Notes under the pieces: model-generated
What the model was told of the DNA's origin: nothing
The model's database searches: none
What the model saw: only the letters and a program-made list of their open reading frames with translations
Assembly (NCBI RefSeq): GCF_037081715.1
Contig: NZ_JAZDDH010000001.1
Span: forward strand, 868,001 to 932,000
Length of the DNA: 64,000 nt
DNA from: Halalkalicoccus sp. CG83
GTDB lineage: Archaea > Halobacteriota > Halobacteria > Halobacteriales > Halalkalicoccaceae
Reading direction: 5' to 3'
Shown: positions 1-64,000 of the stretch, piece after piece
Position numbering within the stretch: the stretch's first letter is position 1
How the letters are laid out: each line of letters opens with the position of its first letter
Made by a program: the position numbers and the translations under genes

Positions 1-653
1 CGCCAGCCGTCGAGTTCGATCGTCTCGATCCGTGTCCCCTCCTCGACGAGCAGCGTCAACGCGTCCGGGAGCTCGTACTCGTCGCGTCCCGAGGATTCGA
101 TCCGTCGACACGCCTCGATCGTCTCCGGGGGGAGGGCGGCGAACCCCGTGGTGACGAGCCGCGACGGCGGGTTCTCCGGCTTCTCGACGATCGATCGGAC
201 GGTGCCCTCCGCCGAGAGATCGATCACGCCCGTGTGGCGCGCCTCCGCCTCGGAGACCTCGTCGACCAGCAGGACACCGTCGACGTCGTCACGACGGAAG
301 CGTTCGACGACCTCCTCGAGGTTGCCCCGGAGGACGTTGTCGCCGTTCATGACGAGGAAGGGGCCGTCGACGTGGGATTCGGCCTGCGCGATGGCGTGAG
401 CGAGGCCCCGTTGCTCGGCCTGTTCGGCGTAGCTGATCGGCGTTCCCTCGAACGCCTCGCCGTAGTGTTCGCGGATCGCCTCGCTCTCGTAGCCGACGAC
501 GACGATCAACTCGTCGACGCCGAGCTCGACGAGCTGTTCGAAACAGTGGGTGAGGATCGGTTTCCCGGCGACCTCGATCAGCGCCTTCGGCGTCTCGTCG
601 GTGAGCGGCCGCAGACGGGTCCCCTCTCCCGCGGCCGGAACGACCGCCTGCAT
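1..653 (-). CDS. Sugar-1-phosphate nucleotidyltransferase, AglF-like (3' end cut by window edge)
   Basis: Transfers a nucleotide to a sugar 1-phosphate to make an activated sugar, probably UDP-glucose from UTP and glucose 1-phosphate in the cytoplasm. The N-terminus carries the nucleotidyltransferase signature GEGTRLRPLT at residues 9-18 and a GDN motif further in, and the whole visible part aligns by eye with the second AglF copy at 3465. The ATG at 653 follows directly after the stop of the UDP-glucose dehydrogenase gene, so the two are co-transcribed, dehydrogenase first. About 25 C-terminal residues are missing, judged from the paralogue. In Haloferax the AglF/AglM pair makes the glucuronic-acid donor for N-glycosylation; the exact sugar used here is inferred. 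Confidence 0.88.
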   Translation of the reverse strand, partial: MQAVVPAAGEGTRLRPLTDETPKALIEVAGKPILTHCFEQLVELGVDELIVVVGYESEAIREHYGEAFEGTPISYAEQAEQRGLAHAIAQAESHVDGPFLVMNGDNVLRGNLEEVVERFRRDDVDGVLLVDEVSEAEARHTGVIDLSAEGTVRSIVEKPENPPSRLVTTGFAALPPETIEACRRIESSGRDEYELPDALTLLVEEGTRIETIELDGW

Positions 654-1946
654 CTACCAGGTCAACCCCTCGTACGTGATCCCCTCGCGGGGCTCGACGA
701 TCCGTCGACCGTCGATCACGACCGGCTCCTCCATCGTCCCGAACTCGTCGTCGAGGGCGGCGAACTCGTCCCAGTCGGTGACGACGAGGACGCCGTGAGC
801 CCCGTCGAGGGCGGCCGCCGCGCTCTCCGCGTACTCCACGTCGGGGAACAGCTCGCGCATCCGTTCGGTCGCGACGGGGTCGTACGCCACCACGTCGGCC
901 CCGCGTCGCTCGAGGCCCTCGATCGCCGGGATCGCCCGCGAGTTGCGGACGTCGTCGGTGCCGGGCTTGAACGCGAGTCCCAGAACCGCGATGCGCTTTC
1001 CGGCGGGGTCGACGTGTCTCTCGAGCAGCGCGAGCATGCGATCGGGCTGGCGGTCGTTCACGCCGACGACCGCATCGAGCAGTTCGGGCTCGTAGCCAGC
1101 CTCGCGGGCGGCCGCCCGGAGCGCGTCGACGTCCTTCGGGAAACACGAGCCGCCCCAGCCGACGCCCGAGCGGAGGAAGCTCGCCTCGATCCGGTCGTCG
1201 AGACCGATCGCGTCGGCGATCCGGTAGGCGTCGACGCCGAACTCCTTGCAGACGTTGCCGATCTCGTTGATCAGGCTGATCTTCGAGGCGAGAAACGCGT
1301 TGTTCGCGTACTTGATCATCTCGGCCTCGCGGATCTCCGTCTCGATCACGGCGGGATCGGCCCGCTCGATCAGCGGCTCGAAGACGGCGCGGAGCCGCCC
1401 GTGGCCCCAGTCGTCGTCCGCTCCCAGCACGACCTTATCGGGGTCGAGGAAGTCGGTGACTGCGGTTCCCTCGCGGAGGAACTCGGGGTTCATCCCCACC
1501 CTGATCCGGTCGCCAACGCGTTCGCCGGCGCCCTCCTCGATCGCGGGGACGAGGCGCTCCTCGGTGGTCCCGGGAATCACGGTGCTCTTGACGACGATCA
1601 GATGCTCCTCGCTCGTGCCCGCGAGCGCCTCGCCGACCGAGCGCGCGCCGGTCTCGATGATCGAGGCGTCGATGCTGCCGTCCTCGCGCGAGGGGGTCGG
1701 CAGCGCGAGGAACGTCACCTCGCAGTCGGTGATCGCGTCGTAGTCGGTCGTCGCGCGGAGCCGCCCGCCGGCGTGCTCGGCGAGCAGGTCGTCGAGTCCG
1801 GGTTCGTGGATCGACGCGCGCCCCTCGTTGAGCCCCTCGACGATCCCTTCGTCGATGTCGATCGCGGTCACGTCGTGGCCCAGATCGGCGAAGCAGGCGG
1901 CGATCGTCGTCCCGACGTAGCCGCTGCCGACGACTGCGACTTTCAT
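654..1946 (-). CDS. aglM: UDP-glucose 6-dehydrogenase
   Basis: Oxidises UDP-glucose to UDP-glucuronate with two NAD+. The protein starts with a Rossmann fingerprint (GSGYVG, residues 7-12) and carries the catalytic cysteine motif GGSCFPKD with the Cys near residue 268; length of about 430 aa is normal. A GTG three codons upstream (1955) could also start translation, but the ATG at 1946 gives the usual MKVAVVG start. It is followed without a gap by the nucleotidyltransferase gene at 653, so one transcript makes UDP-glucose and converts it to UDP-glucuronate. The family also includes GDP-mannose dehydrogenases, so substrate is inferred from the neighbour. Confidence 0.9.
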
Positions 1947-2103
1947 TACGTTCACCGTCTTCTCTCGGCGTAATCAGCGTTTGGATACGTCCGTTCCCGA
2001 CCGGCGCCGTCGGCCGGACGGATCTTCCGAACCCGCGAGCACCGGCGCGGTCTGAGCATGCCGGGCCCGGATTTTTACCACCTCGTGGCGAACGATGGAG
2101 GAC

Positions 2104-2280
2104 ATGGTCACCACACTCGCGATCGCGAGGAAGGCGATGAAGTTCGGCTACAAACGATACGGCGTCCCCGGCGCGATCGTCTCCGCGCTGATCGCCGTCA
2201 TGGGCTATCGCTACCTCAAGAAACAGCTCCGAATGAGCCTGGAGTCCGGTTCGGACTCCGGATCGGAGTCGGAAGCGTAG
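2104..2280 (+). CDS. Small membrane protein of unknown function
   Basis: A 58-residue protein with one hydrophobic segment (around residues 20-36, VPGAIVSALIAVMGYRYL) flanked by basic residues on the N-side and a Ser/Asp/Glu-rich tail. I chose the ATG at 2104 because a TATA-like TTTTTA at 2072-2077 lies about 29 nt upstream, which fits a leaderless transcript; an ATG at 2095 in the same frame is the alternative. No function recognised. Confidence 0.6.
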   Translation: MVTTLAIARKAMKFGYKRYGVPGAIVSALIAVMGYRYLKKQLRMSLESGSDSGSESEA

Positions 2281-2361
2281 GATCGCGGTTCCCGCCGTTC
2301 GGCCGCGCGGTATCGCTAGGGGTCGACGGAGCTATGGTTCCGTCGTTCGGATGACTCGAGG

Positions 2362-2847
2362 ATGATCGATCGTCTCGGGAGCCGTCTCCTGGGTCTGGCA
2401 GTGTTGCTCTGTGTCCTGTTCGGGCTACTCGTCGGGGCCGGAACGCTCGCACCCGACCCGTCGATGAACCGCTATCCCGACCACGGTGCCCTCGACGGGA
2501 ACTACGACGCCTACGAGGGAGATCGGGTCGAGGTCTCGGGCACCGTCGTGGCCGTCGACCCGGTCGTCGTCGAGCACCGAGACGACATCGACGGCGCACT
2601 GACGCTCACGATCGAGAACGTCGACGAACCGGTCGAGCCGGGCCAGGAGCTTCGCGTCTTCGGTACCGCTCGGCCCGGCGGGACGATCGACGCGGAGGAG
2701 ACCGTCGTCGTCTCCCGGTGGGAGACGTACTACGCCTGGATCGTCTCGTTCGTCGCCGGTCTCTGGGTGCTCGGGCGCTTCCTCCGTGACTGGCGGTTCG
2801 ATCCCTCGACCTCGAGCTTCGAACCCCGGGAGGTACGCGATGCCTGA
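2362..2847 (+). CDS. Membrane-anchored protein with OB-fold-like extracellular domain
   Basis: 161 residues: an N-terminal hydrophobic segment (about residues 8-30), a soluble middle with the pattern GDRVEVSGTVVAVDPVVVE typical of small beta-barrel (OB-like) domains, and a second hydrophobic segment near residues 118-138 followed by a charged C-terminal tail. It overlaps the next gene by 8 nt, so the two are probably translated together. The OB-like reading is by pattern only; the function is unknown. Confidence 0.7.
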   Translation: MIDRLGSRLLGLAVLLCVLFGLLVGAGTLAPDPSMNRYPDHGALDGNYDAYEGDRVEVSGTVVAVDPVVVEHRDDIDGALTLTIENVDEPVEPGQELRVFGTARPGGTIDAEETVVVSRWETYYAWIVSFVAGLWVLGRFLRDWRFDPSTSSFEPREVRDA

Positions 2848-3346
2848 TCTGCTGACGCACGTCCTGGTCGCCTACGCCGCCGCCACGGTCGCGTCGTGGC
2901 GCTACGAGTGGCTCGGACCGCCGTACGTCACCGTTGCGATGATGGGTGCGATGATCCCCGACATGACGAAGGCCCGGCTCCTCGCCCCTAGCTACCGCGT
3001 CGAGTCGCTGCTGGGCGTTCCGTTCGACTGGTTCGCCCTCCACACCGCCGGCGGATCCGTCGTCGCGGTTCTCGTCGGCACCCTCCTGGTCCCCTCGCGC
3101 CACCGGAGACGGGTGTTCGTCCTGCTCGCACTCGGGGCGGCGTCCCACCACCTCCTGGACCTGTTGTTGATCAACCCGTCGGGCCACTCCTACGCCGTCT
3201 TGTGGCCGCTGACGGGGTACGAACCCCCGACGCCCGGCCTCTACCTCAGCACCGACCGCTGGCCGACGATCGCGAGCGGCGCCCTCGCGCTCCTCGTCGG
3301 GTGGGTCGATGCTCGCCGGCCGGGCGACCGTGGTGCGGACGGCTGA
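2840..3346 (+). CDS. YdjM/DUF457-type membrane protein (annotated as metal-dependent hydrolase family)
   Basis: 168 residues with several membrane segments. It starts MPDLLTHVLVAYA and has a conserved-looking PDMTKA stretch after the second segment and a paired-histidine motif (ASHHLLDLLL) later, the usual layout of the YdjM-like family of membrane proteins with His/Asp residues at the membrane face. The start at 2840 sits inside the end of the preceding gene (8-nt overlap). Two more members of this family lie in the window at 15767 and 31552. The hydrolase label of the family has little experimental basis. Confidence 0.78.
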   Translation: MPDLLTHVLVAYAAATVASWRYEWLGPPYVTVAMMGAMIPDMTKARLLAPSYRVESLLGVPFDWFALHTAGGSVVAVLVGTLLVPSRHRRRVFVLLALGAASHHLLDLLLINPSGHSYAVLWPLTGYEPPTPGLYLSTDRWPTIASGALALLVGWVDARRPGDRGADG

Positions 3347-3428
3347 TCCGTGCATCGCTCGCCCGATCCGGCCGTCCGGTCCTCTGACGCGTTCGGCGGT
3401 GAGAACGTTCCTGACCTGCTTCATCCGA

Positions 3429-3437
3429 ATATATTTA
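3429..3437 (+). promoter_or_regulatory. TATA box of aglF
   Basis: The run ATATATTTA lies 28-36 nt before the ATG at 3465, in an otherwise GC-rich gap. Position and composition fit an archaeal TATA element giving a transcript with no leader or a very short one. No regulator site could be recognised. Confidence 0.6.
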
Positions 3438-3464
3438 CAACAGTAGTGAGACCATAATCGTAGA

Positions 3465-4196
3465 ATGAAAGCAGTCGTACTCGCGGCCGGCAAGGGGACT
3501 CGATTGCGCCCGCTCACCGACGACAAGCCCAAGGCGATGGTCGAGGTCGACGGAAAGCCGCTCGTCGCCCACTGCTTCGACCGGCTCGCTGAACTCGGCG
3601 CCGAGGAGTTCGTCGTCGTCGTCGGCTACATGAAGGAGCACATCATCGAGCACTTCGGCGACAGCTACGAGGGCATCCCGATCACCTACGCCCACCAGCG
3701 CGAACAGTTGGGCCTGGCTCACGCCCTGCTGACCGTCGAGGACCACATCGACGAGGAGTTCATGCTGATGCTCGGCGACAACATCTTCAACGCGAACCTC
3801 GCCGACGTGGTGCGGCGCCAGCAGGAGGAACGCGCCGACGCCGCGTTCCTGGTCGAGGAGGTGCCGTGGGAGGAGGCCTCCCGCTACGGCGTCTGTGACA
3901 CGAACCACCTCGGCGAGATCACCGAGGTGGTCGAGAAGCCCGAGGACCCGCCGACGAACCTCGTCATGACCGGTTTCTACACGTTCACGCCGGAGATATT
4001 CCACGCGTGCCATCTCGTCCAGCCCTCGAACCGCGGCGAGTACGAGATCAGCGAGGCGATCGACCTGCTGATCCGTTCGGGTCGGACGATCGACGCGATC
4101 GGACTCGACGGCTGGCGGATCGACGTCGGCTACCCCGAGGACCGTGACGAGGCCGAACGCCGCCTTCAGGAGGAGGCCGAGGCCGTAGCCGACTGA
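3465..4196 (+). CDS. aglF: UTP--glucose-1-phosphate uridylyltransferase AglF
   Basis: 243 residues, full length for AglF. It shows GKGTRLRPLTDDKPKAM at the N-terminus (nucleotide binding), the GDN motif in LMLGDNIF near residue 107, VVEKPEDPP, and a C-terminal DGWRIDVGYPED stretch. The enzyme makes UDP-glucose for UDP-glucuronate and thus for the N-glycan of surface proteins. It has its own TATA box and is transcribed away from the first agl pair. The truncated gene at 1-653 is a clear paralogue, so this genome has two similar enzymes within 4 kb; one may use another sugar or nucleotide. Confidence 0.9.
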   Translation: MKAVVLAAGKGTRLRPLTDDKPKAMVEVDGKPLVAHCFDRLAELGAEEFVVVVGYMKEHIIEHFGDSYEGIPITYAHQREQLGLAHALLTVEDHIDEEFMLMLGDNIFNANLADVVRRQQEERADAAFLVEEVPWEEASRYGVCDTNHLGEITEVVEKPEDPPTNLVMTGFYTFTPEIFHACHLVQPSNRGEYEISEAIDLLIRSGRTIDAIGLDGWRIDVGYPEDRDEAERRLQEEAEAVAD

Positions 4197-4332
4197 TCCG
4201 GCCGCTCGACCGCCCTCGAGCGATCCGAACGGACCCGCGTGAGCTGTTCGACGACCCCGAAGCACCCCCGGCGTTCCTCTTGACGGTGCGGCGAGCATCA
4301 CGTTGATCTACCCGCCCCTACTGGTCTCGAGC

Positions 4333-5142
4333 ATGCCAGGAGCGATGCCCCGGATCGGACTCGGGACGTACTCGGCGTCGAACAGGGAGCAGTGGATCGA
4401 CTGCGTGCGGACGGCGCTCGACGCCGGATACCGACACCTCGACACCGCGCAGGTCTACGAGAACGAGGAGTACGTCGGTGAGGGGATGCGGCGTGCCGAC
4501 GTTCCCCGCGAGGACGTGTTCCTCGCGACGAAGACGGTCCACGTCGACGTCCCCGGCCCGGAACGCGAGGACGTCCGCGAGGCCGTCTCGGCCTGTCTCG
4601 ACCGGCTCGGAACCGACTACGTCGACCTGCTCTACGTCCACTGGCCGGCGGGCTGCTACGACCCCGAGACGACGCTCGGCGCGTTCGAGGAGCTCCGGGA
4701 GGAGGGCGCCGTCCGGCACGTCGGCGTCTCGAACTTCGAACCCGAGACGCTCGACGTCGCCCTCGACGTCCTCGATGCGCCGCTGTTCGCGAACCAGGTC
4801 GAGTGCCACCCGCTTCTCCAGCAGGAGGCGCTTCGCGAGTACGCCGTCGAACACGACCACTGGCTGGTCGCCTACTGTCCGATCGCGCGCGGCGAGGTCT
4901 TCGACGTCCCCGAGATCACCGACGTCGCCGACGCCCACGACGCGACGGCCGCACAGGTCGCGCTGGCGTGGCTCCTCTCGAAGGAGAACGTCGCGGTCGT
5001 CCCGCGCTCGACCAGCGAGGACCACATCCGCCAGAACCTCGCGGCACGGGAGCTCGAGCTCGACCGGGAGGAGATCGAACGAATCGACGGAATCGACCGC
5101 GAGCACCGGATCATCGACCGCGAGTACGCGCCCTGGAACTGA
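4333..5142 (+). CDS. Aldo/keto reductase
   Basis: 269 residues, single (beta/alpha)8 reductase of the AKR family. Visible hallmarks are MPRIGLGTYS at the start, DAGYRHLDTAQVYENE (catalytic Asp and Tyr), the catalytic Lys in FLATKT, VHWP, VGVSNF, and the cofactor-binding run VVPRSTSEDHIRQN near the C-terminus. It reduces carbonyl compounds with NADPH; the substrate cannot be read from sequence. I took the ATG at 4333 rather than the upstream TTG. It is followed by the convergent ABC transporter ATPase gene. Confidence 0.9.
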   Translation: MPGAMPRIGLGTYSASNREQWIDCVRTALDAGYRHLDTAQVYENEEYVGEGMRRADVPREDVFLATKTVHVDVPGPEREDVREAVSACLDRLGTDYVDLLYVHWPAGCYDPETTLGAFEELREEGAVRHVGVSNFEPETLDVALDVLDAPLFANQVECHPLLQQEALREYAVEHDHWLVAYCPIARGEVFDVPEITDVADAHDATAAQVALAWLLSKENVAVVPRSTSEDHIRQNLAARELELDREEIERIDGIDREHRIIDREYAPWN

Positions 5143-5253
5143 CCCGCACCACGGAACCCGCCTTCCGGCTGCCGTCTACCGGTTCGACGGCGTACTCGTC
5201 TTCGGGCCCTCGACCACACGGCGACCGATCGACGACGGCCGACCGCGCGGTCG

Positions 5254-6402
<1,149 letters not shown>

Positions 6403-6578
6403 GGTGGTTTTCCTCACAATCCATTGAGAACAGCGCTAATAAGTCTCTCCCTTGCTCTCACGACCAGCCGGGAGACCCGCTAGCTGTCTGGATTTCGCGT
6501 ACCGATCCGCCGGGTCATCTCGGTCGTCCGTTCCGACGGAGGGCAAACCTATCGTTCTCCACAACGATACCGGTACGC

Positions 6579-6706
6579 ATGGACCCGGAGCACCGCGTTC
6601 CTCAGGGCGGCGGCGTGCCGTGGCGCGACCTGAAACGCGCGGAATCGAGATCGACCCCGACGTCGCCCGCCGACATCTCGCCGACGGCTCCGAATTGATC
6701 GTCTAA
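6579..6706 (+). pseudogene. Possible small frameshifted gene
   Basis: An ATG at 6579 opens a frame reading MDPEHRVPQGGGVPWRDLK, and a plausible continuation, GIEIDPDVARRHLADGSELI, lies in another frame and ends at TAA 6706. Both halves have haloarchaeal codon use, so a one-base frameshift near 6640 in a gene of about 42 codons would join them. It sits in the roughly 360-bp gap between the ABC ATPase and permease genes, on the opposite strand. This is weak: the two halves might be unrelated. Confidence 0.3.
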
Positions 6707-6760
6707 TCGGGCGCGCCTGCGTGCAGCCGGACGGTGGAGCGCGGTCGGCAAAGGACATCG

Positions 6761-7621
6761 TCACGCCTTCCCGACGCCCGCGGTGAGTCCCTCGACGACC
6801 TTGCGCTGGAAGAACAGCATCAACAGTAACAGGGGGACGATCGACATGAAGACTGCAGCGGAGATCGTCGCCCAGGGGTAGGTGTACTCGCCCTGATAGA
6901 GGGCGATGCCGACGGTGATCGTCCGCATCTGGTCCTCGGTCATGAACGTCAGCGCGAAGAGGAACTCGTTCCACGCGTAGATGAAGACGATGATCGCGGT
7001 CGTCGCCATCGCGGGCGCCGAGACGGGCAGGATGATCCGAAACAGCACGCCGATGTGCGAGAGCCCGTCGATGAGTCCGGCCTCCTCGAGCGAGTCGGGC
7101 AGCTCCTTGAAGTACGCCTGGAAGATCCACACCGCGAACGGGAGCTGGAACGCCGAATAGGGGATGATCAGCCCCAGGTAGCTGTTCAACAGGCCGGTCT
7201 CCCGCGCCAGTTCGAACAGGGGGATGAGCCGGCCGAAGAACGGCAACATCGCCGAGACGAGGATGATCATTAGCACGTGCAGCTTGAACCGGAAGTCGAG
7301 GCGAGACAGCGCGTAGCCGGCCATCGACCCCAGCACGACGCAGATGATCGCCGTCCCGGACGCGACGATGAGGCTGTTGAGCAGATACCGGGCGAACGGC
7401 GCCTGCTGGATCGCCGTTACGTAGTTCTCGAGGGTGACCGTCCGAGGGACGTACTCGACGGGGAAGGTGATCACCCGCGAGGCCGGCTTCAGCGACGTGA
7501 TGAGGATCCAGATGATCGGAAAGAAGGACACCAAACAGATCAGGACGATCGACCCGTAGAAGCCGAGGAGCTCGCCGACCCGCTGGAGATCGAATCGTCG
7601 GCGTCCGCTGTCGGAGCTCAC
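6761..7621 (-). CDS. Carbohydrate ABC transporter permease (MalG type)
   Basis: 286 residues with six predicted membrane segments and the cytoplasmic EAA loop EEAGLIDGLSHIGVLFRIIL, which docks to the ATPase. The C-terminus RKVVEGLTAGVGK is the usual ending of this family. It starts with GTG at 7621, one base after the stop of the MalF-type gene, so the two are translationally coupled. It forms the inner-membrane channel with that partner. Confidence 0.92.
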   Translation of the reverse strand: MSSDSGRRRFDLQRVGELLGFYGSIVLICLVSFFPIIWILITSLKPASRVITFPVEYVPRTVTLENYVTAIQQAPFARYLLNSLIVASGTAIICVVLGSMAGYALSRLDFRFKLHVLMIILVSAMLPFFGRLIPLFELARETGLLNSYLGLIIPYSAFQLPFAVWIFQAYFKELPDSLEEAGLIDGLSHIGVLFRIILPVSAPAMATTAIIVFIYAWNEFLFALTFMTEDQMRTITVGIALYQGEYTYPWATISAAVFMSIVPLLLLMLFFQRKVVEGLTAGVGKA

Positions 7622-7622
7622 G

Positions 7623-8591
7623 TCAGCGCACCTCCGGTTCGTAGAGCGTCGCGACGTAGATCACGCAGATGGTCATCGCGATCAGCGTGATGATCGTCGC
7701 CGCGGCGGCCCCCTCGCCGAACTCGAGGTTGTTGAACGTGTGCTGGTGGGCCCAGAGGACGAGCGTGGTCGTCGATTCGCCGGGGCCGCCGCCGGTCAGG
7801 CCGTAGGGAAGGCCGAACGCCTGGAACGCCGGCAGCGTCCGGAAGATAAGCGCGACGAGGATGACGGGCTTGAGCAGCGGAAGCGTGATCGACCAGAATT
7901 GATGGAACACCGAGGCACCGTCGATGTGTGCGGCCTCGTAGAGGTGATCGGGGATCGACTGTAGGCCGGCGAGCAGGATCAGCGCGACGAACGAGCTCGT
8001 CTTCCAGATCGTCACGAACAGCATCGCGCCCAGCGCGACGTCCGGATGCGAGAGGAACGGGAACGGCTGGCTCAGGATCCCGACGCGTACGAGCAGGTCG
8101 TTGATCACGCCGTACTCGCCGTGAAAGAGCCACGCCCAGATGCGCGCGTTGATGATCGTCGGCAGCGCCCACGGGAACAGGATCGCCGCCTGTGCGACGT
8201 ACTTCCCCCAGAAGTCGCGGTTGACCAGCAGCGCCAGCCCGAGTCCGATCACCATCTCGACCGGGACGCTCACGAACGTGTAGATCATCGTCACGGTAAA
8301 CGCGTTCCAGAACGAGGCGCTCGAGAGCACGGAAACGTAGTTCCCCAGTCCGACGAACTCCGCCTCGCGCGTGGGCAACAGCGCGCCCGTCTGGAGGCTG
8401 GTCCAGACGGTGTCGATGATGGGGTAGTAGGAGACCAGGAAGAGATACGTGAGGACGGGAACGAGCAGGAGCGCCGCCATCTCCCCGTCGGTGAACCGCC
8501 GTTTCCTGTAGCGGCGGTACCGGTCCTCCAGTGCGGATCGGAGGTCCCCGCCGCTGGATCGGGAGTACCCCTCCCCAGTATCGCTTGCCAT
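7623..8591 (-). CDS. Carbohydrate ABC transporter permease (MalF type)
   Basis: 322 residues with six to seven membrane segments and an EAA loop (YEAAHIDGASVFHQFWSITL). I chose ATG 8591 because a TATA-like TATTTTTATG (minus strand, 8621-8630) precedes it by about 35 nt and the upstream GTG at 8621 would overlap that box. It is the first gene of the permease operon and is transcribed divergently from the binding-protein gene. Function: translocation channel half for an imported sugar or polyol. Confidence 0.92.
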   Translation of the reverse strand: MASDTGEGYSRSSGGDLRSALEDRYRRYRKRRFTDGEMAALLLVPVLTYLFLVSYYPIIDTVWTSLQTGALLPTREAEFVGLGNYVSVLSSASFWNAFTVTMIYTFVSVPVEMVIGLGLALLVNRDFWGKYVAQAAILFPWALPTIINARIWAWLFHGEYGVINDLLVRVGILSQPFPFLSHPDVALGAMLFVTIWKTSSFVALILLAGLQSIPDHLYEAAHIDGASVFHQFWSITLPLLKPVILVALIFRTLPAFQAFGLPYGLTGGGPGESTTTLVLWAHQHTFNNLEFGEGAAAATIITLIAMTICVIYVATLYEPEVR

Positions 8592-8711
8592 ATCCGTACA
8601 CGAGGGACTCCAAACTCCCACATAAAAATATGCCCTGCATGATACGTTTCGACGGCCCGACGACGCACGCCGGGGTAACGATTATTGTCGTCAGTTCGAA
8701 ACGAGGTACGC
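8592..8711. promoter_or_regulatory. Divergent promoter region of the sugar ABC importer
   Basis: This 120-bp gap separates the permease operon (left) from the binding-protein gene (right). On the minus strand TATTTTTATG at 8621-8630 is the likely TATA box of the permeases; on the plus strand an AT-rich ACGATTATTG near 8678-8687 is about 30 nt before ATG 8712. The shared short region makes coordinate control of both units likely, but I see no clear operator repeat. Confidence 0.5.
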
Positions 8712-9986
8712 ATGTCTGATACGCAGCGTCGGCGGCTTCTGAAAACGATCGCGCTCGGAGGCAGTGCGGCCCTCGCCGGCTGTTTCGGCGGCGACGACAG
8801 CGACGGGGAAGGGTCTGACGAACTCCAGTATGTCTACCCTGGCTACTTCGGAGCCGACGCCGAGGACCTCGCGCCCGCCTTCGAGGAGGAAAGCGGCGTC
8901 GAGGTGAGCACCCAGCAGATCGCCCCGGAAGCGGCGGCCGCCCGGGAGTACTACGTCAACCAGTTCGTCGCCCAGTCGTCGGACTTCGACGTCGGGAACA
9001 TGGACATCATCTGGCCGGGGGAGTTCGCGGCCAACGGCTGGGCGGCCGAGATGGACGACCCCGAGGGACACACGGAGAACATGATCGAGACGCCCGTCGA
9101 GGCGGTCACCATCGATGACACCCTCTACGCGATGCCCATCCACACGGACGCGAACGCGCTGTACTACCGCAGCGACGTCCTCGAGGAGTACGGCTACGAG
9201 CCGCCGGAGACGTATATGGAACTCGTTGAGACCGCCCGGGACATCATGGAGCAGGACGAGGAGGACTGGAACGGTTACGTCTGGCAGGGCGGAACCAACG
9301 AGGGGCTCACGATCATGTGGCTCAACTGGCTGTGGGGGATGGGAGGAAGCGTCGAGCAGGGCGAGGAGATCGTCGTCAACAGCGAGGAGGGGGTTGCGGC
9401 GCTCCAGCACGCCGTCGACCTGATCCACGAGTACGGGGTGACGCCCGGCCACGTCCCCTCGAGTTCGACGGACGAGAACCGCGAGACGTTCCAACAGGGC
9501 AACACGCTGTTCATGCGAAACTGGCCCTACGCCGTCTCGCTGATGAACGAGGAGGGTTCGGAGGTCCGAGGCCGGTTCGACGTTGCGCCGCTGCCGACCC
9601 ACGAGAGCCAGCCCGACGCGGCCAACTCCTGTCTCGGCGGCTGGAACGTCTTCATCAACGCCTTCGCGCAGAACGCCGAGGCCGCACAGCAGTTCGCCAC
9701 GTTCATGAGTTCGATCGAGGCCCAGGAGATCATGGCGCTCGAACACAGCCGTCTGCCGGTCCGACGGGAGATCTACGAGGACGAGGAAGCCCGCGAACAG
9801 TTCGAGCTACTGGAGGTGTTCGAGGGGATCCTCGACCGCACCCAGGCTCGACCGGCGATCGAGGCGTATCCGACGTTCTCGGAGATCGTCTACACCCAGG
9901 CGAACAACGCGCTCGTCCAGGAGAAGAGCGCCCAGGACGCGCTCGATGACGCACAGCAGCAGATCGACGAGGAGATAAACGGGTGA
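8712..9986 (+). CDS. Extracellular solute-binding lipoprotein of the sugar ABC importer
   Basis: 424 residues, family-1 solute-binding fold. The N-terminus MSDTQRRRLLKTIALGG then LAGC is a Tat-type signal with a lipobox and lipidated Cys at residue 24, so the protein is exported folded and anchored outside the membrane. A Gly/Asp-rich linker follows. It captures substrate and delivers it to the permeases encoded divergently at 6761-8591. The ligand cannot be read off; the family binds maltose, glycerol phosphate and other sugars. Confidence 0.92.
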   Translation: MSDTQRRRLLKTIALGGSAALAGCFGGDDSDGEGSDELQYVYPGYFGADAEDLAPAFEEESGVEVSTQQIAPEAAAAREYYVNQFVAQSSDFDVGNMDIIWPGEFAANGWAAEMDDPEGHTENMIETPVEAVTIDDTLYAMPIHTDANALYYRSDVLEEYGYEPPETYMELVETARDIMEQDEEDWNGYVWQGGTNEGLTIMWLNWLWGMGGSVEQGEEIVVNSEEGVAALQHAVDLIHEYGVTPGHVPSSSTDENRETFQQGNTLFMRNWPYAVSLMNEEGSEVRGRFDVAPLPTHESQPDAANSCLGGWNVFINAFAQNAEAAQQFATFMSSIEAQEIMALEHSRLPVRREIYEDEEAREQFELLEVFEGILDRTQARPAIEAYPTFSEIVYTQANNALVQEKSAQDALDDAQQQIDEEING

Positions 9987-10129
9987 TCTGATCGCGCGAC
10001 CGGATCGCGGTGGCGGCCGCGGCTTCGGCCGGGTCGCCCTTCGATCACACGCCGATTCGAGCGCCACACCCGTGATTTTTTACCCCTCCCGGAGGAGGAA
10101 CACGTAGCGTTCACTAGGTGTGATGATCG

Positions 10130-11437
10130 ATGTCAACATCCACGACCACCTCACGAACCCTCTGGAACCGATACCGCGCAGTCCCGATCGTCTATCGGAT
10201 CGGAGCGGCGTTCGTCCTCGGATCGCTCGTCGGACTGATCGTGGGCGAACCCGCGACGGCGCTGCAACCGCTCGGCGACCTCTTCGTCCGGCTGCTGAGC
10301 ATGATCGTCATCCCGATCGTCGTGTTCACGCTGATCATGGGCGTCCGACAGCTCGCGCCCTCGACGCTGGGGAAGGTCGGGGGGCAGGTCGTCGCGCTCT
10401 ACGCGATCACCTCGACGATCGCCGTCGCGATCGGCCTCGTCATCGCGAACCTCATCGATCCCGGTGAGGGGCTGACGCTGACCGAGGCCGAGTTCGACAC
10501 CGCCGAAGCGCCCGGCTTCGTCGAGGTGTTCCTCGGGATCGTGCCCGAGAACCCGATCGGGGCGATGGCCAACGGCGACGTGTTGCCGACGATCTTCTTC
10601 GCGCTCGTCTTCGGGCTCGCGTTGACGATTCTCCGCGAGGAATCACACGACGAGACCGTTCGTGACGGAGTCGAATCGATCTTCAACATCATGGAGGCGG
10701 GCGCGGAGGCGCTGTTCAAGATCGTCTGGGGGATCATGGAGTACGGCGTCATCGGCGTGTTCGCGCTGATGGCCGCCGTCTTCGGCGAGGCCGGTACGGA
10801 CGCGCTCGTTCCGTTCGCGCTGTTGATCCTCGCGCTGTTGATCGCCGTCACGATCCACATCACCGTCGTCTATCTCGGCGCGATGATCGCGGTGTTGGCC
10901 CGACAATCGCCCGGCGCGTTTCTCGTGGGATCCAAGGAGGCGATGATCACCGCCCTGAGCATCCGCTCTTCGAGCGGGACGCTCCCGGTCACGATGTCGA
11001 ACGCCGACGAGAACCTGCGGATCAACGAGGGGATCTACGGCTTCTCGCTCCCGCTCGGCGCGACGATCAACATGGACGGCACGGCGATGTATCAGGGCGT
11101 CGCTGCGGTCTTCGCGGCCAACCTCGTCGGCGTCTCGCTGTCGCTCGGCGAACAGGTGACGGTCGTCGCGATCGCCGTCCTCGCGAGCATCGGCTCGGCC
11201 GGCGTCCCCGGGACGGGTCTGATCATGTTGACGCTCGTGCTGACCCAGCTCGGCCTCCCGCTCGAAGTCGTCGGGTTCGTCGCCGGCGTCGACCCGATCC
11301 TCGATCGGCTCCGGACGATGACGAACATCACGGGCGACCTCGCGGTCGCGACCCTCGTCGGCCACTGGAACGGCGCGGTCGATTTCGGAGCGGGCGTCTG
11401 GGACGGGGCGACCGCGGGCGTCACCGCCGACGACTGA
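10130..11437 (+). CDS. Dicarboxylate/amino acid:cation symporter (GltP/DAACS family)
   Basis: 435 residues, about eight membrane helices plus two re-entrant loops. Diagnostic motifs are the serine-rich RSSSGTLPVT, NMDGTAMYQ (sodium and substrate site), and GVPGTGLIM, followed by DPILDRLRTMTNITGD. It imports glutamate, aspartate or C4-dicarboxylates with Na+ or H+. The ATG at 10130 is preceded by an AT-rich TGATTTTTTACC near 10073-10084. It stands as a single-gene unit; its position next to the sugar importer probably has no functional meaning. Confidence 0.9.
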   Translation: MSTSTTTSRTLWNRYRAVPIVYRIGAAFVLGSLVGLIVGEPATALQPLGDLFVRLLSMIVIPIVVFTLIMGVRQLAPSTLGKVGGQVVALYAITSTIAVAIGLVIANLIDPGEGLTLTEAEFDTAEAPGFVEVFLGIVPENPIGAMANGDVLPTIFFALVFGLALTILREESHDETVRDGVESIFNIMEAGAEALFKIVWGIMEYGVIGVFALMAAVFGEAGTDALVPFALLILALLIAVTIHITVVYLGAMIAVLARQSPGAFLVGSKEAMITALSIRSSSGTLPVTMSNADENLRINEGIYGFSLPLGATINMDGTAMYQGVAAVFAANLVGVSLSLGEQVTVVAIAVLASIGSAGVPGTGLIMLTLVLTQLGLPLEVVGFVAGVDPILDRLRTMTNITGDLAVATLVGHWNGAVDFGAGVWDGATAGVTADD

Positions 11438-11647
11438 CACCCCGGTCCCGGTTCCGGTTCGATCCGTCGGGAGGTAGCGCGATCGGACACCTACGGACCG
11501 AGACGACGAGCACGCATCGACGTCGGTCTCGGAGTCCGAGGCACGATCGCCCCGGCGTGCGGACCGGACCCCGATGCGAGCGCATCGCGAACGCCGTGAC
11601 GAGCTCACACCCCAATCTCGATGTTCGTCGAGCGCGTACGGGGTCCT

Positions 11648-12142
11648 ATGAACGACCCGAGTTCTCCGTCCTCCCTCGCTGAGCTTCCGAAGACGTCCAC
11701 CGATCCGGAGGCGACGGCGGCGGTCGACGACGAGTCCCGGTGGTGGTACTGGATCGCCGCCTATCCGGTCTACAGCCTGCTCGCGATCCCGCTCACGCTC
11801 CTCGCGGTGGTTCTCTTCGCCTCGGTCGGCGCCGCGACGGCACCGATGGGGCCCGCGGGACCCGATCGGGGGGTCGTCGGACCGGCGATGTCCGGCGTCG
11901 TCGCGCTGGTCGTCGGGATCGTCGCCATCTACGCGCTGCTCGGGCTCGTCCTCACGCTCCTGCTCCCGGTCGCGCTCTACCTCGACGCGACCGAGCTCAC
12001 CGAGTCGACGGTGGCCTGGTCGCCCGACCCCATCCTCTACGGGCTGGTCGGACTGCTCAACTTCCTCGCCGCGCCCGTGGTCGGCATCATCGTCGCGCTC
12101 TACTACCTCTATCGACGCCACGAGCACGTCGGTACTCCCTGA
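11648..12142 (+). CDS. Multi-pass membrane protein of unknown function (RWWY family)
   Basis: 164 residues: an acidic N-terminal tail, then the motif SRWWYWIAAYPVYSLL leading into the first of four predicted helices, and a C-terminal YYLYRRHEHVGTP. The same architecture, with RWWYLTAS at the start and a basic LFQRRRYVGP at the end, appears at 62002, so the two are probably paralogues of a haloarchaeal membrane family. Start ATG 11648 is chosen over an upstream in-frame start at 11621. No function known to me. Confidence 0.72.
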   Translation: MNDPSSPSSLAELPKTSTDPEATAAVDDESRWWYWIAAYPVYSLLAIPLTLLAVVLFASVGAATAPMGPAGPDRGVVGPAMSGVVALVVGIVAIYALLGLVLTLLLPVALYLDATELTESTVAWSPDPILYGLVGLLNFLAAPVVGIIVALYYLYRRHEHVGTP

Positions 12143-12495
12143 TCGGTACGCGGTAGCCGAAGGCTCCTTCGCGCGCGGCGAGCGTCCGTGGTATCACCGG
12201 CGAAACCGCCGTGAAGGCGCCGATCCGATCACGAGGCCCGCCGCGAGGAGCACGCCCGCCGGCGCGGGCTCATCGATCTCGAGCGTCCCGACCGGCTTCG
12301 ATGAGACGACGCCTCCATGGCCCCGAGGCGACCGGAGCGACGTCGCGTCCCCGCCGTCGACCGGCACGTCCACTGCTCGGCGAACGGCCGGGCTCCGACG
12401 TCGCCCCGCCGGCCGTCGGTGGCCGTCTTCACGATCACCGGCCCCGGCAGGCGAGCGGTTCTTCTCCGACGGCGACCTCTGCTAGGGGGAGAGCC
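12143..12495. other. Intergenic stretch without a recognisable gene
   Basis: About 350 bp of GC-rich sequence. Open frames run through it but show no start with a plausible upstream signal and no family resemblance. A perfect palindrome GCCCGCCGGCGCGGGC-like block occurs near 12251-12270. GGGGGAGAG at 12485-12493 is a good ribosome-binding site for the next gene at 12496. Confidence 0.5.
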
Positions 12496-13467
12496 ATGGC
12501 CCGAGGACACCGATACGGCGACGCCCGCGACCGCGGAGCGACCAGCACGGCCGGCGGGGAACGCGAGTCGGCGGAGCGACCCCCCGAGCCGACCGGCCGA
12601 AGCGCGGCGTCGACGGCGGACGACACGGGGGCGTCGACGACGGAGGGTTCCGAGGACCGCCCCGGAGCGGAGGAGACGGTTCTGGTCCGGCTCCCCGAGT
12701 TGCTCGAGGTGCTCTCGGTGCGCCTCGAGGCGCTCAAGTCGGCGATCGTCGCCGAGGCGGACGACGAGACCGTGATCGAGATCGCCGAGGGCCTCTGGAC
12801 GATCGTCGACGAGGCGCTCGACGTCCTCGAGACGATCGATTTCGAGGAGCTTCCCGACGCGATCGACTTCGAGGAGTTCCCCGACGCGATCGAGGCCGAG
12901 AAGTTCTCGAGCGCGATCCAGGCCGGCGACGCCGCCCGGGCGATCGATCTGGCCGAACTGTACGAGGCGGTCGATCTCCGGGAGCTCTGGCGGGCGGTCG
13001 ACCTGACGTCGCTCAGAAAGGAGGAGCGAGAGCTCCGAGAGGAGATCGAGCGATTCCTCGAGGAGAACGGCGAGGCGATCGGTGCTGACGACGGTTCGGC
13101 GTCGGACGACGACGAGAACGGGGAGAGCGACCTCCTTCGAAACACGGCGAACGCGTTTCTGGGCGCCGAGAGCAGACAACAGGCCCTCCAACAGCGCATC
13201 GGCAAGGCGATCGACGCGTTCCGGGTCGCGCTGCTCGAGACCCATGCGACGATCCGTGATCTGTACGAGGCGAACCAGCGGAAGCTCGGCGGATCCGGAC
13301 GTCACTCCGGCTCGCGCAACCCGACGGCACGCTCGACGCGCTCACGGGGTCCGCTTCCCGACTCGATCTCGACGCGGGTGTCGACGGTACCCCGGCGAGT
13401 CCGCCACTCGCGGACGAAGCCCCGACCCCGGATCTACGGCCGCCGGTTCGAGCGGGTGCGACGGTGA
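12496..13467 (+). CDS. Acidic repeat-containing protein of unknown function
   Basis: 323 residues. A disordered N-terminal third (Arg/Gly/Thr-rich) is followed by an acidic helical core with short repeats of the form IDFEELPDAIDFEEFPDAI and variants (IDLAELYEAVDLRELWRAVDL), and a Lys/Glu-rich coiled-coil-like stretch. The C-terminal 60 residues are very Arg-rich, an unusual contrast. ATG 12496 has a strong Shine-Dalgarno-like GGGGGAGAG 5 nt upstream, which is why I rejected earlier starts in the same frame. Conserved in halophiles as far as I recall; function unknown. Confidence 0.72.
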   Translation: MARGHRYGDARDRGATSTAGGERESAERPPEPTGRSAASTADDTGASTTEGSEDRPGAEETVLVRLPELLEVLSVRLEALKSAIVAEADDETVIEIAEGLWTIVDEALDVLETIDFEELPDAIDFEEFPDAIEAEKFSSAIQAGDAARAIDLAELYEAVDLRELWRAVDLTSLRKEERELREEIERFLEENGEAIGADDGSASDDDENGESDLLRNTANAFLGAESRQQALQQRIGKAIDAFRVALLETHATIRDLYEANQRKLGGSGRHSGSRNPTARSTRSRGPLPDSISTRVSTVPRRVRHSRTKPRPRIYGRRFERVRR

Positions 13468-13477
13468 CTACCGGCGG

Positions 13478-13894
13478 TTACATCGGCTCACCGCGGTCGC
13501 CGCGGTCGTACTCCTCGATCCGCCGTCGCCAGCGATCGGGGATCGCGCGTGGCTTTCCCCTCTCGTCGAGCAGCACCGAGACCGTCTCGGCGGTCGCGAC
13601 GAGTCGACCGTCGGCGCTCAGTCGGTAGGCGATCGTGAAGCTGGTCTCGCCCACGTTCTCGACCCGGAGGTCGACGGTGACCTGCTGGCCGCTCTCGATC
13701 GAGCGCTCGTACTCCACGTCGAGCGAGCGCACGACGGTGTTCACCTCGTCGAGCGCCACCCCGACGACCTCCCTGAGGAACGCTCCCTTCGCCTGTTCCA
13801 TGTACGAGACGTAGACGACGTGGTTGACGTGACCTCTCGGATCGAGATCGCGATACCGGACGTCGGTGGTGTAGCCGTAACTGGTCCCGTCCAT
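13478..13894 (-). CDS. Acyl-CoA thioesterase (4HBT/YbgC hot-dog family)
   Basis: 138 residues, normal for a single hot-dog domain. The catalytic loop is YRDLDPRGHVNHVVYVSYME, with the nucleophilic Asp near residue 17 and the helix Glu following. It hydrolyses acyl-CoA thioesters in the cytoplasm; acyl specificity is unknown. Longer upstream starts exist in this frame but would add 60 low-complexity residues, so I start at ATG 13894. Confidence 0.87.
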   Translation of the reverse strand: MDGTSYGYTTDVRYRDLDPRGHVNHVVYVSYMEQAKGAFLREVVGVALDEVNTVVRSLDVEYERSIESGQQVTVDLRVENVGETSFTIAYRLSADGRLVATAETVSVLLDERGKPRAIPDRWRRRIEEYDRGDRGEPM

Positions 13895-13919
13895 GGCCGA
13901 GCGAGTCCGCACGTCCACT

Positions 13920-14243
13920 TCAACCGCGCGATAGCGAACCGTCGTCCGATCCGCCCGCCGGCCGGAACGCGGACCGATCGAGCCTCTCCTCCGGATCTCG
14001 ACGCTTACCGCGATCGCTCTCGGCGAGCAACACCGGCGTCCGTGGACTCCAGAGAAACGTGTGGCGGTCGTTACACTGGCCACACTCGTACGTCGCGATG
14101 CCCGTTCCGTGGTCGACGATCGGGTCCCACTCGATCGGGTCGGTGTCCCTCGTCGCGAACCGTCTCCCCGTCGTCGGGCAGGTCAGCTCGTCGTAGTCCG
14201 ACCGCTCGCCGCTTCGGGCCAGCTGAAACAGTTGCCCCAGCAT
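13920..14243 (-). CDS. Small putative zinc-binding protein
   Basis: 107 residues. Three cysteines in LTCPTTGRR and YECGQCNDRH and several His residues suggest a treble-clef or zinc-ribbon-like site, though only three Cys are visible so the ligand set is uncertain. The C-terminal tail is charged and low in complexity. It lies immediately upstream of the thioesterase on the same strand (25 nt gap), so the two may be co-transcribed. Function unknown. Confidence 0.6.
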   Translation of the reverse strand: MLGQLFQLARSGERSDYDELTCPTTGRRFATRDTDPIEWDPIVDHGTGIATYECGQCNDRHTFLWSPRTPVLLAESDRGKRRDPEERLDRSAFRPAGGSDDGSLSRG

Positions 14244-14669
14244 CCGTCAGTCCCTCCCCTCCTTGCCGCCTCTCCCCTCGATCACGATATCACGATTCCA
14301 CTCCTCCACTTCTCCAATGAGCGCTCGGACCGTAGCTGTATCGATAGTTCAAACATCCAACCGTTCCCGTGATCGGAGCGGCTTGCCCGTCTCAAAACCG
14401 TGCGAGCAGCGGTACAGCCGCCTTCGATCGCTGAAGCCTTCGATGGAACGGTCTCGACGGTCGTCGGTCCGGACGAAAACGGGTGATGTCAGAGGCACCC
14501 GTGATGTGGGACCCCATCCGCCTCTTCAGTGACCATGAGTGCGGACGCGAGCTCATCCATTCTCCCCCACGGGTCGGGGCGGGCCCCACGGGTACTACTC
14601 GTCCGTTATCGATCGAAAGCCCTCGGGTTGGAATGTACAACCATTTATGTAGTCCCATCAACAACTGTC
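14244..14669. promoter_or_regulatory. Gap upstream of the Bat-type regulator, with TATA box and possible gene remnant
   Basis: No intact gene is seen. CATTTATG at 14642-14649 is centred about 25 nt before ATG 14670, so the regulator mRNA is probably leaderless. Between 14535 and about 14625 a frame reads MSADASSS and then GRAPRVLLVRYRSKALGLE, resembling the start of a receiver-type regulator that breaks off; it is in frame with the downstream gene but separated by the promoter. Confidence 0.45.
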
Positions 14670-15359
14670 ATGGGCGACCGTAGCACGAGCATCATCGTCG
14701 AGTTCAGCGTTCCCGCCGAGGAGTTCGCGCTCTACGAGACGCTGTGTGAGGTTCCGGGGATGACCGTTGAGGTCGAGCGTGTCGTCGCACACGAGGCCGA
14801 CTGCATCGTCCCGTGCTTCTGGACGTCCGGCGAGAACTACGAGACGTTCGAACGGGTGGCGGAGGACGATCCTTCCATCAGGGATCTCACCAAGCTCGAC
14901 GAAGTGAAGGGTGCGATCCTCTACCGGGCGGAGTGGGTCGAGGACGTCGAGACGGTCGCCTATACGATGACGAGGACCGGAGCGACGCTTCTGGACGCGA
15001 CGGGGGAGGACGGTCAGTGGATGCTGCAGCTGCGGTTCGATACGTCGGAGGGAACGACGGCCTTCCAGCGCTACCTCGAGGAGCACGAGTTGGAGGTCGA
15101 ACTGCACCGCCTCTACGAGCTGACCCAGCCGCGGTTGGACGGTCAACCCGGCCTCACGGACATCCAACACGAGACGCTGGTGACCGCGCTCGAGAGGGGC
15201 TACTACGAGACCCCGCGGGACGTCTCGATGAGCGAGTTGGCCGACGAGCTCGGGATCTCCCAGCAGGCACTATCGAAGCGGCTCCGCGGCGGGCATCACA
15301 CGCTGGTCGAAAACTCCCTCACCGTCGACTCACCGGGCTCGGAGGAGCAAGGGCCGTGA
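14670..15359 (+). CDS. Bat-type helix-turn-helix transcriptional regulator
   Basis: 229 residues. The C-terminal part carries the bacterio-opsin-activator HTH: LTDIQHETLVTALERGYYE, PRDVSMSELADELGISQQAL and SKRLRGGHHTLVENSL. The N-terminal 150 residues are an all-beta/alpha sensor-like region (IIVEFSVPAEEFAL) with no GAF or PAS motif I can name. Such proteins are one-component regulators common in halophiles; targets are unknown. The start is set by a TATA box 25 nt upstream. Confidence 0.85.
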   Translation: MGDRSTSIIVEFSVPAEEFALYETLCEVPGMTVEVERVVAHEADCIVPCFWTSGENYETFERVAEDDPSIRDLTKLDEVKGAILYRAEWVEDVETVAYTMTRTGATLLDATGEDGQWMLQLRFDTSEGTTAFQRYLEEHELEVELHRLYELTQPRLDGQPGLTDIQHETLVTALERGYYETPRDVSMSELADELGISQQALSKRLRGGHHTLVENSLTVDSPGSEEQGP

Positions 15360-15509
15360 CTTCCTCGGTAGTCCGTCCCTCCGGACGGCATCTCGAGGAC
15401 ATCGGGCTTCAAGGTGGTGAGGCCGGCTCGGCTCCGCTTGTGGACTCCGATCGAGGCCCCGCGGGTCGTTGCCTCGTCGTACGTCGTCGACGGAACGCAA
15501 CGAACGAGT

Positions 15510-15644
15510 TCAGCTGTCGGTCAGCAGCCTGAGGGCGACGCCGATCAGGATCACGACGATCCCGAGGATCGTCGCTACCGGCGGGATCGGGACGAACAGC
15601 AGGACGACGCCGGCGAGCATCACGAGGCTCGAGAGGCGCACCAT
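15510..15644 (-). CDS. Tiny two-helix membrane protein
   Basis: 44 residues, nearly all hydrophobic: MVRLSSLVMLAGVVLLFVPI, a Pro-Pro turn, then VATILGIVVILIGVALRLL. The frame has normal haloarchaeal codon use throughout and clean start and stop codons, which is why I call it despite its size. It resembles short hairpin membrane proteins found in many halophiles; no function is known. Confidence 0.6.
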   Translation of the reverse strand: MVRLSSLVMLAGVVLLFVPIPPVATILGIVVILIGVALRLLTDS

Positions 15645-15766
15645 GTTCCCGTTCCTCACGCGAGTCGGTTATGCGTGCTGCCTGCATCGCCAGCGCTCGG
15701 TCGCGACGCCCTCTCGCTTCCCTTCCGCGGATCGTTCCGTTGGCGCGGTTCCGCAATCGGTTCGCC

Positions 15767-16318
15767 TCAGCGATTCCGTCCTCGGCCCAGATGACGCCGG
15801 ACGACGGCCATCCCGGGCGCGCCGTCGTACGCCCACAGCGCGACGATCCCGAGACCCATCGCCGCCTGTACCGCGAACGCCGGCGAGAGCGTCGGGTCCG
15901 CCGTAGCGAGTTCGGACAGTATTCCCCGTTGCTCGTCCACGGGGACCGACAGCAGCGGCCAGACGAGAAACCGGACGAAGGCGTATTCGCCGAGCAGTAG
16001 CGATCCGATCGCGTCGCCGAAGACGTGCGAGAGGTAGCCGACGCCGAAGGCGACGCCGTACTCCGGGTTTTCTCTCCGTCTCCAGTACCGATGGACCAGC
16101 CAGCACGCCGGAACGGCGACGAACAGCGTGTGGACGAGCATCCGTCCGGAGGGGACCAGGTCGAACGTCCACGCGAGCGGTTTGTCGATCAGGTCCGGTA
16201 GCTGGGTTCCGAGGAACAGCCACAGCGTCGCCACGTCGCCCGGCGGCGCGCCCGACCGGCCGCGCGTCAGTCCCGTATACAGGAGGTAGCCGAACGCGAC
16301 GTGGGTCCAGGGCCACAT
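15767..16318 (-). CDS. YdjM/DUF457-type membrane protein
   Basis: 183 residues with four to five membrane segments. It begins MWPWTHVAFGYLL and has GTQLPDLIDKPLAW and GYLSHVFGDAIGS, the His/Asp-containing signatures of this membrane-bound family. It is more similar in layout to the copy at 31552 than to the shorter copy at 2840. Role unknown; in bacteria YdjM is an SOS-linked membrane protein, which says little here. Confidence 0.8.
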   Translation of the reverse strand: MWPWTHVAFGYLLYTGLTRGRSGAPPGDVATLWLFLGTQLPDLIDKPLAWTFDLVPSGRMLVHTLFVAVPACWLVHRYWRRRENPEYGVAFGVGYLSHVFGDAIGSLLLGEYAFVRFLVWPLLSVPVDEQRGILSELATADPTLSPAFAVQAAMGLGIVALWAYDGAPGMAVVRRHLGRGRNR

Positions 16319-16388
16319 ACGTATCCGTCATTTCGATGACGGATACGTGCTTCGTTCGACCGCGGTTCGAACCGAGGAGCCACGGACG

Positions 16389-18191
16389 CTACTCGACGGT
16401 GACGCTCTTCGCGAGGTTGCGCGGTTTGTCGATCGAGCGGTCGAGGCGGTTCGCGACCCAGTAGGAGACGAGCTGGAGCTGGACGTTCGCGAGGATCGAA
16501 CCGATCCGCTCGTGGGTGTCGGGGATCTCGAGGACGTGATCCGCATAGCGTTCGATGTCCGAGCGGCCGTCCGTGACCGCAACGACGGGCGCGCCGCGCG
16601 CCTCGACCTCCTTGACGTTGCCGATCGTCTTGGTCGCACGCTCGCCGTCGCCGGTCACCACCGCGAACACGGGCGTCTGATCGGTGACGAGCGCGAGCGG
16701 GCCGTGTTTGAGCTCTCCCGCAGCGAACCCTTCCGCGTGTTTGTAGCTGATCTCCTTCATCTTCAGCGCCCCCTCGAGCGCCACGGGGTAGTTGTAGCCG
16801 CGTCCGATGAAGAAGTACGCTCCGGCGTTCTCGTACTCGGCGGCGATCTCCCGGGCGTTCGAGTCGTCGAGGATCGACTGGACGTGGTCGGGCAGGCTCC
16901 GGAGCGCGCCCAGTAGCTCGCGGCGCTGACCGTCCTTGATGGCGTCGGCGACCAGCGTGAGGGCGGTCTGCTGGGTGGCGAAGGTCTTGGTCGCGGCGAC
17001 GCCGATCTCCGGGCCGGCGCGGATGTACATGGTGTAGTCACACTCGCGGGCCGCCGAGGAGCCGACGACGTTCGTCACCGCGAGCGTCGACGCCCCCATC
17101 CGTTTCGCCTGTCGGAGCGCCCGAAGCGTGTCCGCGGTCTCGCCGCTCTGGGTGACGCCGATGACGAGGGTCTCCTCGTCGATCGGCACCGAACCGTGAT
17201 CGTACTCGCTCGCGAGGAACGTCTGGGCATGCACCCCGCGTTCGCGAAGCGTCAGCTCGCCGTAGAGCGCGGCGTGATACGAGGTGCCGCAGGCGACGAA
17301 CTGCACCCGTCTGGGGGCCGGGAGCTCGTCGAGCTCCTCGACCGTGATCTCCCCCTCGAGCTCGTCGACCCGACCGCGGAGACACTGGCGCAGCGATCGG
17401 GGCTGCTCGTTGATCTCCTTCAGCATGTAGTGGTCGTAGCCGCTCTTGCCGGCGTCCTCGGCGTCCCACTCGACGCGTTCGACGGGCGGCTCGACCACCG
17501 TTCCATCGGCCGTGCTGACGGTGACCTCGTCGCCGGTCAGCGCCGCGAACTGGCCGTCCTCGAGGTAGATCACTCGGTCGGTGTACTGGATGAACGCAGG
17601 GACGTCGCTCGCCAGGTAGTGGCCGTCGTCGGCGACTCCAAGCACGAGCGGCGAGTCCTGTCGCGTGGCGTAGATGGTGTCCGAACCGCGGAAGACCGCC
17701 GCGAGCGCGTAGCTTCCCTCGAGCCGCGAGACCGCCTTCCGGAACGCCGCCTCGTCGTCCAGTCCCTCCTCCAGGTAGTGGCGGATCATGTGGGGGACGA
17801 CCTCGGTGTCCGTGTCGCTCTTGAAGACGTACCCCGCGGCGGAGAGTTCCTCGCGCAGGTGCTCGTAGTTCTCGATGATGCCGTTGTGGACGACCGCGAC
17901 CCTGGCCTCGTCGTCGGTGTGGGGATGGGCGTTCCGATCGGAAGGCGGACCGTGGGTGCTCCAGCGGGTGTGGCCGATGCCGACGTTTCCGGTGGGGGAG
18001 CCGTGCTCCTCGAGCGCGGCCTCGAGCTCCTCGAGTTCGCCCTCGCGCTTCATCACGGAGATGCTGTCGTCGGCGAGTGCCACCCCCGCTGAGTCGTAGC
18101 CGCGATACTCCAGGCCCGACAGTCCCGTCAGGAGCACGTCGAGGACCTCCCGATCCCGCCCGCTGCCGGCGTAGCCGATGATTCCACACAT
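16389..18191 (-). CDS. glmS: Glutamine--fructose-6-phosphate aminotransferase (isomerizing)
   Basis: 600 residues, full length. The N-terminal glutamine amidotransferase domain starts MCGIIGYAG with the nucleophile Cys2 directly after the initiator Met, followed by HTRWSTHG and HPH; two SIS sugar-isomerase domains follow (GCGTSYHAAL-type loop, QSGETADTLRAL) and the C-terminus is KPRNLAKSVTVE. It makes glucosamine 6-phosphate, the first step to UDP-GlcNAc. It starts one base after the stop of the GlmU-like gene, so the two form an operon. Confidence 0.95.
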   Translation of the reverse strand: MCGIIGYAGSGRDREVLDVLLTGLSGLEYRGYDSAGVALADDSISVMKREGELEELEAALEEHGSPTGNVGIGHTRWSTHGPPSDRNAHPHTDDEARVAVVHNGIIENYEHLREELSAAGYVFKSDTDTEVVPHMIRHYLEEGLDDEAAFRKAVSRLEGSYALAAVFRGSDTIYATRQDSPLVLGVADDGHYLASDVPAFIQYTDRVIYLEDGQFAALTGDEVTVSTADGTVVEPPVERVEWDAEDAGKSGYDHYMLKEINEQPRSLRQCLRGRVDELEGEITVEELDELPAPRRVQFVACGTSYHAALYGELTLRERGVHAQTFLASEYDHGSVPIDEETLVIGVTQSGETADTLRALRQAKRMGASTLAVTNVVGSSAARECDYTMYIRAGPEIGVAATKTFATQQTALTLVADAIKDGQRRELLGALRSLPDHVQSILDDSNAREIAAEYENAGAYFFIGRGYNYPVALEGALKMKEISYKHAEGFAAGELKHGPLALVTDQTPVFAVVTGDGERATKTIGNVKEVEARGAPVVAVTDGRSDIERYADHVLEIPDTHERIGSILANVQLQLVSYWVANRLDRSIDKPRNLAKSVTVE

Positions 18192-18192
18192 G

Positions 18193-19374
18193 TTATCTCA
18201 CCACCGTCTCGTCCGCGATCGTTCCACGCACCGTCGTCCCGGCGTATACGGTCGCGTCCGAACCGATCATGGTTCCGGGCGCGAAGTTCACGCCGCCCTC
18301 GACGTGCGCTCGATCCGCCACCACGGCGCCGAGCTGTTCGTCCTCGAACACTCGATTGCCGACGCGCACGTCCCCCGGGCCGCCCGGAACCGTCGCTGCG
18401 GCTCCGATATGGGCGCCCTGGCCGGTGACGCAGTCGACGACCGTCGCGTTCGGACCGACGCGGGTGTCCGAGTCGAGCACCGAGTCGTCGACGACGGCGT
18501 TCGACTCGACGGTGACGTTCTCGCCGAGACAGGCGTAGGGACCGAGCACCGCGCCGGCACCGACCTCACAATCGGGCCCGATCACGACGGGCTCGCGGAT
18601 GACCGCCGTCTCGTGGACGTTCGCGCTGTCGTCGATGCGCTCCTCGCGGCTCTCGCCGACGACGCCCGCGAGACAGAGGTCGCGACTCACCTCGAGGAGG
18701 TCCCACGGGTAGGTCGCATCCACCCATAGCCCCCCGGTGACCGTCCCCGCGACCGTCTCCTCGGAGTCGACCAGCCACGAGAGCGCGTCGATCAGCGAGT
18801 GTTCGCCCTCGCGCGGTTCGGCGTTCCGGATCGCCTCGAAGATCGCCGGCTTGACGCCGTAGACGCCGGCGTTGAGCTGATACTCGCGTTCGTCCTCTGG
18901 ACGTTCGACGAGGTCGGTCACCCCGCCGTCGTCGAGGATGACGCCCCCGTAGTGTTCGACCCGGTTGTGGTCCAGGACGCCGAGGGTGGCAGCCGCGTCG
19001 TTCTCGTTCATGGCGTTCAGGACGTCCCCGATGATCGACGACGCGATGATCTGGTCGCCGTAGACGACGAGGAACGGCTCGTCGAACTCCTCCTCGACGG
19101 CCAACAACGCGTGCCCGGAACCGAGCTGTTTGTCCTGTACGACGTACTGAAGCGGGACGTTCCGGTAGTTCGGACCGAAGTGGTCCTGAACGCGGCTACG
19201 TTTGTAACCGACGACGACGGTGATGTCCGTGACGCCCGCCTCGATCAGGCCGTCGAACACGTACGAGAGGATCGGTTTGTTGGCGGCTGGCAGCATCGGC
19301 TTGGGCCGGTTCCGGGTCAGGGGACGCAGACGCGTCCCTTCACCGGCAGCCAGCACGACTGCAGGAACTCCCAT
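18193..19374 (-). CDS. Bifunctional sugar-1-phosphate nucleotidyltransferase/acetyltransferase (GlmU-like)
   Basis: 393 residues: an N-terminal nucleotidyltransferase domain (GEGTRLRPLTRNRPKPML, then VYGDQI) of about 230 residues and a C-terminal left-handed beta-helix built of hexapeptide repeats such as VVIGPDCEVGAGAVLGPYA and GPNATVVDCVTG. Archaeal enzymes of this layout acetylate glucosamine 1-phosphate and couple it to UTP. Its coupling to glmS supports UDP-GlcNAc synthesis. I chose ATG 19374; nine extra residues would come from an upstream start. Some homologues act on glucose 1-phosphate instead, so substrate is inferred. Confidence 0.9.
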   Translation of the reverse strand: MGVPAVVLAAGEGTRLRPLTRNRPKPMLPAANKPILSYVFDGLIEAGVTDITVVVGYKRSRVQDHFGPNYRNVPLQYVVQDKQLGSGHALLAVEEEFDEPFLVVYGDQIIASSIIGDVLNAMNENDAAATLGVLDHNRVEHYGGVILDDGGVTDLVERPEDEREYQLNAGVYGVKPAIFEAIRNAEPREGEHSLIDALSWLVDSEETVAGTVTGGLWVDATYPWDLLEVSRDLCLAGVVGESREERIDDSANVHETAVIREPVVIGPDCEVGAGAVLGPYACLGENVTVESNAVVDDSVLDSDTRVGPNATVVDCVTGQGAHIGAAATVPGGPGDVRVGNRVFEDEQLGAVVADRAHVEGGVNFAPGTMIGSDATVYAGTTVRGTIADETVVR

Positions 19375-20142
19375 AATATCAGTAAATCGATCGACTGGCA
19401 CTTAGGTCTTTCATCACGAGGCGTCGGACCAGAAACCGGCGTAGGAGCGGCATACCGTCCGCCCGAGCGCACATTCCAGAACTGAATCATCGAAAAATAA
19501 CTCCGAGGATCGTACGACGTTCCGTGTCATCTGATGGCTTTCACGAATGAAATACATGATTTTCGAGGGACATGAGCGATATCTGGGTGATCGTGGGCGA
19601 CCGACGATCGGTCGCGGTTTCGAACGCTCGACGACGTCGAGTGCGCGTCGGTCACGGTCGAGGACGACCCGGATCGACGAGTAGCGCTTCTGCGTCAACT
19701 CCGTCGCGCTTGAGGTCGGCCGATGGCCACGCGTCGTCGTCCGCTTCACGTCCCGGCCGGCACGTGTCCTCCGAAACCGATCGGACCCGGACCCGGGTTC
19801 GCCGATGGATAGAGCTGTCGCTTGCTGGTGCAGGTCGTGACGAGATCCCGGCCAAATCGTATCAACCGATCGAACTGACGATCCTGTTATCCGTTATCGA
19901 TAATAATCCTGCCACATACTCCTACTCGTTACGATGTTTACTAGAGAGATACGATTAACCTCATGTGGCGTTTTACCCGACCAGAACGCTCTCAGCGGCC
20001 CGATGGTACCAAAACTATTTATCATTATCGTATCGACTACTATTTTCTAGGCGAATATAAACCATACTAATACTCTACTCGGGATAAATAAGATACCAGG
20101 GCGTATTTACACGTCGGTCGGGGGTGTTACGATAACGTCATC
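19375..20142. other. Long AT-rich intergenic region before the beta-helix gene
   Basis: About 770 bp with no intact gene. The first half contains a gene fragment (19591-19713). The second half, 19860-20115, is strikingly AT-rich for this genome, with an inverted repeat TTATCGATAATAA near 19893 and several TATA-like runs (CTATTTATCATTATC, GAATATAAACC, GTATTTAC). The last of these, near 20103, is about 35 nt before ATG 20143 and may be the promoter; the others could be additional promoters or regulator sites. Confidence 0.5.
19591..19713 (+). pseudogene. Gene fragment, C-terminal end only
   Basis: After a stop at 19588 one frame reads on to a TGA at 19711 with normal haloarchaeal codon use, ending TLDDVECASVTVEDDPDR and VALLRQLRRA. 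No start codon is present in this frame. An ATG at 19572 in another frame reads MSDIWVIVGDRRS and could be the original beginning if a frameshift occurred. Most likely a decayed gene; family not recognised. Confidence 0.3.
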
Positions 20143-21570
20143 ATGTCCGACCTAGACGATAGCGACGATCGCAACGACGCTCCCTCGACCAGCCGCCGGA
20201 ACTACCTCGGAACGCTCGCAGGACTGGCAGTGACGCCCGCGCTCAGCGCGGTAGGCAGCGCCCACTCCGAGAACGTGATCACCATCGTTGGGCGAGGAGA
20301 GACCGCCCACTACGAGTTCACCGCCAGCGGCGACGTCGAGAAGGTCGAGGAGAACGGCGGGACGATCAACTCCTACGATCAGATCAGCGGATCGACGGTG
20401 ACGGGCCGAACGACCCGCGAACCCGACTCGTACGCCTTCGACGGCGAGATCACCGACTTCGAGACCGACGCGCCCGTCGACGTGACGATCAACGGCCAGT
20501 CCGCGGATCCGGCCGGCGGCTCCGGTAGCTCCGAGGAGTCCGACGAGTCCGAGGAGACCGAAGAGGAAGAGGAGGACGAGACCGACGACGTCGACGCGTC
20601 GGGCTACTCGAACGTGGTCGACATCGTCGAGGCGGGCGCCGACAACGACGGCAACGCGTCCATCCACTCGGTTCTCAACAGCGTCGCCGGCGAGGACACC
20701 CTCGTCAAGTTCCCCCCGGGTACGTACAAGATGAGCGGGACGCTGCGAGTGACGGGGCTCGAGAAGTTCGGGATGGTCGGTACCGACGCGACGATCGACG
20801 TCAGTCCGACGAACGGCTACGTCTGTAAGCTGGGAACCTACAAGAGTCCGATCGGTGATCTGGAGGTCAAGGGGCTCACCGCCGACATCAGCGCGGGCGG
20901 TGCGGGCGGACGCGTCTTCGAGTGTCACGCGAACGATAGCCTCGAGATCAGCGACGTCACGATCGAGGGCGAACACGACACCGCCGGCAAGGGCCCGATG
21001 CTGGTGGGCGTCCACTCGAGCGGCGGCAGCGGTACCGTCTCGAACGTCAGCATGCCCGATGGCGGCGCGGACGTCAGCGGCGGGCGCGGTGGCACCGGCC
21101 TGCTCGTCAGCAACTACCACACCGGCAGCGTCACGATTCGAGACTGTCACATCGGTCCGTTCCCCGACAACGGTATCTACTGTTCGAACAGTTCGGGCGA
21201 CGTCCACGTCGAGGGCGGATTCGTCGAGAACACCAACGTCGCGGGCGTTCGCCTCGACGGTGACGACTGCTCGCTGACGGGCACGGAGTTCGTCTACGAT
21301 ACGAACATCTCTGGCTTCGGCGGCCAGCGTCCGGTTCGCTGTGACGGTGGCGACATCGAGATCGACGACATCCACGTCGACATGTCGATCAACCAGACCG
21401 AAGCCATCCGCGTGATGTCCGGCGCTCAGTCGGTCAGCATCGAGGACTGTTCGATGGATCTGCACGGCGACGTACGCGACGGTATCTCCGTCGTCTCGGG
21501 CGCCGGTCCAGTCACGACGAACGACAACGACATCAACGGCGAGGCTCGTTACGACGTCTTCGAGTACTGA
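20143..21570 (+). CDS. Tat-exported right-handed beta-helix protein
   Basis: 475 residues. The N-terminus has a twin-arginine signal (SRRNYLGTLAGLAV, Arg18-Arg19), with no lipobox, so a secreted protein. Residues 45-120 form a small beta-rich domain (ITIVGRGETAHYEFTASG), residues 126-151 are a Ser/Glu/Asp-only linker, and the rest is a parallel beta-helix with a pectate-lyase-like beginning (VVDIVEAGADNDGNASIHSV, FPPGTYKMSG) and repeated short strands. No catalytic residues typical of pectate lyase are recognisable. It may bind or cut a surface or extracellular polysaccharide. Confidence 0.82.
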   Translation: MSDLDDSDDRNDAPSTSRRNYLGTLAGLAVTPALSAVGSAHSENVITIVGRGETAHYEFTASGDVEKVEENGGTINSYDQISGSTVTGRTTREPDSYAFDGEITDFETDAPVDVTINGQSADPAGGSGSSEESDESEETEEEEEDETDDVDASGYSNVVDIVEAGADNDGNASIHSVLNSVAGEDTLVKFPPGTYKMSGTLRVTGLEKFGMVGTDATIDVSPTNGYVCKLGTYKSPIGDLEVKGLTADISAGGAGGRVFECHANDSLEISDVTIEGEHDTAGKGPMLVGVHSSGGSGTVSNVSMPDGGADVSGGRGGTGLLVSNYHTGSVTIRDCHIGPFPDNGIYCSNSSGDVHVEGGFVENTNVAGVRLDGDDCSLTGTEFVYDTNISGFGGQRPVRCDGGDIEIDDIHVDMSINQTEAIRVMSGAQSVSIEDCSMDLHGDVRDGISVVSGAGPVTTNDNDINGEARYDVFEY

Positions 21571-21735
21571 ACGACCACGGCGGTTCGATCTCCCTTCCGA
21601 GAACCGTGATTTGATCGACCACGCGTCGATCGAGTTCCGGGGCGACCGCTCCATCGCGCCGCCCCGTTCGAAGAGCGCTCCAGCGGTCGTCCGTTCGGTC
21701 GGCTCCTCTCGATTCGAGTTCCGACGCCGATCGGC

Positions 21736-21906
21736 TCAGTGTTCGGGCGGCTCCTCGCGTTCCTCGAGCACCCACTCGAGCTCCTCGATCGCGCGCAACA
21801 ACACTGCCTCCTGTTCGTCCTCGAGCGGCGACGACGGCGGGTCCTGCTCGTCGTACGTCGACTCGAGCTCCTCGACTCGGTTCCGGATCTCCTCCCGTGA
21901 GCGCAT
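21736..21906 (-). CDS. Small acidic coiled-coil protein
   Basis: 56 residues starting MRSREEIRNRVEELES and ending in Glu/Pro-rich residues; about half the residues are Glu, Asp or Arg in heptad-like spacing, so a short coiled coil is likely. Codon use is normal and the ATG at 21906 is the natural start. Such proteins are common in halophile genomes with no known role. Confidence 0.55.
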   Translation of the reverse strand: MRSREEIRNRVEELESTYDEQDPPSSPLEDEQEAVLLRAIEELEWVLEEREEPPEH

Positions 21907-21943
21907 ACGGCGGGCTTCCACGACCGAACACAAAACACCTCTG

Positions 21944-22153
21944 TTACGGCTCGTACCGGTGCCACAGCCACCCTACCCCCGAGACGACCACGACCACGCC
22001 CGCGAGCGCGTACCAGTAGTCCCGGTGTGCCATCGCCGAAGCGAGATACAGCGCCATGAGCCCGAGGCCGAACGTGAGCGATATCCAGTGGGCGCGGTAG
22101 AACTCGAACACCGTCCGAACGAACATTCGCGAGGGTTCACCCTCGAACGACAT
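21944..22153 (-). CDS. Small two-helix membrane protein
   Basis: 69 residues: MSFEGEPSRMFVRTVFEFYR then two hydrophobic segments (about 21-38 and 46-63) and the ending WLWHRYEP. The ATG at 22153 is chosen because the frame upstream is low quality. It is divergent from the gene at 22283, sharing a 130-bp promoter gap. Function unknown. Confidence 0.6.
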   Translation of the reverse strand: MSFEGEPSRMFVRTVFEFYRAHWISLTFGLGLMALYLASAMAHRDYWYALAGVVVVVSGVGWLWHRYEP

Positions 22154-22282
22154 ATAGCCTGCGAGCGAGCCATCGCGTCCCGCCGTACGGAGCACAACGT
22201 CCCGTTCGTCCCGGTTCGCAGTCGGCGGGTTTCGACGACCGCGAACCGTACGATTGAGGGCGCTCGGGGCCCAACCGTCGCC

Positions 22283-22522
22283 ATGGTCGAGCTCTCGAAC
22301 AAGGCGGCGTTCGTCCTCGTGCTCGTGTCGGGAATCGTCGTCCCCGGGGTGCTGAACTACGTCGCGTCGGTGATCCTCGGCCAGCCGCTTCTCGGACGCG
22401 CCGTCTGGGTGCTCGGCTACACGGGAATGGTTCTGGTGGTCTGGTACGTCTGGCTCCGCCCGCTCGACTTCACGGGTCCCGAGCGCGGTCCCGAGGAGGC
22501 GGAACGGAAGGTTAAAGACTGA
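22283..22522 (+). CDS. Small two-helix membrane protein
   Basis: 79 residues with two hydrophobic segments (about 8-30 and 42-60), a conserved-looking VLNYVASVILG between them, and a charged tail ending in GPEEAERKVKD. It lies 23 nt before the next small membrane gene, so they may share a transcript. No function recognised. Confidence 0.65.
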   Translation: MVELSNKAAFVLVLVSGIVVPGVLNYVASVILGQPLLGRAVWVLGYTGMVLVVWYVWLRPLDFTGPERGPEEAERKVKD

Positions 22523-22545
22523 ATCGACTCGATAGCCGACCACAG

Positions 22546-22803
22546 ATGCTTGAGTTCGTCCCGCTCGACCTCCTGGACGATATCATCCAGAGCTACAACC
22601 TCGGGCAGGTTCTGGTTCTGGCGCTCGTAGCCTCGGTGCTCGGCTCGCTCGCGCTCTCGAAGAAGCTCCTCTCGATGAACGTGATCCTCTTCGGCTTCCT
22701 GTTCATGCTCGCTCCGAGCAACCTCGCACCGCTCCCCTACAAGCTGCTCGGGGTCGCGCTGGTCGTCATCGGCCCGGTCCTCTACACGACCGCACGAAGC
22801 TGA
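22546..22803 (+). CDS. Small membrane protein of unknown function
   Basis: 85 residues, with three hydrophobic stretches after an amphipathic start (MLEFVPLDLLDDIIQSYNLG). The pattern SKKLLSMNVILFGFLFMLAP is conserved in halophile membrane proteins as far as I remember, without a function. It ends 14 nt from the convergent siroheme decarboxylase gene. Confidence 0.68.
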   Translation: MLEFVPLDLLDDIIQSYNLGQVLVLALVASVLGSLALSKKLLSMNVILFGFLFMLAPSNLAPLPYKLLGVALVVIGPVLYTTARS

Positions 22804-22816
22804 GTCTCGGACGCCC

Positions 22817-23908
22817 TCACTCGGAGAGGAGTTCGCCGTATCGCGCTCCGGTCTGTTTCAACGTCTCCGTCGAGTAGAGCCGCTCGTGCTCGTAGGGGAG
22901 ATGCTCGGCGGCGAGTTCGTCGATCTTCTCGTCGACGGCCTTCGGATCGCGCCCGTGGATCATCGTGAAGAGGTTGTACGGCCAGTCGAGTTCGGGTCGG
23001 CGCGGTCGGTGATAGCAGAGCGTGACGTACGGCAGCGCCCCGGCCGCCCCTCCCCGCTCGTCGAGGTCGTCGTCCGGGACGTCCCAGACGACCATGCAGT
23101 TGGCGTCGAACCCGGTGACGACGTGGTTTACCACACAGCCGATGCGCTTGATGCAGCCCTCGGCGAGCAGCCGGTCGACGGCGGCGAGGACGTCGTCGGT
23201 CTCCGCGCCGAGCGAGCGGGCGACGTCGCGGTACGGCGTCGCCGAGAGCGGGAGCCCCTCCTGGATCTCGAGGAGCACCCGCGCCTCGAGTCCCGAGAGG
23301 TCGCCCGTGGCTTCCTCGCTGATGCGGGTAGCCGACACCCGTTCGGCGTCCGCGGACGCGCCGGTCCCGTCCACGGCGCTCGCGCGGGCGAGTCGTCCCT
23401 CCGTGTCGGTCTCGCGGGCGAAGCGGTCGGCGTTCACGACCGGGAACTCGAGGTCGATGTAGAAGTCGGTGAGCATCGGCAACACGAGGACCGGGTGGCC
23501 GGTTCGCTCCTCGATCTCCTCGAGGATACGGTCGCGGGTCTCCCGCGAGCCCGCGGTGACGACGAACCACATGTTCCACTCGTGATCGCGCCGGTAGTTG
23601 TGGTTGACCTGCCGATACTCGTTCACGACGCTCGCGATCTCCTCGAAGCGTTCCTCGGGGGCACGGACGGCCGCGAGCGTCGAACTGCCGATCACGGGCG
23701 GGTTCAACACCGCGCCGAAGCGCCGGACGACCCCTCGATCACGGAGGCGTTTGACGCGCGCGAGTGCCTCCTCCTCCCCGATCCCGAGGGCCTCGCCCAC
23801 GGCGCGAAACGGTCGTCGCTCGACCGGGAAGCCGCTCTGGTAGCCGTCGACGAGCGCGGCGTCGACGTCGTCGAGGCCGACCCGCCAGCCGGCGTCGGGC
23901 GTACTCAT
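22817..23908 (-). CDS. ahbAB: Fused siroheme decarboxylase (AhbA-AhbB)
   Basis: 363 residues consisting of two tandem Lrp/AsnC-like units. The first (about residues 10-150) contains FGAVLNPPVIG and NHNYRRDHEWNMWFVV; the second (about 200-363) contains RIGCVVNHVVTGFDANCMVV and LCYHRPRRPELDWPYNLF. The Tyr/His-rich motifs N.NYRR and CYHR..R..L are those of AhbA and AhbB, which decarboxylate siroheme to didecarboxysiroheme in the alternative haem pathway. A single-chain fusion joined by a roughly 45-residue charged linker replaces the usual two genes. Start at ATG 23908; an upstream start adds 33 unlikely residues. Confidence 0.85.
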   Translation of the reverse strand: MSTPDAGWRVGLDDVDAALVDGYQSGFPVERRPFRAVGEALGIGEEEALARVKRLRDRGVVRRFGAVLNPPVIGSSTLAAVRAPEERFEEIASVVNEYRQVNHNYRRDHEWNMWFVVTAGSRETRDRILEEIEERTGHPVLVLPMLTDFYIDLEFPVVNADRFARETDTEGRLARASAVDGTGASADAERVSATRISEEATGDLSGLEARVLLEIQEGLPLSATPYRDVARSLGAETDDVLAAVDRLLAEGCIKRIGCVVNHVVTGFDANCMVVWDVPDDDLDERGGAAGALPYVTLCYHRPRRPELDWPYNLFTMIHGRDPKAVDEKIDELAAEHLPYEHERLYSTETLKQTGARYGELLSE

Positions 23909-24039
23909 TTCCCCCGGATAGGCGCCGCGTCCATTACAGCGTACCGGTTCGGGATACCGATGAGGACCGCCGGCCCGATCCTCCTGTGGATCGTTACCGA
24001 GTACCAAATATTCATGACGGACCGCGTCGTAAGGGAGGT

Positions 24040-24294
24040 ATGGCTACGGGTGTACAGCTACGGCAACCGGCGGTGACCGAGGGATTAGTGTTCGAGCAGA
24101 CGGCGCCCTCGATCGATCGATACGTCGTCACCGGCGTGGGCGAGCGCTACGTCTCGTTCAGGCGCGTGGGTTCGAGGCCGTTCGAGACGCGGGCCGGACG
24201 GCTGGCGGAGCCGATCCACATCGAGTCCCGCGAGGACGTCGAACGGCTGCTCTCGACGGGCGAGATCCGGGCAATCGACGGGACGGCGAACTGA
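24040..24294 (+). CDS. Small conserved protein of unknown function
   Basis: 84 residues, soluble, with a beta-rich middle (IDRYVVTGVGERYVSFRRVG) and a helical end (SREDVERLLSTGEIRAI). GGGAGG sits immediately before ATG 24040. It resembles small haloarchaeal proteins that contain a short strand-helix fold; no function is known. It stands divergent from the siroheme decarboxylase gene. Confidence 0.6.
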   Translation: MATGVQLRQPAVTEGLVFEQTAPSIDRYVVTGVGERYVSFRRVGSRPFETRAGRLAEPIHIESREDVERLLSTGEIRAIDGTAN

Positions 24295-24454
24295 CGGCTC
24301 CGGTTCTCGCGGCGGCTTTCGATCGGATGGGTTCGACCGAGCGGATCGAAGACGAGACGCGGAAACGCGGGCGGGATCGGGTGGAGAGGCCGGTCGAAGA
24401 CCTCGATACCCGTAGAGCGGGACGTTTTTGCGACGGCGCTCCCAAACGGTACGT

Positions 24455-25513
24455 ATGGCCCAAGCGACCGAGGCGTACGGCGAGTGGCCGCTCAAACGGC
24501 TGATGAGCGAGGTGGTCGGATCGGGTCCGAAGTCCGCCGACGACATGGACTACGATCAGGCGGAGGAGGCGTTCCGACGCATCCTCGACCTGGAGCCCGA
24601 CCCCACGACGCTGGGGGCGTTCTGGCTCGCGAACCGCTGGAAGCGAAACGAGCCCGAGGAGCTCGCGGCGTTCACCGACGTGATGCGCGAGTCGGTCCGC
24701 GTCGCCGAGCCCGACTGCGACCCCGTCGACTGCGGGGCGAACTACGACGGCAAGCACACCTCCGCGCTGCTGGGCGTGGGCGCGGGCGTCGTCGCGGCCG
24801 CCGCGGGTACCCCGGTCGTGACCCACTCGGGGGATCACGTCCCGACCCAGAAGGCGACCGCCTACAAGCACGTCCTCGACGAACTCGACGTCAGGACCGA
24901 CCTCGAGTCCGAGGAGAGCGCGGAGATGGTCGACGAGTGTGGCTTCGGCTTCTACTACCAGCCCAACTTCAACCCGCGCGTCCACGAACTCCACAGCCAC
25001 CGCGACCGGATGGGCGTACGGACGTTCGTTAACACGATCGAGACGCTCGCGAACCCCGCGAACGCCGACGTCCACCTGGGCAGCTTCTATCACCTGCCGT
25101 TCGCGAAGAAGGTCGTCGACACGTTCGAGCGAAGCGAGCAGTCGCTCGGACGCGTGCTCATGTTCCAGGGGATGGAGGGCTACGACGACGTCCGGCCCGG
25201 GCTGACGAAGGTCGCCGAGTGGGACGACGGCGACTTTTCCGACTTCGAGGTCCAGACCGGCGAGTACGGAATGGACTTCGAGAGCGAGGACCTGGAGGTC
25301 GAGGACGTCGAGGCCGACTCCGCACGGATCACCCGCGAGGTGCTCTCGGGCGAGCGCGACGATCGGTTCGCCGACGCGATCGCGCTCAACGCCGCGCTTC
25401 GGATCTACGCCCGCGAGGATGCAGACTCGATCGACGCCGGCCTCGAGCGCGCCCGCGAGGTGCTCGAGAGCGGCGAGGCCGAGGCCGTCCTCGAGGACCT
25501 GCAGGCGTTCTGA
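24455..25513 (+). CDS. Anthranilate-phosphoribosyltransferase-like protein (TrpD2/YbiB type)
   Basis: 352 residues, glycosyltransferase family 3 fold. Helical N-terminus (WPLKRLMSEVVG), then DYDQAEEAFRRILD and the nucleotide-binding region GANYDGKHTSALLGVGAGVV and VVTHSGDHVPTQK. The Gly-rich GTGGD loop of true TrpD is replaced by GANYDGKHT, which is closer to the TrpD2/YbiB group, proteins that bind nucleic acid and have no proven transferase reaction. No tryptophan genes are nearby. I therefore would not call it the tryptophan enzyme. Confidence 0.75.
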   Translation: MAQATEAYGEWPLKRLMSEVVGSGPKSADDMDYDQAEEAFRRILDLEPDPTTLGAFWLANRWKRNEPEELAAFTDVMRESVRVAEPDCDPVDCGANYDGKHTSALLGVGAGVVAAAAGTPVVTHSGDHVPTQKATAYKHVLDELDVRTDLESEESAEMVDECGFGFYYQPNFNPRVHELHSHRDRMGVRTFVNTIETLANPANADVHLGSFYHLPFAKKVVDTFERSEQSLGRVLMFQGMEGYDDVRPGLTKVAEWDDGDFSDFEVQTGEYGMDFESEDLEVEDVEADSARITREVLSGERDDRFADAIALNAALRIYAREDADSIDAGLERAREVLESGEAEAVLEDLQAF

Positions 25514-25582
25514 ACGGCGCCTCGACCCGTCGATCGGCGCAGGCACAACCTTCTTGTTCGTCTCGGGTCTGGATCGGGCGGG

Positions 25583-26647
25583 ATGCAACTGGGACTCGAG
25601 TCGGAGTACTGGGTGGTCGACGGCGAGGGACGGCTGACCGACGGCCGGCCGCTGCTCGACGCCCACGAGCGCGTCGAGGGGGAGTTCGTCGCCCCGATGA
25701 TCGAGGTCGTCACACCGCCCGCCTCCGGCGTGGAGGCGCTCGAACGGGAGTTCATCGAGGCACTGCGGGCGGTGCTCGACGCCGCCGAACGCGAGGGAGT
25801 ACACGTCGTTCCGCTCGGAACGCCGCTCACGGCCGACGCGATGCCCGCCGTCACCGATCGGGGGCGTTTTCTCGAGCGCCTCTACGGGCCGGGGATCGAC
25901 GCCGCGAAGCACTGTGCCGGCACGCACGTTCACTTCGAGAAGCGAAACGTCGTCGAGCAGGTGAACCTGCTGACCGCGCTCGATCCCGCGCTGGCGCTCG
26001 TCTCCTCCTCGCCGTACTACGAGGGCGAACGCCTCGCGTACTGCTCGCGGGCGTACGCCTACCGCCGACGAACCGGGGCGGCGTTCTCGCGCTATCGCGA
26101 CCTCTGGGAGTACATGGAGTCGCTCGGCGAGTGGAACGCCCGCCTCGACGGCGCCTACGCGGAGCTCCGGACGCTCGCACACGAGCGCGGGATCGACGAC
26201 GCGACGTTCGAGCGATACGTCAGAGCGGAGAACGCCGTGTTGACGCCGGTCCGGCTCCGCTTCGGCTCGCCGACCGTCGAGTGGCGGACGCCGGACACGG
26301 CGCTTCCGAGCCAGGTCTTCCGGCTGGTCGAGGAGGTCGAACGGCTCGTCCGCCGCACCGAGGAGCTTCCCCTCGGGATCGGGGACGAGCCGGGCGTCGG
26401 CGACGACGCGATCACGATCCCGCCGTTCGCGGCGCTCGAGAAGCTCACCCGGCAGGCGGTCTTCGACGGGCCCGCCGACGACGTCACTGCGTACCTGCGA
26501 TCGATGGGACTCGAGCCCAGCGCCTACGAGCCGATCGCGGTGGAACTCTCCGGCCCCGACCGGCTCGATGAGTCGGAGGCGAGCGGGCTACGACTGCGCT
26601 ATGCCGATCGGCTCCGCCGGGACGTCGCGGAACTCTCTGGGCGTTAG
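25583..26647 (+). CDS. gshA: Glutamate--cysteine ligase
   Basis: 354 residues, GCS2 (YbdK-like) family. N-terminal LGLESEYWVVDGEG holds the substrate/metal-binding Glu residues; CAGTHVHFEKRNVVEQVN, RRTGAAFSRYRD and FGSPTVEWRTPDTALPS are the other signatures. It joins glutamate and cysteine using ATP. Halophilic archaea are known to accumulate gamma-glutamylcysteine instead of glutathione, which fits this role. The stop overlaps the convergent aspartoacylase-like gene by 4 nt. Confidence 0.85.
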   Translation: MQLGLESEYWVVDGEGRLTDGRPLLDAHERVEGEFVAPMIEVVTPPASGVEALEREFIEALRAVLDAAEREGVHVVPLGTPLTADAMPAVTDRGRFLERLYGPGIDAAKHCAGTHVHFEKRNVVEQVNLLTALDPALALVSSSPYYEGERLAYCSRAYAYRRRTGAAFSRYRDLWEYMESLGEWNARLDGAYAELRTLAHERGIDDATFERYVRAENAVLTPVRLRFGSPTVEWRTPDTALPSQVFRLVEEVERLVRRTEELPLGIGDEPGVGDDAITIPPFAALEKLTRQAVFDGPADDVTAYLRSMGLEPSAYEPIAVELSGPDRLDESEASGLRLRYADRLRRDVAELSGR

Positions 26648-27615
26648 TCGAGCACGAGCGCGACGTTTGCGAGCTTCTCGCCGCCGGTGACCGTCGCCTC
26701 CTTGGTGAGCGCGTACAGGATCCCGTCGCGGTCCGCGACCGGTTCCTGGAGCACCTCGTATGTCGTCGGGTCGTAGAGCGTTCCGAGCGGCGTGCCGGCG
26801 GTGATCCGGTCGCCGAGGCCGAGATCGGAGTTCGCCCGGAACAGCCCCGAGGCGACCGCCGTCACCCGGCCGAGATGGTTACGGGCGAGGATCGCCTCGC
26901 CGTTCTCCTCGGGCTCGCCATCGAGCATCCCCAGCGCCCGGAGGACGTTGAACAGCCCCTTGACGCCGGTCTCGACCGCGTCGTTCACGATCTGCTTGTT
27001 GTACGCGAGCTCCGGCGTGATCGCGGGGATCCCCTCGCCGGTGGCCGCCACGCGGAGCTTGCCGTCGAAGTTGCGCTCCGCCCACATCTCGTCGGCGTCC
27101 TCCTCGGCCTGTTCCGCCAGTAAGAGATCGGTGCCGAACGCCTCGGCGAGCCGTCGGGAGTCGTCGTCGTCCTCACGGAAGACGACGTGGGTGAGCATCT
27201 CCGGGCTGCCGGTGTGGAGGTCGACGATGGCATCGGCCGAACTCGCGTGTTCCCAGAGGGTAGCGGCCATCCGCTCGTGGAGCGTCCCGTCGACGTCGCC
27301 CGGCCAAGCTCGGTTCATGTTCGGATTGACGCTGTCGAGCTGCTCGGGTGTGGTGTAGGAGACGCGATCGAACGTCAGCGGGTCCGCGACGGGAACGGCG
27401 AGGACGGTCCCCGCCAGCGCGTCGAGGTCGACTCGTTCGTGGAACCGTCTGAGGGTGGCGGTTCCGTTCACTTCCCGGCCGTGCTGGGCGGCCTGAACGT
27501 AGAGGGTGGGGCCATCGCGTGCGCCCTCGTATCGGTGTAGCGTCGTCTCGACCGTGAGGCCCGAGGGCAGCCGCGCGAGGGTAAGCCGTTCGGCGGAGTG
27601 GGTACCGCGTACCAT
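26644..27615 (-). CDS. Succinylglutamate desuccinylase/aspartoacylase family protein
   Basis: 323 residues, M14-like metallopeptidase fold. Zinc-binding motifs are visible as QHGREVNG (His and Glu) and DLHTGS (His); PNMNRAWPGD carries the usual substrate-binding Asn-Arg. The C-terminal third is a small beta barrel (GLFRANSDLGLGD). The family removes acyl groups from amino acids, but members in halophiles have unknown substrates. No arginine-catabolism genes flank it. Confidence 0.82.
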   Translation of the reverse strand: MVRGTHSAERLTLARLPSGLTVETTLHRYEGARDGPTLYVQAAQHGREVNGTATLRRFHERVDLDALAGTVLAVPVADPLTFDRVSYTTPEQLDSVNPNMNRAWPGDVDGTLHERMAATLWEHASSADAIVDLHTGSPEMLTHVVFREDDDDSRRLAEAFGTDLLLAEQAEEDADEMWAERNFDGKLRVAATGEGIPAITPELAYNKQIVNDAVETGVKGLFNVLRALGMLDGEPEENGEAILARNHLGRVTAVASGLFRANSDLGLGDRITAGTPLGTLYDPTTYEVLQEPVADRDGILYALTKEATVTGGEKLANVALVLD

Positions 27616-27697
27616 ACCTTCCCTCCGAGGGCGATCCCCATTAATCCGGGCAGGATTTTTGTGGATAGCACGCGAATAATACGGCGGGGTGATGTCG

Positions 27698-27952
27698 ATG
27701 ACCGGTCAGGCTCGTCACCGGTACGATCCGGAGTGGAGTTCCGCAGAAACGCTGGCTGAGGCCCTCACCTTTGCGACACGGTACGACCTCGCGCTGTGGG
27801 CGATCCCGACGGCGTTCCTCCTCGCGCTCATGGTCGGTAGCGTCCTGGGGATCTCCACGCACGCCGCGCTCGTCGGGGCTGCCCTCCTTGGTCTGCTCGT
27901 GCTCGTCGACGTCATCGCGCTGAACCCGCCGGTCGAGCCGTCGGCCGAGTGA
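27698..27952 (+). CDS. Small two-helix membrane protein
   Basis: 84 residues from ATG 27698 (GTG 27689 and ATG 27692 are alternatives in the same frame). Two hydrophobic segments (about 32-50 and 55-73) separated by a short Gly/His loop, with an acidic C-terminus. AT-rich GAATAATA at 27674-27681 is a possible TATA box. Function unknown. Confidence 0.55.
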   Translation: MTGQARHRYDPEWSSAETLAEALTFATRYDLALWAIPTAFLLALMVGSVLGISTHAALVGAALLGLLVLVDVIALNPPVEPSAE

Positions 27953-28026
27953 GCGGCGCTCGGCGAACGAGCCGTACCGCGTTCGTGACCACCAGCGTTT
28001 TACCCGCCTGTGTCGACGGACCAGCT

Positions 28027-28569
28027 ATGGCCACGACCGCGACGCTGCACACATCGGTGGGTGATATCGAGATCGAACTCTACGACGAGCGTGCGCCCCG
28101 CACGGTAGAGAACTTCCTCAATCTGGCCGAACACGACCCGGCCGCCGACGCCGACCCCGCTCCCGACACCACCACGTGGGAGGACCCCGAGACCGGCGAG
28201 ACGCGGGGCGACGGGCTCTTCAACGGCGTCGTCTTCCACCGGATCATCGAGGAGTTCATGATCCAGACCGGCGACCCGACCGGCACCGGCCGGGGCGGCC
28301 CGGGCTACCAGTTCGACGACGAGTTCCACGACGAACTGCGCCACGACTCGGCGGGAACCGTCTCGATGGCCAACAGCGGTCCGGACACCAACGGCTCGCA
28401 GTTCTTCATCACGCTCGCGCCCCAGCCCCATCTGGACGACCGCCACGCCGTCTTCGGGCAGGTGATCGACGGGATGGACGTCGTCGAGCGGATCGGCGAG
28501 GTCGAGACCGACGCCCAGGATCAGCCGATCGAACCCGTCGAGATCGAGTCCGTGACGGTGGACCGATAA
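28027..28569 (+). CDS. Peptidyl-prolyl cis-trans isomerase, cyclophilin type
   Basis: 180 residues, one cyclophilin domain: GDIEIELYDERAPRTVENF at the start, FHRIIEEFMIQTGD, SMANSGPDTNGSQFFIT and HLDDRHAVFGQV, all core active-site blocks. It carries a roughly 25-residue acidic insertion after EHDP, common in halophiles. It catalyses proline isomerisation during folding; there is no signal peptide, so it is cytoplasmic. Confidence 0.94.
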   Translation: MATTATLHTSVGDIEIELYDERAPRTVENFLNLAEHDPAADADPAPDTTTWEDPETGETRGDGLFNGVVFHRIIEEFMIQTGDPTGTGRGGPGYQFDDEFHDELRHDSAGTVSMANSGPDTNGSQFFITLAPQPHLDDRHAVFGQVIDGMDVVERIGEVETDAQDQPIEPVEIESVTVDR

Positions 28570-28606
28570 CCGACAGTCGAAAGTCCGCGCGCCCCTTCTC
28601 GCAGGT

Positions 28607-28954
28607 ATGAGCGATTCAGACGACGGTGGCGTCGTCCGTGCGAGCGAGATCGGCGAATCGAACGCGCCGCCGGTCGAGGAGAAACCGTACAAGATCATCT
28701 TCGAGGCGAACAAGTGCTTCGGCGCGGGCAAGTGTGCCGAGGCCTCACGGAACTGGGAGCTCGACTTCGAGACGGGGATCGCCAAACCCCGCTCGTACTT
28801 CATCGGCGAGGACGAACTCGAGGAGAACGTTCGCGCGGCCGAGCTCTGTCCGGCGAAGAAGGACCGCGGCGTCATCCACGTGGTCGACCGACGAACCGAC
28901 GAGGAGATCGCGCCCGATCCGCACGGTGACGGCACGCTGAGCGTCGACTGGTAG
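28607..28954 (+). CDS. Three-cysteine ferredoxin-like protein
   Basis: 115 residues. Cysteines lie at 37, 43 and 81 (NKCFGAGKCAEA and AELCPAKK), the C-X5-C...C-P pattern of single [3Fe-4S] ferredoxins rather than a full four-Cys set. It would be a small electron carrier in the cytoplasm, partner unknown. The flanks are acidic, normal in halophiles. It is 40 nt downstream of the cyclophilin gene and may share its transcript. Confidence 0.78.
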   Translation: MSDSDDGGVVRASEIGESNAPPVEEKPYKIIFEANKCFGAGKCAEASRNWELDFETGIAKPRSYFIGEDELEENVRAAELCPAKKDRGVIHVVDRRTDEEIAPDPHGDGTLSVDW

Positions 28955-29009
28955 CTCTCGGAGGCGGTCGTCGATCCCCGGACACGGGTCGGATCACGAC
29001 GGCGGCGGT

Positions 29010-30314
29010 CTACTGCGCTGCGACCGCGTCCACCACCCGTCCGAGGAACAGCACCGACCCGGTGGGCCGGTCCCGGATCGCGAAGAGGAACGGTCGGTCG
29101 ACGATCATCTCGAAGGGATCGGCCGGCGCGGACTCCTCGCGAATGACGACGCCCGTCGCCGCGGCCGCCTCCGTCCCCTCCTCGTCGACGGCAATGAACG
29201 TATCGTGGTAGACGTCGTCGACGTAGAGGTTGCCATCGAGCTCCTCGAGCGGTGCGATCCCGTCGAAGTTCGCCTCGCGTTCGTCGAACGCGACCTCCAT
29301 CCCGAGCGCCGAGAGCGCCTCCTCGAGCGCGAACCCTGACTCGAACCCGAAGCGCGGAAGGGCGATCGTCCCTTCGCGCGGTTCCAAGGCGTCGTCGAGC
29401 GTCGAGAAGCGACCGACGTCGAGGCCGGCCTCGATGCGCTCGAACTCGCCCTCCGCGGGGAGGACGACGACCATCCCCACCTCCTCGCCGACGTAGGGAA
29501 GATCGATGACTTGGTGGCCGCCGACCTCGGTGTACGGAAAGCTGCCGTCCCGGCGCATGATCGGTACGTCCTCCGTCGCTCCGTCGAGCGCGGTGAACGG
29601 GGCGTCCTCGGTGCGTTCCTCCTCGAAGGGCTCCGCCCAGGTCGCGCGGAAGAACAGTGCGTTCGTGAGCACCAGTCGGGTGAGTTCGTCGATCGATCCT
29701 TCGGGGAGGAGGTCGTCGATGCGTTCCTCCGTTCGGCCGGCGACCCAGTCGTTGATCTCCTCGCGCGCACCCTCGGGGTCGCCCTCGAAGTCCACCGTCC
29801 GGAAGCCGGCACCGTAGTAGCGTTCGACCAGCTCGAGGTACTCCTCGCGGTAGGGGTAGGACTCGAGTCCCCACGCCGCGTTCGCGGTCGCGAGCTCGAA
29901 GGGGTCGCTCTCCTCGTCGTCGGTCTCGACCTCGCTTCGGGCATCGAGCTCGTGGTACAGCGCCGCGAAGGCAGGATGGATCTCCTCCTCGAGCGAGAAA
30001 CGCATCGCCTCGGCGATCTGCGTTTCGGTCTCCTCACGGGCGCCGGCGTAGGTCATCGCGAGCGCGACCGAGACGCTGTACGGCGAGGCGAGCAGGTTCC
30101 CCGTCTCGCTCCCGCGCAGGTAGTCGTAGAGGTCGAACGCGAAGCGGGTGTTCCCCTCGACGAGGCTCTCGAGGGTCTCCTCGCTCACGTCGAGGTCGGT
30201 CGTCGGCTCCGCGTCGGGATCGGTTCCCGGACCGCCGCTTCCGCCGGAGCCCGAGCCGAGACAGCCCGCAAGGGCGAGCGCCGCCCCCGAGAGGAGCAGG
30301 GTGCGTCTATCCAT
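29010..30314 (-). CDS. Serpin (serine protease inhibitor), membrane-anchored lipoprotein
   Basis: 434 residues, complete serpin fold. The N-terminus MDRRTLLLSGAALALAGC is a signal with a lipobox (Cys18), so the inhibitor should sit outside the cell, anchored to the membrane. The C-terminal hinge EEGTEAAAATGVV fits the consensus of inhibitory serpins (small residues at P12-P9), and the ending FLFAIRDRPTGSVLFLGRV is the conserved serpin tail. By counting from the hinge the P1 residue falls near a Glu in REESAP, but the reactive bond cannot be fixed. It may guard surface proteins against the cell's own or foreign proteases. Confidence 0.93.
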   Translation of the reverse strand: MDRRTLLLSGAALALAGCLGSGSGGSGGPGTDPDAEPTTDLDVSEETLESLVEGNTRFAFDLYDYLRGSETGNLLASPYSVSVALAMTYAGAREETETQIAEAMRFSLEEEIHPAFAALYHELDARSEVETDDEESDPFELATANAAWGLESYPYREEYLELVERYYGAGFRTVDFEGDPEGAREEINDWVAGRTEERIDDLLPEGSIDELTRLVLTNALFFRATWAEPFEEERTEDAPFTALDGATEDVPIMRRDGSFPYTEVGGHQVIDLPYVGEEVGMVVVLPAEGEFERIEAGLDVGRFSTLDDALEPREGTIALPRFGFESGFALEEALSALGMEVAFDEREANFDGIAPLEELDGNLYVDDVYHDTFIAVDEEGTEAAAATGVVIREESAPADPFEMIVDRPFLFAIRDRPTGSVLFLGRVVDAVAAQ

Positions 30315-30413
30315 GTACGAATAGTACGACAGTAAACATAATATATCTGTTGTGTGTTGAGGCGATCGCCCGACCGAAACCCACTTTTCGGTCACCGGAA
30401 TAGGGGAGGACGC

Positions 30414-30498
30414 GCGAGGGTGGCTGAGCCTGGCCAAAAGTGGCGGGCTTAAGACCCGCTCCCGTAGGGGTTCGAGGGTTCAAATCCCTTCCCTCGCA
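30414..30498 (+). tRNA. tRNA-Leu (anticodon TAA)
   Basis: A complete 85-nt tRNA with long variable arm. Acceptor GCGAGGG pairs with CCCTCGC; anticodon stem GCGGG/CCCGC encloses the loop CTTAAGA, giving anticodon TAA; the T-arm has loop TTCAAAT with a GAGGG/CCCTT stem; the discriminator is A at 30498. No intron is present. The CCA end is not encoded. Confidence 0.95.
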
Positions 30499-31551
30499 TT
30501 CTTGCCGCATGAACACGTTCGTGAGCGCGGCGAATCGCACGGAAGGAGTTGAATCAGGGAGTGAAGCGCCAGCGAAACGACCGTGATTAAATCCCTTCTT
30601 TCCGGCTTCATGAGAACGCTCCGCGTTCTGAGTAGCCGGCAAGATCGCGAAGCAGTTTTGCGACCGAACGGGAGAAATTCGAACCGATCGAGTCGCAACG
30701 CAACCGAGGAACGGTCCGGTGTGGTTCGCTCCTCTCGTCCGGAGCTCGACATCGGCCTCGTTTCGTCCGTACCAACCGCCGTCTCGAACCGGGTCCGCTG
30801 ATGGCCTCCGGCCTTTCGAGGCGATCACCTCCGAGAAAACGGAGACATCACCGCCGCCCACGCGGTTCTATAGAGCGGTTATCGATTTATGAGGCCGTCC
30901 TATGCTGTATCCCGATATCCTTCTACAGGCCCGCCGGCAGGAGGTTCGAGTCTCGGTCGATGGATGGTCGTCCGACGTCGAGACGGCTGTCGATCCGTCG
31001 CTCGTTGCTTTCGGCGGCCGGGTGACCCGTGACGATCGAAGGCACCGTAACCGACGGCAGGAACCGGACGAGCCGCGAACCGGATCGAAGACCGCGTTCC
31101 CGACCATCTACCAACCGAGCGGAGGAGAGATACGTCATCCGACGTTTCGAGACCGCCGGACGAGTTCCTCTCGATCGATATCGGCCGACGAACGGAGTCC
31201 CTCTCACCGGATCGGTCCGCTACCGACCGTCGTCGCGACTCGGTAGATCGGATCGATGTGACCCACTCTCCACGGGCGAGTTCGAGCGAACGGCGGCTTC
31301 GCGAGCCCCGCCGACCCTCCTGAGCCGTGTGTCGGTGGCCGACGCGCCGTCGATAAATCTCATACGACGATACTGAACTCCGCTCGACCGACGCGACCCG
31401 GATCAGCCGTGGTCGTCTCCTCGGTCGTCGAGATACGCGTGGAACCGCTATCGGTAGTGGGACGTCGTGCTTGAGGCGCAACGGCGTGTTCGTCGCCGTT
31501 GATCCCGACGTACCATTGAATCTATATACGTCCCGAGCAGTGATGCGGGCC
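30499..31551. other. 1 kb downstream of tRNA-Leu without a clear gene
   Basis: Open frames cross this stretch on both strands but have irregular codon use and no recognisable family. Near 30591-30600 the string AAATCCCTTC repeats a 10-nt part of the tRNA 3' end (30482-30491), and around 31384-31440 a minus-strand frame ends RFHAYLDDRGDDHG, which looks like the tail of a lost gene. The region could be an old integration site at the tRNA or ordinary decayed sequence. No integrase is seen. Confidence 0.45.
31521..31528 (+). promoter_or_regulatory. TATA box before the YdjM-type gene at 31552
   Basis: TCTATATA is centred about 27 nt before ATG 31552 and only 18 nt before ATG 31543, which favours the second ATG as the start of a leaderless message. 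Confidence 0.55.
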
Positions 31552-32115
31552 ATGGTCGAACTGCTGGGTCACGTCGGGATGGCGCTGTTGTTCGCGACGC
31601 CCGCCTGGTTCCTCTGGGGTCGGCGTCCCTCCGTGACGTTCGCCGCCTTCACGCTCGTCACCGCGATGCTCCCCGACGTCGATCTGTGGCTCGAGGGGCT
31701 CTTCGCCTCTTCGTTGCTCCAGCACCACGGGCTGACCCACACGGTCCCGTTCGTGCTGATCGTCGGCGTCCTCTTCGGAGTCGTCGCGGCGTACGCCTGT
31801 ACGCCCCTCCTGAACGCCCACCGGCTGATACACAGCGACTCGATCACCCGCGGGACCACGTTCGTCTTCACGACCGGCGCCTTCTGGGCCGGCGGGCTCA
31901 GCCACGTCTTCGCGGATCTCCTCTCGGCGGCGCCCGACGCGGCGCTCGCTCCGCTCTGGCCGCTGTCGAGCGAAACGCTCGTCATCGACGTGATCGCGTA
32001 CGACTCGACCGCGTGGAACGTCGTCTTCCTGTCCATCGCGCTCGTCCTCCACCTCGTGCTCTACCGTTCCGAGCGCTACCCCTACCGAACCCGCTACGGA
32101 CTGGACGACGACTGA
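31552..32115 (+). CDS. YdjM/DUF457-type membrane protein
   Basis: 187 residues with five predicted membrane segments: MVELLGHVGMALLFATPAWF, then TLVTAMLPDVDLWLEG and LQHHGLTHTVPFVLIV, then GGLSHVFADLLSAAP. The His/Asp motifs in the loops are those of the YdjM-like family. Third such protein in this window. Start chosen from the TATA position; GTG/ATG codons further upstream in the frame are unlikely. Role unknown. Confidence 0.8.
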   Translation: MVELLGHVGMALLFATPAWFLWGRRPSVTFAAFTLVTAMLPDVDLWLEGLFASSLLQHHGLTHTVPFVLIVGVLFGVVAAYACTPLLNAHRLIHSDSITRGTTFVFTTGAFWAGGLSHVFADLLSAAPDAALAPLWPLSSETLVIDVIAYDSTAWNVVFLSIALVLHLVLYRSERYPYRTRYGLDDD

Positions 32116-32207
32116 GTTAGCGTCGCCATCCGCACTCGTCCTCCGTACAGGAACGCGTTTCCAACGCAGGGGCCGCTTTTACGTAATACGGTGACCTCGT
32201 ACCGATC

Positions 32208-32519
32208 ATGACCGTGATCGCGTATCTGAGCGTCGCACCCGTCAAGGAAGGCAGCATGGCCGACGAGGTCGCGAAGGGCGTCGAGGCACTTGAGGAGTTC
32301 GACGTCTCCTATGAGACCAACGCGATGGGGACGGTGATCGAGGCCGAGGAGATCGGCGAGCTGTTCGCCGCGGCCCAGGCCGCCCACGAGGCGGTCGAGG
32401 GCGACCGCGTCAGTACCCACCTGAAGATCGACGACAAGCGCGCGAGCGACCAGACCGCCGACGAGAAGGTCGAGGCCGTCGAGGAGGAGCTCGGCCGCGA
32501 GGCGCGCTCCGACACGTAG
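32208..32519 (+). CDS. MTH1187-type thiamine-binding protein
   Basis: 103 residues, ferredoxin-like fold of the MTH1187/YkoF family: MTVIAYLSVAPVKEGSMADE, DVSYETNAMGTVIEAEEI, then a helix ELFAAAQAAHEAV. Homologues bind thiamine or its parts. An AT-rich TTTTACGTAAT at about 32176-32187 lies some 25-30 nt before ATG 32208, consistent with a leaderless message. Confidence 0.8.
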   Translation: MTVIAYLSVAPVKEGSMADEVAKGVEALEEFDVSYETNAMGTVIEAEEIGELFAAAQAAHEAVEGDRVSTHLKIDDKRASDQTADEKVEAVEEELGREARSDT

Positions 32520-32584
32520 CGTACGGGGCTCACAGCGGTCGACCGGATCGTCACGTCCATTAGGTCGCCGTCGAAACCCGACGT

Positions 32585-33517
32585 ATGGACAGTCTCAACC
32601 GTATGGCGATCGAGCTGGCCGACGAGGCCATCGACTTCGCCGACGAGCTCAACGTCGTCGTCGGGGAGCTCGACACCGGGACGACGGTGCTCGACTTCGG
32701 CGTTCACGCCGACGGCGGCATCGAGGCGGGCCTGTTGCTCGCGGAGCTCCAGACCTCGGGGCTGGCGACCGTTCAGACCCGAATGGACGAGGTTGGGGGC
32801 GCTCCGATACCCTACGTCGAGTGTTCGACCGACCAACCCGCGCTGGCGATCCTCTGTTCGCAGAAGGCGGGTTGGGAGCTCTCCGTCGAGGACTTCGAGG
32901 GGCTCGGCAGCGGACCCGCCCGCGCGCTGGTCGCCGAGGAGGAGGAGTTCGCCCGCGTCGGCTACGAGGACGTCTTCGAGTTCGCCGTGCTCTCGATCGA
33001 GAGCGAGGACCTCCCCACCGAAGCGGCCGCCGAACGGGTCGCCGACCTCGCGGGCGTCGATCCCGCCTCGGTGTTTCTGCCCGCGTTCTCGACGGCCAGC
33101 CTCTCGGGCAGCGTTACGATGGCCGCCCGCGCCGCCGAACTCGCGGTCTTCCGGCTTTCCGAGCTGGGTTACGACCCGCTCGACATCGTCAGTACGAGCG
33201 CGAGCGCCCCGCTCGCGCCCGTCGCCGACGACGAGAAGACGGCGATCGGCCGGACCAACGACGCGCTGGCCTACGGCGGACGGGCCCACGTCGTCGTCCG
33301 CGAGGAGTTCGAGCGCTTCGACGAGGTCGTCTCGACCGCCAGCGACGAGTACGGCACGCCGTTCGAGGAGATCTTCGCCGACGCCGACTGGGAGCTCTAC
33401 GACGTCCCCGAGTCCGTCTTCGCGCCCGCACAGGTGACCATCGACGTGCTCGGCGGGGGGACCCACCACTACGGGCAGACGAACGAGAAGCTTCTGACGG
33501 CGAGCTTCGGACTATGA
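32585..33517 (+). CDS. mch: Methenyltetrahydromethanopterin cyclohydrolase
   Basis: 310 residues, full-length Mch. It shows LNVVVGELDTGTTVLDFGV, GGAPIPYVECSTDQPALAIL, GSGPARAL and the C-terminal VLGGGTHHYGQTNE. The enzyme opens methenyl-tetrahydromethanopterin (or a pterin analogue) to the formyl form in one-carbon metabolism. Halophiles lack methanogenesis but several keep Mch, apparently for C1 transfer or folate-like metabolism. It overlaps the next gene by ATGA (33514-33517), so both are co-translated. Confidence 0.93.
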   Translation: MDSLNRMAIELADEAIDFADELNVVVGELDTGTTVLDFGVHADGGIEAGLLLAELQTSGLATVQTRMDEVGGAPIPYVECSTDQPALAILCSQKAGWELSVEDFEGLGSGPARALVAEEEEFARVGYEDVFEFAVLSIESEDLPTEAAAERVADLAGVDPASVFLPAFSTASLSGSVTMAARAAELAVFRLSELGYDPLDIVSTSASAPLAPVADDEKTAIGRTNDALAYGGRAHVVVREEFERFDEVVSTASDEYGTPFEEIFADADWELYDVPESVFAPAQVTIDVLGGGTHHYGQTNEKLLTASFGL

Positions 33518-33993
33518 GGATCAAGCCGGTGCCCGCTCCGCCGGACGGGGTGGACCGGCTCCTCGAGATCCGTGACGGGCTTCCCCTCGTCCCCGAACCC
33601 GAGGAGAGCTGCTGTGAGCGGCTGGTTCATCGCGCCTGCGTGGTCAACGCGGAGACCGCCCGTGACTGGCTGAGCTTCCTCAGAGGATTGGGTCTCGCCG
33701 CTGAGGGCGACGCAGGCTACCATCGGACGCGCGACGACCCGAACGGGCTCGGAGAGGCGTTGCTCGAAGGGGTCTACGGCGCCCGGGAGGTCCGGACGAT
33801 CCTCGACGATGCGGGAGAGCCGCTCGCGGTCGACGAGGTGTTCGAGCGCTTCGAGGCGGTCCCGCGCTGGGAGCGCCACCGCAATCCCGACTGGGAGGCG
33901 ATCTGGCGCGAACGGGTCGAACGGCTTCTCGGCTGGCTCGCGCTGTTCGGACTCGCGGACCGGCGCGATGGGACGTACGCCCTCGAGGAGTGA
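33514..33993 (+). CDS. Conserved protein coupled to mch
   Basis: 159 residues, soluble, helix-rich with several Trp in WERHRNPDWEAIWRERVERL. Its ATG overlaps the mch stop (ATGA), so it is translated with mch, and it may act in the same pathway. Two Cys are adjacent (ESCCERL) but no metal motif is evident. Family not recognised. Confidence 0.68.
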   Translation: MRIKPVPAPPDGVDRLLEIRDGLPLVPEPEESCCERLVHRACVVNAETARDWLSFLRGLGLAAEGDAGYHRTRDDPNGLGEALLEGVYGAREVRTILDDAGEPLAVDEVFERFEAVPRWERHRNPDWEAIWRERVERLLGWLALFGLADRRDGTYALEE

Positions 33994-34083
33994 CGTGTGC
34001 GTGAACGAGTACCGAGCCGGACCGAAGCCGACGGAATCGAACGGTCCCGAACCGGCCTCCGTCACGGTCCGAGCGTCGGTGGG

Positions 34084-34745
34084 CTACCCCATCTCGGCGG
34101 GGTTCATCATCCCCTCCTTCACGCCGCGTTCGATGAGGAGGACGTTGACCGGATAGGCGGCGAGCAGCCCCATCGAGAGCGAGAAGACAAGCGCAGACCA
34201 GAAGAGGACGTCCCCCATCGTCGCCTCTCCGGCCAGCCAGAGGTCGGTCGAGATCGCGACGATCTCCATGACCGCGATGCTGGCCGTCTCCGAGTAGAAC
34301 GCGTCGATCGTCGCCTCCCGAAACGGACGCCCTCCTGCATGAGCGGTCCGATCGTCATCGCGTAGCCGAAGACGTAGGCGAGCGTGAACGTGATGAGTGC
34401 GGCATAGAGGTTTCCCAGCGCGAGTAATCCTACGGCGATAACGACGCCGGAGATCTCGCCGGCCCCACATCCGGAGTAGCAGTGACTGACCGACCGGAAC
34501 CCACGCCGCCAGAGCGAATCGTGAGCGATCTGGGCGCGTCCCGAATACCAGTAGCCCGCGAGCCCGATCGGCCCCGAGTAGAGGACGGTGAACCCCCAGA
34601 CGTACTTCATCAGGCTTCCGAGTGCCTGGTTGTTCCTTCGGAGGTCCCGGACGAGGGCGCCGAGTGAGACGAGAACGAGGACGATCCACCCCCCGAGGAG
34701 GACCGGGTTCGTCAGAACGCGCTGTAACGCGGCTTGAACGCTCAT
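34084..34745 (-). pseudogene. DUF4396 membrane protein with a frameshift
   Basis: The start MSVQAALQRVLTNPVLLGGW through YVFGYAMTIGPLMQEGVRF is in one frame (from 34745 to about 34335), and the rest, FREATIDAFYSETASIAVME to the end NPAEMG, is in another. Inserting one base near 34330 restores the expected continuous protein of about 220 residues. The hydrophobic pattern and the motif TVLYSGPIGLAGYW fit the DUF4396 family of copper-linked or unknown membrane proteins. So this is either a real frameshift or a sequencing error. Confidence 0.82.
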
Positions 34746-34942
34746 GGATCCTGGTACGGGTCGCCCGTTTACCTCGTTTGGGGCTTTGACTTCCGGGATC
34801 AGAGCCGTCGGGATCGAACGTTCACCGGTTATCACCGCGGTCGAACGTCGTCATCCGAAGTCGTTCCCATGCGTGGCTTCGAAGATCGAACGTCGGGAGC
34901 TCCTACCGGCTTCGAACCCGAATTCGAATCACGGACGGCCCG

Positions 34943-36610
34943 TCACGTCTCGGGGACCGGGTTCACGTCGGTGACGGTGCCGACGCCCTTGCTCTGGCCC
35001 TCCCTGAAGACGAAGCGCTGGCCCTCCTCGACGAGGTAGGGCCGGAACTTGAAGCGTACGCGGGTTCGACCGGTGTCGCCCGGCAGCAGTCGTCCGCCCT
35101 CGGGGGTGAAGACGGCCGCCTCGCTCACGGTCTCGAGGTGGACGACGGGCTCGTAGCCCGCGGAGATCCGGGTGGGGTGGTTGAGTACCATCACCTCGGC
35201 CTCGAACTCCCTGACGGGTTCGGGTGCGGAATCGCGGGGCAACAGCGCCATCCCCCGCTCGATGTCGGCCTCGCGTACCCCTTTCAGCGCGATGCCGACG
35301 ATCCGGCCCGAACTCGCCCGGTCGACCCGGTGGTAGTGCATCTCGATCGAGCGGACCTCGACCTCGGCGAAGCTGCCGTCCGTGAGCGGGCCCAACAGCA
35401 GTTCGTCGCCCGTCTCGACGCTGCCCGACTTCACGGTACCCGACGCGACCGCTCCGACCCCGGTGACGGAGTAGGTCCGGTCGATGTACATCCGGAAATC
35501 GCCCTCGTCGGGCGCCTGCTTCGGCAGCCTCTCGAACAGCGAGTCGAGCACCTCGAGTCCCTCGCCGGTGACCGCGCTGGTCCCGACGATCGGAACGACC
35601 GTCTCGTCGATCTCCTCGATCGCCGTCCGGACGCCGTGGCGCGCGACCGGGAGCGGCGTCCGACCCACCTCCCGGAGCAGGCGTTCGACCTCTCGAGAGA
35701 CCTCCGCCGCGCGCTCCTCGTCGACGAGGTCGACCTTCGTGATCGCGACGACGGTGGGGAGGTCGGTTGCGAGCAGCACCCCGAGGTGTTCGCGGGTCGT
35801 CCGCGTGGGACCGTCGTCGGCCGCCACCGTCAGCAGCCCGTAGTCCAGCTTCTGGCCGACCAGTCCTCGAATGGTGGTCCGCAGCCACGGCTCGTGGCCG
35901 ACGGTGTCGACGAACGACACCAGCCGGTCGGCCTCACGGACGACGCCGGCGCGGTCGTCCTTCCGGTGGGGGTTGTCCATTCTCACCGGCTCGCCCTCCC
36001 TGAAGCCGTAGACGCCGTAGGAGAGGTCCGCCGACAGCCCGCGTTCGACCTCGTGGGGCTGGACGTCGAGATAACCGCGTGTCCCCCCGTCGCCGTCGTC
36101 GGCCCGGCCGGTGACGAGGCTGCCGATCAGCGTGCTCTTGCCGTGGTCGACGTGGCCCGCCGTCCCGACGACGATGTGGTCGTCGTCCGTCTCGAGCATC
36201 GCGCCAGTTCTGAGGGTGGCGACGCCGACCAGGCCCTTCGCGGAGCCCTCCTCCCCGTGATCGTCGACCGCACGGTTGCCGTGGCCGTCGCCCTCGCCGT
36301 CGACCCCCCAGGTCTGGACGTCGTGGATGTGGGCGTCGGCCTCCTCGGCCAGGATCGAGAGGACGTCCATCGACTCCGAGAAGGCGTCGGGGCTGATGCC
36401 CGCGATGCCGCCGCCGTCGGTGACGCCAACGACGTAGGTCGCCTCGCCGTCGCCCGAGAGCACGCGGTGGCGGAGCTGTGCCGCGAGGCTCTCGAATCGC
36501 CCGCCCTCCAGGTGCTGGGTCCGGGTGAGCCGCTCCTTGAACTCGACGCTGCCGCCCTCCCTCTCGCCGTGATCGATCGCTTCCTGCAACACGGCCCGGT
36601 CGGGGCTCAT
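34943..36610 (-). CDS. GTPBP1-type GTPase (translational GTPase family)
   Basis: 555 residues. Residues 1-140 are an extra N-terminal domain (REGGSVEFKERLTRTQHL) not found in EF-Tu; the GTP-binding core follows with GTAGHVDHGKST, DTVGHE and TKVD, then EF-Tu-like barrels (SYSVTGVGAVASGTV, GALLPR-type segments). GTPBP1 and GTPBP2-like proteins of archaea are linked to ribosome rescue and mRNA turnover in eukaryotic relatives, but this archaeal branch is not characterised. Start ATG 36610 chosen over an upstream codon. Confidence 0.88.
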   Translation of the reverse strand: MSPDRAVLQEAIDHGEREGGSVEFKERLTRTQHLEGGRFESLAAQLRHRVLSGDGEATYVVGVTDGGGIAGISPDAFSESMDVLSILAEEADAHIHDVQTWGVDGEGDGHGNRAVDDHGEEGSAKGLVGVATLRTGAMLETDDDHIVVGTAGHVDHGKSTLIGSLVTGRADDGDGGTRGYLDVQPHEVERGLSADLSYGVYGFREGEPVRMDNPHRKDDRAGVVREADRLVSFVDTVGHEPWLRTTIRGLVGQKLDYGLLTVAADDGPTRTTREHLGVLLATDLPTVVAITKVDLVDEERAAEVSREVERLLREVGRTPLPVARHGVRTAIEEIDETVVPIVGTSAVTGEGLEVLDSLFERLPKQAPDEGDFRMYIDRTYSVTGVGAVASGTVKSGSVETGDELLLGPLTDGSFAEVEVRSIEMHYHRVDRASSGRIVGIALKGVREADIERGMALLPRDSAPEPVREFEAEVMVLNHPTRISAGYEPVVHLETVSEAAVFTPEGGRLLPGDTGRTRVRFKFRPYLVEEGQRFVFREGQSKGVGTVTDVNPVPET

Positions 36611-36692
36611 GGACGGGGGTTGGGGAACGAGTAGCAAAAACGTTCTCGTAGCGTGATAACACTACACACGGAGCCGCTCGCGGTCGTTCGCG

Positions 36693-37166
36693 TTACTCGG
36701 TCAGCCGGTCGTAGGCGCTCTTGACCCGTCTGAACTCCGTCTCGTCGCCGCCGCGGTCGGGGTGGACGGTCTTGACTCGCTCGCGATAGGCCCGCTTCAC
36801 CCGTCCCTCGTCGGCGCCGGGGTCGAGCCCGAGGATCCGGTAGGCCTCTCGACGGCTCGGTCCCGATCGCTCCGGCGGCCGGCGCGGGTCGGTGCGGGTA
36901 CGCCGGCGGGCCCCGCCGAGGCGACCGCCGCCCGCCCGCGTCCCGTGCGCTCCGACCGTGTCTCCCCGTCCCCTCCGTACGCGTTCGCGCATCCGTCGTT
37001 CGAGGCGGCCGGTCCCCTGATACCACATCAGGTAGCCGGTCAGGGCGAACGGCGCCGCGATCGCGAGCGGTACCGGGGTCCGATAGACCGACGCGACGAT
37101 CAGCATGAGGACGGCGCTCCCCGCGAACACCGACGCGAGCCCCACGAGCAGCCGCGATCCTGTCAC
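36693..37166 (-). CDS. Membrane-anchored J-domain protein
   Basis: 157 residues: two hydrophobic N-terminal segments (about 5-26 and 30-45), an Arg/Gly-rich linker, and a C-terminal J domain (YRILGLDPGADEGRVKRAYR, then VHPDRGGDETEFRRVKSAY) with the intact HPD motif. It should recruit DnaK-type chaperones to the membrane. It is the reverse of the usual order, with the J domain last. Confidence 0.87.
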   Translation of the reverse strand: MTGSRLLVGLASVFAGSAVLMLIVASVYRTPVPLAIAAPFALTGYLMWYQGTGRLERRMRERVRRGRGDTVGAHGTRAGGGRLGGARRRTRTDPRRPPERSGPSRREAYRILGLDPGADEGRVKRAYRERVKTVHPDRGGDETEFRRVKSAYDRLTE

Positions 37167-37248
37167 GTGCGGGCTACGGAGCCGACCACCGTAAACGTCC
37201 CGCCGATCCGGCCGTCGGAGTCAAGCGGCTCGAACCGGTATCGGAAGT

Positions 37249-37392
37249 ATGAGCGTCACCGGACTCTGTCAGCACTGCGAGAGCGCGCGGGCGAGCCACC
37301 GATGTGAGGGCTGTGGCGCGCTCGTCTGCGACGCCCACTACGACCGTCAGAAGGGAAGCTGCGTGCGGTGTAGCGGCGTCGGCCTCCGCTAG
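37249..37392 (+). CDS. Tiny zinc-finger protein
   Basis: 47 residues with eight metal-type ligands: CQHC, HRCEGC, VCDAH, CVRC. The spacing C-X2-C ... C-X2-C ... C-X2-H ... C-X2-C is that of a B-box or HIT-like double zinc finger and is compact enough to be a complete protein. Codon use is normal and the frame is clean. Possible role in RNA or protein contacts, unproven. Confidence 0.68.
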   Translation: MSVTGLCQHCESARASHRCEGCGALVCDAHYDRQKGSCVRCSGVGLR

Positions 37393-37429
37393 GCCGCCCC
37401 CCTCGATTCGACAGTCGCGACCGCGAGGG

Positions 37430-38284
37430 TCAGCGGCGAACGGCGCGGATCGCTTCGAGCACCGCTTCGTGGACGGTTCCGTTCGAGACGACCAGCCCCT
37501 CGCTGTCGTGGCGCCAGCGCTCGCCCTCGAGATCGGTGGCCCGTCCGCCCGCCTTGCGAACGAGGTGGATCCCGGCGACGGTGTCCCAGGGGTTGGGCCG
37601 GACGTCGCTCATCGCCCCGTCGAGGCCGCCGTCGGCGATCATGTTCAGCGTCCCCTGTGCACAGCCGAACCGACGCATGTCGCCGAAGCGCTCGATGATC
37701 GCCCGCACCGCGGCGGCGAACTCCCCGCGCTGCTCGAAGTCCCACCAGAGCGTCGGCGAGACCATACAGGTCTTGGGGTCCCCGCGCTCGCTCACCGAGA
37801 TCGCCTCGCCGTTCAGCCGCGTCTCCTCGCCGTCGGCGACGTAGCAGTCCTCGAGCGCCGGCATCGCGTTGGTCGCCGCGACCGGCTCGCCGTCGATCAC
37901 GGCCGCGACGCTGGTCGCCCAGATCGGGATCCCGCGGACGTAGTTCGCGGTGCCGTCGATCGGATCGATCACCCAGGCGGGGCCCTCCTCGGGGACCTCC
38001 TTCAGCGCCTCCTCTGCTCGCGGGCTCTGCCCGCTCGCATGGTCCGTGGAGCTCGGCTCCACGCCGTCTTCCTCGCCAACGATCGTGTCGTCGGGAAACT
38101 CCTCGCGGATCACCTCGATCACGTGGCTCTGTGCGTCCCGATCCGCCTGGGTGACGACGTCGGTCTTCCCGTCCTTGGTCTCGACGGGGATGTCGGTGCG
38201 GAACCGATCGAGCGCGAGGTCGCCCCCGGCGCGGGCGGCACGTTCGGCCACCTCGCTACGGTGCGTGAGGTCGTCCATGTCCAT
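37430..38284 (-). CDS. Inositol-monophosphatase family phosphatase
   Basis: 284 residues. The metal site is complete: GEEDG (Glu-Glu) and WVIDPIDGTANYVRG, and the C-terminal NPWDTVAGIHLVRKAGG block is present. Archaeal members hydrolyse inositol phosphate, fructose 1,6-bisphosphate or NADP. Between these two motifs, after GVEPS, there are about 17 odd residues (STDHASGQSPRAEEA) that coincide with two palindromic hairpins in the DNA, apparently an in-frame insertion. The insertion is in a surface loop by family comparison, so the enzyme may still work. Confidence 0.88.
   Translation of the reverse strand: MDMDDLTHRSEVAERAARAGGDLALDRFRTDIPVETKDGKTDVVTQADRDAQSHVIEVIREEFPDDTIVGEEDGVEPSSTDHASGQSPRAEEALKEVPEEGPAWVIDPIDGTANYVRGIPIWATSVAAVIDGEPVAATNAMPALEDCYVADGEETRLNGEAISVSERGDPKTCMVSPTLWWDFEQRGEFAAAVRAIIERFGDMRRFGCAQGTLNMIADGGLDGAMSDVRPNPWDTVAGIHLVRKAGGRATDLEGERWRHDSEGLVVSNGTVHEAVLEAIRAVRR
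38011..38062 (-). repeat. Palindromic element inserted in the IMPase gene
   Basis: Two adjacent perfect hairpins: GCGGGC-TCT-GCCCGC (38020-38034) and GTGGAGC-TCG-GCTCCAC (38046-38062). Together they span about 50 nt and encode the unusual loop of the phosphatase. Short GC-rich palindromic insertions that keep reading frame occur in haloarchaeal genes; I infer that this is one. Confidence 0.6.
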
Positions 38285-38345
38285 ACCCGTTCGGGGAGCT
38301 ACATAAATCGGTCCGGCGTCCGGGTGCGGCGGCGCTTCCGTCGGA

Positions 38346-39185
38346 CTACCGATGCTCGTTCAGCCGCCGTTTCAGCCGTTTCGCGGCCTCGCCGGCGGCC
38401 TTGTCGAACGCCTCGTGGTCCTCGCCCGCGTTCCCGGACGGCGTCCGGGAGCTCGGCGAGCCGTACTCGCCGGCGAAGATGATCCCCCGCGTGGAGTTGA
38501 CGAGACCGACCCCGTCCGCGAGCCCGAACTCGACGGCGGCCTCGGCGTCCCCGCCCTGGGCGCCCACCCCCGGAACGAGGAATGGCAGGTCGGGCACGCT
38601 CTCTCGAAGGGATTCGAGCTCCTGGGGCGCGGTCGCGCCGACGACGAGCCCGACGTTGTCGTTCGCGTTCCACAGGTCCGCGAGGGCGGCCACCCGCTCG
38701 TAGACGCGCTCGCCCGAGGCGAGTTCGAGATCCTGGAGGTCCGCACCGCCCGGGTTCGAGGTGCGACAGAGCACGAACACGCCGGCCCCCTCACGCTGGA
38801 GGAACGGCTCGAGGGAGTCTCGGCCCATGTAGGGGTTGACCGTAATGGCGTCCGCCTGATCGAGCAGCCGTGCGTACTGGCGGGTCGTGTTGCCGATGTC
38901 GGCGCGCTTGGCGTCGAGGATGACGGGGACGTCCTTGCCCCTGGCATAGGCGATCGTCTCGACCAGCGAACGCCAACCATCGGGGTCCTCGTAGAACGCC
39001 GCGTTGGGCTTGTAAGCCGCGGCGTGCTCGTGGGTCGCGTCGATGATGCGACGGTTGAACGCCCATCGCGGGAGGTCGTGGTCGTGCATGCGTTCGGGGA
39101 GGCGATCGAGGTCGGGATCGAGCCCGACGGAGACGATGCTCCCCGTCGTCTCGATCCGGTCGCGCAGCCGCTCGAAGAACTGCAT
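38346..39185 (-). CDS. pyrF: Orotidine 5'-phosphate decarboxylase (type 2)
   Basis: 279 residues. Core motifs are VSVGLDPDLDRLP, NAAFYEDPDGWRSL, the catalytic loop ILDAKRADIGNTTRQYA (Asp-Lys-Asp) and PGVGAQGGDAEAAV. It converts OMP to UMP in pyrimidine synthesis. Near the C-terminus, after IIFAGEYG, there is an extra Ser/Pro-rich stretch (SPSSRTPSGNAGED) that lies over a DNA palindrome. ATG 39185 is chosen. Confidence 0.94.
   Translation of the reverse strand: MQFFERLRDRIETTGSIVSVGLDPDLDRLPERMHDHDLPRWAFNRRIIDATHEHAAAYKPNAAFYEDPDGWRSLVETIAYARGKDVPVILDAKRADIGNTTRQYARLLDQADAITVNPYMGRDSLEPFLQREGAGVFVLCRTSNPGGADLQDLELASGERVYERVAALADLWNANDNVGLVVGATAPQELESLRESVPDLPFLVPGVGAQGGDAEAAVEFGLADGVGLVNSTRGIIFAGEYGSPSSRTPSGNAGEDHEAFDKAAGEAAKRLKRRLNEHR
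38433..38449. repeat. Palindrome within pyrF
   Basis: CCCGGACG-G-CGTCCGGG, an 8-bp perfect stem with a single central base. It underlies the Ser/Pro-rich insertion of PyrF. Similar in kind to the palindromes in the neighbouring IMPase gene but not the same sequence. Confidence 0.45.
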
Positions 39186-39267
39186 GTTCGAACCTGGCTG
39201 GGTCACTACTACAAGCTTCGGATCCGCATGTGGACACGCTCAAATCCGAGGAGATCGTACGGAGGGT

Positions 39268-39924
39268 ATGGCACTCAGTGCGGTCGTGTTCGACCTCGAC
39301 TACACCCTCGCGGTGGTCCGACGCGACCGAGCCACCCTGCTCGCCGAGGCCGCCGCGACGGCCGACGTCCCCGTCGACTTCTCGCGCGAGGAGTACGGCG
39401 CGGCTCACCAGCGAGCCCACGCCCACGAGACCCGCGCGCCCATCTTCGCGGACCTGCTCGGCGGGAACGACGACGGGGAGGCCCTCGCGGAGGCCTACCG
39501 AACGGCGATCGCCGACGACCTCGAACCGATCGACGACGCCGAGACGCTGATCGCCGACCTGCGCGAGCGCTACAAGGTCGGCCTCCTCACCAACGGTCCG
39601 GTGCTCGCCCAGCGCGATAAGCTCGCGACGCTCGGCTGGGAGGGGCTGTTCGACGCCGCGGTGATCACCGGTGAACTCGAGGCCGGAAAGCCCGATCGCG
39701 GTGCGTTCGAGGCGATACTCGACGCGCTCGACGTCGCTCCGGAGCGGGCGGTCTACGTCGGCGACAGCATCGAGGCCGACGTCGTCGGCGCGTCGGAGGC
39801 GGGGCTGTTCGTGGTTCAGGTCTGCTATCCGGGCGGGCCCGACCCCGACCCCCGGGCCGACGTCCACGTTGATCGCGCCGCCCTCACGGAACGGCTTCCC
39901 GCCATCGTCCGCGAGCTCGATTAG
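39268..39924 (+). CDS. HAD family hydrolase
   Basis: 218 residues, subfamily with a four-helix cap. Motif I is VVFDLDYTLAVV (Asp nucleophile and second Asp), motif II LLTNGP, Lys in ELEAGKPDRGAF, and motif IV VYVGDSIEADVVGA. It removes phosphate from small molecules; the substrate is unknown. It overlaps the convergent next gene by 4 nt. Confidence 0.9.
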   Translation: MALSAVVFDLDYTLAVVRRDRATLLAEAAATADVPVDFSREEYGAAHQRAHAHETRAPIFADLLGGNDDGEALAEAYRTAIADDLEPIDDAETLIADLRERYKVGLLTNGPVLAQRDKLATLGWEGLFDAAVITGELEAGKPDRGAFEAILDALDVAPERAVYVGDSIEADVVGASEAGLFVVQVCYPGGPDPDPRADVHVDRAALTERLPAIVRELD

Positions 39925-40316
39925 CCGGCGAGCGCCGCCTCGATCGTCGCGAGCGCGCGTTTCACCTGTGCGCCGTCCTCGAGGAACACGAGCGTCCTCG
40001 GCGGGACGACCGCCTTGGGCCGCACCCGCAGCCCCTCGCGGTCGGCGGCGTCGACGACCGCCGCCTGGGTGCTCTCGAGTTCGAACTCGAGATGTGCGCG
40101 CTCGGGGTGGACGTGGACGTCGGCGAGGCGCTCGCCGTCGGCCTCGATCCCGTAGGCGAACGCGCCGTCGACGGTCGGCTCGACCTCGCGGTCGGCGTCG
40201 ACCACCGAGAGACGGGCCAGCATGCCGTCGGTCCGGCCGTCGATCTCCGAGGCGAGCAGCTGTGCGATGCGCCGCCCGTCCTCGAGTCGCTCCTCGACCA
40301 TATCGGCGAGTGGCAC
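39921..40316 (-). CDS. Conserved protein of unknown function
   Basis: 131 residues, soluble, starting MPLADMVEERLEDGRRIAQL, with a beta-rich middle (DVHVHPERAHLEFELES) and a helical end (VFLEDGAQVKRALATIEAAL). Normal halophile codon use. It ends inside the stop of the HAD gene. Found in many halophiles from memory, without function. Confidence 0.68.
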   Translation of the reverse strand: MPLADMVEERLEDGRRIAQLLASEIDGRTDGMLARLSVVDADREVEPTVDGAFAYGIEADGERLADVHVHPERAHLEFELESTQAAVVDAADREGLRVRPKAVVPPRTLVFLEDGAQVKRALATIEAALAG

Positions 40317-40325
40317 GGCGCGGGC

Positions 40326-40784
40326 TTACCTTCCACGGTCGCTCGTCAGCGTCTCGCGAACGGCCGGGAGCTCCCGCTCGACGTCGACCCCCTCGCGCCG
40401 GGCGAGGACGACGGCCGCGACCTCGATCGTCACGCCGAGGCGACGCTGGAGCTCGTTGATCCGCGCGACCGCGACCCGTCTCTCGATCCCCTCGGCGACG
40501 ATCGTGTCCAGCAGCCGCTCGAACGGCGAACGCTCCGCCAGCAGCTCCTCGTCCGGCGAGAACCCCTCGGGGATCTCGACGGACTCGACGGCGAAGGAGG
40601 CCTCGAGTCCCGCGTCGGTTCGCTCGAGCAACCCCTCTCCGACCGCGACGTTGATCAGGCGTTTGGCCTGATCCGGCGAGAACCAGTCCCGATCGAGCGA
40701 GAGGGCGACGACGAACGCGCTCTCCTCCATCCGATGCGTGCCCGTACCCTGGAACGGCGCGGCGACGGCGACCCGCAGACTCAT
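40326..40784 (-). CDS. DUF2240 family protein
   Basis: 152 residues, beginning MSLRVAVAAPFQGTGTHRME and LSLDRDWFSPDQAKRLINVA, the opening typical of DUF2240. The middle predicts a winged-helix fold (SPDQAKRLINVAVGEGLLER). Function unknown, possibly nucleic-acid contact. It starts 10 nt upstream of the previous gene, so the two may be one transcript; it is divergent from rps8e. Confidence 0.75.
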   Translation of the reverse strand: MSLRVAVAAPFQGTGTHRMEESAFVVALSLDRDWFSPDQAKRLINVAVGEGLLERTDAGLEASFAVESVEIPEGFSPDEELLAERSPFERLLDTIVAEGIERRVAVARINELQRRLGVTIEVAAVVLARREGVDVERELPAVRETLTSDRGR

Positions 40785-40863
40785 TCGCCGATACTGGCGC
40801 GAGCACGCAGGTAAGCGGTTCGGATGCGATCCATTGAAGTAGCCACCGGCTCTCCGAACGGGC

Positions 40864-41238
40864 ATGAAGGACCACGGCCGTTCGACCCGGAAGCGAACCG
40901 GCGGGCGACTGCGCCCGATGAAGAAGCGAAAGAAACACCAGATCGGTCGCCAGCCCACCGAGACCCAGGTCGGCGATCGGAAGTTCAAGACCGTCGACGC
41001 GCGGGGCAACACCCGAAAGGTCCGTGTGATCGCTACCGACGTCGCGAACGTCTCCGCCGACGGCGAGGTCGTCAGCAGCGAGATCCGCGACGTCGTCGAG
41101 AACGCCGCCAACCCCAACTACGTCCGACGAAACATCATCACGAAGGGCGCAGTCATCGAGACCGGCGAGGGCCGCGCGCGCGTCACCTCTCGTCCCGGCC
41201 AGGACGGGCAGGTCAACGCCGTTCTCCTCGACGAGTAA
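40864..41238 (+). CDS. rps8e: 30S ribosomal protein S8e
   Basis: 124 residues, full length. MKDHGRSTRKRTGGRLRPMK and KKRKKHQIGRQPTETQVGD are the highly basic RNA-binding start, followed by the conserved barrel (VRVIATDVANVSADGEVV, RNIITKGAVIETGEGRARV). Part of the small ribosomal subunit. It is unusually basic for a halophile protein, as expected for this class. Confidence 0.96.
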   Translation: MKDHGRSTRKRTGGRLRPMKKRKKHQIGRQPTETQVGDRKFKTVDARGNTRKVRVIATDVANVSADGEVVSSEIRDVVENAANPNYVRRNIITKGAVIETGEGRARVTSRPGQDGQVNAVLLDE

Positions 41239-41290
41239 CCTCCGACCGTTCTGCGGTACTCGATTCGATCCCTTCGAGCCTCGCTCCTGA

Positions 41291-42289
41291 TTACGGTCTC
41301 GGTGCGGCCCGCTGGAGCGCGGTCTCGGCGATGTTGCCGCCGTAGTCCGCCGTCCGCGAGAGCGAGTCGACCACCAGTCCGAGGAACTGCGCCTGATGGG
41401 CGTCGTCGAGGGAGCGGATGCGCTCGTCGACGGTCCGGGTGTGCTCGTCGATCGCCTCGACCTCCTCGCGGGCCTGGTTCGCGAGCCGCGTCGCACGGTC
41501 CCCGTCGTCCTCGAGGAAGGCGTCCATCGCCCGCTCCACGATGGCGACCGCGTCCTCGTGGAGCGCCGAGAGCGCCTCCGTGACCTCCTCGGGCACCGTC
41601 CCGAGGTCGAGCGCGATCTGGGCGATCTTCGCCGAGTGGTCGGCGATGCGTTCGAGCTGGCGGGCGCTCGAGTGGTAGTCGAAACACGTCTCGCGGCCGA
41701 GACCGATCTCCGCCGCGGCGCCCGGGTTTCGCAGGGTCGAGCGGAACACCCGCGAGACCATGAACCAGAGCCGGTCGACGTCGTCGTCACGCTCGATCAC
41801 GCCGGTCGCGAGGTCGTCGTCGTCGTCGATCAGCGCGGAGACGGCGTCGGCGAGCATCGTTGTCGCGATCAGGCGCATCCGGGTGACGGCGTTGTGCACC
41901 GAGAGCTGGCCGGAGTCGAGCAGGTCCTGGAGGACGATGCGGTCGCCGGTCTCCTCGACCACCTCCAGTCCCACGAGCCCCTGGGTGGCGTCACGGACGC
42001 TCCGGCGTTGCCCGGCGCTGACCCGGTCCGTCTCCAGGTGGATGACGTCGAACCCGCTCACGTACATCGTCACGACCGCACGGGTCAGATCCCGGCCGTC
42101 GAGGTCGGCGATGTCGAGCGTCCCCTCGACGGGCTCGTCGCCGCGGCGCGGCGTGAGCAACAACGACTCGCCCTCGGGGTGGAAGCTGACCTCGGTTCCG
42201 GCCTCGATCCCGTTCTCGAGCGCCCACTCCTTGGGGATCGAGACGGTGAACGTCGACCCGCCGGTGATCTGCACCTTTCGCGTGTCCAT
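41291..42289 (-). CDS. AbrB-PhoU domain regulator of phosphate uptake
   Basis: 332 residues. N-terminal AbrB/MazE-type swapped-hairpin DNA-binding domain (TRKVQITGGSTFTVSIPKEW, residues 3-50), a linker, then two PhoU three-helix repeats (about 115-215 and 225-325; FVDYHSS-type motifs, SARQLERIADHSAKIAQ). The combination suggests a DNA-bound regulator that senses phosphate status through the Pst complex. It lies divergently to pstSCAB and shares a 244-bp promoter region with it. Confidence 0.87.
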   Translation of the reverse strand: MDTRKVQITGGSTFTVSIPKEWALENGIEAGTEVSFHPEGESLLLTPRRGDEPVEGTLDIADLDGRDLTRAVVTMYVSGFDVIHLETDRVSAGQRRSVRDATQGLVGLEVVEETGDRIVLQDLLDSGQLSVHNAVTRMRLIATTMLADAVSALIDDDDDLATGVIERDDDVDRLWFMVSRVFRSTLRNPGAAAEIGLGRETCFDYHSSARQLERIADHSAKIAQIALDLGTVPEEVTEALSALHEDAVAIVERAMDAFLEDDGDRATRLANQAREEVEAIDEHTRTVDERIRSLDDAHQAQFLGLVVDSLSRTADYGGNIAETALQRAAPRP

Positions 42290-42312
42290 GACTCCCGATT
42301 TCCGTTCGGATG

Positions 42313-42345
42313 TAGTAAATCTGGCTATGACTATATAGTAAATGT
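42313..42345 (-). promoter_or_regulatory. Promoter and operator-like motif of the AbrB-PhoU gene
   Basis: Reading on the minus strand from 42345: ACATTT, then ACTATATAGT (palindromic, 42330-42339), overlapping TCATAG (42325-42330), then AGATTTACTA (42313-42322). The last string is the likely TATA box, centred about 28 nt before the ATG at 42289. The upstream ACTATATAG and TCATAG parts recur in the same order before pstS. Confidence 0.65.
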
Positions 42346-42470
42346 ATCGATCGGCAGTCGTCGCGGCTCGGAGCCGGGACCGGTCCGGCGGATCGAACGA
42401 GCTACCGGACGAGACGGCGGTTTGAACGGGGAGGGTCGATCTCTCCGCTCCGGCCCTCCGAACCGCGAAC

Positions 42471-42508
42471 GTACATACTACTATATAGCAATCATAGTAG
42501 GATATTTA
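42471..42508 (+). promoter_or_regulatory. Promoter and operator-like motif of pstS
   Basis: ACTATATAG at 42480-42488, TCATAG at 42492-42497 and ATATTTA at 42502-42508. The ATATTTA is centred 29 nt before ATG 42534, so it is the TATA box of a leaderless transcript. The two upstream blocks match those before the divergent AbrB-PhoU gene in sequence and order, so they look like a regulator site, possibly the phosphate box. Confidence 0.65.
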
Positions 42509-42533
42509 TCGTCATGACGAGCACGTTCTGACG

Positions 42534-43505
42534 ATGTGGTCAGACAGGTCGTGGTGGCCGACCGGTTCCGTCTCTAGACGCGACGTCCTGGCCGCGACCG
42601 GCACGGCGGGCGCCGTCGGTCTAACCGGCTGTACCCGGGCGCTCAGCAGCGAGGAACGTGAGGTGAACATCGCCGGAAGCAGCACCGTCTTCCCAATCGC
42701 GGAGGCGATCGCCTCCGATTTCGTCCAGCGGAACCCCGAAGTGAACGTCTCGGTCAGCCAGACCGGCAGCGGCGGGGGGTTCTCGAACTTCTTCTGCCCG
42801 GGGATGACCGACCTCAACAACGCCAGCCGCCCCATCGCGGACGAGGAACGCTCCCAGTGTGCGACCAACGGCGTCGAGCCGATCGAGTTCACCGTCGGCA
42901 CCGACGCGTTGACCGTGGTCGTGAATCCCGAGGCCGACTGGGTCGACTGCGTGACCATCGACGAGCTCAGGGAGATCTGGCGGGTTGGCGGCGCCGAGCG
43001 CTGGAGCGACGTCCGCGAGGAGTGGCCCGACGAGGAGTTCGAACTCTACGGTGCCGACACGGTCAGCGGCACCTTCGACTACTTCCGCGAGACCGTCATC
43101 GGCGAGGAGGAGAACCACCGCAACGACTACTCGGCGACCGAGAAGGACCGGACGATCGTTCGGGGCGTTCAGGGATCGCCGTACTCGATGGGCTACTTCG
43201 GCTTCTCGTACTACAGCGAGAACCCCGACTCGATCAAGGCGCTCGCCATCGACGACGGCGAGGGCTGTATCGAACCCACGCTCGAGACCGCGAAGAGCGG
43301 CGAGTATCGCCCCCTCTCGCGGCCGCTGTTCACCTACGCCGCGAAGGCCGAGCTCGCGGACTCCGCCGTTCGGGAGTTCCTTCGCTTCTTCATCGAACAG
43401 GCCGCGACCGACCTCGTCTCGGACGTCGGGTACGTCCCGATCACCGAGGAGGAGCGCGACGAGAACCTCGCCCGTCTCGACGAGGCCATCGAGGACGTGA
43501 CATGA
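42534..43505 (+). CDS. pstS: Phosphate-binding lipoprotein PstS
   Basis: 323 residues. Tat-type signal SRRDVLAATGTAGAVGLTGC with lipidated Cys33. The mature part shows AGSSTVFPIAEAIASDF (phosphate-binding Ser-Thr), TGSGGGFSNF and GVQGSPYSMGYFGFSYY. It captures phosphate outside the membrane for PstCA. First gene of the operon pstSCAB-phoU, which begins with a TATA box 29 nt upstream of the start. Confidence 0.95.
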   Translation: MWSDRSWWPTGSVSRRDVLAATGTAGAVGLTGCTRALSSEEREVNIAGSSTVFPIAEAIASDFVQRNPEVNVSVSQTGSGGGFSNFFCPGMTDLNNASRPIADEERSQCATNGVEPIEFTVGTDALTVVVNPEADWVDCVTIDELREIWRVGGAERWSDVREEWPDEEFELYGADTVSGTFDYFRETVIGEEENHRNDYSATEKDRTIVRGVQGSPYSMGYFGFSYYSENPDSIKALAIDDGEGCIEPTLETAKSGEYRPLSRPLFTYAAKAELADSAVREFLRFFIEQAATDLVSDVGYVPITEEERDENLARLDEAIEDVT

Positions 43506-43572
43506 CCAGACAGAGCCTCCGTTCGATCCCCACGGGGTTCGACGGACCGAAACCGAGGTGTATCGACCGACG

Positions 43573-44508
43573 ATGAGCGACGCCACGACGCCCGATCTGA
43601 CCCGCAAGGGGGGACAGAACACGCGGGAACTCGCCTATCGGATCGGCTTTTTCACCTGTGCGTTGCTGTCCGTACTCACCACGCTCGCCATCGTCCTCAC
43701 GCTACTGGGCGACGCAGCGACCTTCTTCTCGGAGGTGTCGCCGGTCGAGTTCCTCACCGGAACGACCTGGAGTCCCGCTAACGATCCCGTCAACTTCGGC
43801 GTGCTCCCGCTGATCACCGGAACGCTCGTCATCACGTTCGGCGCCGCCGTGATCGCGCTGCCGGTCGGGCTCCTGACGGCCATCTACCTCAGCGAGTACG
43901 CCAGCGATCGCGCCCGGTCGGCGTTGAAGCCGGCGATCGAGGTGCTCGCCGGCGTGCCGACGGTCGTCTACGGCTACTTCGCGCTGGTGTACATCACGCC
44001 GGCGTTGAGCGTCGTCTTCCCGACGATCAGCACGTTCAACGCGCTCTCGGCCTCCATCATCGTCGGCATCATGATCATCCCGATGGTCTCCTCGATCAGC
44101 GAGGACGCCATGAGCGCGGTTCCCGACTCGCTTCGGGAGGCGAGCTACGGCCTGGGCGCGACGCGCTTTACCGTCTCGACGAGCGTCGTCGTCCCCGCGT
44201 CGGTCTCGGGCATCGCCTCCTCGTACATCCTCGCGCTCAGCCGGGCAATCGGCGAGACGATGGCCGTCACCATCGCGGCGGGGAACACACCCCGACTGGT
44301 CGACCTCACCGACCCCGCGGGGATCTTCCTCAACTCGATCCAGACGATGACCGCAGCGATGGTCCAGCTCGGCGCGAGCGACGTGACCGGCCAGTCGATC
44401 GCCTACCGGAGCCTCTTCGCGGTCGGGCTCGCGCTGTTCGTCATCACGTTCGCCATGAACCTGATAAGCGAGTGGGTCGCCTCACGCTACCGGGAGGTGT
44501 ATCGCTGA
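43573..44508 (+). CDS. pstC: Phosphate ABC transporter permease PstC
   Basis: 311 residues with six membrane segments; the EAA-type loop is [20 protein letters not shown]. Partner of PstA in the phosphate channel. It follows pstS after 67 nt. ATG 43573 is chosen over 43558. Its stop overlaps the ATG of pstA (TGATG at 44506-44510), a sign of translational coupling. Confidence 0.94.
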
Positions 44509-45398
44509 TGGCGGTCGAAACCGAATCCGAGGGGACGGCGTTCGGCGAGGTCAGCCGATGGAAGGACGTCGTCTTCGAGTACGTCACGCTCGCGGCGACG
44601 CTGTTGGGCATCGTCACGCTCGGGGTGTTGCTCGCCTACGTCACCGTCGACGCCGTCGGCTGGCTCGACCTCCAGTTCCTCACGAGCCCGCCTCACCCGC
44701 TTCCCGAGGAGGCAGGACTCTTCCCGGCGCTCGTCGGCTCGATCCTCCTGATGGTGCTCATCGCGCTCATCACGTTTCCGCTCGGGGTCGGTGCGGCGAT
44801 CTATCTCGAGGAGTACGCCTCGGACAACGCTCTGACGCGGTTCATCCAGCTCAACATCGCGAACCTCGCGGGCGTTCCCTCCGTGGTCTACGGGCTGTTG
44901 GGCCTCGGGCTGTTCGTCCAGCTCGTCAACTTCGGCTACGGGACGCTGTTGGTCGCCGGCTTCACCGTCTCGCTGCTGATCCTGCCGATCGTCATCATCT
45001 CCGCACAGGAAGCGATCCGGTCGGTGCCCGACTCCCTTCGACAGGCCTCCTACGGGATGGGCGCGACCAAACGACAGACGATCCGGAACGTCGTTCTGCC
45101 GCGATCGTTGCCCGGCATCATGACCGGGACGATCCTCGCGCTCGGGCGAGCGATCGGCGAGACAGCACCGCTGATCATGATCGGCGTGCCGACGACCGTC
45201 TTCGGCGTGCCGACCGGGCTGTTCGCGAAGTTCAGCGCGATGCCGATGCAGATCTACACCTGGTCGAGCTATCCCGATACGGCCTTCCAGTACGGCGTCG
45301 TCTCGGCGGGCGTCGTGACGCTGCTGGTGGTGCTGCTCTCGGTGAACTCGATCGCGATACTCATCCGCAACAAGTATCAGACGGAGAACTCAACATGA
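44508..45398 (+). CDS. pstA: Phosphate ABC transporter permease PstA
   Basis: 296 residues, six membrane segments, EAA loop [20 protein letters not shown]. The start codon overlaps the pstC stop, so I rejected the upstream in-frame start at 44472. Second channel subunit of the phosphate importer. Its stop overlaps the pstB start (ATGA, 45395-45398). Confidence 0.94.
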
Positions 45399-46273
45399 CA
45401 CAGGAGAACATGACGACGCCAGAACCGGACGAGGGCTACGAATCGATCGCGTCGACGAATCCGGGCACTGGCGGCATCTCGGAGGAACGAACGCGACCGA
45501 CCGACGATTCCGGCTCGTCGGCCGCACGAACCGTCATCGAGAGCCGTGACCTCGACGTCTACTACGGCTCCGACCAGGCGCTCGACTCGATCGACATCGA
45601 GATCCCCGGACGGGAGGTGACGGCGATCATCGGCCCGTCGGGCTGTGGGAAGTCCACGTTCCTCCGATGTATCAACCGCATGAACGACCTCGTCGAGAGC
45701 GCCCGCGTCGAGGGCGAACTGCTGTTCGAGGGCAAGAACGTCTACGACGAGGACGTCGACCCGGTCGCGCTCCGGCGCAAGATCGGGATGGTGTTCCAGA
45801 AGCCCAACCCGTTCCCGAAGTCGATCCGCGAGAACGTCACGTACGGGCTGAAGGTCCAGGGCAAGGAGGCCACCGACGAGAACGTCGAGCAGGCGCTCAA
45901 ACGTGCGGCGCTGTGGGACGAGGTGAAGGACAAGCTCGACTCCTCGGGACTGGACCTCTCGGGCGGCCAGCAACAACGCCTCTGTATCGCGCGGGCCATC
46001 GCGCCCGATCCCGAAGTCCTGCTGATGGACGAGCCCGCCAGCGCGCTCGACCCCGTCGCCACCTCCCAGATCGAGGACCTGATCGAGGAGCTCGCCGAAG
46101 ACTACACCGTGGTGATCGTCACCCACAACATGCAGCAGGCCGCTCGAATCTCGCATAAGACTGCCGTGTTCCTCACCGGCGGCGAGCTCGTGGAGTTCGG
46201 CGAGACCAACAGGATCTTCGAGAACCCCGACCACCAGCGGGTCGAAGACTACATCACCGGTAAGTTCGGCTAA
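45395..46273 (+). CDS. pstB: Phosphate ABC transporter ATP-binding protein PstB
   Basis: 292 residues. Walker [10 protein letters not shown] at 80-88, PstB-specific [27 protein letters not shown] and Walker B LLMDEP. The first 45 residues are an acidic, low-complexity extension found in halophile PstB proteins. It supplies energy for phosphate import. Overlaps pstA (start) and phoU (TAATG at the end). Confidence 0.96.
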
Positions 46274-46953
46274 TGGCACGCAAAAGCTACCAGCAGAAGC
46301 TCGACGAGCTGCGCCAGGACGTCCTCTACATGGGCGAGGTCGTCCAGGAGCGCCTGCGGATGGGGCTGGCGGCGCTCGAATCCAAGGACGAGGTGCTCGC
46401 GGAGGAGGTGATCACCCGCGACGCCGAAGTGAACGAGATGTACCTCGAACTCGAGCGCAACTGTACCGACCTGATCGCGCTCCAGCAGCCCGTCGCGGGC
46501 GACCTGCGCTTCATCGCCGCGTCGTTCAAGATCATCACCGACCTCGAGCGGATCGCCGACCTCGCGACCAACCTCGGGAAGTACAGCAAGCAGGCCACCC
46601 GCGACCTCTATCCCGACGTCGACGTCCAGGGGATCGGCGCGATCACCCTCGAGATGATCGAGGACGCGATGGCCGCCTACGCCGCGGAGGACGTCGAGTC
46701 CTGTTATGCGATCGCCGAACGCGACGACGACGTCGACGAGCGCTGCGAGCGTGCAAGCGAGGTCGTCGTCCGCGACCTGATCGAGACGGAGATCGGCGAC
46801 GGCACCGACGAGAGCGAGATCGAGGCCATGCTCCAGGACGTCTCGAGGCTCCTGCTCACGGTTCGCGACCTCGAGCGCGTCGGCGACCACGCCGTCAACA
46901 TCAGCGCGCGGACGCTCTACATGGTCGAGAACGACGACGAACTCCTTTTCTAG
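46273..46953 (+). CDS. phoU: Phosphate transport regulator PhoU
   Basis: 226 residues, two three-helix PhoU repeats (EVITRDAEVNEMYLELERNC and ERDDDVDERCERASEVV, with the E/D-X3-D metal motifs). PhoU represses Pst activity and signalling when phosphate is plentiful. Last gene of the operon. A T-rich stretch (CCTTTTTAC at 46958-46966) directly after the stop could end transcription. Confidence 0.95.
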   Translation: MARKSYQQKLDELRQDVLYMGEVVQERLRMGLAALESKDEVLAEEVITRDAEVNEMYLELERNCTDLIALQQPVAGDLRFIAASFKIITDLERIADLATNLGKYSKQATRDLYPDVDVQGIGAITLEMIEDAMAAYAAEDVESCYAIAERDDDVDERCERASEVVVRDLIETEIGDGTDESEIEAMLQDVSRLLLTVRDLERVGDHAVNISARTLYMVENDDELLF

Positions 46954-46957
46954 CGGA

Positions 46958-47050
46958 CCTTTTTACGCCTCGGGTTCGCGCGAAGCGCGAACCACTCGGC
47001 GCAAAAATCTCCACCAAAAAGGCCGCGAGCGCTAAGCGCTCGCGGCCTTT
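46958..47050 (+). repeat. Hairpin-flanked repeat element, copy 1
   Basis: Downstream of phoU: CCTTTTTAC, hairpin GGTTCGCGC-GAA-GCGCGAACC (46973-46993), core CAAAAATCTCCACCAAAAAG (47002-47021) and hairpin AAAGGCCGCGAGCGCT-A-AGCGCTCGCGGCCTTT (47018-47050, 16-bp stem). A similar core in inverse orientation, with one equally strong hairpin, lies at 55011-55099. Possible terminator, RNA element or mobile repeat. Confidence 0.7.
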
Positions 47051-47147
47051 ATGTGGTCAACCCCGGAAGTCAGGCTACCTTCGATGGGATTGATTTTATT
47101 GCGACCATTGAATTAAGACGATCTAATTCAGAGGGTCTTCATGCAGA

Positions 47148-47993
47148 ATGAATCAGTTTAGATTGAGAATTGCTGCACTTCTAACAGTTATCATAGCAAT
47201 TATTATTTTGGCAGTTGCCACGTTCCAATGGGGAGCAAACGGTTTGCAGGCTTCTGCAACAGTAGTACTAGTTGCACTTACAGCGTGGTATGCGATCCAA
47301 ACACGAAGAAGCTTGGAGGAAACGAAAAACGAGAGGAGGAGACCGTACATACTTTCTCTCGTTACTGAAGGAATAGATCCCGTCCTAAATCAGGTGAGGA
47401 ACAATAATCAGCGAATAGATGAGAGAGACACCAGTAGATATTCCGACCGGTGTTTGTATCCAAACCTATCGCTTGGTGACGAGCTTACTGAAGAGATGAT
47501 CGCGGATCTAAACAGAGACGGATTCACAGTCGCGAAAGACTACGAGATCTACCGTGATCTAATATCCACGTATGGATTTGCGTACACCGAACTACGTCTT
47601 GAGCTTCGCGACCATATTCAGAGAGAGTTCAGCGATTGGGTAGAAAACAAAGAAGAAGCACTCCCTGAGAATCCCCCGGTAACGGTTGGGGATTCTCAGG
47701 ACGAGATCAATTGGGAGAATGTACCATACTTTTTTGGTGATGATTTCACAGAGTGGGTACTGCTCGGATTTGCACCAAGTGATAGAACTCACGAGATTTT
47801 TGAGCCGTTTGAGAGGAATCTGATGGCGTTACGTAATAATAGATTTGAGGAGGAATTTTCACATCTGGATGAAACAATAGATGATGTTGATGATTGGGGA
47901 AATCTTCTAAGCGAGGATTTGGAATCTGTTCGCTCCGCCTACATGGAGAGATATGACGTGACTGAAATGGAAGCGAAATCGAAGGTTGACTGA
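47148..47993 (+). CDS. AT-rich membrane-anchored protein of unknown origin
   Basis: 281 residues: two hydrophobic segments (9-28 and 33-52) followed by a soluble charged region (RRSLEETKNERRRPYILSLV) and an acidic, Trp- and Asn-rich C-terminal part. Its base composition (roughly 40 percent GC by eye) and codon use differ sharply from the 65 percent neighbours, so it was probably acquired. It lies between the phoU repeat element and two broken genes. No family recognised; proteins of this shape occur near mobile or defence loci. Confidence 0.68.
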   Translation: MNQFRLRIAALLTVIIAIIILAVATFQWGANGLQASATVVLVALTAWYAIQTRRSLEETKNERRRPYILSLVTEGIDPVLNQVRNNNQRIDERDTSRYSDRCLYPNLSLGDELTEEMIADLNRDGFTVAKDYEIYRDLISTYGFAYTELRLELRDHIQREFSDWVENKEEALPENPPVTVGDSQDEINWENVPYFFGDDFTEWVLLGFAPSDRTHEIFEPFERNLMALRNNRFEEEFSHLDETIDDVDDWGNLLSEDLESVRSAYMERYDVTEMEAKSKVD

Positions 47994-48100
47994 GCCGATT
48001 AGTCGTATTTGACCGATCATCCGAACCGAATCTGCTTTTCGCATGTTATCATCACTCGAAATTTGACGGATCTATTTGGCTCGATCGCCTACGGACGAAC

Positions 48101-48840
48101 ATGTACGCGCTGATCTCACTCATTCTGATCATCGCCCTCTCGATGCTCATCGTGCGGGTCGGCACCGTCGCGCTGGTGATGACCGGCCTCTCTCGCGAGG
48201 TGGCGTCGATGCAGGCGCTTTCTGCGTACTCGGGGGCCGGCTTCACCACCGAGGAGGCGGAGGAGACGGTTGCCTACCCCGCCCGGCGCCGGGTCGTGAA
48301 GAACCTCATGCGGCTGGGCAACGTCGGGCTCGTCACCTCCATGATCCGGCCACCCGTCTCGAACGATTGGTCATCCTCGTCGGGGCAGCGTTCGTCCTGA
48401 TCGCCCTCGCGCGGAGCACCTGGTTCGACCGGCTGCTCACGCCGGCGATCAAACGCGTGCTCGATCGCACCGCCTCGTTCGAACTCCGGGACTACACCCG
48501 GCTGCTCAACCTCCATCGCGACTACCACGTCGCCGATCTGGCGGTGAGCGAGGATAGCTGGCTGGCCGGCGAGAGCCTCGGAGAGCTCCAGTTGCGCTCC
48601 GAGGAGGGCGTGGTGATCCTCGGCATCCAGCGGGGAGACGGCACGTACGTCGGCGCGCCGGCGGCCGAGGACGAGATCACCGCCGGCGACACGGTGATCG
48701 CGTACGGACGCGAGGAGCGCCTCCGGGAGCTCGTCGATCGTTCGGCCGACGATCAGCAGGCCCACGAGGACGCGAAGGACGACCATCGGAGGCTGCTCGC
48801 GCTCGAACGACGCCTCGATCCGGAACGCGACCCCGTCTGA
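48101..48840 (+). pseudogene. TrkA-C-domain membrane protein, decayed
   Basis: The first 80 codons read MYALISLILIIALSMLIVRV and SAYSGAGFTTEEAEETVAYP, a membrane start, then the frame is lost near 48335. A second frame resumes as LERLVILVGAAFVLIALARS and runs to 48840 through a TrkA-C-like domain (GESLGELQLRSEEGVVILGI). The part linking the two is too short for this protein family, so a small deletion together with a frameshift seems most likely. Potassium- or ion-linked originally. Confidence 0.72.
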
Positions 48841-48841
48841 G

Positions 48842-49060
48842 TCACCGCCTGCTGAGGTAGACGACCAGCGCGATCAGTCACGGCACGACGCCCAGGAGCA
48901 ACAGCCAGAGGACGCCGAGTCCCCACCAGGGCGCGCAGTCGATCCCCCGCTTCGTCCCGTCGAGATAGACCCAGTAGCCGGCCGAGCCGGCGAGCAACAG
49001 CAGGACGAACACGCCTATCAGAACGAAGCTCCCATCGGCCAGTACCGGTAACGTGCGCAT
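48842..49060 (-). pseudogene. Small membrane protein with an in-frame TGA
   Basis: The frame starts MRTLPVLADGSFVLIGVFVL and reads through LLLGVVP to a TGA at 48878-48880, then continues LIALVVYLSRR to the next TGA at 48842-48844. The continued sequence fits the usual ending of this type of two-to-three-helix membrane protein, so a single substitution of a Gly codon GGA by TGA would explain it. Either a nonsense mutation or sequencing error. Confidence 0.65.
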
Positions 49061-49175
49061 GGTTTTGCTGACGGCTCGCGATCAGATGGGTGGTCTGCCT
49101 GCGGCTACCGGCGGGCGGTCAGCACTGCCGGTCCGATGGCCGACCTAGAACGCTACGGAAAACGGACGAATCGCG

Positions 49176-51401
49176 CTACTGGAACCCGATGCGGCTCTCG
49201 GGGCGGCCGCGGCCGGGTTCCGCGGTGCCGCCGGTGAACTCGTCCTTGATCTGCTCGTAGTAGTCGAGGATGTCCTCGGTGATCGTCGGCCGGACCGAGT
49301 CCATCGCCTGGCGGAAGTGGCGCATCTCGACGACCTCCGCGTCGGTGTCCTCGCGCAGCGCGGCCATCGCCGCCTCGCGCGCGATGCTCTGGAGGTCGCT
49401 GCCGACGTAGCCGTCGGTGATCTCGGCGAGTTCGCGAAGGCTCACGTCCGCCGCGAGCGGGATGTCGCGGGTGTGGATCTGGAGGATCTCGCGACGACCC
49501 TCCTCGTCGGGCTGGCCGACCATCACCAGTCGGTCGAACCGGCCCGAACGGATCAGCGCGGGATCGATCATATCCGGTCTATTAGTCGCGGCGATCACCA
49601 TCACGTTCTGCATCTCCTCGAGCCCGTCGAGCTCGGTCAACAGCTGGTTGACGACACGCTCGGAGACGTTGCTTCCGACCTCCCCGCCGCGCGAGGGCGC
49701 GAGGCTGTCGAGCTCGTCGAAGAAGATCACCGTCGGCGAGACCTGACGGGCCTTCCTGAACGTCTGGCGAATCGCCTTCTCCGATTCGCCCACCCACTTG
49801 CTCAACAGTTGAGGGCCGCGGATCGAGATGAAGTTAGCGTTGGTCTCGTTGGCGACCGCCTTCGCCATTAGCGTCTTGCCCGTCCCGGGCGGACCGTAGA
49901 GCAACACGCCCGCCGGCGGGTCGATCCCCATGCGCTCGAAGCGCCCGGGGTTGGTGAGCGGCCACTCGACGCTCTCTTTGATGTCCTCGGTCGCGTCCTC
50001 GAGCCCGCCGATGTCGTTCCAGGAGATCTTCGGCAGCTCGACGAGCACCTCGCGCATCGCGCTCGGTTCGACCTCGTTGAGCGCCCCGCGGAAGTCGTCG
50101 CGCCGGACGATCATCCGCTCGATCAGCTCGGGTGGGATGTCCTCCTTGTCGAGATCGATCTCGGGGAGGTATCTCCTGAGGGCCTTCATCGCGGCCTCCT
50201 TCGTCAGCGATTCGATGTCCGCACCGACGAAGCCGTGGGTGTCGTCGGCGAGTTCGGGGAGGCTCACGTCGTCCGACAGCGGCATCCCGCGGGTGTGGAT
50301 CTGGAGGATCTCCTCGCGCCCCGTTTCGTCGGGCACGTCGATCGAGATCTCCCGATCGAAGCGGCCCGGCCGGCGGAGCGCGGGATCGACGCTGTCGACG
50401 CGATTCGTCGCCGCGATGACGATCACCTGGCCCCGGGACTCGAGACCGTCCATCATCGTCAGCAGCTGGGCGACCACCCGGCGCTCGACCTCGCCGGTGA
50501 CGTCCTCGCGTTTGGGCGCGATGGAATCGAGCTCGTCGATGAAGATGATCGAGGGCGACTCCTCGCTGGCGTCCTCGAAGATCTCGCGGAGCTGTTGTTC
50601 TGACTCCCCGTAGTACTTCGAAATGATCTCGGGGCCCGCGATCGAGAAGAAGCTCGCGCTCGTCTCGTTGGCGACCGCCTTCGCCAGCAGCGTCTTACCG
50701 GTGCCCGGCGGGCCGTGGAGCAGGACCCCCTGGGGCGGCTCGATGCCGAGCTTCTTGAAGATCTGGGGGTGTTTCATCGGCAGCTCGACCATCTCGCGGA
50801 CGCGCTGGATCTCGCTCTGGAGGCCGCCGATGTCCTCGTAGGTGATGCCCGAGCCGGTCTTCTCGTAGCCCGAGATGGGCTCCTCTCGCAGCTCGACCTC
50901 CGTGTCCTCGGTGATGAGACAGACGCCATCGGGCTCGGTCTCGACCGCGATCAACGGGATCGCCTGTCCGGGAGAGCGCATGAACGGGTGGTTCGTCGAG
51001 CTCATCACGGGAACGATGTCGCGCTCGACCACGGGCCGTTTGAGGATCTGGCGTTTCACCATGCCCGCGGCGTCGGAGCCGAACTGCACCGACGCCTCCT
51101 CCGGCGGGGCGAGCACGAGCTTCTCGGCCTTCGTGGCGTCGGCCTTGCGGATCGTGACGCGCTCGCCGATGCCGACGTCGGCGTTCTGACGGGTGAACCC
51201 GTCGACGCGGACGGTATCGGTGTTCCAGTCCTGGCGGTCAGCACGCCAGACCTTCGCGGCGGTAGTGTCGCCGCCCTCGATCTCGATGATGTCGCCGGGA
51301 CTCAGCTTCAGGTGTAACAACGTATCGGGGTCGAGGCGGGCGATTCCTCGTCCCGAGTCGTTCGGGTAGGCTTTCGCCACCTCGAGTTGTACTTCGTTCA
51401 T
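49176..51401 (-). CDS. Cdc48/VAT-type AAA ATPase
   Basis: 741 residues. N-terminal substrate-binding double barrel ([20 protein letters not shown]), then two AAA modules with Walker A GPPGTGKT near residues 229 and 501, Walker [11 protein letters not shown] and [10 protein letters not shown], and [11 protein letters not shown]. It unfolds proteins, often for the archaeal proteasome. The ATG at 51401 is the right start (MNEVQLEV). It is divergent from larC. Confidence 0.96.
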
Positions 51402-51628
51402 GATGGGGATGCGGGGATTGGTTGGATGTCGGGTTCCGGCGCCGATAGGTCTTGCGTTGGTGGACGCCGGCGGCGATGCGTTCTTCGCATCTCGTGTGTC
51501 AGTCGTTCGCACGCGATGGTATGTGCGTGGCCTACAAAACGCTACCGACCGCGCGCGCTTTCGCCGACGGTCGGCGGTCTCGCGGGTGAAGCGGCGCACC
51601 TTTCTGCCCCCCGGCCCGCAGAGTGGGT
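51402..51628. other. Divergent promoter gap between cdc48 and larC
   Basis: A 227-bp gap. No clear TATA box is seen on the plus strand close to 51629; on the minus strand nothing stands out either. A possible leader is expected for one of the genes. No repeat found. Confidence 0.35.
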
Positions 51629-52900
51629 ATGCGCACGCTCGCGCTCGACGGCCGGACCGGTGCAAGCGGGGACATGCTGCTCGGCGCGCTGCTCGCCGCG
51701 GGCGCGGATCCCGCCGTGCTCGATCCGGTCGAGGACGCCCTCGGGATACGGTACTCGATCACCGATACGATCAGAAACGGGATCGGCGCGACCGCCGTCG
51801 ACGTGTTGTTCGATCCGGAGGCGATGGATCACGATCACGACGACGAACACGAGCACGGTCACGGCTCCGATGGCGACGGGTCCGGGGATCGACACGCCGA
51901 GGGCGCGGGGCCGCACCGTTCCTACCGGGAGGTCGTCGACCTCGTCGAGTCGATGGGACTCGCTCCCGACGTCGAGTCGAGGGCGATCGAGGTCTTCACG
52001 ATCCTCGGGGAGGCCGAGGCCGCGGTCCACGATGAGTCGCTCGAGTCGATCCACTTCCACGAGGTCGGCGCGGACGACGCCATCGCGGACGTCGTCGGCG
52101 CGGTCGCGCTGCTCTCCGACCTCGATCCCGATCGAGTGGTGACGACGCCCCTCGCGGTCGGCGGCGGCGAGACGTCGATGAGCCACGGCAGCTACCCGAT
52201 CCCGGGTCCCGCCGTCGTCGAGATCGCCGAACGCGCCGACTGGTCGATCCGGGGCGGCCCCGTGGAGCGCGAACTGCTGACCCCGACGGGCGCGGCGATC
52301 CTCGCGGGCGTCGCCGAGGGAAGCGAGACGCTTCCCGCGCTCCGCGTCGACGGGTCGGGCTACGGCGCGGGCGACGCGGAGTTTCCCGAACATCCGAACG
52401 TGCTGCGAGCGATCGTCGGCGAGAGCGAGGAGTTGGCTCGCGAGGAGATCAGCGTTCTGGAGACGAACGTCGACGACGTCCCCCCGGAAGTCCTGGGGGG
52501 GCTGCAGGAGACGCTCGCGGACGTGGGCGCGCGCGACGTCTCGATCCTGCCTGTGACGATGAAGAAGTCGCGACCGGGCCACCTCGTGAAGGTGATCTGT
52601 CGGCCCGAGGACGCCCAACGTGTCGCACGTCGACTCGCCGAGGAGACCGGAACGCTGGGAGTGCGTGCGAATCCGGGTGCACACCGCTGGGTCGCAAGCC
52701 GGCGTATCGAGACGGTCACCGTCGAGATCGACCGCGTCGAGTACGAGGTGGACGTGAAGGTCGCGAGCGACGAGTCGAACGAGGTCTACGACGTCAGCGC
52801 GGAGTACGACGACGCGGCCGCCGTCGCCGGCGAGACCGGCCGTCCGATCCGCGAGATCGTGCGCCTCGCCGAGGCGGTGTGGCACGACGAGCGCATGTGA
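51629..52900 (+). CDS. larC: Nickel-pincer cofactor biosynthesis protein LarC
   Basis: 423 residues in one frame (some bacterial larC genes need a frameshift; this one does not). N-terminal [20 protein letters not shown], a histidine-rich loop at residues 67-89 ([12 protein letters not shown]) for nickel binding, and the C-terminal [20 protein letters not shown] and [20 protein letters not shown]. It inserts nickel in the pincer nucleotide cofactor used by lactate racemase-like enzymes. LarA, LarB and LarE are not in this window. Confidence 0.92.
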
Positions 52901-52987
52901 GACGGCCGTTCGGTCGTGTCGATCGTTATCACATCACGAACCGTTATGGAGCGGTTCGTCGTACGAAGGGACGAGCGTCGTCACACC

Positions 52988-53476
52988 ATGGCATCCGACC
53001 TCATTCCGTATGACACCGCGCGGCTCGAACGGCGTCTCGACTCGCTCGACACCGCGATCGCCGGCTGGATGGACCGGTGGGGGCTGCGACTGCTTCGGTA
53101 CGCGATCGGCGTCGTCTTCGTCTGGTTCGGCGCGCTGAAGCCGCTCGGATTGAGTCCCGCGGCCGATCTCGTCGCCAACACCGTCTACGTGGTGCCCCCG
53201 GAGCTGTTCGTCCCCGTTCTCGGCGTCTGGGAGGTGCTGATCGGGCTCTGTCTGCTCTACCGGCCGCTGATCCGACTCGGGATCCTGTTGCTGTTCCTGC
53301 AGATGCCCGGCACCTTCCTCCCGCTCGTTCTGCTTCCGGAGGTGACGTTCGAGCGATTTCCTCACGCGCTGACGCTCGAGGGACAGTACATCGTCAAGAA
53401 CCTCGTGATGATCGGCGCGGCGTTGGCCGTCGGGGCGACCGTCCGCGAGGACGCTCCCCACGCCGGCGAGGGGTAG
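52988..53476 (+). CDS. DoxX family membrane protein
   Basis: 162 residues with four membrane segments (about 29-52, 68-86, 90-108 and 132-150). LLRYAIGVVFVWFGALKPLG and PVLGVWEVLIGLCLLYRP fit DoxX-type proteins, which have been linked to thiol or quinone handling. I chose ATG 52988; an ATG at 52946 adds 14 residues. It is followed by the convergent gene at 53478. Confidence 0.8.
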   Translation: MASDLIPYDTARLERRLDSLDTAIAGWMDRWGLRLLRYAIGVVFVWFGALKPLGLSPAADLVANTVYVVPPELFVPVLGVWEVLIGLCLLYRPLIRLGILLLFLQMPGTFLPLVLLPEVTFERFPHALTLEGQYIVKNLVMIGAALAVGATVREDAPHAGEG

Positions 53477-53477
53477 G

Positions 53478-54203
53478 CTATTCCTCGCGGTGTTCCTCGA
53501 GCGCCTCCTCGACGGTGAGCTCGCCGGTCGCGACCCGCCTCGCGAGCTCGGCGTCGATCTCGCGGTTCTCGGACGAACGCTCGCGCGAGCGGCGTTTGAT
53601 TGTCGTGAGCTCCCCCTCGGTGGGCTCGATCTCGCGGACGTCGATGGCCTCTCCCTCCATCTGCGAGATGTTCACCGCTGCGAGCACGTCGCCCATCCCT
53701 CGCGCGCCCGTGCCGAGCGACGGCGTCGTCCCCGTCTCGTCGACGAGTTCGACCCGGACGTCCTCGAGGGCGTTGACGATCGTCGCTCCCTGGAGGCGTG
53801 CGCCGTCGCCGATCCGTACCAACGGGTCGACCCCGTCGCGGACCTCCTCGCGGATCACCTCGGTGGCGTCCGCGAGCGGCACCTGGAAGGCGGCGACGAC
53901 GACGGGGCCCGAACGGACGACGATCCCCGGCCGGTCGCCCGGATCGACGCCGATGACGGTTCGGCCCTCGCCGCCGCGCAGGATCGATAGCGCGGTCTCG
54001 ACCGCCTGCCTGGGCGCTGCGGGCTCGGCGTGGACGGTCTCGACGCCGTCGAAGGCCCGCTCGTCGGAGCCGACCACGACGACGCTCGTCCCCTCGGGGA
54101 GGTCGTCGCCGGGTTCGATCGTAGTGAAGACGACCCCCCGCTCGCGGAGCTCGTTCACGACTCCGTGATAGACCTCGAAGTCCTCGGTGGCGACGACGAT
54201 CAC
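53478..54203 (-). CDS. Conserved protein with an RNase-H/YqgF-like segment
   Basis: 241 residues from GTG 54203; a longer start at 54278 would overlap the radB promoter. N-terminal VIVVATEDFEVYHG and VVNELRERGVVFTTI, then TVIGVDPGDRPGIVV, which resembles the first strand of RuvC/YqgF-type nuclease folds with an Asp at the active-site position. The C-terminal part is charged and helical. It is divergent from radB, so a role in DNA repair is conceivable but unproven. Confidence 0.68.
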   Translation of the reverse strand: MIVVATEDFEVYHGVVNELRERGVVFTTIEPGDDLPEGTSVVVVGSDERAFDGVETVHAEPAAPRQAVETALSILRGGEGRTVIGVDPGDRPGIVVRSGPVVVAAFQVPLADATEVIREEVRDGVDPLVRIGDGARLQGATIVNALEDVRVELVDETGTTPSLGTGARGMGDVLAAVNISQMEGEAIDVREIEPTEGELTTIKRRSRERSSENREIDAELARRVATGELTVEEALEEHREE

Positions 54204-54287
54204 GCCCGACGTTCGCGGGCGGATCGTTAAACGTTTTCCCGCCGCGGTATCGCGGCGCTTTTGGCTCGGGCGGGCCAACGGCGGCGC

Positions 54288-54989
54288 GTGAACGACGCGA
54301 TCCCGGTGGGGTGTGAGCCGCTCGACGAACTGCTCGGCGGCGGCGTCGAGCGCGGCACCGTCACGCAGGTCTACGGCCCGCCCGCCGCGGGCAAGACGAA
54401 CGTCGCGCTCTGTGCCGCCGTCGAGTGCGCCGCCGCCGGCGAGCGGGTCGTCTACGTCGACACCGAGGGCATCTCCGTCGACCGGTTCGAGCAGCTCCTC
54501 CGGGCGCGTGCCGACGGGGACGACCTCGAGACGCTATCGGGTCGGATCATCGTGAGCGAGGCCCACACGTTCGACGAACAGGAGGAGGCCGTCCGTGACG
54601 TCGAGGAGCTCGCGAGCGAGGTCTCGCTGGTCGTGCTCGACAGCGCGACGGGCTTCTACCGGCTCCAGCGCACCGAGGACGAGCGCGAGGGCGACGCGCT
54701 TCGTTCCGTCGCTCGTCAGATAACCCACCTGCTCTCGCTCGCACGAAAGCACAACCTCGCGGTGCTGATCACGAACCAGGTGTTCACCGACCCCGACGCC
54801 GACCGGGTGCGCGCGCTGGGGGGCAACACGCTCGAACACTGGACCGGGACCGTGCTGCGGATCGACCGGTTCCGCGGCGGGAACCGCCGTGCGACCCTCG
54901 AGAAACACCGTTCGAAGCCCGCGGGCGAGACCGTCCAGTTCCGCATCGTCGACGAGGGCCTCGAGGCGGTCGACGAGATGGCGCCGTAG
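54288..54989 (+). CDS. radB: DNA repair protein RadB
   Basis: 233 residues, RecA/RadA-like core without the N-terminal HhH domain, the hallmark of RadB. Walker A GPPAAGKT is at 30-37; VVYVDTEGISVDRFEQLL, Walker B VSLVVLDSA, and NLAVLITNQVF follow. Works with RadA in homologous recombination. Translation likely starts at GTG 54288. The stop is followed by the second copy of the hairpin repeat element. Confidence 0.92.
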   Translation: MNDAIPVGCEPLDELLGGGVERGTVTQVYGPPAAGKTNVALCAAVECAAAGERVVYVDTEGISVDRFEQLLRARADGDDLETLSGRIIVSEAHTFDEQEEAVRDVEELASEVSLVVLDSATGFYRLQRTEDEREGDALRSVARQITHLLSLARKHNLAVLITNQVFTDPDADRVRALGGNTLEHWTGTVLRIDRFRGGNRRATLEKHRSKPAGETVQFRIVDEGLEAVDEMAP

Positions 54990-55010
54990 AAATCGAGTTC
55001 ACTTACGAAC

Positions 55011-55099
55011 CGCGAGCGAACGGAGTGAGCGAGCGCCTTTTTAGTGCAGGTTTTTCCGGCTCGGGGTCGCTCCGCGACCCCTCGCCGCAAAAAAGTGCG
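55011..55099 (-). repeat. Hairpin-flanked repeat element, copy 2 (inverse orientation)
   Basis: Located 22 nt after the radB stop. On the minus strand: CTTTTTTGCGG (start of the block), hairpin GGGGTCGC-GGA-GCGACCCC (55063-55081), core GAAAAACCTGCACTAAAAAG (55037-55056), then GCGCTCGCTCACTCCGTTCG (a weaker symmetrical tail). The 21-nt core shares 17 positions with that at 47002-47022. Unlike copy 1 it points against the upstream gene. Confidence 0.7.
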
Positions 55100-55148
55100 T
55101 GTCGAAATCCTTTTACGGGTTTCACGGGGTAGTACGAGGTAACTGACC

Positions 55149-55466
55149 ATGGACATCGAAGTACTTTCGCAGGAGGAGAACCCGATGCTGCATCGAACGG
55201 ACGTGACGTTCGAGATCACCCACGACGAGGCGACGCCCTCGCGGCTCTCCGTGCGCGACAGCCTCGCGGCGAAGCTCAACAAGGACGCGGAGGAGGTCGT
55301 CATCCGCGAGATGAACACGAAGTTCGGCATGCGGACGACCGTCGGCTACGCGAAGGTCTACGAGAGCCCCGGCTTCGCGCGCGACGTCGAGCAGGAACAC
55401 ATGCTCAAGCGCAACAAGATCAGCGCCGACGACGCCGACTCCGCCGAGGAGGGCGAGGAGGCGTAG
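55149..55466 (+). CDS. rps24e: 30S ribosomal protein S24e
   Basis: 105 residues: MDIEVLSQEENPMLHRTDVT, then DEATPSRLSVRDSLAAKLNK and VIREMNTKFGMRTTVGYAKV, the S24e core, with an acidic end. It ends directly at the start of S27ae (TAGATG), forming the S24e-S27ae pair typical of archaea. Confidence 0.95.
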   Translation: MDIEVLSQEENPMLHRTDVTFEITHDEATPSRLSVRDSLAAKLNKDAEEVVIREMNTKFGMRTTVGYAKVYESPGFARDVEQEHMLKRNKISADDADSAEEGEEA

Positions 55467-55601
55467 ATGGCCCGCTACGAGCTCTACGATGAGGACGGTT
55501 CGACGCAGCGCGAGCACTGTCCCCGGTGTGGCGACTCGTTCCTCGGCGACTACGGTGACCGCATGCACTGCGGTCGCTGTAGCTACACCGAGTGGCAGTA
55601 A
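55467..55601 (+). CDS. rps27ae: 30S ribosomal protein S27ae
   Basis: 44 residues with the four-Cys zinc ribbon CPRCGDS and HCGRC. Starts right after the S24e stop, in the usual archaeal order S24e, S27ae, kae1. Too short for many automatic calls but unmistakable. Confidence 0.94.
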   Translation: MARYELYDEDGSTQREHCPRCGDSFLGDYGDRMHCGRCSYTEWQ

Positions 55602-55621
55602 CGCCGCGGTAGTCGGAGACG

Positions 55622-57235
55622 ATGCGCGTTCTCGGCATCGAGGGCACGGCGTGGGCGGCGAGCGCGGCGTACTTCGATCCCGGGAGCAACGACGTTCTCA
55701 TCGAGTCCGATCCCTACGTGCCCGAGAGCGGCGGCATTCACCCACGCGAGGCCGCGGAACACATGTCGGAGGCGATCCCACGCGTCGTCGAGCGCGTGCT
55801 CGGACAGGTGGATCGCGGGGAGATCGACGCGGTCGCGTTCTCGCGCGGGCCGGGGCTCGGTCCCTGTCTTCGGATCGTCGGCACCGCCGCGCGCACGCTC
55901 GCCCAGACGCTCGACGTTCCGTTGGTGGGCGTGAATCACATGGTCGCCCACCTCGAGATCGGCCGGCACCGATCCGGATTCGCGAACCCGGTCTGTCTGA
56001 ACGCCAGCGGCGCGAACGCTCACGTTCTGGGCTATCACGACGGCCGGTATCGAGTGCTCGGCGAGACGATGGACACCGGCGTGGGAAACGCGCTCGATAA
56101 GTTCGCCCGCCACCTCGACTGGTCGCACCCCGGCGGCCCGAAGGTCGAGGAGGCCGCCCGCGACGGCGAGTACCTCGACCTGCCCTACGTCGTCAAGGGG
56201 ATGGACTTCTCCTTCTCGGGACTGATGAGCGCCGCGAAGGGGGCGGTCGATTCCGGCGAGCGAGTCGAGGACGTCTGTTTCTCGCTGCAGGAGAACGTCT
56301 TCGCGATGCTGACGGAGGTCGCCGAACGCGCGCTGTCGCTCACCGGAAACGACGAGCTCGTCCTCGGGGGCGGGGTGGGACAGAACGCCCGCCTGCGGGG
56401 CATGCTCGAGACGATGTGCGAGGCCCGCGGCGCCGAGTTCTACGCTCCCGAGCCCCGATTCCTCCGGGACAACGCGGGAATGATCGCGATGCTGGGATCC
56501 GAGATGGCGAACGCGGGGGACACCCTCGCGATCGAAGAGTCGAGCGTCGACTCCGACTTCCGACCGGACCAGGTCGCGGTGGGCTGGCGCGGCGAGGAGT
56601 CCGTCTCGCGGCGCCCGGAGGGCGATACCGAGACGGATGCGACGGCGGTGATCGGCGCGGAGGCGACGGCGGTGATCGGTGCGGAGGCGACGGTGGAGAT
56701 CGGCGCCGATCGGGTTCGAAAGCGCCGCCGTCCGAAGGCGTATCGCCACCCCGACCTCGACGCCCGCCTGCGTCGCGAGCGAACCGCGAGGGAGGCGCGG
56801 CTCACCAGTCTCGCCCGCCGAGCAGGCGTCCCGACGCCGGTGGTGTACGACGTCGACCGCCGCGAGGGCGCTCTCACCCTCGAACGGGTGGGCGAGTCGG
56901 ACCTCCTCGCGGCGCTCGTCCCCGAACGGGTGCGGACGGTCGGCGCCCATCTCGCCCGCATGCACCAGGCGGGGTTCGTCCACGGGGATCCGACGCCGCG
57001 AAACGTTCGCATCGGAAGCGGACGGACGTACGCGATCGACTTCGGGCTGGGCTATCACACCGACCACCTCGAGGACTACGCGATGGACCTCCACGTCTTC
57101 GAGCGGAGCCTCGCCGGCACGGCCGAGGACGCCGACGCCTGCCGGGAGGCGTTCGAGGCCGGCTACCGCGAAGCGGGCGATCCGGCGGTCCTCGAACGCC
57201 TGCGCGAGATCGAGGGACGCGGTCGATACCGGTAA
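55622..57235 (+). CDS. Bifunctional tRNA threonylcarbamoyladenosine synthase/kinase (Kae1-Bud32 fusion)
   Basis: 537 residues. Residues 1-330: Kae1 with MRVLGIEGTAWAASAAYFDP, metal ligands in NHMVAHLEIGR, GGPKVEEAARDG. Residues 370-537: Bud32 kinase with VHGDPTPRNVRIGSG and IDFGLGYHTDH. Together with Pcc1 and Cgi121 (not in this window) it makes t6A37 in ANN-decoding tRNAs. The linker at residues 340-363 contains three 8-residue repeats ATAVIGAE, matching a 24-nt tandem repeat in the DNA. Confidence 0.95.
   Translation: MRVLGIEGTAWAASAAYFDPGSNDVLIESDPYVPESGGIHPREAAEHMSEAIPRVVERVLGQVDRGEIDAVAFSRGPGLGPCLRIVGTAARTLAQTLDVPLVGVNHMVAHLEIGRHRSGFANPVCLNASGANAHVLGYHDGRYRVLGETMDTGVGNALDKFARHLDWSHPGGPKVEEAARDGEYLDLPYVVKGMDFSFSGLMSAAKGAVDSGERVEDVCFSLQENVFAMLTEVAERALSLTGNDELVLGGGVGQNARLRGMLETMCEARGAEFYAPEPRFLRDNAGMIAMLGSEMANAGDTLAIEESSVDSDFRPDQVAVGWRGEESVSRRPEGDTETDATAVIGAEATAVIGAEATVEIGADRVRKRRRPKAYRHPDLDARLRRERTAREARLTSLARRAGVPTPVVYDVDRREGALTLERVGESDLLAALVPERVRTVGAHLARMHQAGFVHGDPTPRNVRIGSGRTYAIDFGLGYHTDHLEDYAMDLHVFERSLAGTAEDADACREAFEAGYREAGDPAVLERLREIEGRGRYR
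56639..56710 (+). repeat. 24-nt tandem repeat in the Kae1-Bud32 linker
   Basis: Three units in frame, each encoding ATAVIGAE or a variant (third ATVEIGAD), copied nearly exactly (units 1 and 2 differ by one base). It expands the flexible link between the two enzyme domains. The near identity of units indicates a recent slippage event. Confidence 0.85.
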
Positions 57236-57353
57236 CCGCCCGTCTCTCGCCCGTCTCAACGCCGAACCCCGATCCGGCCCTCTGATCGGTCCCGTTCCGT
57301 CCTTCGATCCGGGGACACTAACCTTCATAATCCGGGAGGGCGTCGTTGCGAAC

Positions 57354-57632
57354 ATGGTCGAGAAAGAAGACTCCGGAACGCTGTTCGGCGTACCGTACAA
57401 CTTCGAGCGACCGAGCATCGGTCGACTGCTGTCGGCCTACTGGCAGCCCGGAAAGGGGATGCTCGTCGAGAAGCCGTTCGGGATCGGTTACACCCTGAAC
57501 CTCGCGAACTGGCGGTCGTGGATCGTCCTCGTCGTCGCAGCGGTCCTGCTCTGGCAGGAGCGCGGCGGCGCGGAGGGCGAGGTCGAAACGGAGGAGGAGG
57601 AGCCCGTCGAGGTCATCGTCGACGACGACTGA
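57354..57632 (+). CDS. DUF5808 family membrane protein
   Basis: 92 residues. FGVPYNFERPSIGRLLSAYW and PFGIGYTLNLANW are the DUF5808 signature; a hydrophobic segment (about 57-67) follows and the tail is Glu/Asp-rich. Function unknown; the family is widespread in archaea and bacteria. It is preceded by AT-rich sequence. Confidence 0.8.
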   Translation: MVEKEDSGTLFGVPYNFERPSIGRLLSAYWQPGKGMLVEKPFGIGYTLNLANWRSWIVLVVAAVLLWQERGGAEGEVETEEEEPVEVIVDDD

Positions 57633-57673
57633 GCGATCGACGCCGCTTTCTCGCTGTAGTTCCCGCTTCGGGT

Positions 57674-58228
57674 ATGCTCCGGTTCGTGACGAGCAACCCC
57701 GGCAAGGTCCGCGAGGCTCGAGAGTACCTTCCCGAGCCGGTCGAGCGGGTGGCATACGACTACCCCGAGATCCAGTCGGAGGATCTGGGTGCGATCGCTG
57801 CGGCGGGCGCCCGCGACGCCTTCGAGGAGGTCGGCGAACCGGTGTTCGTCGACGACGCGGGGCTGTTCATCGACGCGTTCGACGGCTTTCCGGGCCCCTA
57901 CTCCTCGTACGTCGAGGACCGCCTCGGAATCGAGCGCGTCAGAACACTCGCGTCCCGCGAGGACGACGACGCCGCGAGCTTCCGAGCCGTGGTCGCCTAC
58001 GCCGACGACGACACCGTCGAGACGTTCGAGGGTGCCGTCCCAGGCCGCATCGTCGCGCCGTGCGGCGACGGCGGCTTCGGCTACGATCCGATCTTCGAAC
58101 ACCGAGGCCGGACGTTCGCGGAGATGTCCACCGAGGAGAAGAACGCCGTCTCGCATCGAGGTCGGGCCCTCTCGAAGTTCGCCGACTGGCTCGCCGAGCG
58201 GAACGACGGATCTCGAAGTGACGGGTGA
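57674..58228 (+). CDS. rdgB: Non-canonical purine NTP pyrophosphatase (RdgB/HAM1)
   Basis: 184 residues. MLRFVTSNPGKVREAREYLP, PVFVDDAGLFIDAFDGFPGP and GDGGFGYDPIFEHRGRTFAE, ending EEKNAVSHRGRALSKFADWL. It removes XTP and ITP from the nucleotide pool. Start at ATG 57674. It belongs to the same DNA/RNA-quality stretch as RadB and Kae1-Bud32. Confidence 0.94.
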   Translation: MLRFVTSNPGKVREAREYLPEPVERVAYDYPEIQSEDLGAIAAAGARDAFEEVGEPVFVDDAGLFIDAFDGFPGPYSSYVEDRLGIERVRTLASREDDDAASFRAVVAYADDDTVETFEGAVPGRIVAPCGDGGFGYDPIFEHRGRTFAEMSTEEKNAVSHRGRALSKFADWLAERNDGSRSDG

Positions 58229-58328
58229 ACGAACGATCACTCCATCCCCGCCGAGCCGACGTGCCGTCCGAATCCCTCGTTCCGTCCCCTCTCGTACGTG
58301 GTTCAGCGGCTCCTCGATCCGACGCGAA

Positions 58329-58562
58329 TCACGTCGGACGCGTTCTCCCGCCTACCCGCCCGGAGAGGGCGACCGCGCTGATGAGGAGGCCGCTTCCGGC
58401 CGTCACCGCCCCGAGGTGGCGAACCCCGATCACCGCCCCGCCGATCGTACATCTCCCGTCCGCCCCGCAACTCAACACCGCGAGCGCGATCGCGACGACC
58501 GCGACCGAAACCGAGAGGGCGAGCACGGCGTACAGCCCCTCCTCGAACGCTATCGATCTCAT
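58329..58562 (-). CDS. Small two-helix membrane protein
   Basis: 77 residues: MRSIAFEEGLYAVLALSVSV, a hydrophobic stretch to residue 30, a loop with two Cys (LSCGADGRCTIGG), and a second helix (HLGAVTAGSGLLISAVALSG). It is convergent with rdgB. Function unknown; the paired Cys could form a disulfide outside the membrane. Confidence 0.55.
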   Translation of the reverse strand: MRSIAFEEGLYAVLALSVSVAVVAIALAVLSCGADGRCTIGGAVIGVRHLGAVTAGSGLLISAVALSGRVGGRTRPT

Positions 58563-58600
58563 CACCGATACATGATAACACGGCTATATCCGCTTTGTGG

Positions 58601-59074
58601 TCATTCGCGCGGATCGCAGTCGGGGCCTGGATACTCCCCTCCGACCACCGCCGGATAGAGCCCCTCGGGATCGAACACCGTTAGGAAGGCGCCGGGCGAC
58701 TTCACGCTCGTTTCCACCCGCGCGCGAAGTTCGGCGCCCGCACGCGCGCTCCGGAGCGATTCGTCGAAGGTGAGGACGTGTCCCGCCTTGCCGCGGTACG
58801 CGGCGGCCAGCGCGGGATGGTCGCCCGCCGGCTGTTCGACGACGGTAACGAGCGCCGCGATCCGCCGACGCCAGTCGTCTGCGAGGTCGTCGTTCGCGAG
58901 CTCTCGGACCACCGCCTCGGCGTCGTCGAGTAGCTCGTCGGTGGCGACGAGTTCGAGCCACGAGTGTGCTCGAATCAGGTCCATCACCTCCCGCGCGGGT
59001 CCACCGAGGAGCAGGTCAGCGGCCAGTACGTCGGCGTCCGCGACGATCCGTCCGGGATCGGGTCGATCACCCAT
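58601..59074 (-). CDS. PIN-domain-like protein
   Basis: 157 residues. N-terminal GRIVADADVLAADLLL (Asp residues at 12 and 14 in the typical first strand), TDELLDDAEAVVREL, and LTFDESLRSARAGAELRARV. This fits a PIN-type nuclease fold with most acidic positions present. It overlaps the preceding small gene by 8 nt, the common arrangement of toxin-antitoxin pairs, but no activity is shown. Confidence 0.65.
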   Translation of the reverse strand: MGDRPDPGRIVADADVLAADLLLGGPAREVMDLIRAHSWLELVATDELLDDAEAVVRELANDDLADDWRRRIAALVTVVEQPAGDHPALAAAYRGKAGHVLTFDESLRSARAGAELRARVETSVKSPGAFLTVFDPEGLYPAVVGGEYPGPDCDPRE

Positions 59075-59192
59075 CGCTCGTCTCCCTCCGGGCGGCGACC
59101 TCGCGCTCGATCGTCGCGAGGTCGGTCGCCGCCCGTTCCCCGCGCTCGAAAAGTCGCTCCCAGCTGATACGTGTCGTGCGATCGTCTGACAT
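59067..59192 (-). CDS. Small protein overlapping the PIN-like gene
   Basis: 41 residues, MSDDRTTRISWERLFERGER and ATDLATIEREVAARRETSDG, charged and helical. The TGA at 59067-59069 overlaps the PIN gene start (ATG 59072-59074) within 8 nt, so both are translated as a unit. Could be an antitoxin, but has no recognised antitoxin DNA-binding motif. Confidence 0.55.
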   Translation of the reverse strand: MSDDRTTRISWERLFERGERAATDLATIEREVAARRETSDG

Positions 59193-59260
59193 AGATTTAT
59201 GGCCCGTTCGCGACGTCTATCCACCGGGGCGTTTACTCCCCCTTCCCTCCCCTTTCCCTG

Positions 59261-59935
59261 CTACGCAGCGTTCCGTCCCTCGGCCCCCAGGAGGGCGGCC
59301 CGAACCCCCTCGACGCTCTCCTGTTCGACGATCACCGCCACCTGGTCGCCGGCCTCGATCGTCGTCCGGGGCATGGGAATGGTCATGGCCGCCCCGGCCG
59401 CTCCGTGGGCGTAGATCCGTGCGCCCGATGGTAGTTCGACCTCGCTAACCCGCTTTCCTATCGCTGGCGAGCCCTCACGAACGGTGACGGTGGTGAGCTG
59501 GAGCCGTTCGGTGAGGTCCGCGACGAGGTTGAAGTCGCCGCCCAGCAGGGCGGTCTTCGCGCCGGCCGCCCCCAGTCGCTCGGGGTAGATGATCTCGTCG
59601 ACGTCGTCGGCGTACTTCTTGTAGATCTCCTCGCGGTAGTCGTCGTCGATCCGCATGACGGTCCGACAGCCGTGGTGGGTCCCGACCGAACACGCCGCGA
59701 AGTTGACGTTGAGGTCGCCCGTGAGCCCGGCGAGCGCGTCCGCCTCCTCGACGCCGACCGACTCGAGCACGGACTCGTTGCCGCCGTCGCCCTCGACCGC
59801 CTCGAACCCGGCCGAGCGGGCGCGTTTCACCTTCTCCGGATCGTCGTCGACGATGGCGACTTCGTGACCCTCCTCGTGGAGGATCCGTGCGGTCCGCATC
59901 CCGACGCGACCGTACCCGACGATGACGAACTTCAT
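59261..59935 (-). CDS. TrkA-type potassium uptake protein (NAD-binding)
   Basis: 224 residues: RCK-N Rossmann domain with GYGRVGMRTARIL (7-19) and VDDDPEKV, then an RCK-C domain (VREGSPAIGKRVSEVELPSG). It gates potassium transporters in response to NAD(H) or ATP. No transporter membrane subunit is nearby, except the decayed TrkA-C protein at 48101. Confidence 0.9.
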   Translation of the reverse strand: MKFVIVGYGRVGMRTARILHEEGHEVAIVDDDPEKVKRARSAGFEAVEGDGGNESVLESVGVEEADALAGLTGDLNVNFAACSVGTHHGCRTVMRIDDDYREEIYKKYADDVDEIIYPERLGAAGAKTALLGGDFNLVADLTERLQLTTVTVREGSPAIGKRVSEVELPSGARIYAHGAAGAAMTIPMPRTTIEAGDQVAVIVEQESVEGVRAALLGAEGRNAA

Positions 59936-60015
59936 GCTACCCGTAGGATCACCCCCCTGAAAAACGTTGGCCTACCGCACGTCACGCGGTTTCGTTTCGA
60001 GCCCGGGGGTCGCGG

Positions 60016-61053
60016 TCAACCGGCCGGGTCGAACGGGCGGTGGACGACCTCGTAACCGGTCTCGGTCCGTTCGACGGCGTCGACCGCGTAGAACCGGATG
60101 CGTCGCTCCTGTTTCGTCCGGACGGGCACGTCGTAGTGTTCCGCGATGTAGGAGAGCTCCTCGCGGCCGACGCGCTCGACGAACTCCCGGTGGGCGTCGA
60201 GGCGGTCCGTGAGCACGCGCCGCGAGAACGCCTCGATTCCTTCGATCCGGTCGGGAAACGCCTCGACGAACGCCTCGTCGATCTCGTACCCGACCGAGTT
60301 CCGTCCGGCGACCATCGCCGCCAGCGTCGTCGTTCCAGTCCCCCAGAACGGGTCGAGCACCCGTTCTCCGTAGGTCGAGAACATGTTGATCAGCCGGTAG
60401 GGTAACGCGAACGGGAACGCCCCCGAGCGATCGCGCAGGTCGTCCGACTCGAGGGGCTGGGCGATCCCACGCACGTCGGTCCAGAGGTCGGAGAACCACC
60501 GGTTTCGTTCCTCCCAGAAGTACGCGCTCTCGTAGCGCCGCTCCGATCGGGGTTCGAACGACCGGGGACCGCCCTTGCGGAAGACGAGCACGTGTTCGTG
60601 TTCGAGCGTCGGGTAGGCGTTCGGCGGCACCATCCCCGAGCCCATGAACTTCGCGGCGCTGTTCGCAGGCTTTCGCCAGAGGAGGTCGGGGAGGGGATCG
60701 AACCCGAGTTCGCGGAACGTCCGCGTGATCCGGACGTGGTTCGGATAGACCCGGAAGCGATCTCCGACGGTCCGGGTGGCGTCGCCGACGTTGACGCAGA
60801 CGATGGCGCCCTCCGCGAGCACCCGATCGAGCTCCGTCCAGACTTCGTCGAGGACGGCGTGCATCCGCTCGAAGGCCGCGTCGCCGTCGTTCGACTCGAG
60901 GGCGGTTCCGATCGCCGGGTCGAGGTCCGTGAACGCCTCGTCCCACATCTCGATCATCGGGTACGGCGGCGACGTGACGACGAGTTCGACCGACTCGTCG
61001 GCCAGTGACATATCGCGGGCGTCCCCGACGTGGAGGGCGTGTTCGGTCCGCAT
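60016..61053 (-). CDS. DNA methyltransferase (N4-cytosine or N6-adenine, SPPY type)
   Basis: 345 residues. Catalytic motif TSPPYP at 27-32 and AdoMet motif DPFWGTGTT at 234-242, in that order (beta-type arrangement). SPPY is usual for N4-cytosine methyltransferases. No restriction enzyme is adjacent, so it is probably an orphan methylase. Haloarchaea often have an orphan CTAG methyltransferase; this could be it, but I cannot tell the target from the sequence. Confidence 0.85.
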   Translation of the reverse strand: MRTEHALHVGDARDMSLADESVELVVTSPPYPMIEMWDEAFTDLDPAIGTALESNDGDAAFERMHAVLDEVWTELDRVLAEGAIVCVNVGDATRTVGDRFRVYPNHVRITRTFRELGFDPLPDLLWRKPANSAAKFMGSGMVPPNAYPTLEHEHVLVFRKGGPRSFEPRSERRYESAYFWEERNRWFSDLWTDVRGIAQPLESDDLRDRSGAFPFALPYRLINMFSTYGERVLDPFWGTGTTTLAAMVAGRNSVGYEIDEAFVEAFPDRIEGIEAFSRRVLTDRLDAHREFVERVGREELSYIAEHYDVPVRTKQERRIRFYAVDAVERTETGYEVVHRPFDPAG

Positions 61054-61159
61054 ACCGGTGGTTTCGGTCCTGGCGGGTTATATGCTCCTATCGGGTGGAC
61101 GGATCCAACTGCCGAGACGTCCCGGGTGCGGATCGGTCACGTCCGTTCGACCGACCCGT

Positions 61160-61567
61160 TCACCGGTGTTCCCCGCCGAGTCGAGCGAAGGTGAACCCGA
61201 GCACCGACCCGTAGACCAGATGGGCCAGGAGGCTGAGCACCATGAAGACCAGGAAGTAGCTCAGGGAGACCGTCGGGACGAAGACGACGGAGAAGACGAT
61301 CCAGAGGAGTAGTGACAACACCACCCCTCGCATGACTTCGCGGGGAGCGAGATGCTGGCCGATCGCGAAGAACACGAGCGGCCACACGAGCGTTCCGGCG
61401 ATCACGAAGACCGCCACGCCGACGCTCTCCGGCGCGTTGAGCATCTCGGCGATGGCCCGATGTGCCTCCAGTCGGTGCGACGTGAACGCGTCTATGGGCC
61501 ACATGAACGCGAGCATCGCTGCGGTGGCGAGCAGGCCGCTCGTGACGGCCGTGACTCTGTCGTCCAC
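61160..61567 (-). CDS. DUF6789 family membrane protein
   Basis: 135 residues, starting at GTG 61567 (VDDRVTAVTSGLLATAAMLA), four membrane helices (AVFVIAGTLVWPLVFFAIGQ). The upstream minus-strand AACGTTTTTCAATC (61586-61599) may be its TATA box, about 25 nt before the start. The family is confined to halophiles as far as I know; function unknown. Confidence 0.72.
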   Translation of the reverse strand: MDDRVTAVTSGLLATAAMLAFMWPIDAFTSHRLEAHRAIAEMLNAPESVGVAVFVIAGTLVWPLVFFAIGQHLAPREVMRGVVLSLLLWIVFSVVFVPTVSLSYFLVFMVLSLLAHLVYGSVLGFTFARLGGEHR

Positions 61568-61652
61568 GGCGGAGATACGGCTATCCGATTGAAAAACGTT
61601 ATCGCACGGACGAGGGCCGATCGGATCGCGGCGGACCGGGGCTGGCGACGCC

Positions 61653-61835
61653 TCAGCCGTTCCCCAGCGTTCGATCCAGCATCGAGGTGAGATCCTTGAT
61701 CTCGGCGGCATCGAAGCCGAACTCCCCCCTGTCGGGCGCGAGCAGGTAGTAATCGAACGCCTCGCCGTCGTCGCCGCTCCGGATTCCCAGGTCGTCAGGT
61801 TCGCCGATCAGGAGGTCGTCGTCGCGCGTGCTCAT
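61653..61835 (-). CDS. Small acidic protein
   Basis: 60 residues, MSTRDDDLLIGEPDDLGIRS followed by FDYYLLAPDRGEFGFDAAEI and a short helix. Acidic like most soluble halophile proteins; the ATG at 61835 is preferred over GTG 61841. No function recognised. Confidence 0.55.
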   Translation of the reverse strand: MSTRDDDLLIGEPDDLGIRSGDDGEAFDYYLLAPDRGEFGFDAAEIKDLTSMLDRTLGNG

Positions 61836-62001
61836 CGTCACTCACGTCTCGTGGCGGAGGACTTGAATCCTCTCCCGAGACGGCACCGACGAGACGCGTC
61901 CACCGAAGCGCCGAGCCCACACCGGAAGGCGGGCTCGCACCCGACGGATTCCACCTCCTCGAACCTGGAGGGATATATACGAACACGAACACACCCGTCC
62001 C

Positions 62002-62691
62002 ATGACCGATCGATCGGACCCGTCCCGGTGGTGGTATCTGACCGCGAGCGCGCTGGCGGTCGGCATCCTCGTCCTGCCGTTTGCCCGGATCTGGTGGACG
62101 CTCGGATCGTCCGTATCGAGCGTGAGTACACCGATCGCCGGAGCGATCGTGTTCGTGTCGGCGTGTCTCTCGGGCTCGCTCTCCCTCGACGCACGACGGA
62201 CCGGGAACGACGACTGGGATCCGGATCCGCGGCTCTACGCCGTCGGTGGGGTGCTGTATCCGCTGTCGCTCGTGGTCGGTACCTGGTATCTGTTGATGCG
62301 CTACTGGAACGCCGGCCTCGCCGGCGTGAACGCGGTCGAGCCGCCGTCGGACGAGTGGCTCGCCGCCTCGCGCTGGCACTACTGGATCGCGCTCGGTCCG
62401 GTCTGGTGTCTCGTCGGCGGCGTCGCCGCACTGGCGTTCGGTCTCTCGGGACTGCTGGTCGGCGCTCTCTGTTGGGTCATCGGGTTTGGGCTGTTCGTCC
62501 TTGCGATCAACGTCGACGTCCGCCACGTCCGCGCCGCGGAACTCGAGTGGAAGCCCGGCGTGGGTCGCTACACCTACCCGCCGCTGTTCGCCGTGTTCTC
62601 GCTGGTGCTCGCCCCCCTGATCATGCTCCTGGTCGGCGGAGTCTACCTGTTTCAGCGGCGGCGCTACGTGGGACCGACGGTGGGGCGGTAG
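62002..62691 (+). CDS. Multi-pass membrane protein of unknown function (RWWY family)
   Basis: 229 residues with six membrane helices. It begins MTDRSDPSRWWYLTASALAV and has a second aromatic motif (SRWHYWIALGPVWCLVGG); its C-terminus LFQRRRYVGPTVGR is basic. The same RWWY start and basic end are found at 11648. Its start is well set because a TATA-like GATATATA at 61971-61978 precedes by about 28 nt. Function unknown. Confidence 0.72.
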   Translation: MTDRSDPSRWWYLTASALAVGILVLPFARIWWTLGSSVSSVSTPIAGAIVFVSACLSGSLSLDARRTGNDDWDPDPRLYAVGGVLYPLSLVVGTWYLLMRYWNAGLAGVNAVEPPSDEWLAASRWHYWIALGPVWCLVGGVAALAFGLSGLLVGALCWVIGFGLFVLAINVDVRHVRAAELEWKPGVGRYTYPPLFAVFSLVLAPLIMLLVGGVYLFQRRRYVGPTVGR

Positions 62692-62728
62692 AGCCGGCCT
62701 TATCCGTTCGGACGGGGTCGGTCGCTGC

Positions 62729-63160
62729 TCAGAACCGGAGGTGCGAGGTCGAGCTCGGGCCGCCGTCCTCCTCGTCGTCGCTGCTCGCGCCTTCCCGGAG
62801 GAACCGGACGTCGTCGTCGGTCAGATAGACCTGTCCGTTCTCGACCGAGACGTCGACGTCCGGGAGCGTCGTCTCCGCCGCGGGACCGTTGTCACAGTGG
62901 CCCGAACAGGCGTCGAACGTCGAGCCGTGCTTCGGACAGACCACCTCTCCCTCGCGAACTACCGTGCCCACGCCCTCGCGATACAGGGGCTGGGCCTCGT
63001 GGGTACAGCTGTTGACCCACGCCTCGACCGTGCTCTCGTCGTCCTCGCAGGGAACGAGGAACACCTCCCGCTCCTCGCCGTGGCCGTCACGTACCGTGAA
63101 CAACCAGGCTCCCTCCTCGCTGACGGTGTCGACGCTCGTCAACCGGTAGCGACCGCTCAT
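62729..63160 (-). CDS. Rieske [2Fe-2S] protein
   Basis: 143 residues. Cluster ligands C52-X-H54 in SCTHEAQP and C75-X2-H78 in VCPKHGSTFD. No transmembrane anchor or Tat signal, so it is a soluble Rieske-type ferredoxin (electron carrier for an oxygenase or nitrite reductase-like partner) rather than part of a bc1 complex. Start ATG 63160 gives the best beginning (MSGRYRLTSVDTV). Confidence 0.87.
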   Translation of the reverse strand: MSGRYRLTSVDTVSEEGAWLFTVRDGHGEEREVFLVPCEDDESTVEAWVNSCTHEAQPLYREGVGTVVREGEVVCPKHGSTFDACSGHCDNGPAAETTLPDVDVSVENGQVYLTDDDVRFLREGASSDDEEDGGPSSTSHLRF

Positions 63161-63185
63161 GATCCCGCCTCGGGGAAGCGGAAAG

Positions 63186-63311
63186 TTAGCTCCTGTGATA
63201 GTCAGTCTCCGTGTCCGTCGCGTCGTTAGCATCCCCGTCGAGAAATCTCGCCCTATCACGGAGTGCCGATATCCGTTTCAGTAGGGCCGCCTGCGGTCTC
63301 GAACGGTCCAT
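63186..63311 (-). CDS. Possible small acidic protein
   Basis: 41 residues from ATG 63311: MDRSRPQAALLKRISALRDR, then an Asp/Thr-rich tail. It lies upstream of the Rieske gene on the same strand with a 25-nt gap. Codon use is mixed, so this may be a remnant. Low confidence. Confidence 0.28.
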   Translation of the reverse strand: MDRSRPQAALLKRISALRDRARFLDGDANDATDTETDYHRS

Positions 63312-63396
63312 GACCTTCACGGCGGATACTCGGCTGTACATTGCCGCCCCCGGAGTACTTCTACTGAATCCGTTGACGATCACCGTTCACGGGTAG

Positions 63397-63591
63397 TCCA
63401 CTGGTTCACCTGATGACTTCAACGAGGCCTCGAAACCGACCACGAATAGAGACACGGTCGCGTCGTTTCTGCGGGGACTGGCCGACGAGATCGGCGAACG
63501 CGAGCTCCGGGTGCACGAACTCGCCGAGGAGTACGATCCCGCTAGATCCCAGTCGAAGCGCTATCGGAGGGGAGGACGAGAGTGGATGTGA
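63397..63591 (+). pseudogene. Gene fragment without start codon
   Basis: From a stop at 63394 to TGA 63589 the frame reads with good haloarchaeal codon use (TVASFLRGLADEIGEREL, RVHELAEEYDPARSQ) but has no ATG or GTG near its beginning. It appears to be the C-terminal end of a lost gene, family unknown. Confidence 0.35.
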
Positions 63592-63959
63592 CGGAGCCGA
63601 CAGACCATTGATCGTGCGAACGAAGAGACGCCCATACGATCAGAAACCGCTCAACAGGCATACGACGTCCCCCGAACAACTCACATTACATCCGGCCGTA
63701 CAGTTTTCTAATGGAGTTCTTCGACGAGAGAGCTAGCAGAAATATCTATAAATAAATATCTAGCACGAATCATCTCGGCTTCTAAACTCAGTACGGTAAT
63801 CGATCGGGAAACGCGGAGTGATCCGTTTACTGCACCATGAGATCGCTCTATCGACATACGACTCTCGTATCCCCTTGCTGAGACGAGACGTGATCGGAGT
63901 TTACCCTATAATTTTATAATAAACATATTTATAATAGTATATTTAATCTTACTTAGGAT
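63592..63959. other. AT-rich region before a Tat-exported protein
   Basis: From about 63720 the sequence turns markedly AT-rich (AATAAATATCTAG near 63749, TATTTATAATAGTATATTTA near 63929). The second block ends about 15-25 nt before the ATG at 63960 and probably holds its TATA box. No gene is seen. Confidence 0.5.
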
Positions 63960-64000
63960 ATGAATACAACTACTCGTAGAAAAGTGATGAAGGCAGTCGG
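63960..64000 (+). CDS. Start of a Tat-exported protein (cut by window edge)
   Basis: Only 13 codons are visible: MNTTTRRKVMKAVG, with a twin-arginine pair followed by a Lys and hydrophobic residues, as in secreted halophile proteins (for example halolysin-like proteases start similarly). The region before it is AT-rich like the promoter of the other secreted protein at 20143. Function cannot be told. Confidence 0.5.
   Translation, partial: MNTTTRRKVMKAV

Follow-up and report, generated by a model that had tools for sequence, protein, structure and literature searches.

Short palindromic DNA situated in frame within protein genes is known from the Rickettsia palindromic elements (RPEs), which occur in assorted conserved genes, where they are tolerated, and also between genes, and similar in-frame palindromic repeats are present in Wolbachia (PMC2229807, PMC6649704, PMC2996958; these and the papers below are drawn upon in part). 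RPEs measure 105-146 bp (PMC2229807) and lose their repeat identity over time (PMC6649704). Among archaea, coding palindromic repeats have been reported for Methanocaldococcus jannaschii (Suyama 2005, as cited in PMC2229807 and PMC2996958). Moreover, GTAG/CGTC-tagged REPs form small, often paired hairpins that are mostly extragenic and RAYT-linked, with some located within replication and repair genes (PMC3733652), and Haloquadratum walsbyi harbors PATEs and small mobile repeats, i.e. transposase-free palindromic sequences without target duplication, the PATE palindromes being related to IS605-type ends (PMC3119063).

The haloarchaeal element analyzed here resembles RPEs in being a palindromic repeat placed in frame in many unrelated genes. 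It is however archaeal, comprises two hairpins in 51-54 nt and is set apart by these dimensions from the RPEs as described in the cited sections, and it uses one frame only with stems that stay paired, whereas RPEs are described there as losing repeat identity. The M. jannaschii repeats, compared through their description in the citing papers, are likewise archaeal palindromes fused into protein genes, but that report concerns one methanogen, while the present element spans a whole class. The hairpin pair and the replication and repair hosts recall the GTAG-REPs, as may the GTAG tag of some copies; in contrast to these, as far as the consulted part of the REP paper describes them, the haloarchaeal element is mostly in frame and no RAYT link was found, and the text of PMC3733652 holds no word beginning with 'Halo'. 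PATEs share the haloarchaeal setting, the palindromic and transposase-free nature and the absence of target duplication, yet the consulted part of the PATE account mentions no in-frame coding copies, and a link to IS605-type ends was not seen for our element near 20 Y1 loci. A search of the open-access literature, which covered few subscription papers, yielded no account of palindromes placed in frame in haloarchaeal genes, and the family is probably undescribed so far.

The palindromic insert of the IMPase gene

All results are computational. The window, which denotes the whole 64-kb stretch of Halalkalicoccus sp. CG83 DNA that was analyzed, includes the following features:

37430..38284, minus strand: host gene, inositol monophosphatase (IMPase) family protein of 284 aa (Pfam PF00459, E 3.6e-51; PDB homologues, e.g. 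2p3n, E 8e-33)
38015..38068, minus strand, edges +/- about one codon: 18-codon in-frame insert encoding DGVEPSSTDHASGQSPRA (12 orthologues aligned, 10 without the insert)
38045..38063, minus strand: hairpin 1, a perfect 8-bp stem with a 3-nt loop, arms 38045-38052 and 38056-38063 (inverted-repeat scan; covariation across copies)
38015..38039, minus strand: hairpin 2, with a CGAG/CGAG tandem G.A mismatch, covarying outer pairs and a 3-nt loop, arms 38015-38025 and 38029-38039 (inverted-repeat scan; covariation)
38018..38066 (contig 906018-906066), minus strand: 49-nt core matching covariance model R1 at 68 bits, E 4.9e-11; the IMPase copy is one of the eight in the model, so that it matches by construction

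The insert is located between the GEE and DPIDGT motifs of the enzyme. An earlier note on this DNA had described two adjacent perfect palindromes encoding about 17 unusual residues at 38011-38062. Indeed, two neighboring inverted repeats are found in an in-frame stretch; perfection is however limited to hairpin 1, as hairpin 2 pairs at 9 of the 11 positions of its arms, with the two unpaired positions forming the tandem G.A (CGAG opposite CGAG). The stretch amounts to 18 codons, best placed at 38015-38068, and within the span 38011-38062 hairpin 1 has one of its arms truncated.

The aligned IMPase relatives have a short link at the insertion point, congruent with what had been assumed for the family, and in the comparison with PDB 2p3n query residues 75-101 meet only about five residues. 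Among 13 IMPase genes the insert is present in two, absent in ten and replaced in one (G012) by a longer link of unrelated sequence. The carriers are the window's genome and its congener G007, with 18 extra codons at the same codon. It is missing from five congeners (G001, G002, G003, G006 and G008), from three further genomes of the family (G009-G011) and from two of other families (G005 and G013). A loop shared by all relatives, which would have made it an ancestral feature, is thus not what is observed, and the stretch is an insertion, as originally proposed. The same unusual GTGGAGC stem in the window and G007 copies suggests, as judged from sequence, that a single insertion was inherited by both. 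A tree of the genus built on 845 alignment columns of IMPase and PheT, intended to date this insertion, reached support values of 18-48 at the relevant nodes and gave no resolution.

Dispersal over haloarchaeal genomes

Further copies came to light when the genome of the window was searched with 81 bases, and eight copies, the one in IMPase included, were aligned to generate model R1, excluding the weak matches L005, L007 and L008. R1 detects 23 places in this genome at E<=1. The 14 best copies are all within conserved genes, each with a clear Pfam match, and all share one strand and phase as the best reading of one flank or both, L053, L198 and L204 being among those that are weak in this respect. 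Their host genes, by Pfam, are:

Seven genes: cupin, IMPase, PheRS beta (PheT), class-I glutamine amidotransferase, heavy-metal P-type ATPase, GCS2, FAD-binding oxidoreductase
Seven further genes: HAD phosphatase, PolD large subunit, UvrC, metallo-beta-lactamase fold, Cdc48, chlorite dismutase/ABM, DJ-1/PfpI

The fifteenth listed place (L206) falls outside this pattern. Six congeners lack the insert in PheT, and the alignment of PheT to human-type PheRS beta (3l4g) skips query residues 149-175, which constitute the insert stretch; the IMPase and PheT inserts measure 51-54 nt.

Two further arrangements were observed in these searches. In the glutamine-amidotransferase gene (L025 / L183, G000:C1:597869) a second Ser/Asp-rich coding stretch, DEASGGSSDSSDGG, follows downstream of the element, and L050 of another genome has a similar tail, which points to a possible longer version of the element. 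At L036 (G000:C2:178946-178966) and L206 a hairpin-2-like copy terminates an ORF (...KSNGRRP*) with a further palindromic stretch behind, possibly supplying the C-terminus.

Beyond this genome, R1, whose E-values are rough, has matches with E<=0.1 in 43 of 59 relatives (best values down to 1e-12 per genome), and at E<=0.001 it matches 233 of the 292 genomes of the class, representing 64 of 77 genera. In a sample of the phylum 27 of 246 genomes are positive, all 27 listed in the window's order. An exact-pattern scan of named genomes returned at least 120 stretches, and the 80 analyzed all carry haloarchaeal titles except L259 and L304 ('Euryarchaeota archaeon'). The 156 coding copies resolve into about 102 gene sites, some of them over-split and some retained in several genera; haloarchaeal genomes are related, and copy counts therefore overstate independent events. 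The earlier note had suggested looking for the palindrome elsewhere in the genome; it does recur there and in most haloarchaea, nearly always in one reading frame. In a separate scan no contig of a viral collection matched the exact pattern, and viral carriers were rejected on this basis.

We hold with good confidence that the IMPase insert is one copy of a dispersed haloarchaeal coding-palindrome element that acts like RPEs and intragenic REPs. Such an element, consisting of two hairpins in about 51-54 nt dispersed over haloarchaeal genomes, would give rise to copies at new places in genes. Those in the acidic, stop-free frame would be retained in short linking stretches of conserved enzymes, and those in other frames, with an Arg-rich, hydrophobic or stopped peptide, would be removed by selection. 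Following insertion, the stems stay paired while loop letters drift, which would come about by correction of the palindrome, by exchange between copies or through a requirement for the DNA hairpin. Against this explanation count the lack of a target duplication and of a mobilizer, the 37 of 137 copies without a coding flank, and some larger-loop copies that are intergenic.

Insertion edges and candidate mobilizers

The palindrome had initially been termed mobile. Dispersed copies and empty sites are both observed, whereas movement itself is deduced from old events, since no insertion was caught between near-identical strains, and neither transposition nor a mobilizing enzyme was found. No target-site duplication signal emerged from 123 copies (best of 40 registers z 2.5), which, together with the two separate hairpins in place of terminal inverted repeats, separates the element from MITEs.

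The palindromic pair and the absent target duplication, as well as GTAG at the 5' foot of 28 of 137 copies (20 of 57 non-coding and 8 of 80 coding), resembling GTAG-tagged REPs, would also be expected if IS200/IS605-type ends had left a PATE-like remnant or if a Y1 (RAYT) transposase had mobilized a REP. Y1_Tnp is however present in 23 of 59 genomes, and the window's genome has no Y1 transposase, nor do the element-rich G041, G014, G007 and G002. Furthermore, the 66 kb surrounding 20 Y1 genes contain one hairpin-2-like and zero hairpin-1-like sequences, near background. A Y1/RAYT transposase was consequently rejected as the mobilizer, being missing from the window's genome and without element-type hairpins enriched beside its genes, and we consider an origin of this type unlikely.

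Intergenic larger-loop relatives at G041 and G014 loci (e.g. L195, L197, L199, L144 and L146) are often preceded by TTTTTGCGAGTAGCG and followed by GAGCAGAGAG, in a REP/BIME-like fashion. At L371 (G041:C17:53000-58600) two intergenic copies of opposite orientation have matching long flanks on both sides, and the stretch between the flanks holds ORFs that by eye appear HTH/CBS-like and proteasome-like, as part of a larger mosaic repeat. A gene carried between such paired copies in G041 was considered and rejected, as the L371 and L373 ORFs look ordinary by eye and lie within larger intergenic mosaics. At L088, L063, L112, L113 and L014 the element is found, by eye, within the loop of another such hairpin (GCGAACGGC ... 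GCCGTGAGC or similar), an apparent nested insertion.

Stem pairing and reading frame

Copies found by R1 are partly selected for pairing, rendering the pattern set the fairer test. Stem 1 pairs that the search pattern leaves free are paired in 79, 78 and 77 of 79 distinct elements (shuffle maxima 59, 55 and 73), and the pair just outside the CGAG block in 78 of 79. Across 123 coding 49-nt copies the CGAG on both arms, i.e. the tandem G.A, is kept in 120, and core pairs are Watson-Crick in 1700 of 1722. Conceivably, the hairpins could be selected as mRNA structures (for stability, processing or pausing), with the peptide as a by-product, congruent with a perfect stem 1 in 110 of the 123 copies despite 20 different stem-1 arms, and with paired changes also at orthologous sites, where 24 pair differences are both-sided vs 12 one-sided (53 non-independent comparisons at 24 chosen sites). 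Such selection predicts an excess of G-U over A-C mismatches, but the counts are equally low, 7 G-T vs 6 A-C among the 1722 pairs, a comparison of low power, and presence in the same gene is patchy between congeners for both IMPase and PheT. Since many paired changes swap A-T and C-G together, like one variant replacing another, exchange between copies or palindrome correction explains them as well as selection on structure does. We regard an mRNA role as quite unlikely.

The reading frame was assigned using a codon-usage caller trained on 35 ORFs of the window and applied to 300-nt flanks. One set comprised 137 copies, i.e. 159 R1 matches reduced to one per source (the remainder either covered the same place again through an overlapping locus or were second, weaker matches), from regions that were the best of the matches listed in the 59 relatives, down to about E 3.4e-6. 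Both flanks are coding in the same frame in 60 of these, 59 in +1 and one in +2, while 21 have one coding flank, in +1, 37 no call on either flank and 19 other mixtures. The 80 pattern loci behave similarly, with all 52 same-frame pairs of flanks in +1, 18 loci with one flank in +1, seven without a call and three other mixtures. Taken together, with a slight overlap of about 10 same places (e.g. L249/L049 and L254/L054), 111 of 112 same-frame copies use one strand and phase, vs one in six at control sites, where the same caller made 392 same-frame calls at 960 random positions, 57-74 in each of the six frames. Among coding copies, 73 of 80 have a length of 1 mod 3, as do 33 of the 57 others.

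Stop codons do not explain this bias, as 76-79 of the 80 copies are open in each of four unused frames, the fifth being stopped in 47 of 80. The used frame is the only net acidic one and encodes a stop-free, hydrophilic, Ser/Gly/Pro-rich peptide of about 17-18 residues, consensus-like SSAERSSADRSSGQSPRED, whereas the unused open frames specify basic or more hydrophobic peptides. The earlier note had attributed frame maintenance to selection; the frame pattern is strongly supported, and selection after insertion would be a plausible cause.

A different account of the same pattern is a 'coding' selfish DNA, whose phase would be a trait of its own: it would spread preferentially from coding copy to coding copy, arriving in frame above chance, e.g. 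by exchange guided by acidic-codon microhomology, and its hairpins would be kept as DNA structures for spread. We judge this to be rather improbable. Alternatively, the peptide itself may be useful, as a flexible acidic loop or as a site of modification or binding selected as protein, with the palindrome a relic of its origin. The single frame, the acidic hydrophilic composition and the sites kept across several genera are in line with this notion, and haloarchaeal proteins are acidic, which an acidic insert peptide fits. Paired changes, however, keep the stems and alter the residues (SAERSSAD vs SEARSASD at one site, L049 and L274), and a protein-only role would not hold the core pairs at the level described above; we find such a role very unlikely. 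Lastly, a chance event or compositional artefact in GC-rich coding DNA, towards which the many short hairpins of the window may hint (13 perfect 8-bp stems with 3-nt loops vs 4.3 in Markov-1 simulations), is refuted by the existence of an element family and of empty sites, and with a hairpin pair of this size and spacing found once in the 64-kb window and never in 15 Markov-1 simulated windows, and E-values reaching 1e-12 per genome, we assign it virtually no probability.

The placing of palindromes in frame, already reported from Rickettsia, Wolbachia and one methanogen, here extends through a whole archaeal class with genetically tractable members and includes essential genes. If the selfish reading were true, the element would supply core enzymes of haloarchaea with new protein loops across the class. 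For annotators and structural biologists the family calls for caution, as many haloarchaeal 'insertions' are members of one repeat family. Moreover, with many species available for comparison, tests become feasible of how palindromes get into protein genes, why a single frame is used, and whether new protein segments result.

Follow-up and report, generated by a model that had tools for sequence, protein, structure and literature searches.

The window, by which we mean the whole 64,000-nucleotide stretch of Halalkalicoccus sp. CG83 DNA that was analysed, includes an intergenic region (42290-42533) that separates a minus-strand gene for an AbrB-PhoU fusion protein from the plus-strand pstSCAB-phoU operon (42534-46953). 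Both of the divergent promoters in this region carry the same sequence element. Judging from sequence comparisons, this shared signal is almost certainly the switch for phosphate uptake and for the switch protein itself, and the element is probably a phosphate-starvation operator that is self-controlled. We consider it likely that the two elements are operators of a single haloarchaeal phosphate-starvation regulator, which would most likely be the AbrB-PhoU protein whose gene lies to the left. Compared with the PhoR-PhoB pathway of bacteria, the control of phosphate uptake in archaea is poorly defined. The question becomes directly testable once there is a precise consensus with fixed spacings, a small regulon and a regulator candidate that can be named, and a regulator placed under its own operator would imply a feedback loop.

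The candidate regulator (41291-42289, minus strand) consists of a SpoVT/AbrB-type DNA-binding domain (Pfam PF04014, E 5.5e-10, residues 8-50) followed by two PhoU domains (PF01895, E 1.3e-22). Its matches in the PDB (e.g. 4q25, 1t72 and 1xwm) are restricted to the PhoU part, which makes up the C-terminal two thirds. The operon on the plus strand begins with pstS for the phosphate-binding protein (42534-43505; NCBIfam TIGR02136, E 5.5e-75), and continues with the permease genes pstC (43573-44508) and pstA (44472-45398), both assigned by Pfam PF00528, and with the ATPase gene pstB (45398-46273; TIGR00972, E 1.7e-115). The last gene encodes a classical PhoU that has no DNA-binding domain (46273-46953; TIGR02135, E 1.4e-48). 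All three NCBIfam matches lie above the cut-off. There is also a 5-codon ATG frame (MTSTF, 42515-42532) located between the TATA box and the start of pstS, which is relevant only if a longer, leadered pstS transcript exists.

On the pstS side, the predicted operator is composed of three blocks. The core ACTATATAG (42480-42488, plus strand), recognized by order-wide comparison, is separated by the 3-nt spacer CAA from the inner block TCATAG (42492-42497). The outer block TACATA (42472-42477), which conforms to the pattern TA..ATA and lies 10 bp upstream of TATATAG, had been missed by the initial annotation. A gap of 5 nt separates the stretch from 42480 to 42497 from the downstream TATA box TATTTA (42503-42508), whose centre lies 28.5 nt ahead of the ATG of pstS at 42534. 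On the AbrB-PhoU side, a minus-strand copy of ACTATATAG (42339-42331) directly abuts TCATAG (42330-42325), and together these form the predicted operator ACTATATAGTCATAG (42325-42339). The TATA box ATTTA (42316-42320, minus strand) is centred 29 nt before the ATG at 42289. This copy includes the 10-bp palindrome ACTATATAGT (42330-42339) and thus reads identically on both strands.

The order of these blocks, their positions on both strands and the placement of the TATA centres 28-29 nt before the starts had all been described in the initial annotation and were confirmed. Its spacer of 3 nt on the pstS side also stands, but the value of about -1 given for the AbrB-PhoU side is actually 0. Moreover, the two promoters do not share the similar spacing that had been claimed for them, in that the distance from TATATAG to the TATA box differs by 5 bp.

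There are only two copies of TATATAG in the 64-kb window and both are found in this intergenic region. Similarly, the composite pattern ACTATATAG-N0-4-TCATAG has two matches in the window and none in 100 dinucleotide shuffles. A search of the whole 3.64-Mb genome for this composite, as had been proposed at the outset, returned these two copies as its sole exact matches. There are 23 exact matches among 243 genomes of the order, compared with 2 for the pattern read backwards. Nineteen of the 23, including the two in the window, are located at pst/AbrB-PhoU loci as judged by tblastn, and two more precede a PstS-like binding protein (one identified by Pfam, the other by its near-identical sequence). 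The remaining two (loci L014 and L015, positions 1501-1553) precede a gene for a Tat-signal staphylococcal-nuclease (SNase)-domain protein, which adjoins an MCM-like gene. It is possible that this protein is a phosphate-scavenging nuclease belonging to the regulon.

When 89 pst promoters of the order are aligned on the core, they exhibit the consensus TA..aTA...cTATATAG..aTcATAGtAGgGTAtTTA, in which positions -9, -8, -5 and -4 of the outer block TA..ATA are conserved. The spacer between TATATAG and TCATAG is exactly 3 nt in all 47 pst promoters that have TATATAG, and GTAYTTA follows TATATAG at an offset of 20 nt in 37 of 44. The geometry in the window matches that of these promoters, with ATATTTA present at the expected offset. 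Only acTATATAgat is conserved in the AbrB-PhoU promoters. Throughout the order, their core precedes the start codon by about 41 nt, and the offset from TATATA to TTTA is 18 nt in 57 of 78 representatives, which the window also fits. Thus, the distance between the core and the TATA box is 5 bp, or approximately half a helical turn, greater at pst promoters than at AbrB-PhoU promoters. As originally noted, both promoters in the window share TCATAG; beyond the window, only pst promoters have this block as a general feature. On the AbrB-PhoU side, TCATAG is common to four congeners only and is therefore a genus-level feature. These congeners carry CTATATA-T-TCATAG (CTATATATTCATAG; core CTATATAT), which differs by one base, so the exact combination of ACTATATAG and TCATAG at this promoter is a species-specific variant.

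The association of the core with AbrB-PhoU genes is strong throughout the order. Among 126 canonical AbrB-PhoU genes (45-100% identical), 122 have TATATAG or CTATATA within 450 nt upstream, compared with 2 of 120 distal flanks located 900-1350 nt away at the same loci. In 77 of the 126, the core falls into a 16-nt slot that covers positions 36-52 nt before the start, compared with 2.0% in other slots. De novo k-mer enrichment ranks CTATATAG as the top 8-mer, which is present in 61 of 128 AbrB-PhoU upstream regions where 1.7 would be expected. The full pst element is found with at most 3 mismatches at 50 of 80 named loci, and shuffled controls never come closer than 7. The exact core in the AbrB-PhoU slot at -33 to -52 is present at only 32 of these 80 loci. 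AbrB-PhoU promoters of several Natrialbaceae (L236, L255, L291 and others) have a shorter CTATAG-type variant at about -41, and the pst side is often intact. Sequence variation of this type suggests lineage-specific drift of a putative autoregulatory site.

A search of ten genomes of the family with the pst consensus, allowing up to 3 mismatches, yields 20 matches, compared with none for the reversed control, and 19 of the 20 are located at Pst loci (pst/phoU/pstB). Together with the 21 of 23 exact matches in the order, this speaks against the concern that the motif might be common upstream of unrelated genes. The one other match (G050, C1:458247) has 3 mismatches, precedes a gene for a zinc-ribbon-like protein and was taken to be a chance occurrence. 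Three kinds of Pst loci are represented in the family, namely pst1 beside AbrB-PhoU, a second AbrB-PhoU gene accompanied by pstB or pst genes, and a third pst operon which has no AbrB-PhoU gene in the locus examined. The genome from which the window derives has sites at C1:910482, C1:1744571 and C1:2396576. Nine pst promoters with the element lie in loci that have no AbrB-PhoU gene. The presence of the element in front of such operons implies that the regulator acts in trans.

The unlinked third pst operon of the genome carries a two-mismatch copy, TATATATATATCATAGCATCGTACTTA (G000:C1:2396576-2396602), in front of pstS. At another locus (G000:C1:1743408-1746700), pstB-phoU, along with a gene resembling low-molecular-weight phosphatases and arsenate reductases, is transcribed divergently from a second AbrB-PhoU gene. 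The core is found on both sides there with the same geometry, and pstSCA was not seen within this stretch. With 3 mismatches allowed, the genome contains 74 matches to CTATATAGNNNTCATAG, compared with 88 for the reversed control. Weak matches of this kind are thus noise, and only sites with 0-2 mismatches beside Pst genes were used. Six other CTATATAG sites (C1:269836, C1:651383, C1:774736, C1:1495382, C2:350750 and C4:116541) were set aside; there is no recognised phosphate gene in the stretches viewed, and these sites lack a downstream GTAYTTA at the expected offset.

The identity of the protein that reads the element can be addressed by examining more distant relatives. Outside the order, 17 of 31 AbrB-PhoU genes (approximately 32-39% identical) have TATATAG within 200 nt, where 3.2 would be expected, and only one of the 31 has it at a distance of 400-600 nt. 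The other 14 homologues lack TATATAG, and several of these are apparently located directly behind another PhoU-like gene. At five loci outside the order, two copies of TATATAG in the same orientation are found upstream of AbrB-PhoU, with a distance of 19-20 nt, or two helical turns, between them. Since the core follows AbrB-PhoU genes beyond the order but is missing in front of a clade of paralogues, AbrB-PhoU is favoured as its reader, with autoregulation, in agreement with the original proposal that the protein couples its own expression to that of pstSCAB. The accompanying proposal of one shared regulator, possibly AbrB-PhoU, is strongly supported by the comparison without being proven by it.

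By comparison, a set of 20 divergent AbrB-PhoU paralogues found in the same haloarchaea all lack the core within 450 nt. Nineteen of these 20 have the AbrB sequence type RKVQRLGPSTLAMTLP (the RLGPSTLAMTLP paralogue), and the genes that carry the core have AbrB sequences of the TGGSTxTVSLP type. The TATATAG signal thus correlates with one class of AbrB sequence, which supports AbrB-PhoU as the reader, and the contrast between the classes offers a ready specificity comparison. However, a site may co-occur with a gene without being bound by the gene product, and the absence of the core in front of the paralogues may only mean that those genes are not autoregulated. With somewhat better than even confidence, we extend the proposal to one AbrB-PhoU fusion that would read TATATAG at pst and at its own gene, and would fill the role of the bacterial PhoU-PhoR-PhoB chain, in haloarchaea and in several lineages of the phylum outside the order, with the coupling between the AbrB recognition strand and the operator maintained phylum-wide.

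We infer direct binding, reading by a dimer, phosphate sensing and the sign of control as follows. Like other members of the SpoVT/AbrB family, the AbrB domain would form a dimer, and in this form it would recognize the near-palindromic core CTATATAG. Additional AT-rich half-sites in pst promoters, each at a distance of about one helical turn (TA.ATA to one side, TCATAG to the other), would lengthen the site as far as the TATA box. The PhoU domains would report phosphate status from the Pst transporter or from the cell. At low phosphate, bound AbrB-PhoU would help TBP and TFB to start transcription of pstSCAB-phoU. By also binding to the promoter of its own gene, where the site is 5 bp nearer to the TATA box, the protein would set its own level; because of this half-turn difference, control of this promoter may differ.

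With regard to the sign, we lean towards activation of pst at low phosphate. The pho-boxes of two pst promoters in Halobacterium salinarum are described as essential for upregulation (Furtwaengler et al. 2010, as cited in PMC6560208), and this was counted in favour of activation. Expression of phoU in H. salinarum rises during phosphate starvation (PMC11218638). In Haloferax volcanii, phoU2::Tn and pstS1::Tn are both hypochlorite-tolerant (PMC6267482), a common phenotype that is more easily reconciled with a positive role than with repression, even though the authors of that study argued otherwise.

The opposite sign, which is a variant of the same explanation with an identical reader, is possible although we consider it rather unlikely. 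AbrB-PhoU would then be a phosphate-dependent repressor that occupies TATATAG-TCATAG and blocks TFB and TBP at both promoters until starvation releases it. The inner block ends about 5 nt before the TATA box, which would allow a protein bound there to overlap with the BRE, and autorepression is frequent among regulators that have their own operator. However, the sites precede the TATA box and the start instead of covering them, the pho-boxes described in PMC6560208 fit an activator site, and the phenotype shared by phoU2::Tn and pstS1::Tn (PMC6267482) would be unexpected if PhoU2 repressed pst.

A more doubtful reading retains a genuine operator and assigns it to a regulator of the Lrp, SirR/DtxR or TrmB type, which would leave AbrB-PhoU as a co-regulated target or a modulator of transport. 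Precedents come from a single source, wherein Lrp overexpression in H. salinarum induces pstC2 and phnC, SirR is linked to phosphate transport in Halobacterium, and AT-rich inverted repeats are the binding motifs of an Lrp-like protein (PMC2894021). The same source, however, describes the effect of Lrp as possibly indirect. Unlike a global Lrp site, the motif is confined to Pst and AbrB-PhoU loci, and it both follows AbrB-PhoU genes across the phylum and tracks their AbrB sequence class.

It is very improbable that the block is a mere core promoter, that is, an AT-rich extension of the BRE and TATA box inherited by descent without a dedicated regulator. The element is indeed AT-rich and abuts the TATA box, but its restriction to this region of the window, its absence from all 20 paralogue promoters in the same genomes, the 20 matches against none for the control in the family, and its occurrence at separate pst operons with unrelated flanks all stand against this view. 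We give almost no credence to chance combined with a recent duplication within the intergenic region, for while the exact composite on the AbrB-PhoU side is a one-base variant peculiar to this species, both sides retain the core throughout the order, in geometries that are fixed and different, which already contradicts a recent copy.

The preferred reading, an operator recognized by AbrB-PhoU, has a relative among known systems. A haloarchaeal P-box or pho-box, reported for pst1 and pst2 of H. salinarum R1 (Furtwaengler et al. 2010, as cited in PMC6560208), is likewise located upstream of pst operons. The pst promoter of H. salinarum DSM 3754 carries the element with 2 mismatches to TATATAGNNNTCATAGNAGNGTAYTTA, and the pst operon beside AbrB-PhoU in H. 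salinarum has GCTATATATACGTAATAGCAGAGTACTTA in the homologous place. Since the element is present where pho-boxes have been reported, it is most likely the known P-box, extended here, with the present locus as a member; the two are likened by position and not by the published sequence of the box. In the literature searched, which leaves most subscription journals outside its coverage and thus allows for earlier reports, we found no order-wide consensus, no operator at the gene for AbrB-PhoU itself, no link of the element to one AbrB class and no extension of the core beyond the order.

The bacterial Pho box read by PhoB or PhoP likewise consists of repeated short half-sites in front of promoters for pst and other phosphate genes, with a half-site step of 11 bp. 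In contrast, the step here is 9-10 bp, as exemplified by the 9 bp from ATAG to ATAG that follows from the invariant 3-nt spacer (47/47), and the protein proposed to read the element is a one-component AbrB-PhoU fusion rather than a response regulator. As in SpoVT/AbrB-type transition-state regulators, this candidate has a PF04014 AbrB-type domain, and the core has the palindromic form that a dimer would be expected to recognize. Unlike those regulators, however, its AbrB domain is fused to two PhoU domains, and whereas bacterial AbrB binds degenerate AT-rich DNA, the core here is specific. Finally, the C-terminal two thirds of AbrB-PhoU resemble the PhoU accessory proteins of PstSCAB. In contrast to AbrB-PhoU, which carries a DNA-binding domain of its own, classical PhoU lacks one and exerts its effect in bacteria via PhoR; a protein of this classical kind is also encoded at the end of the operon.
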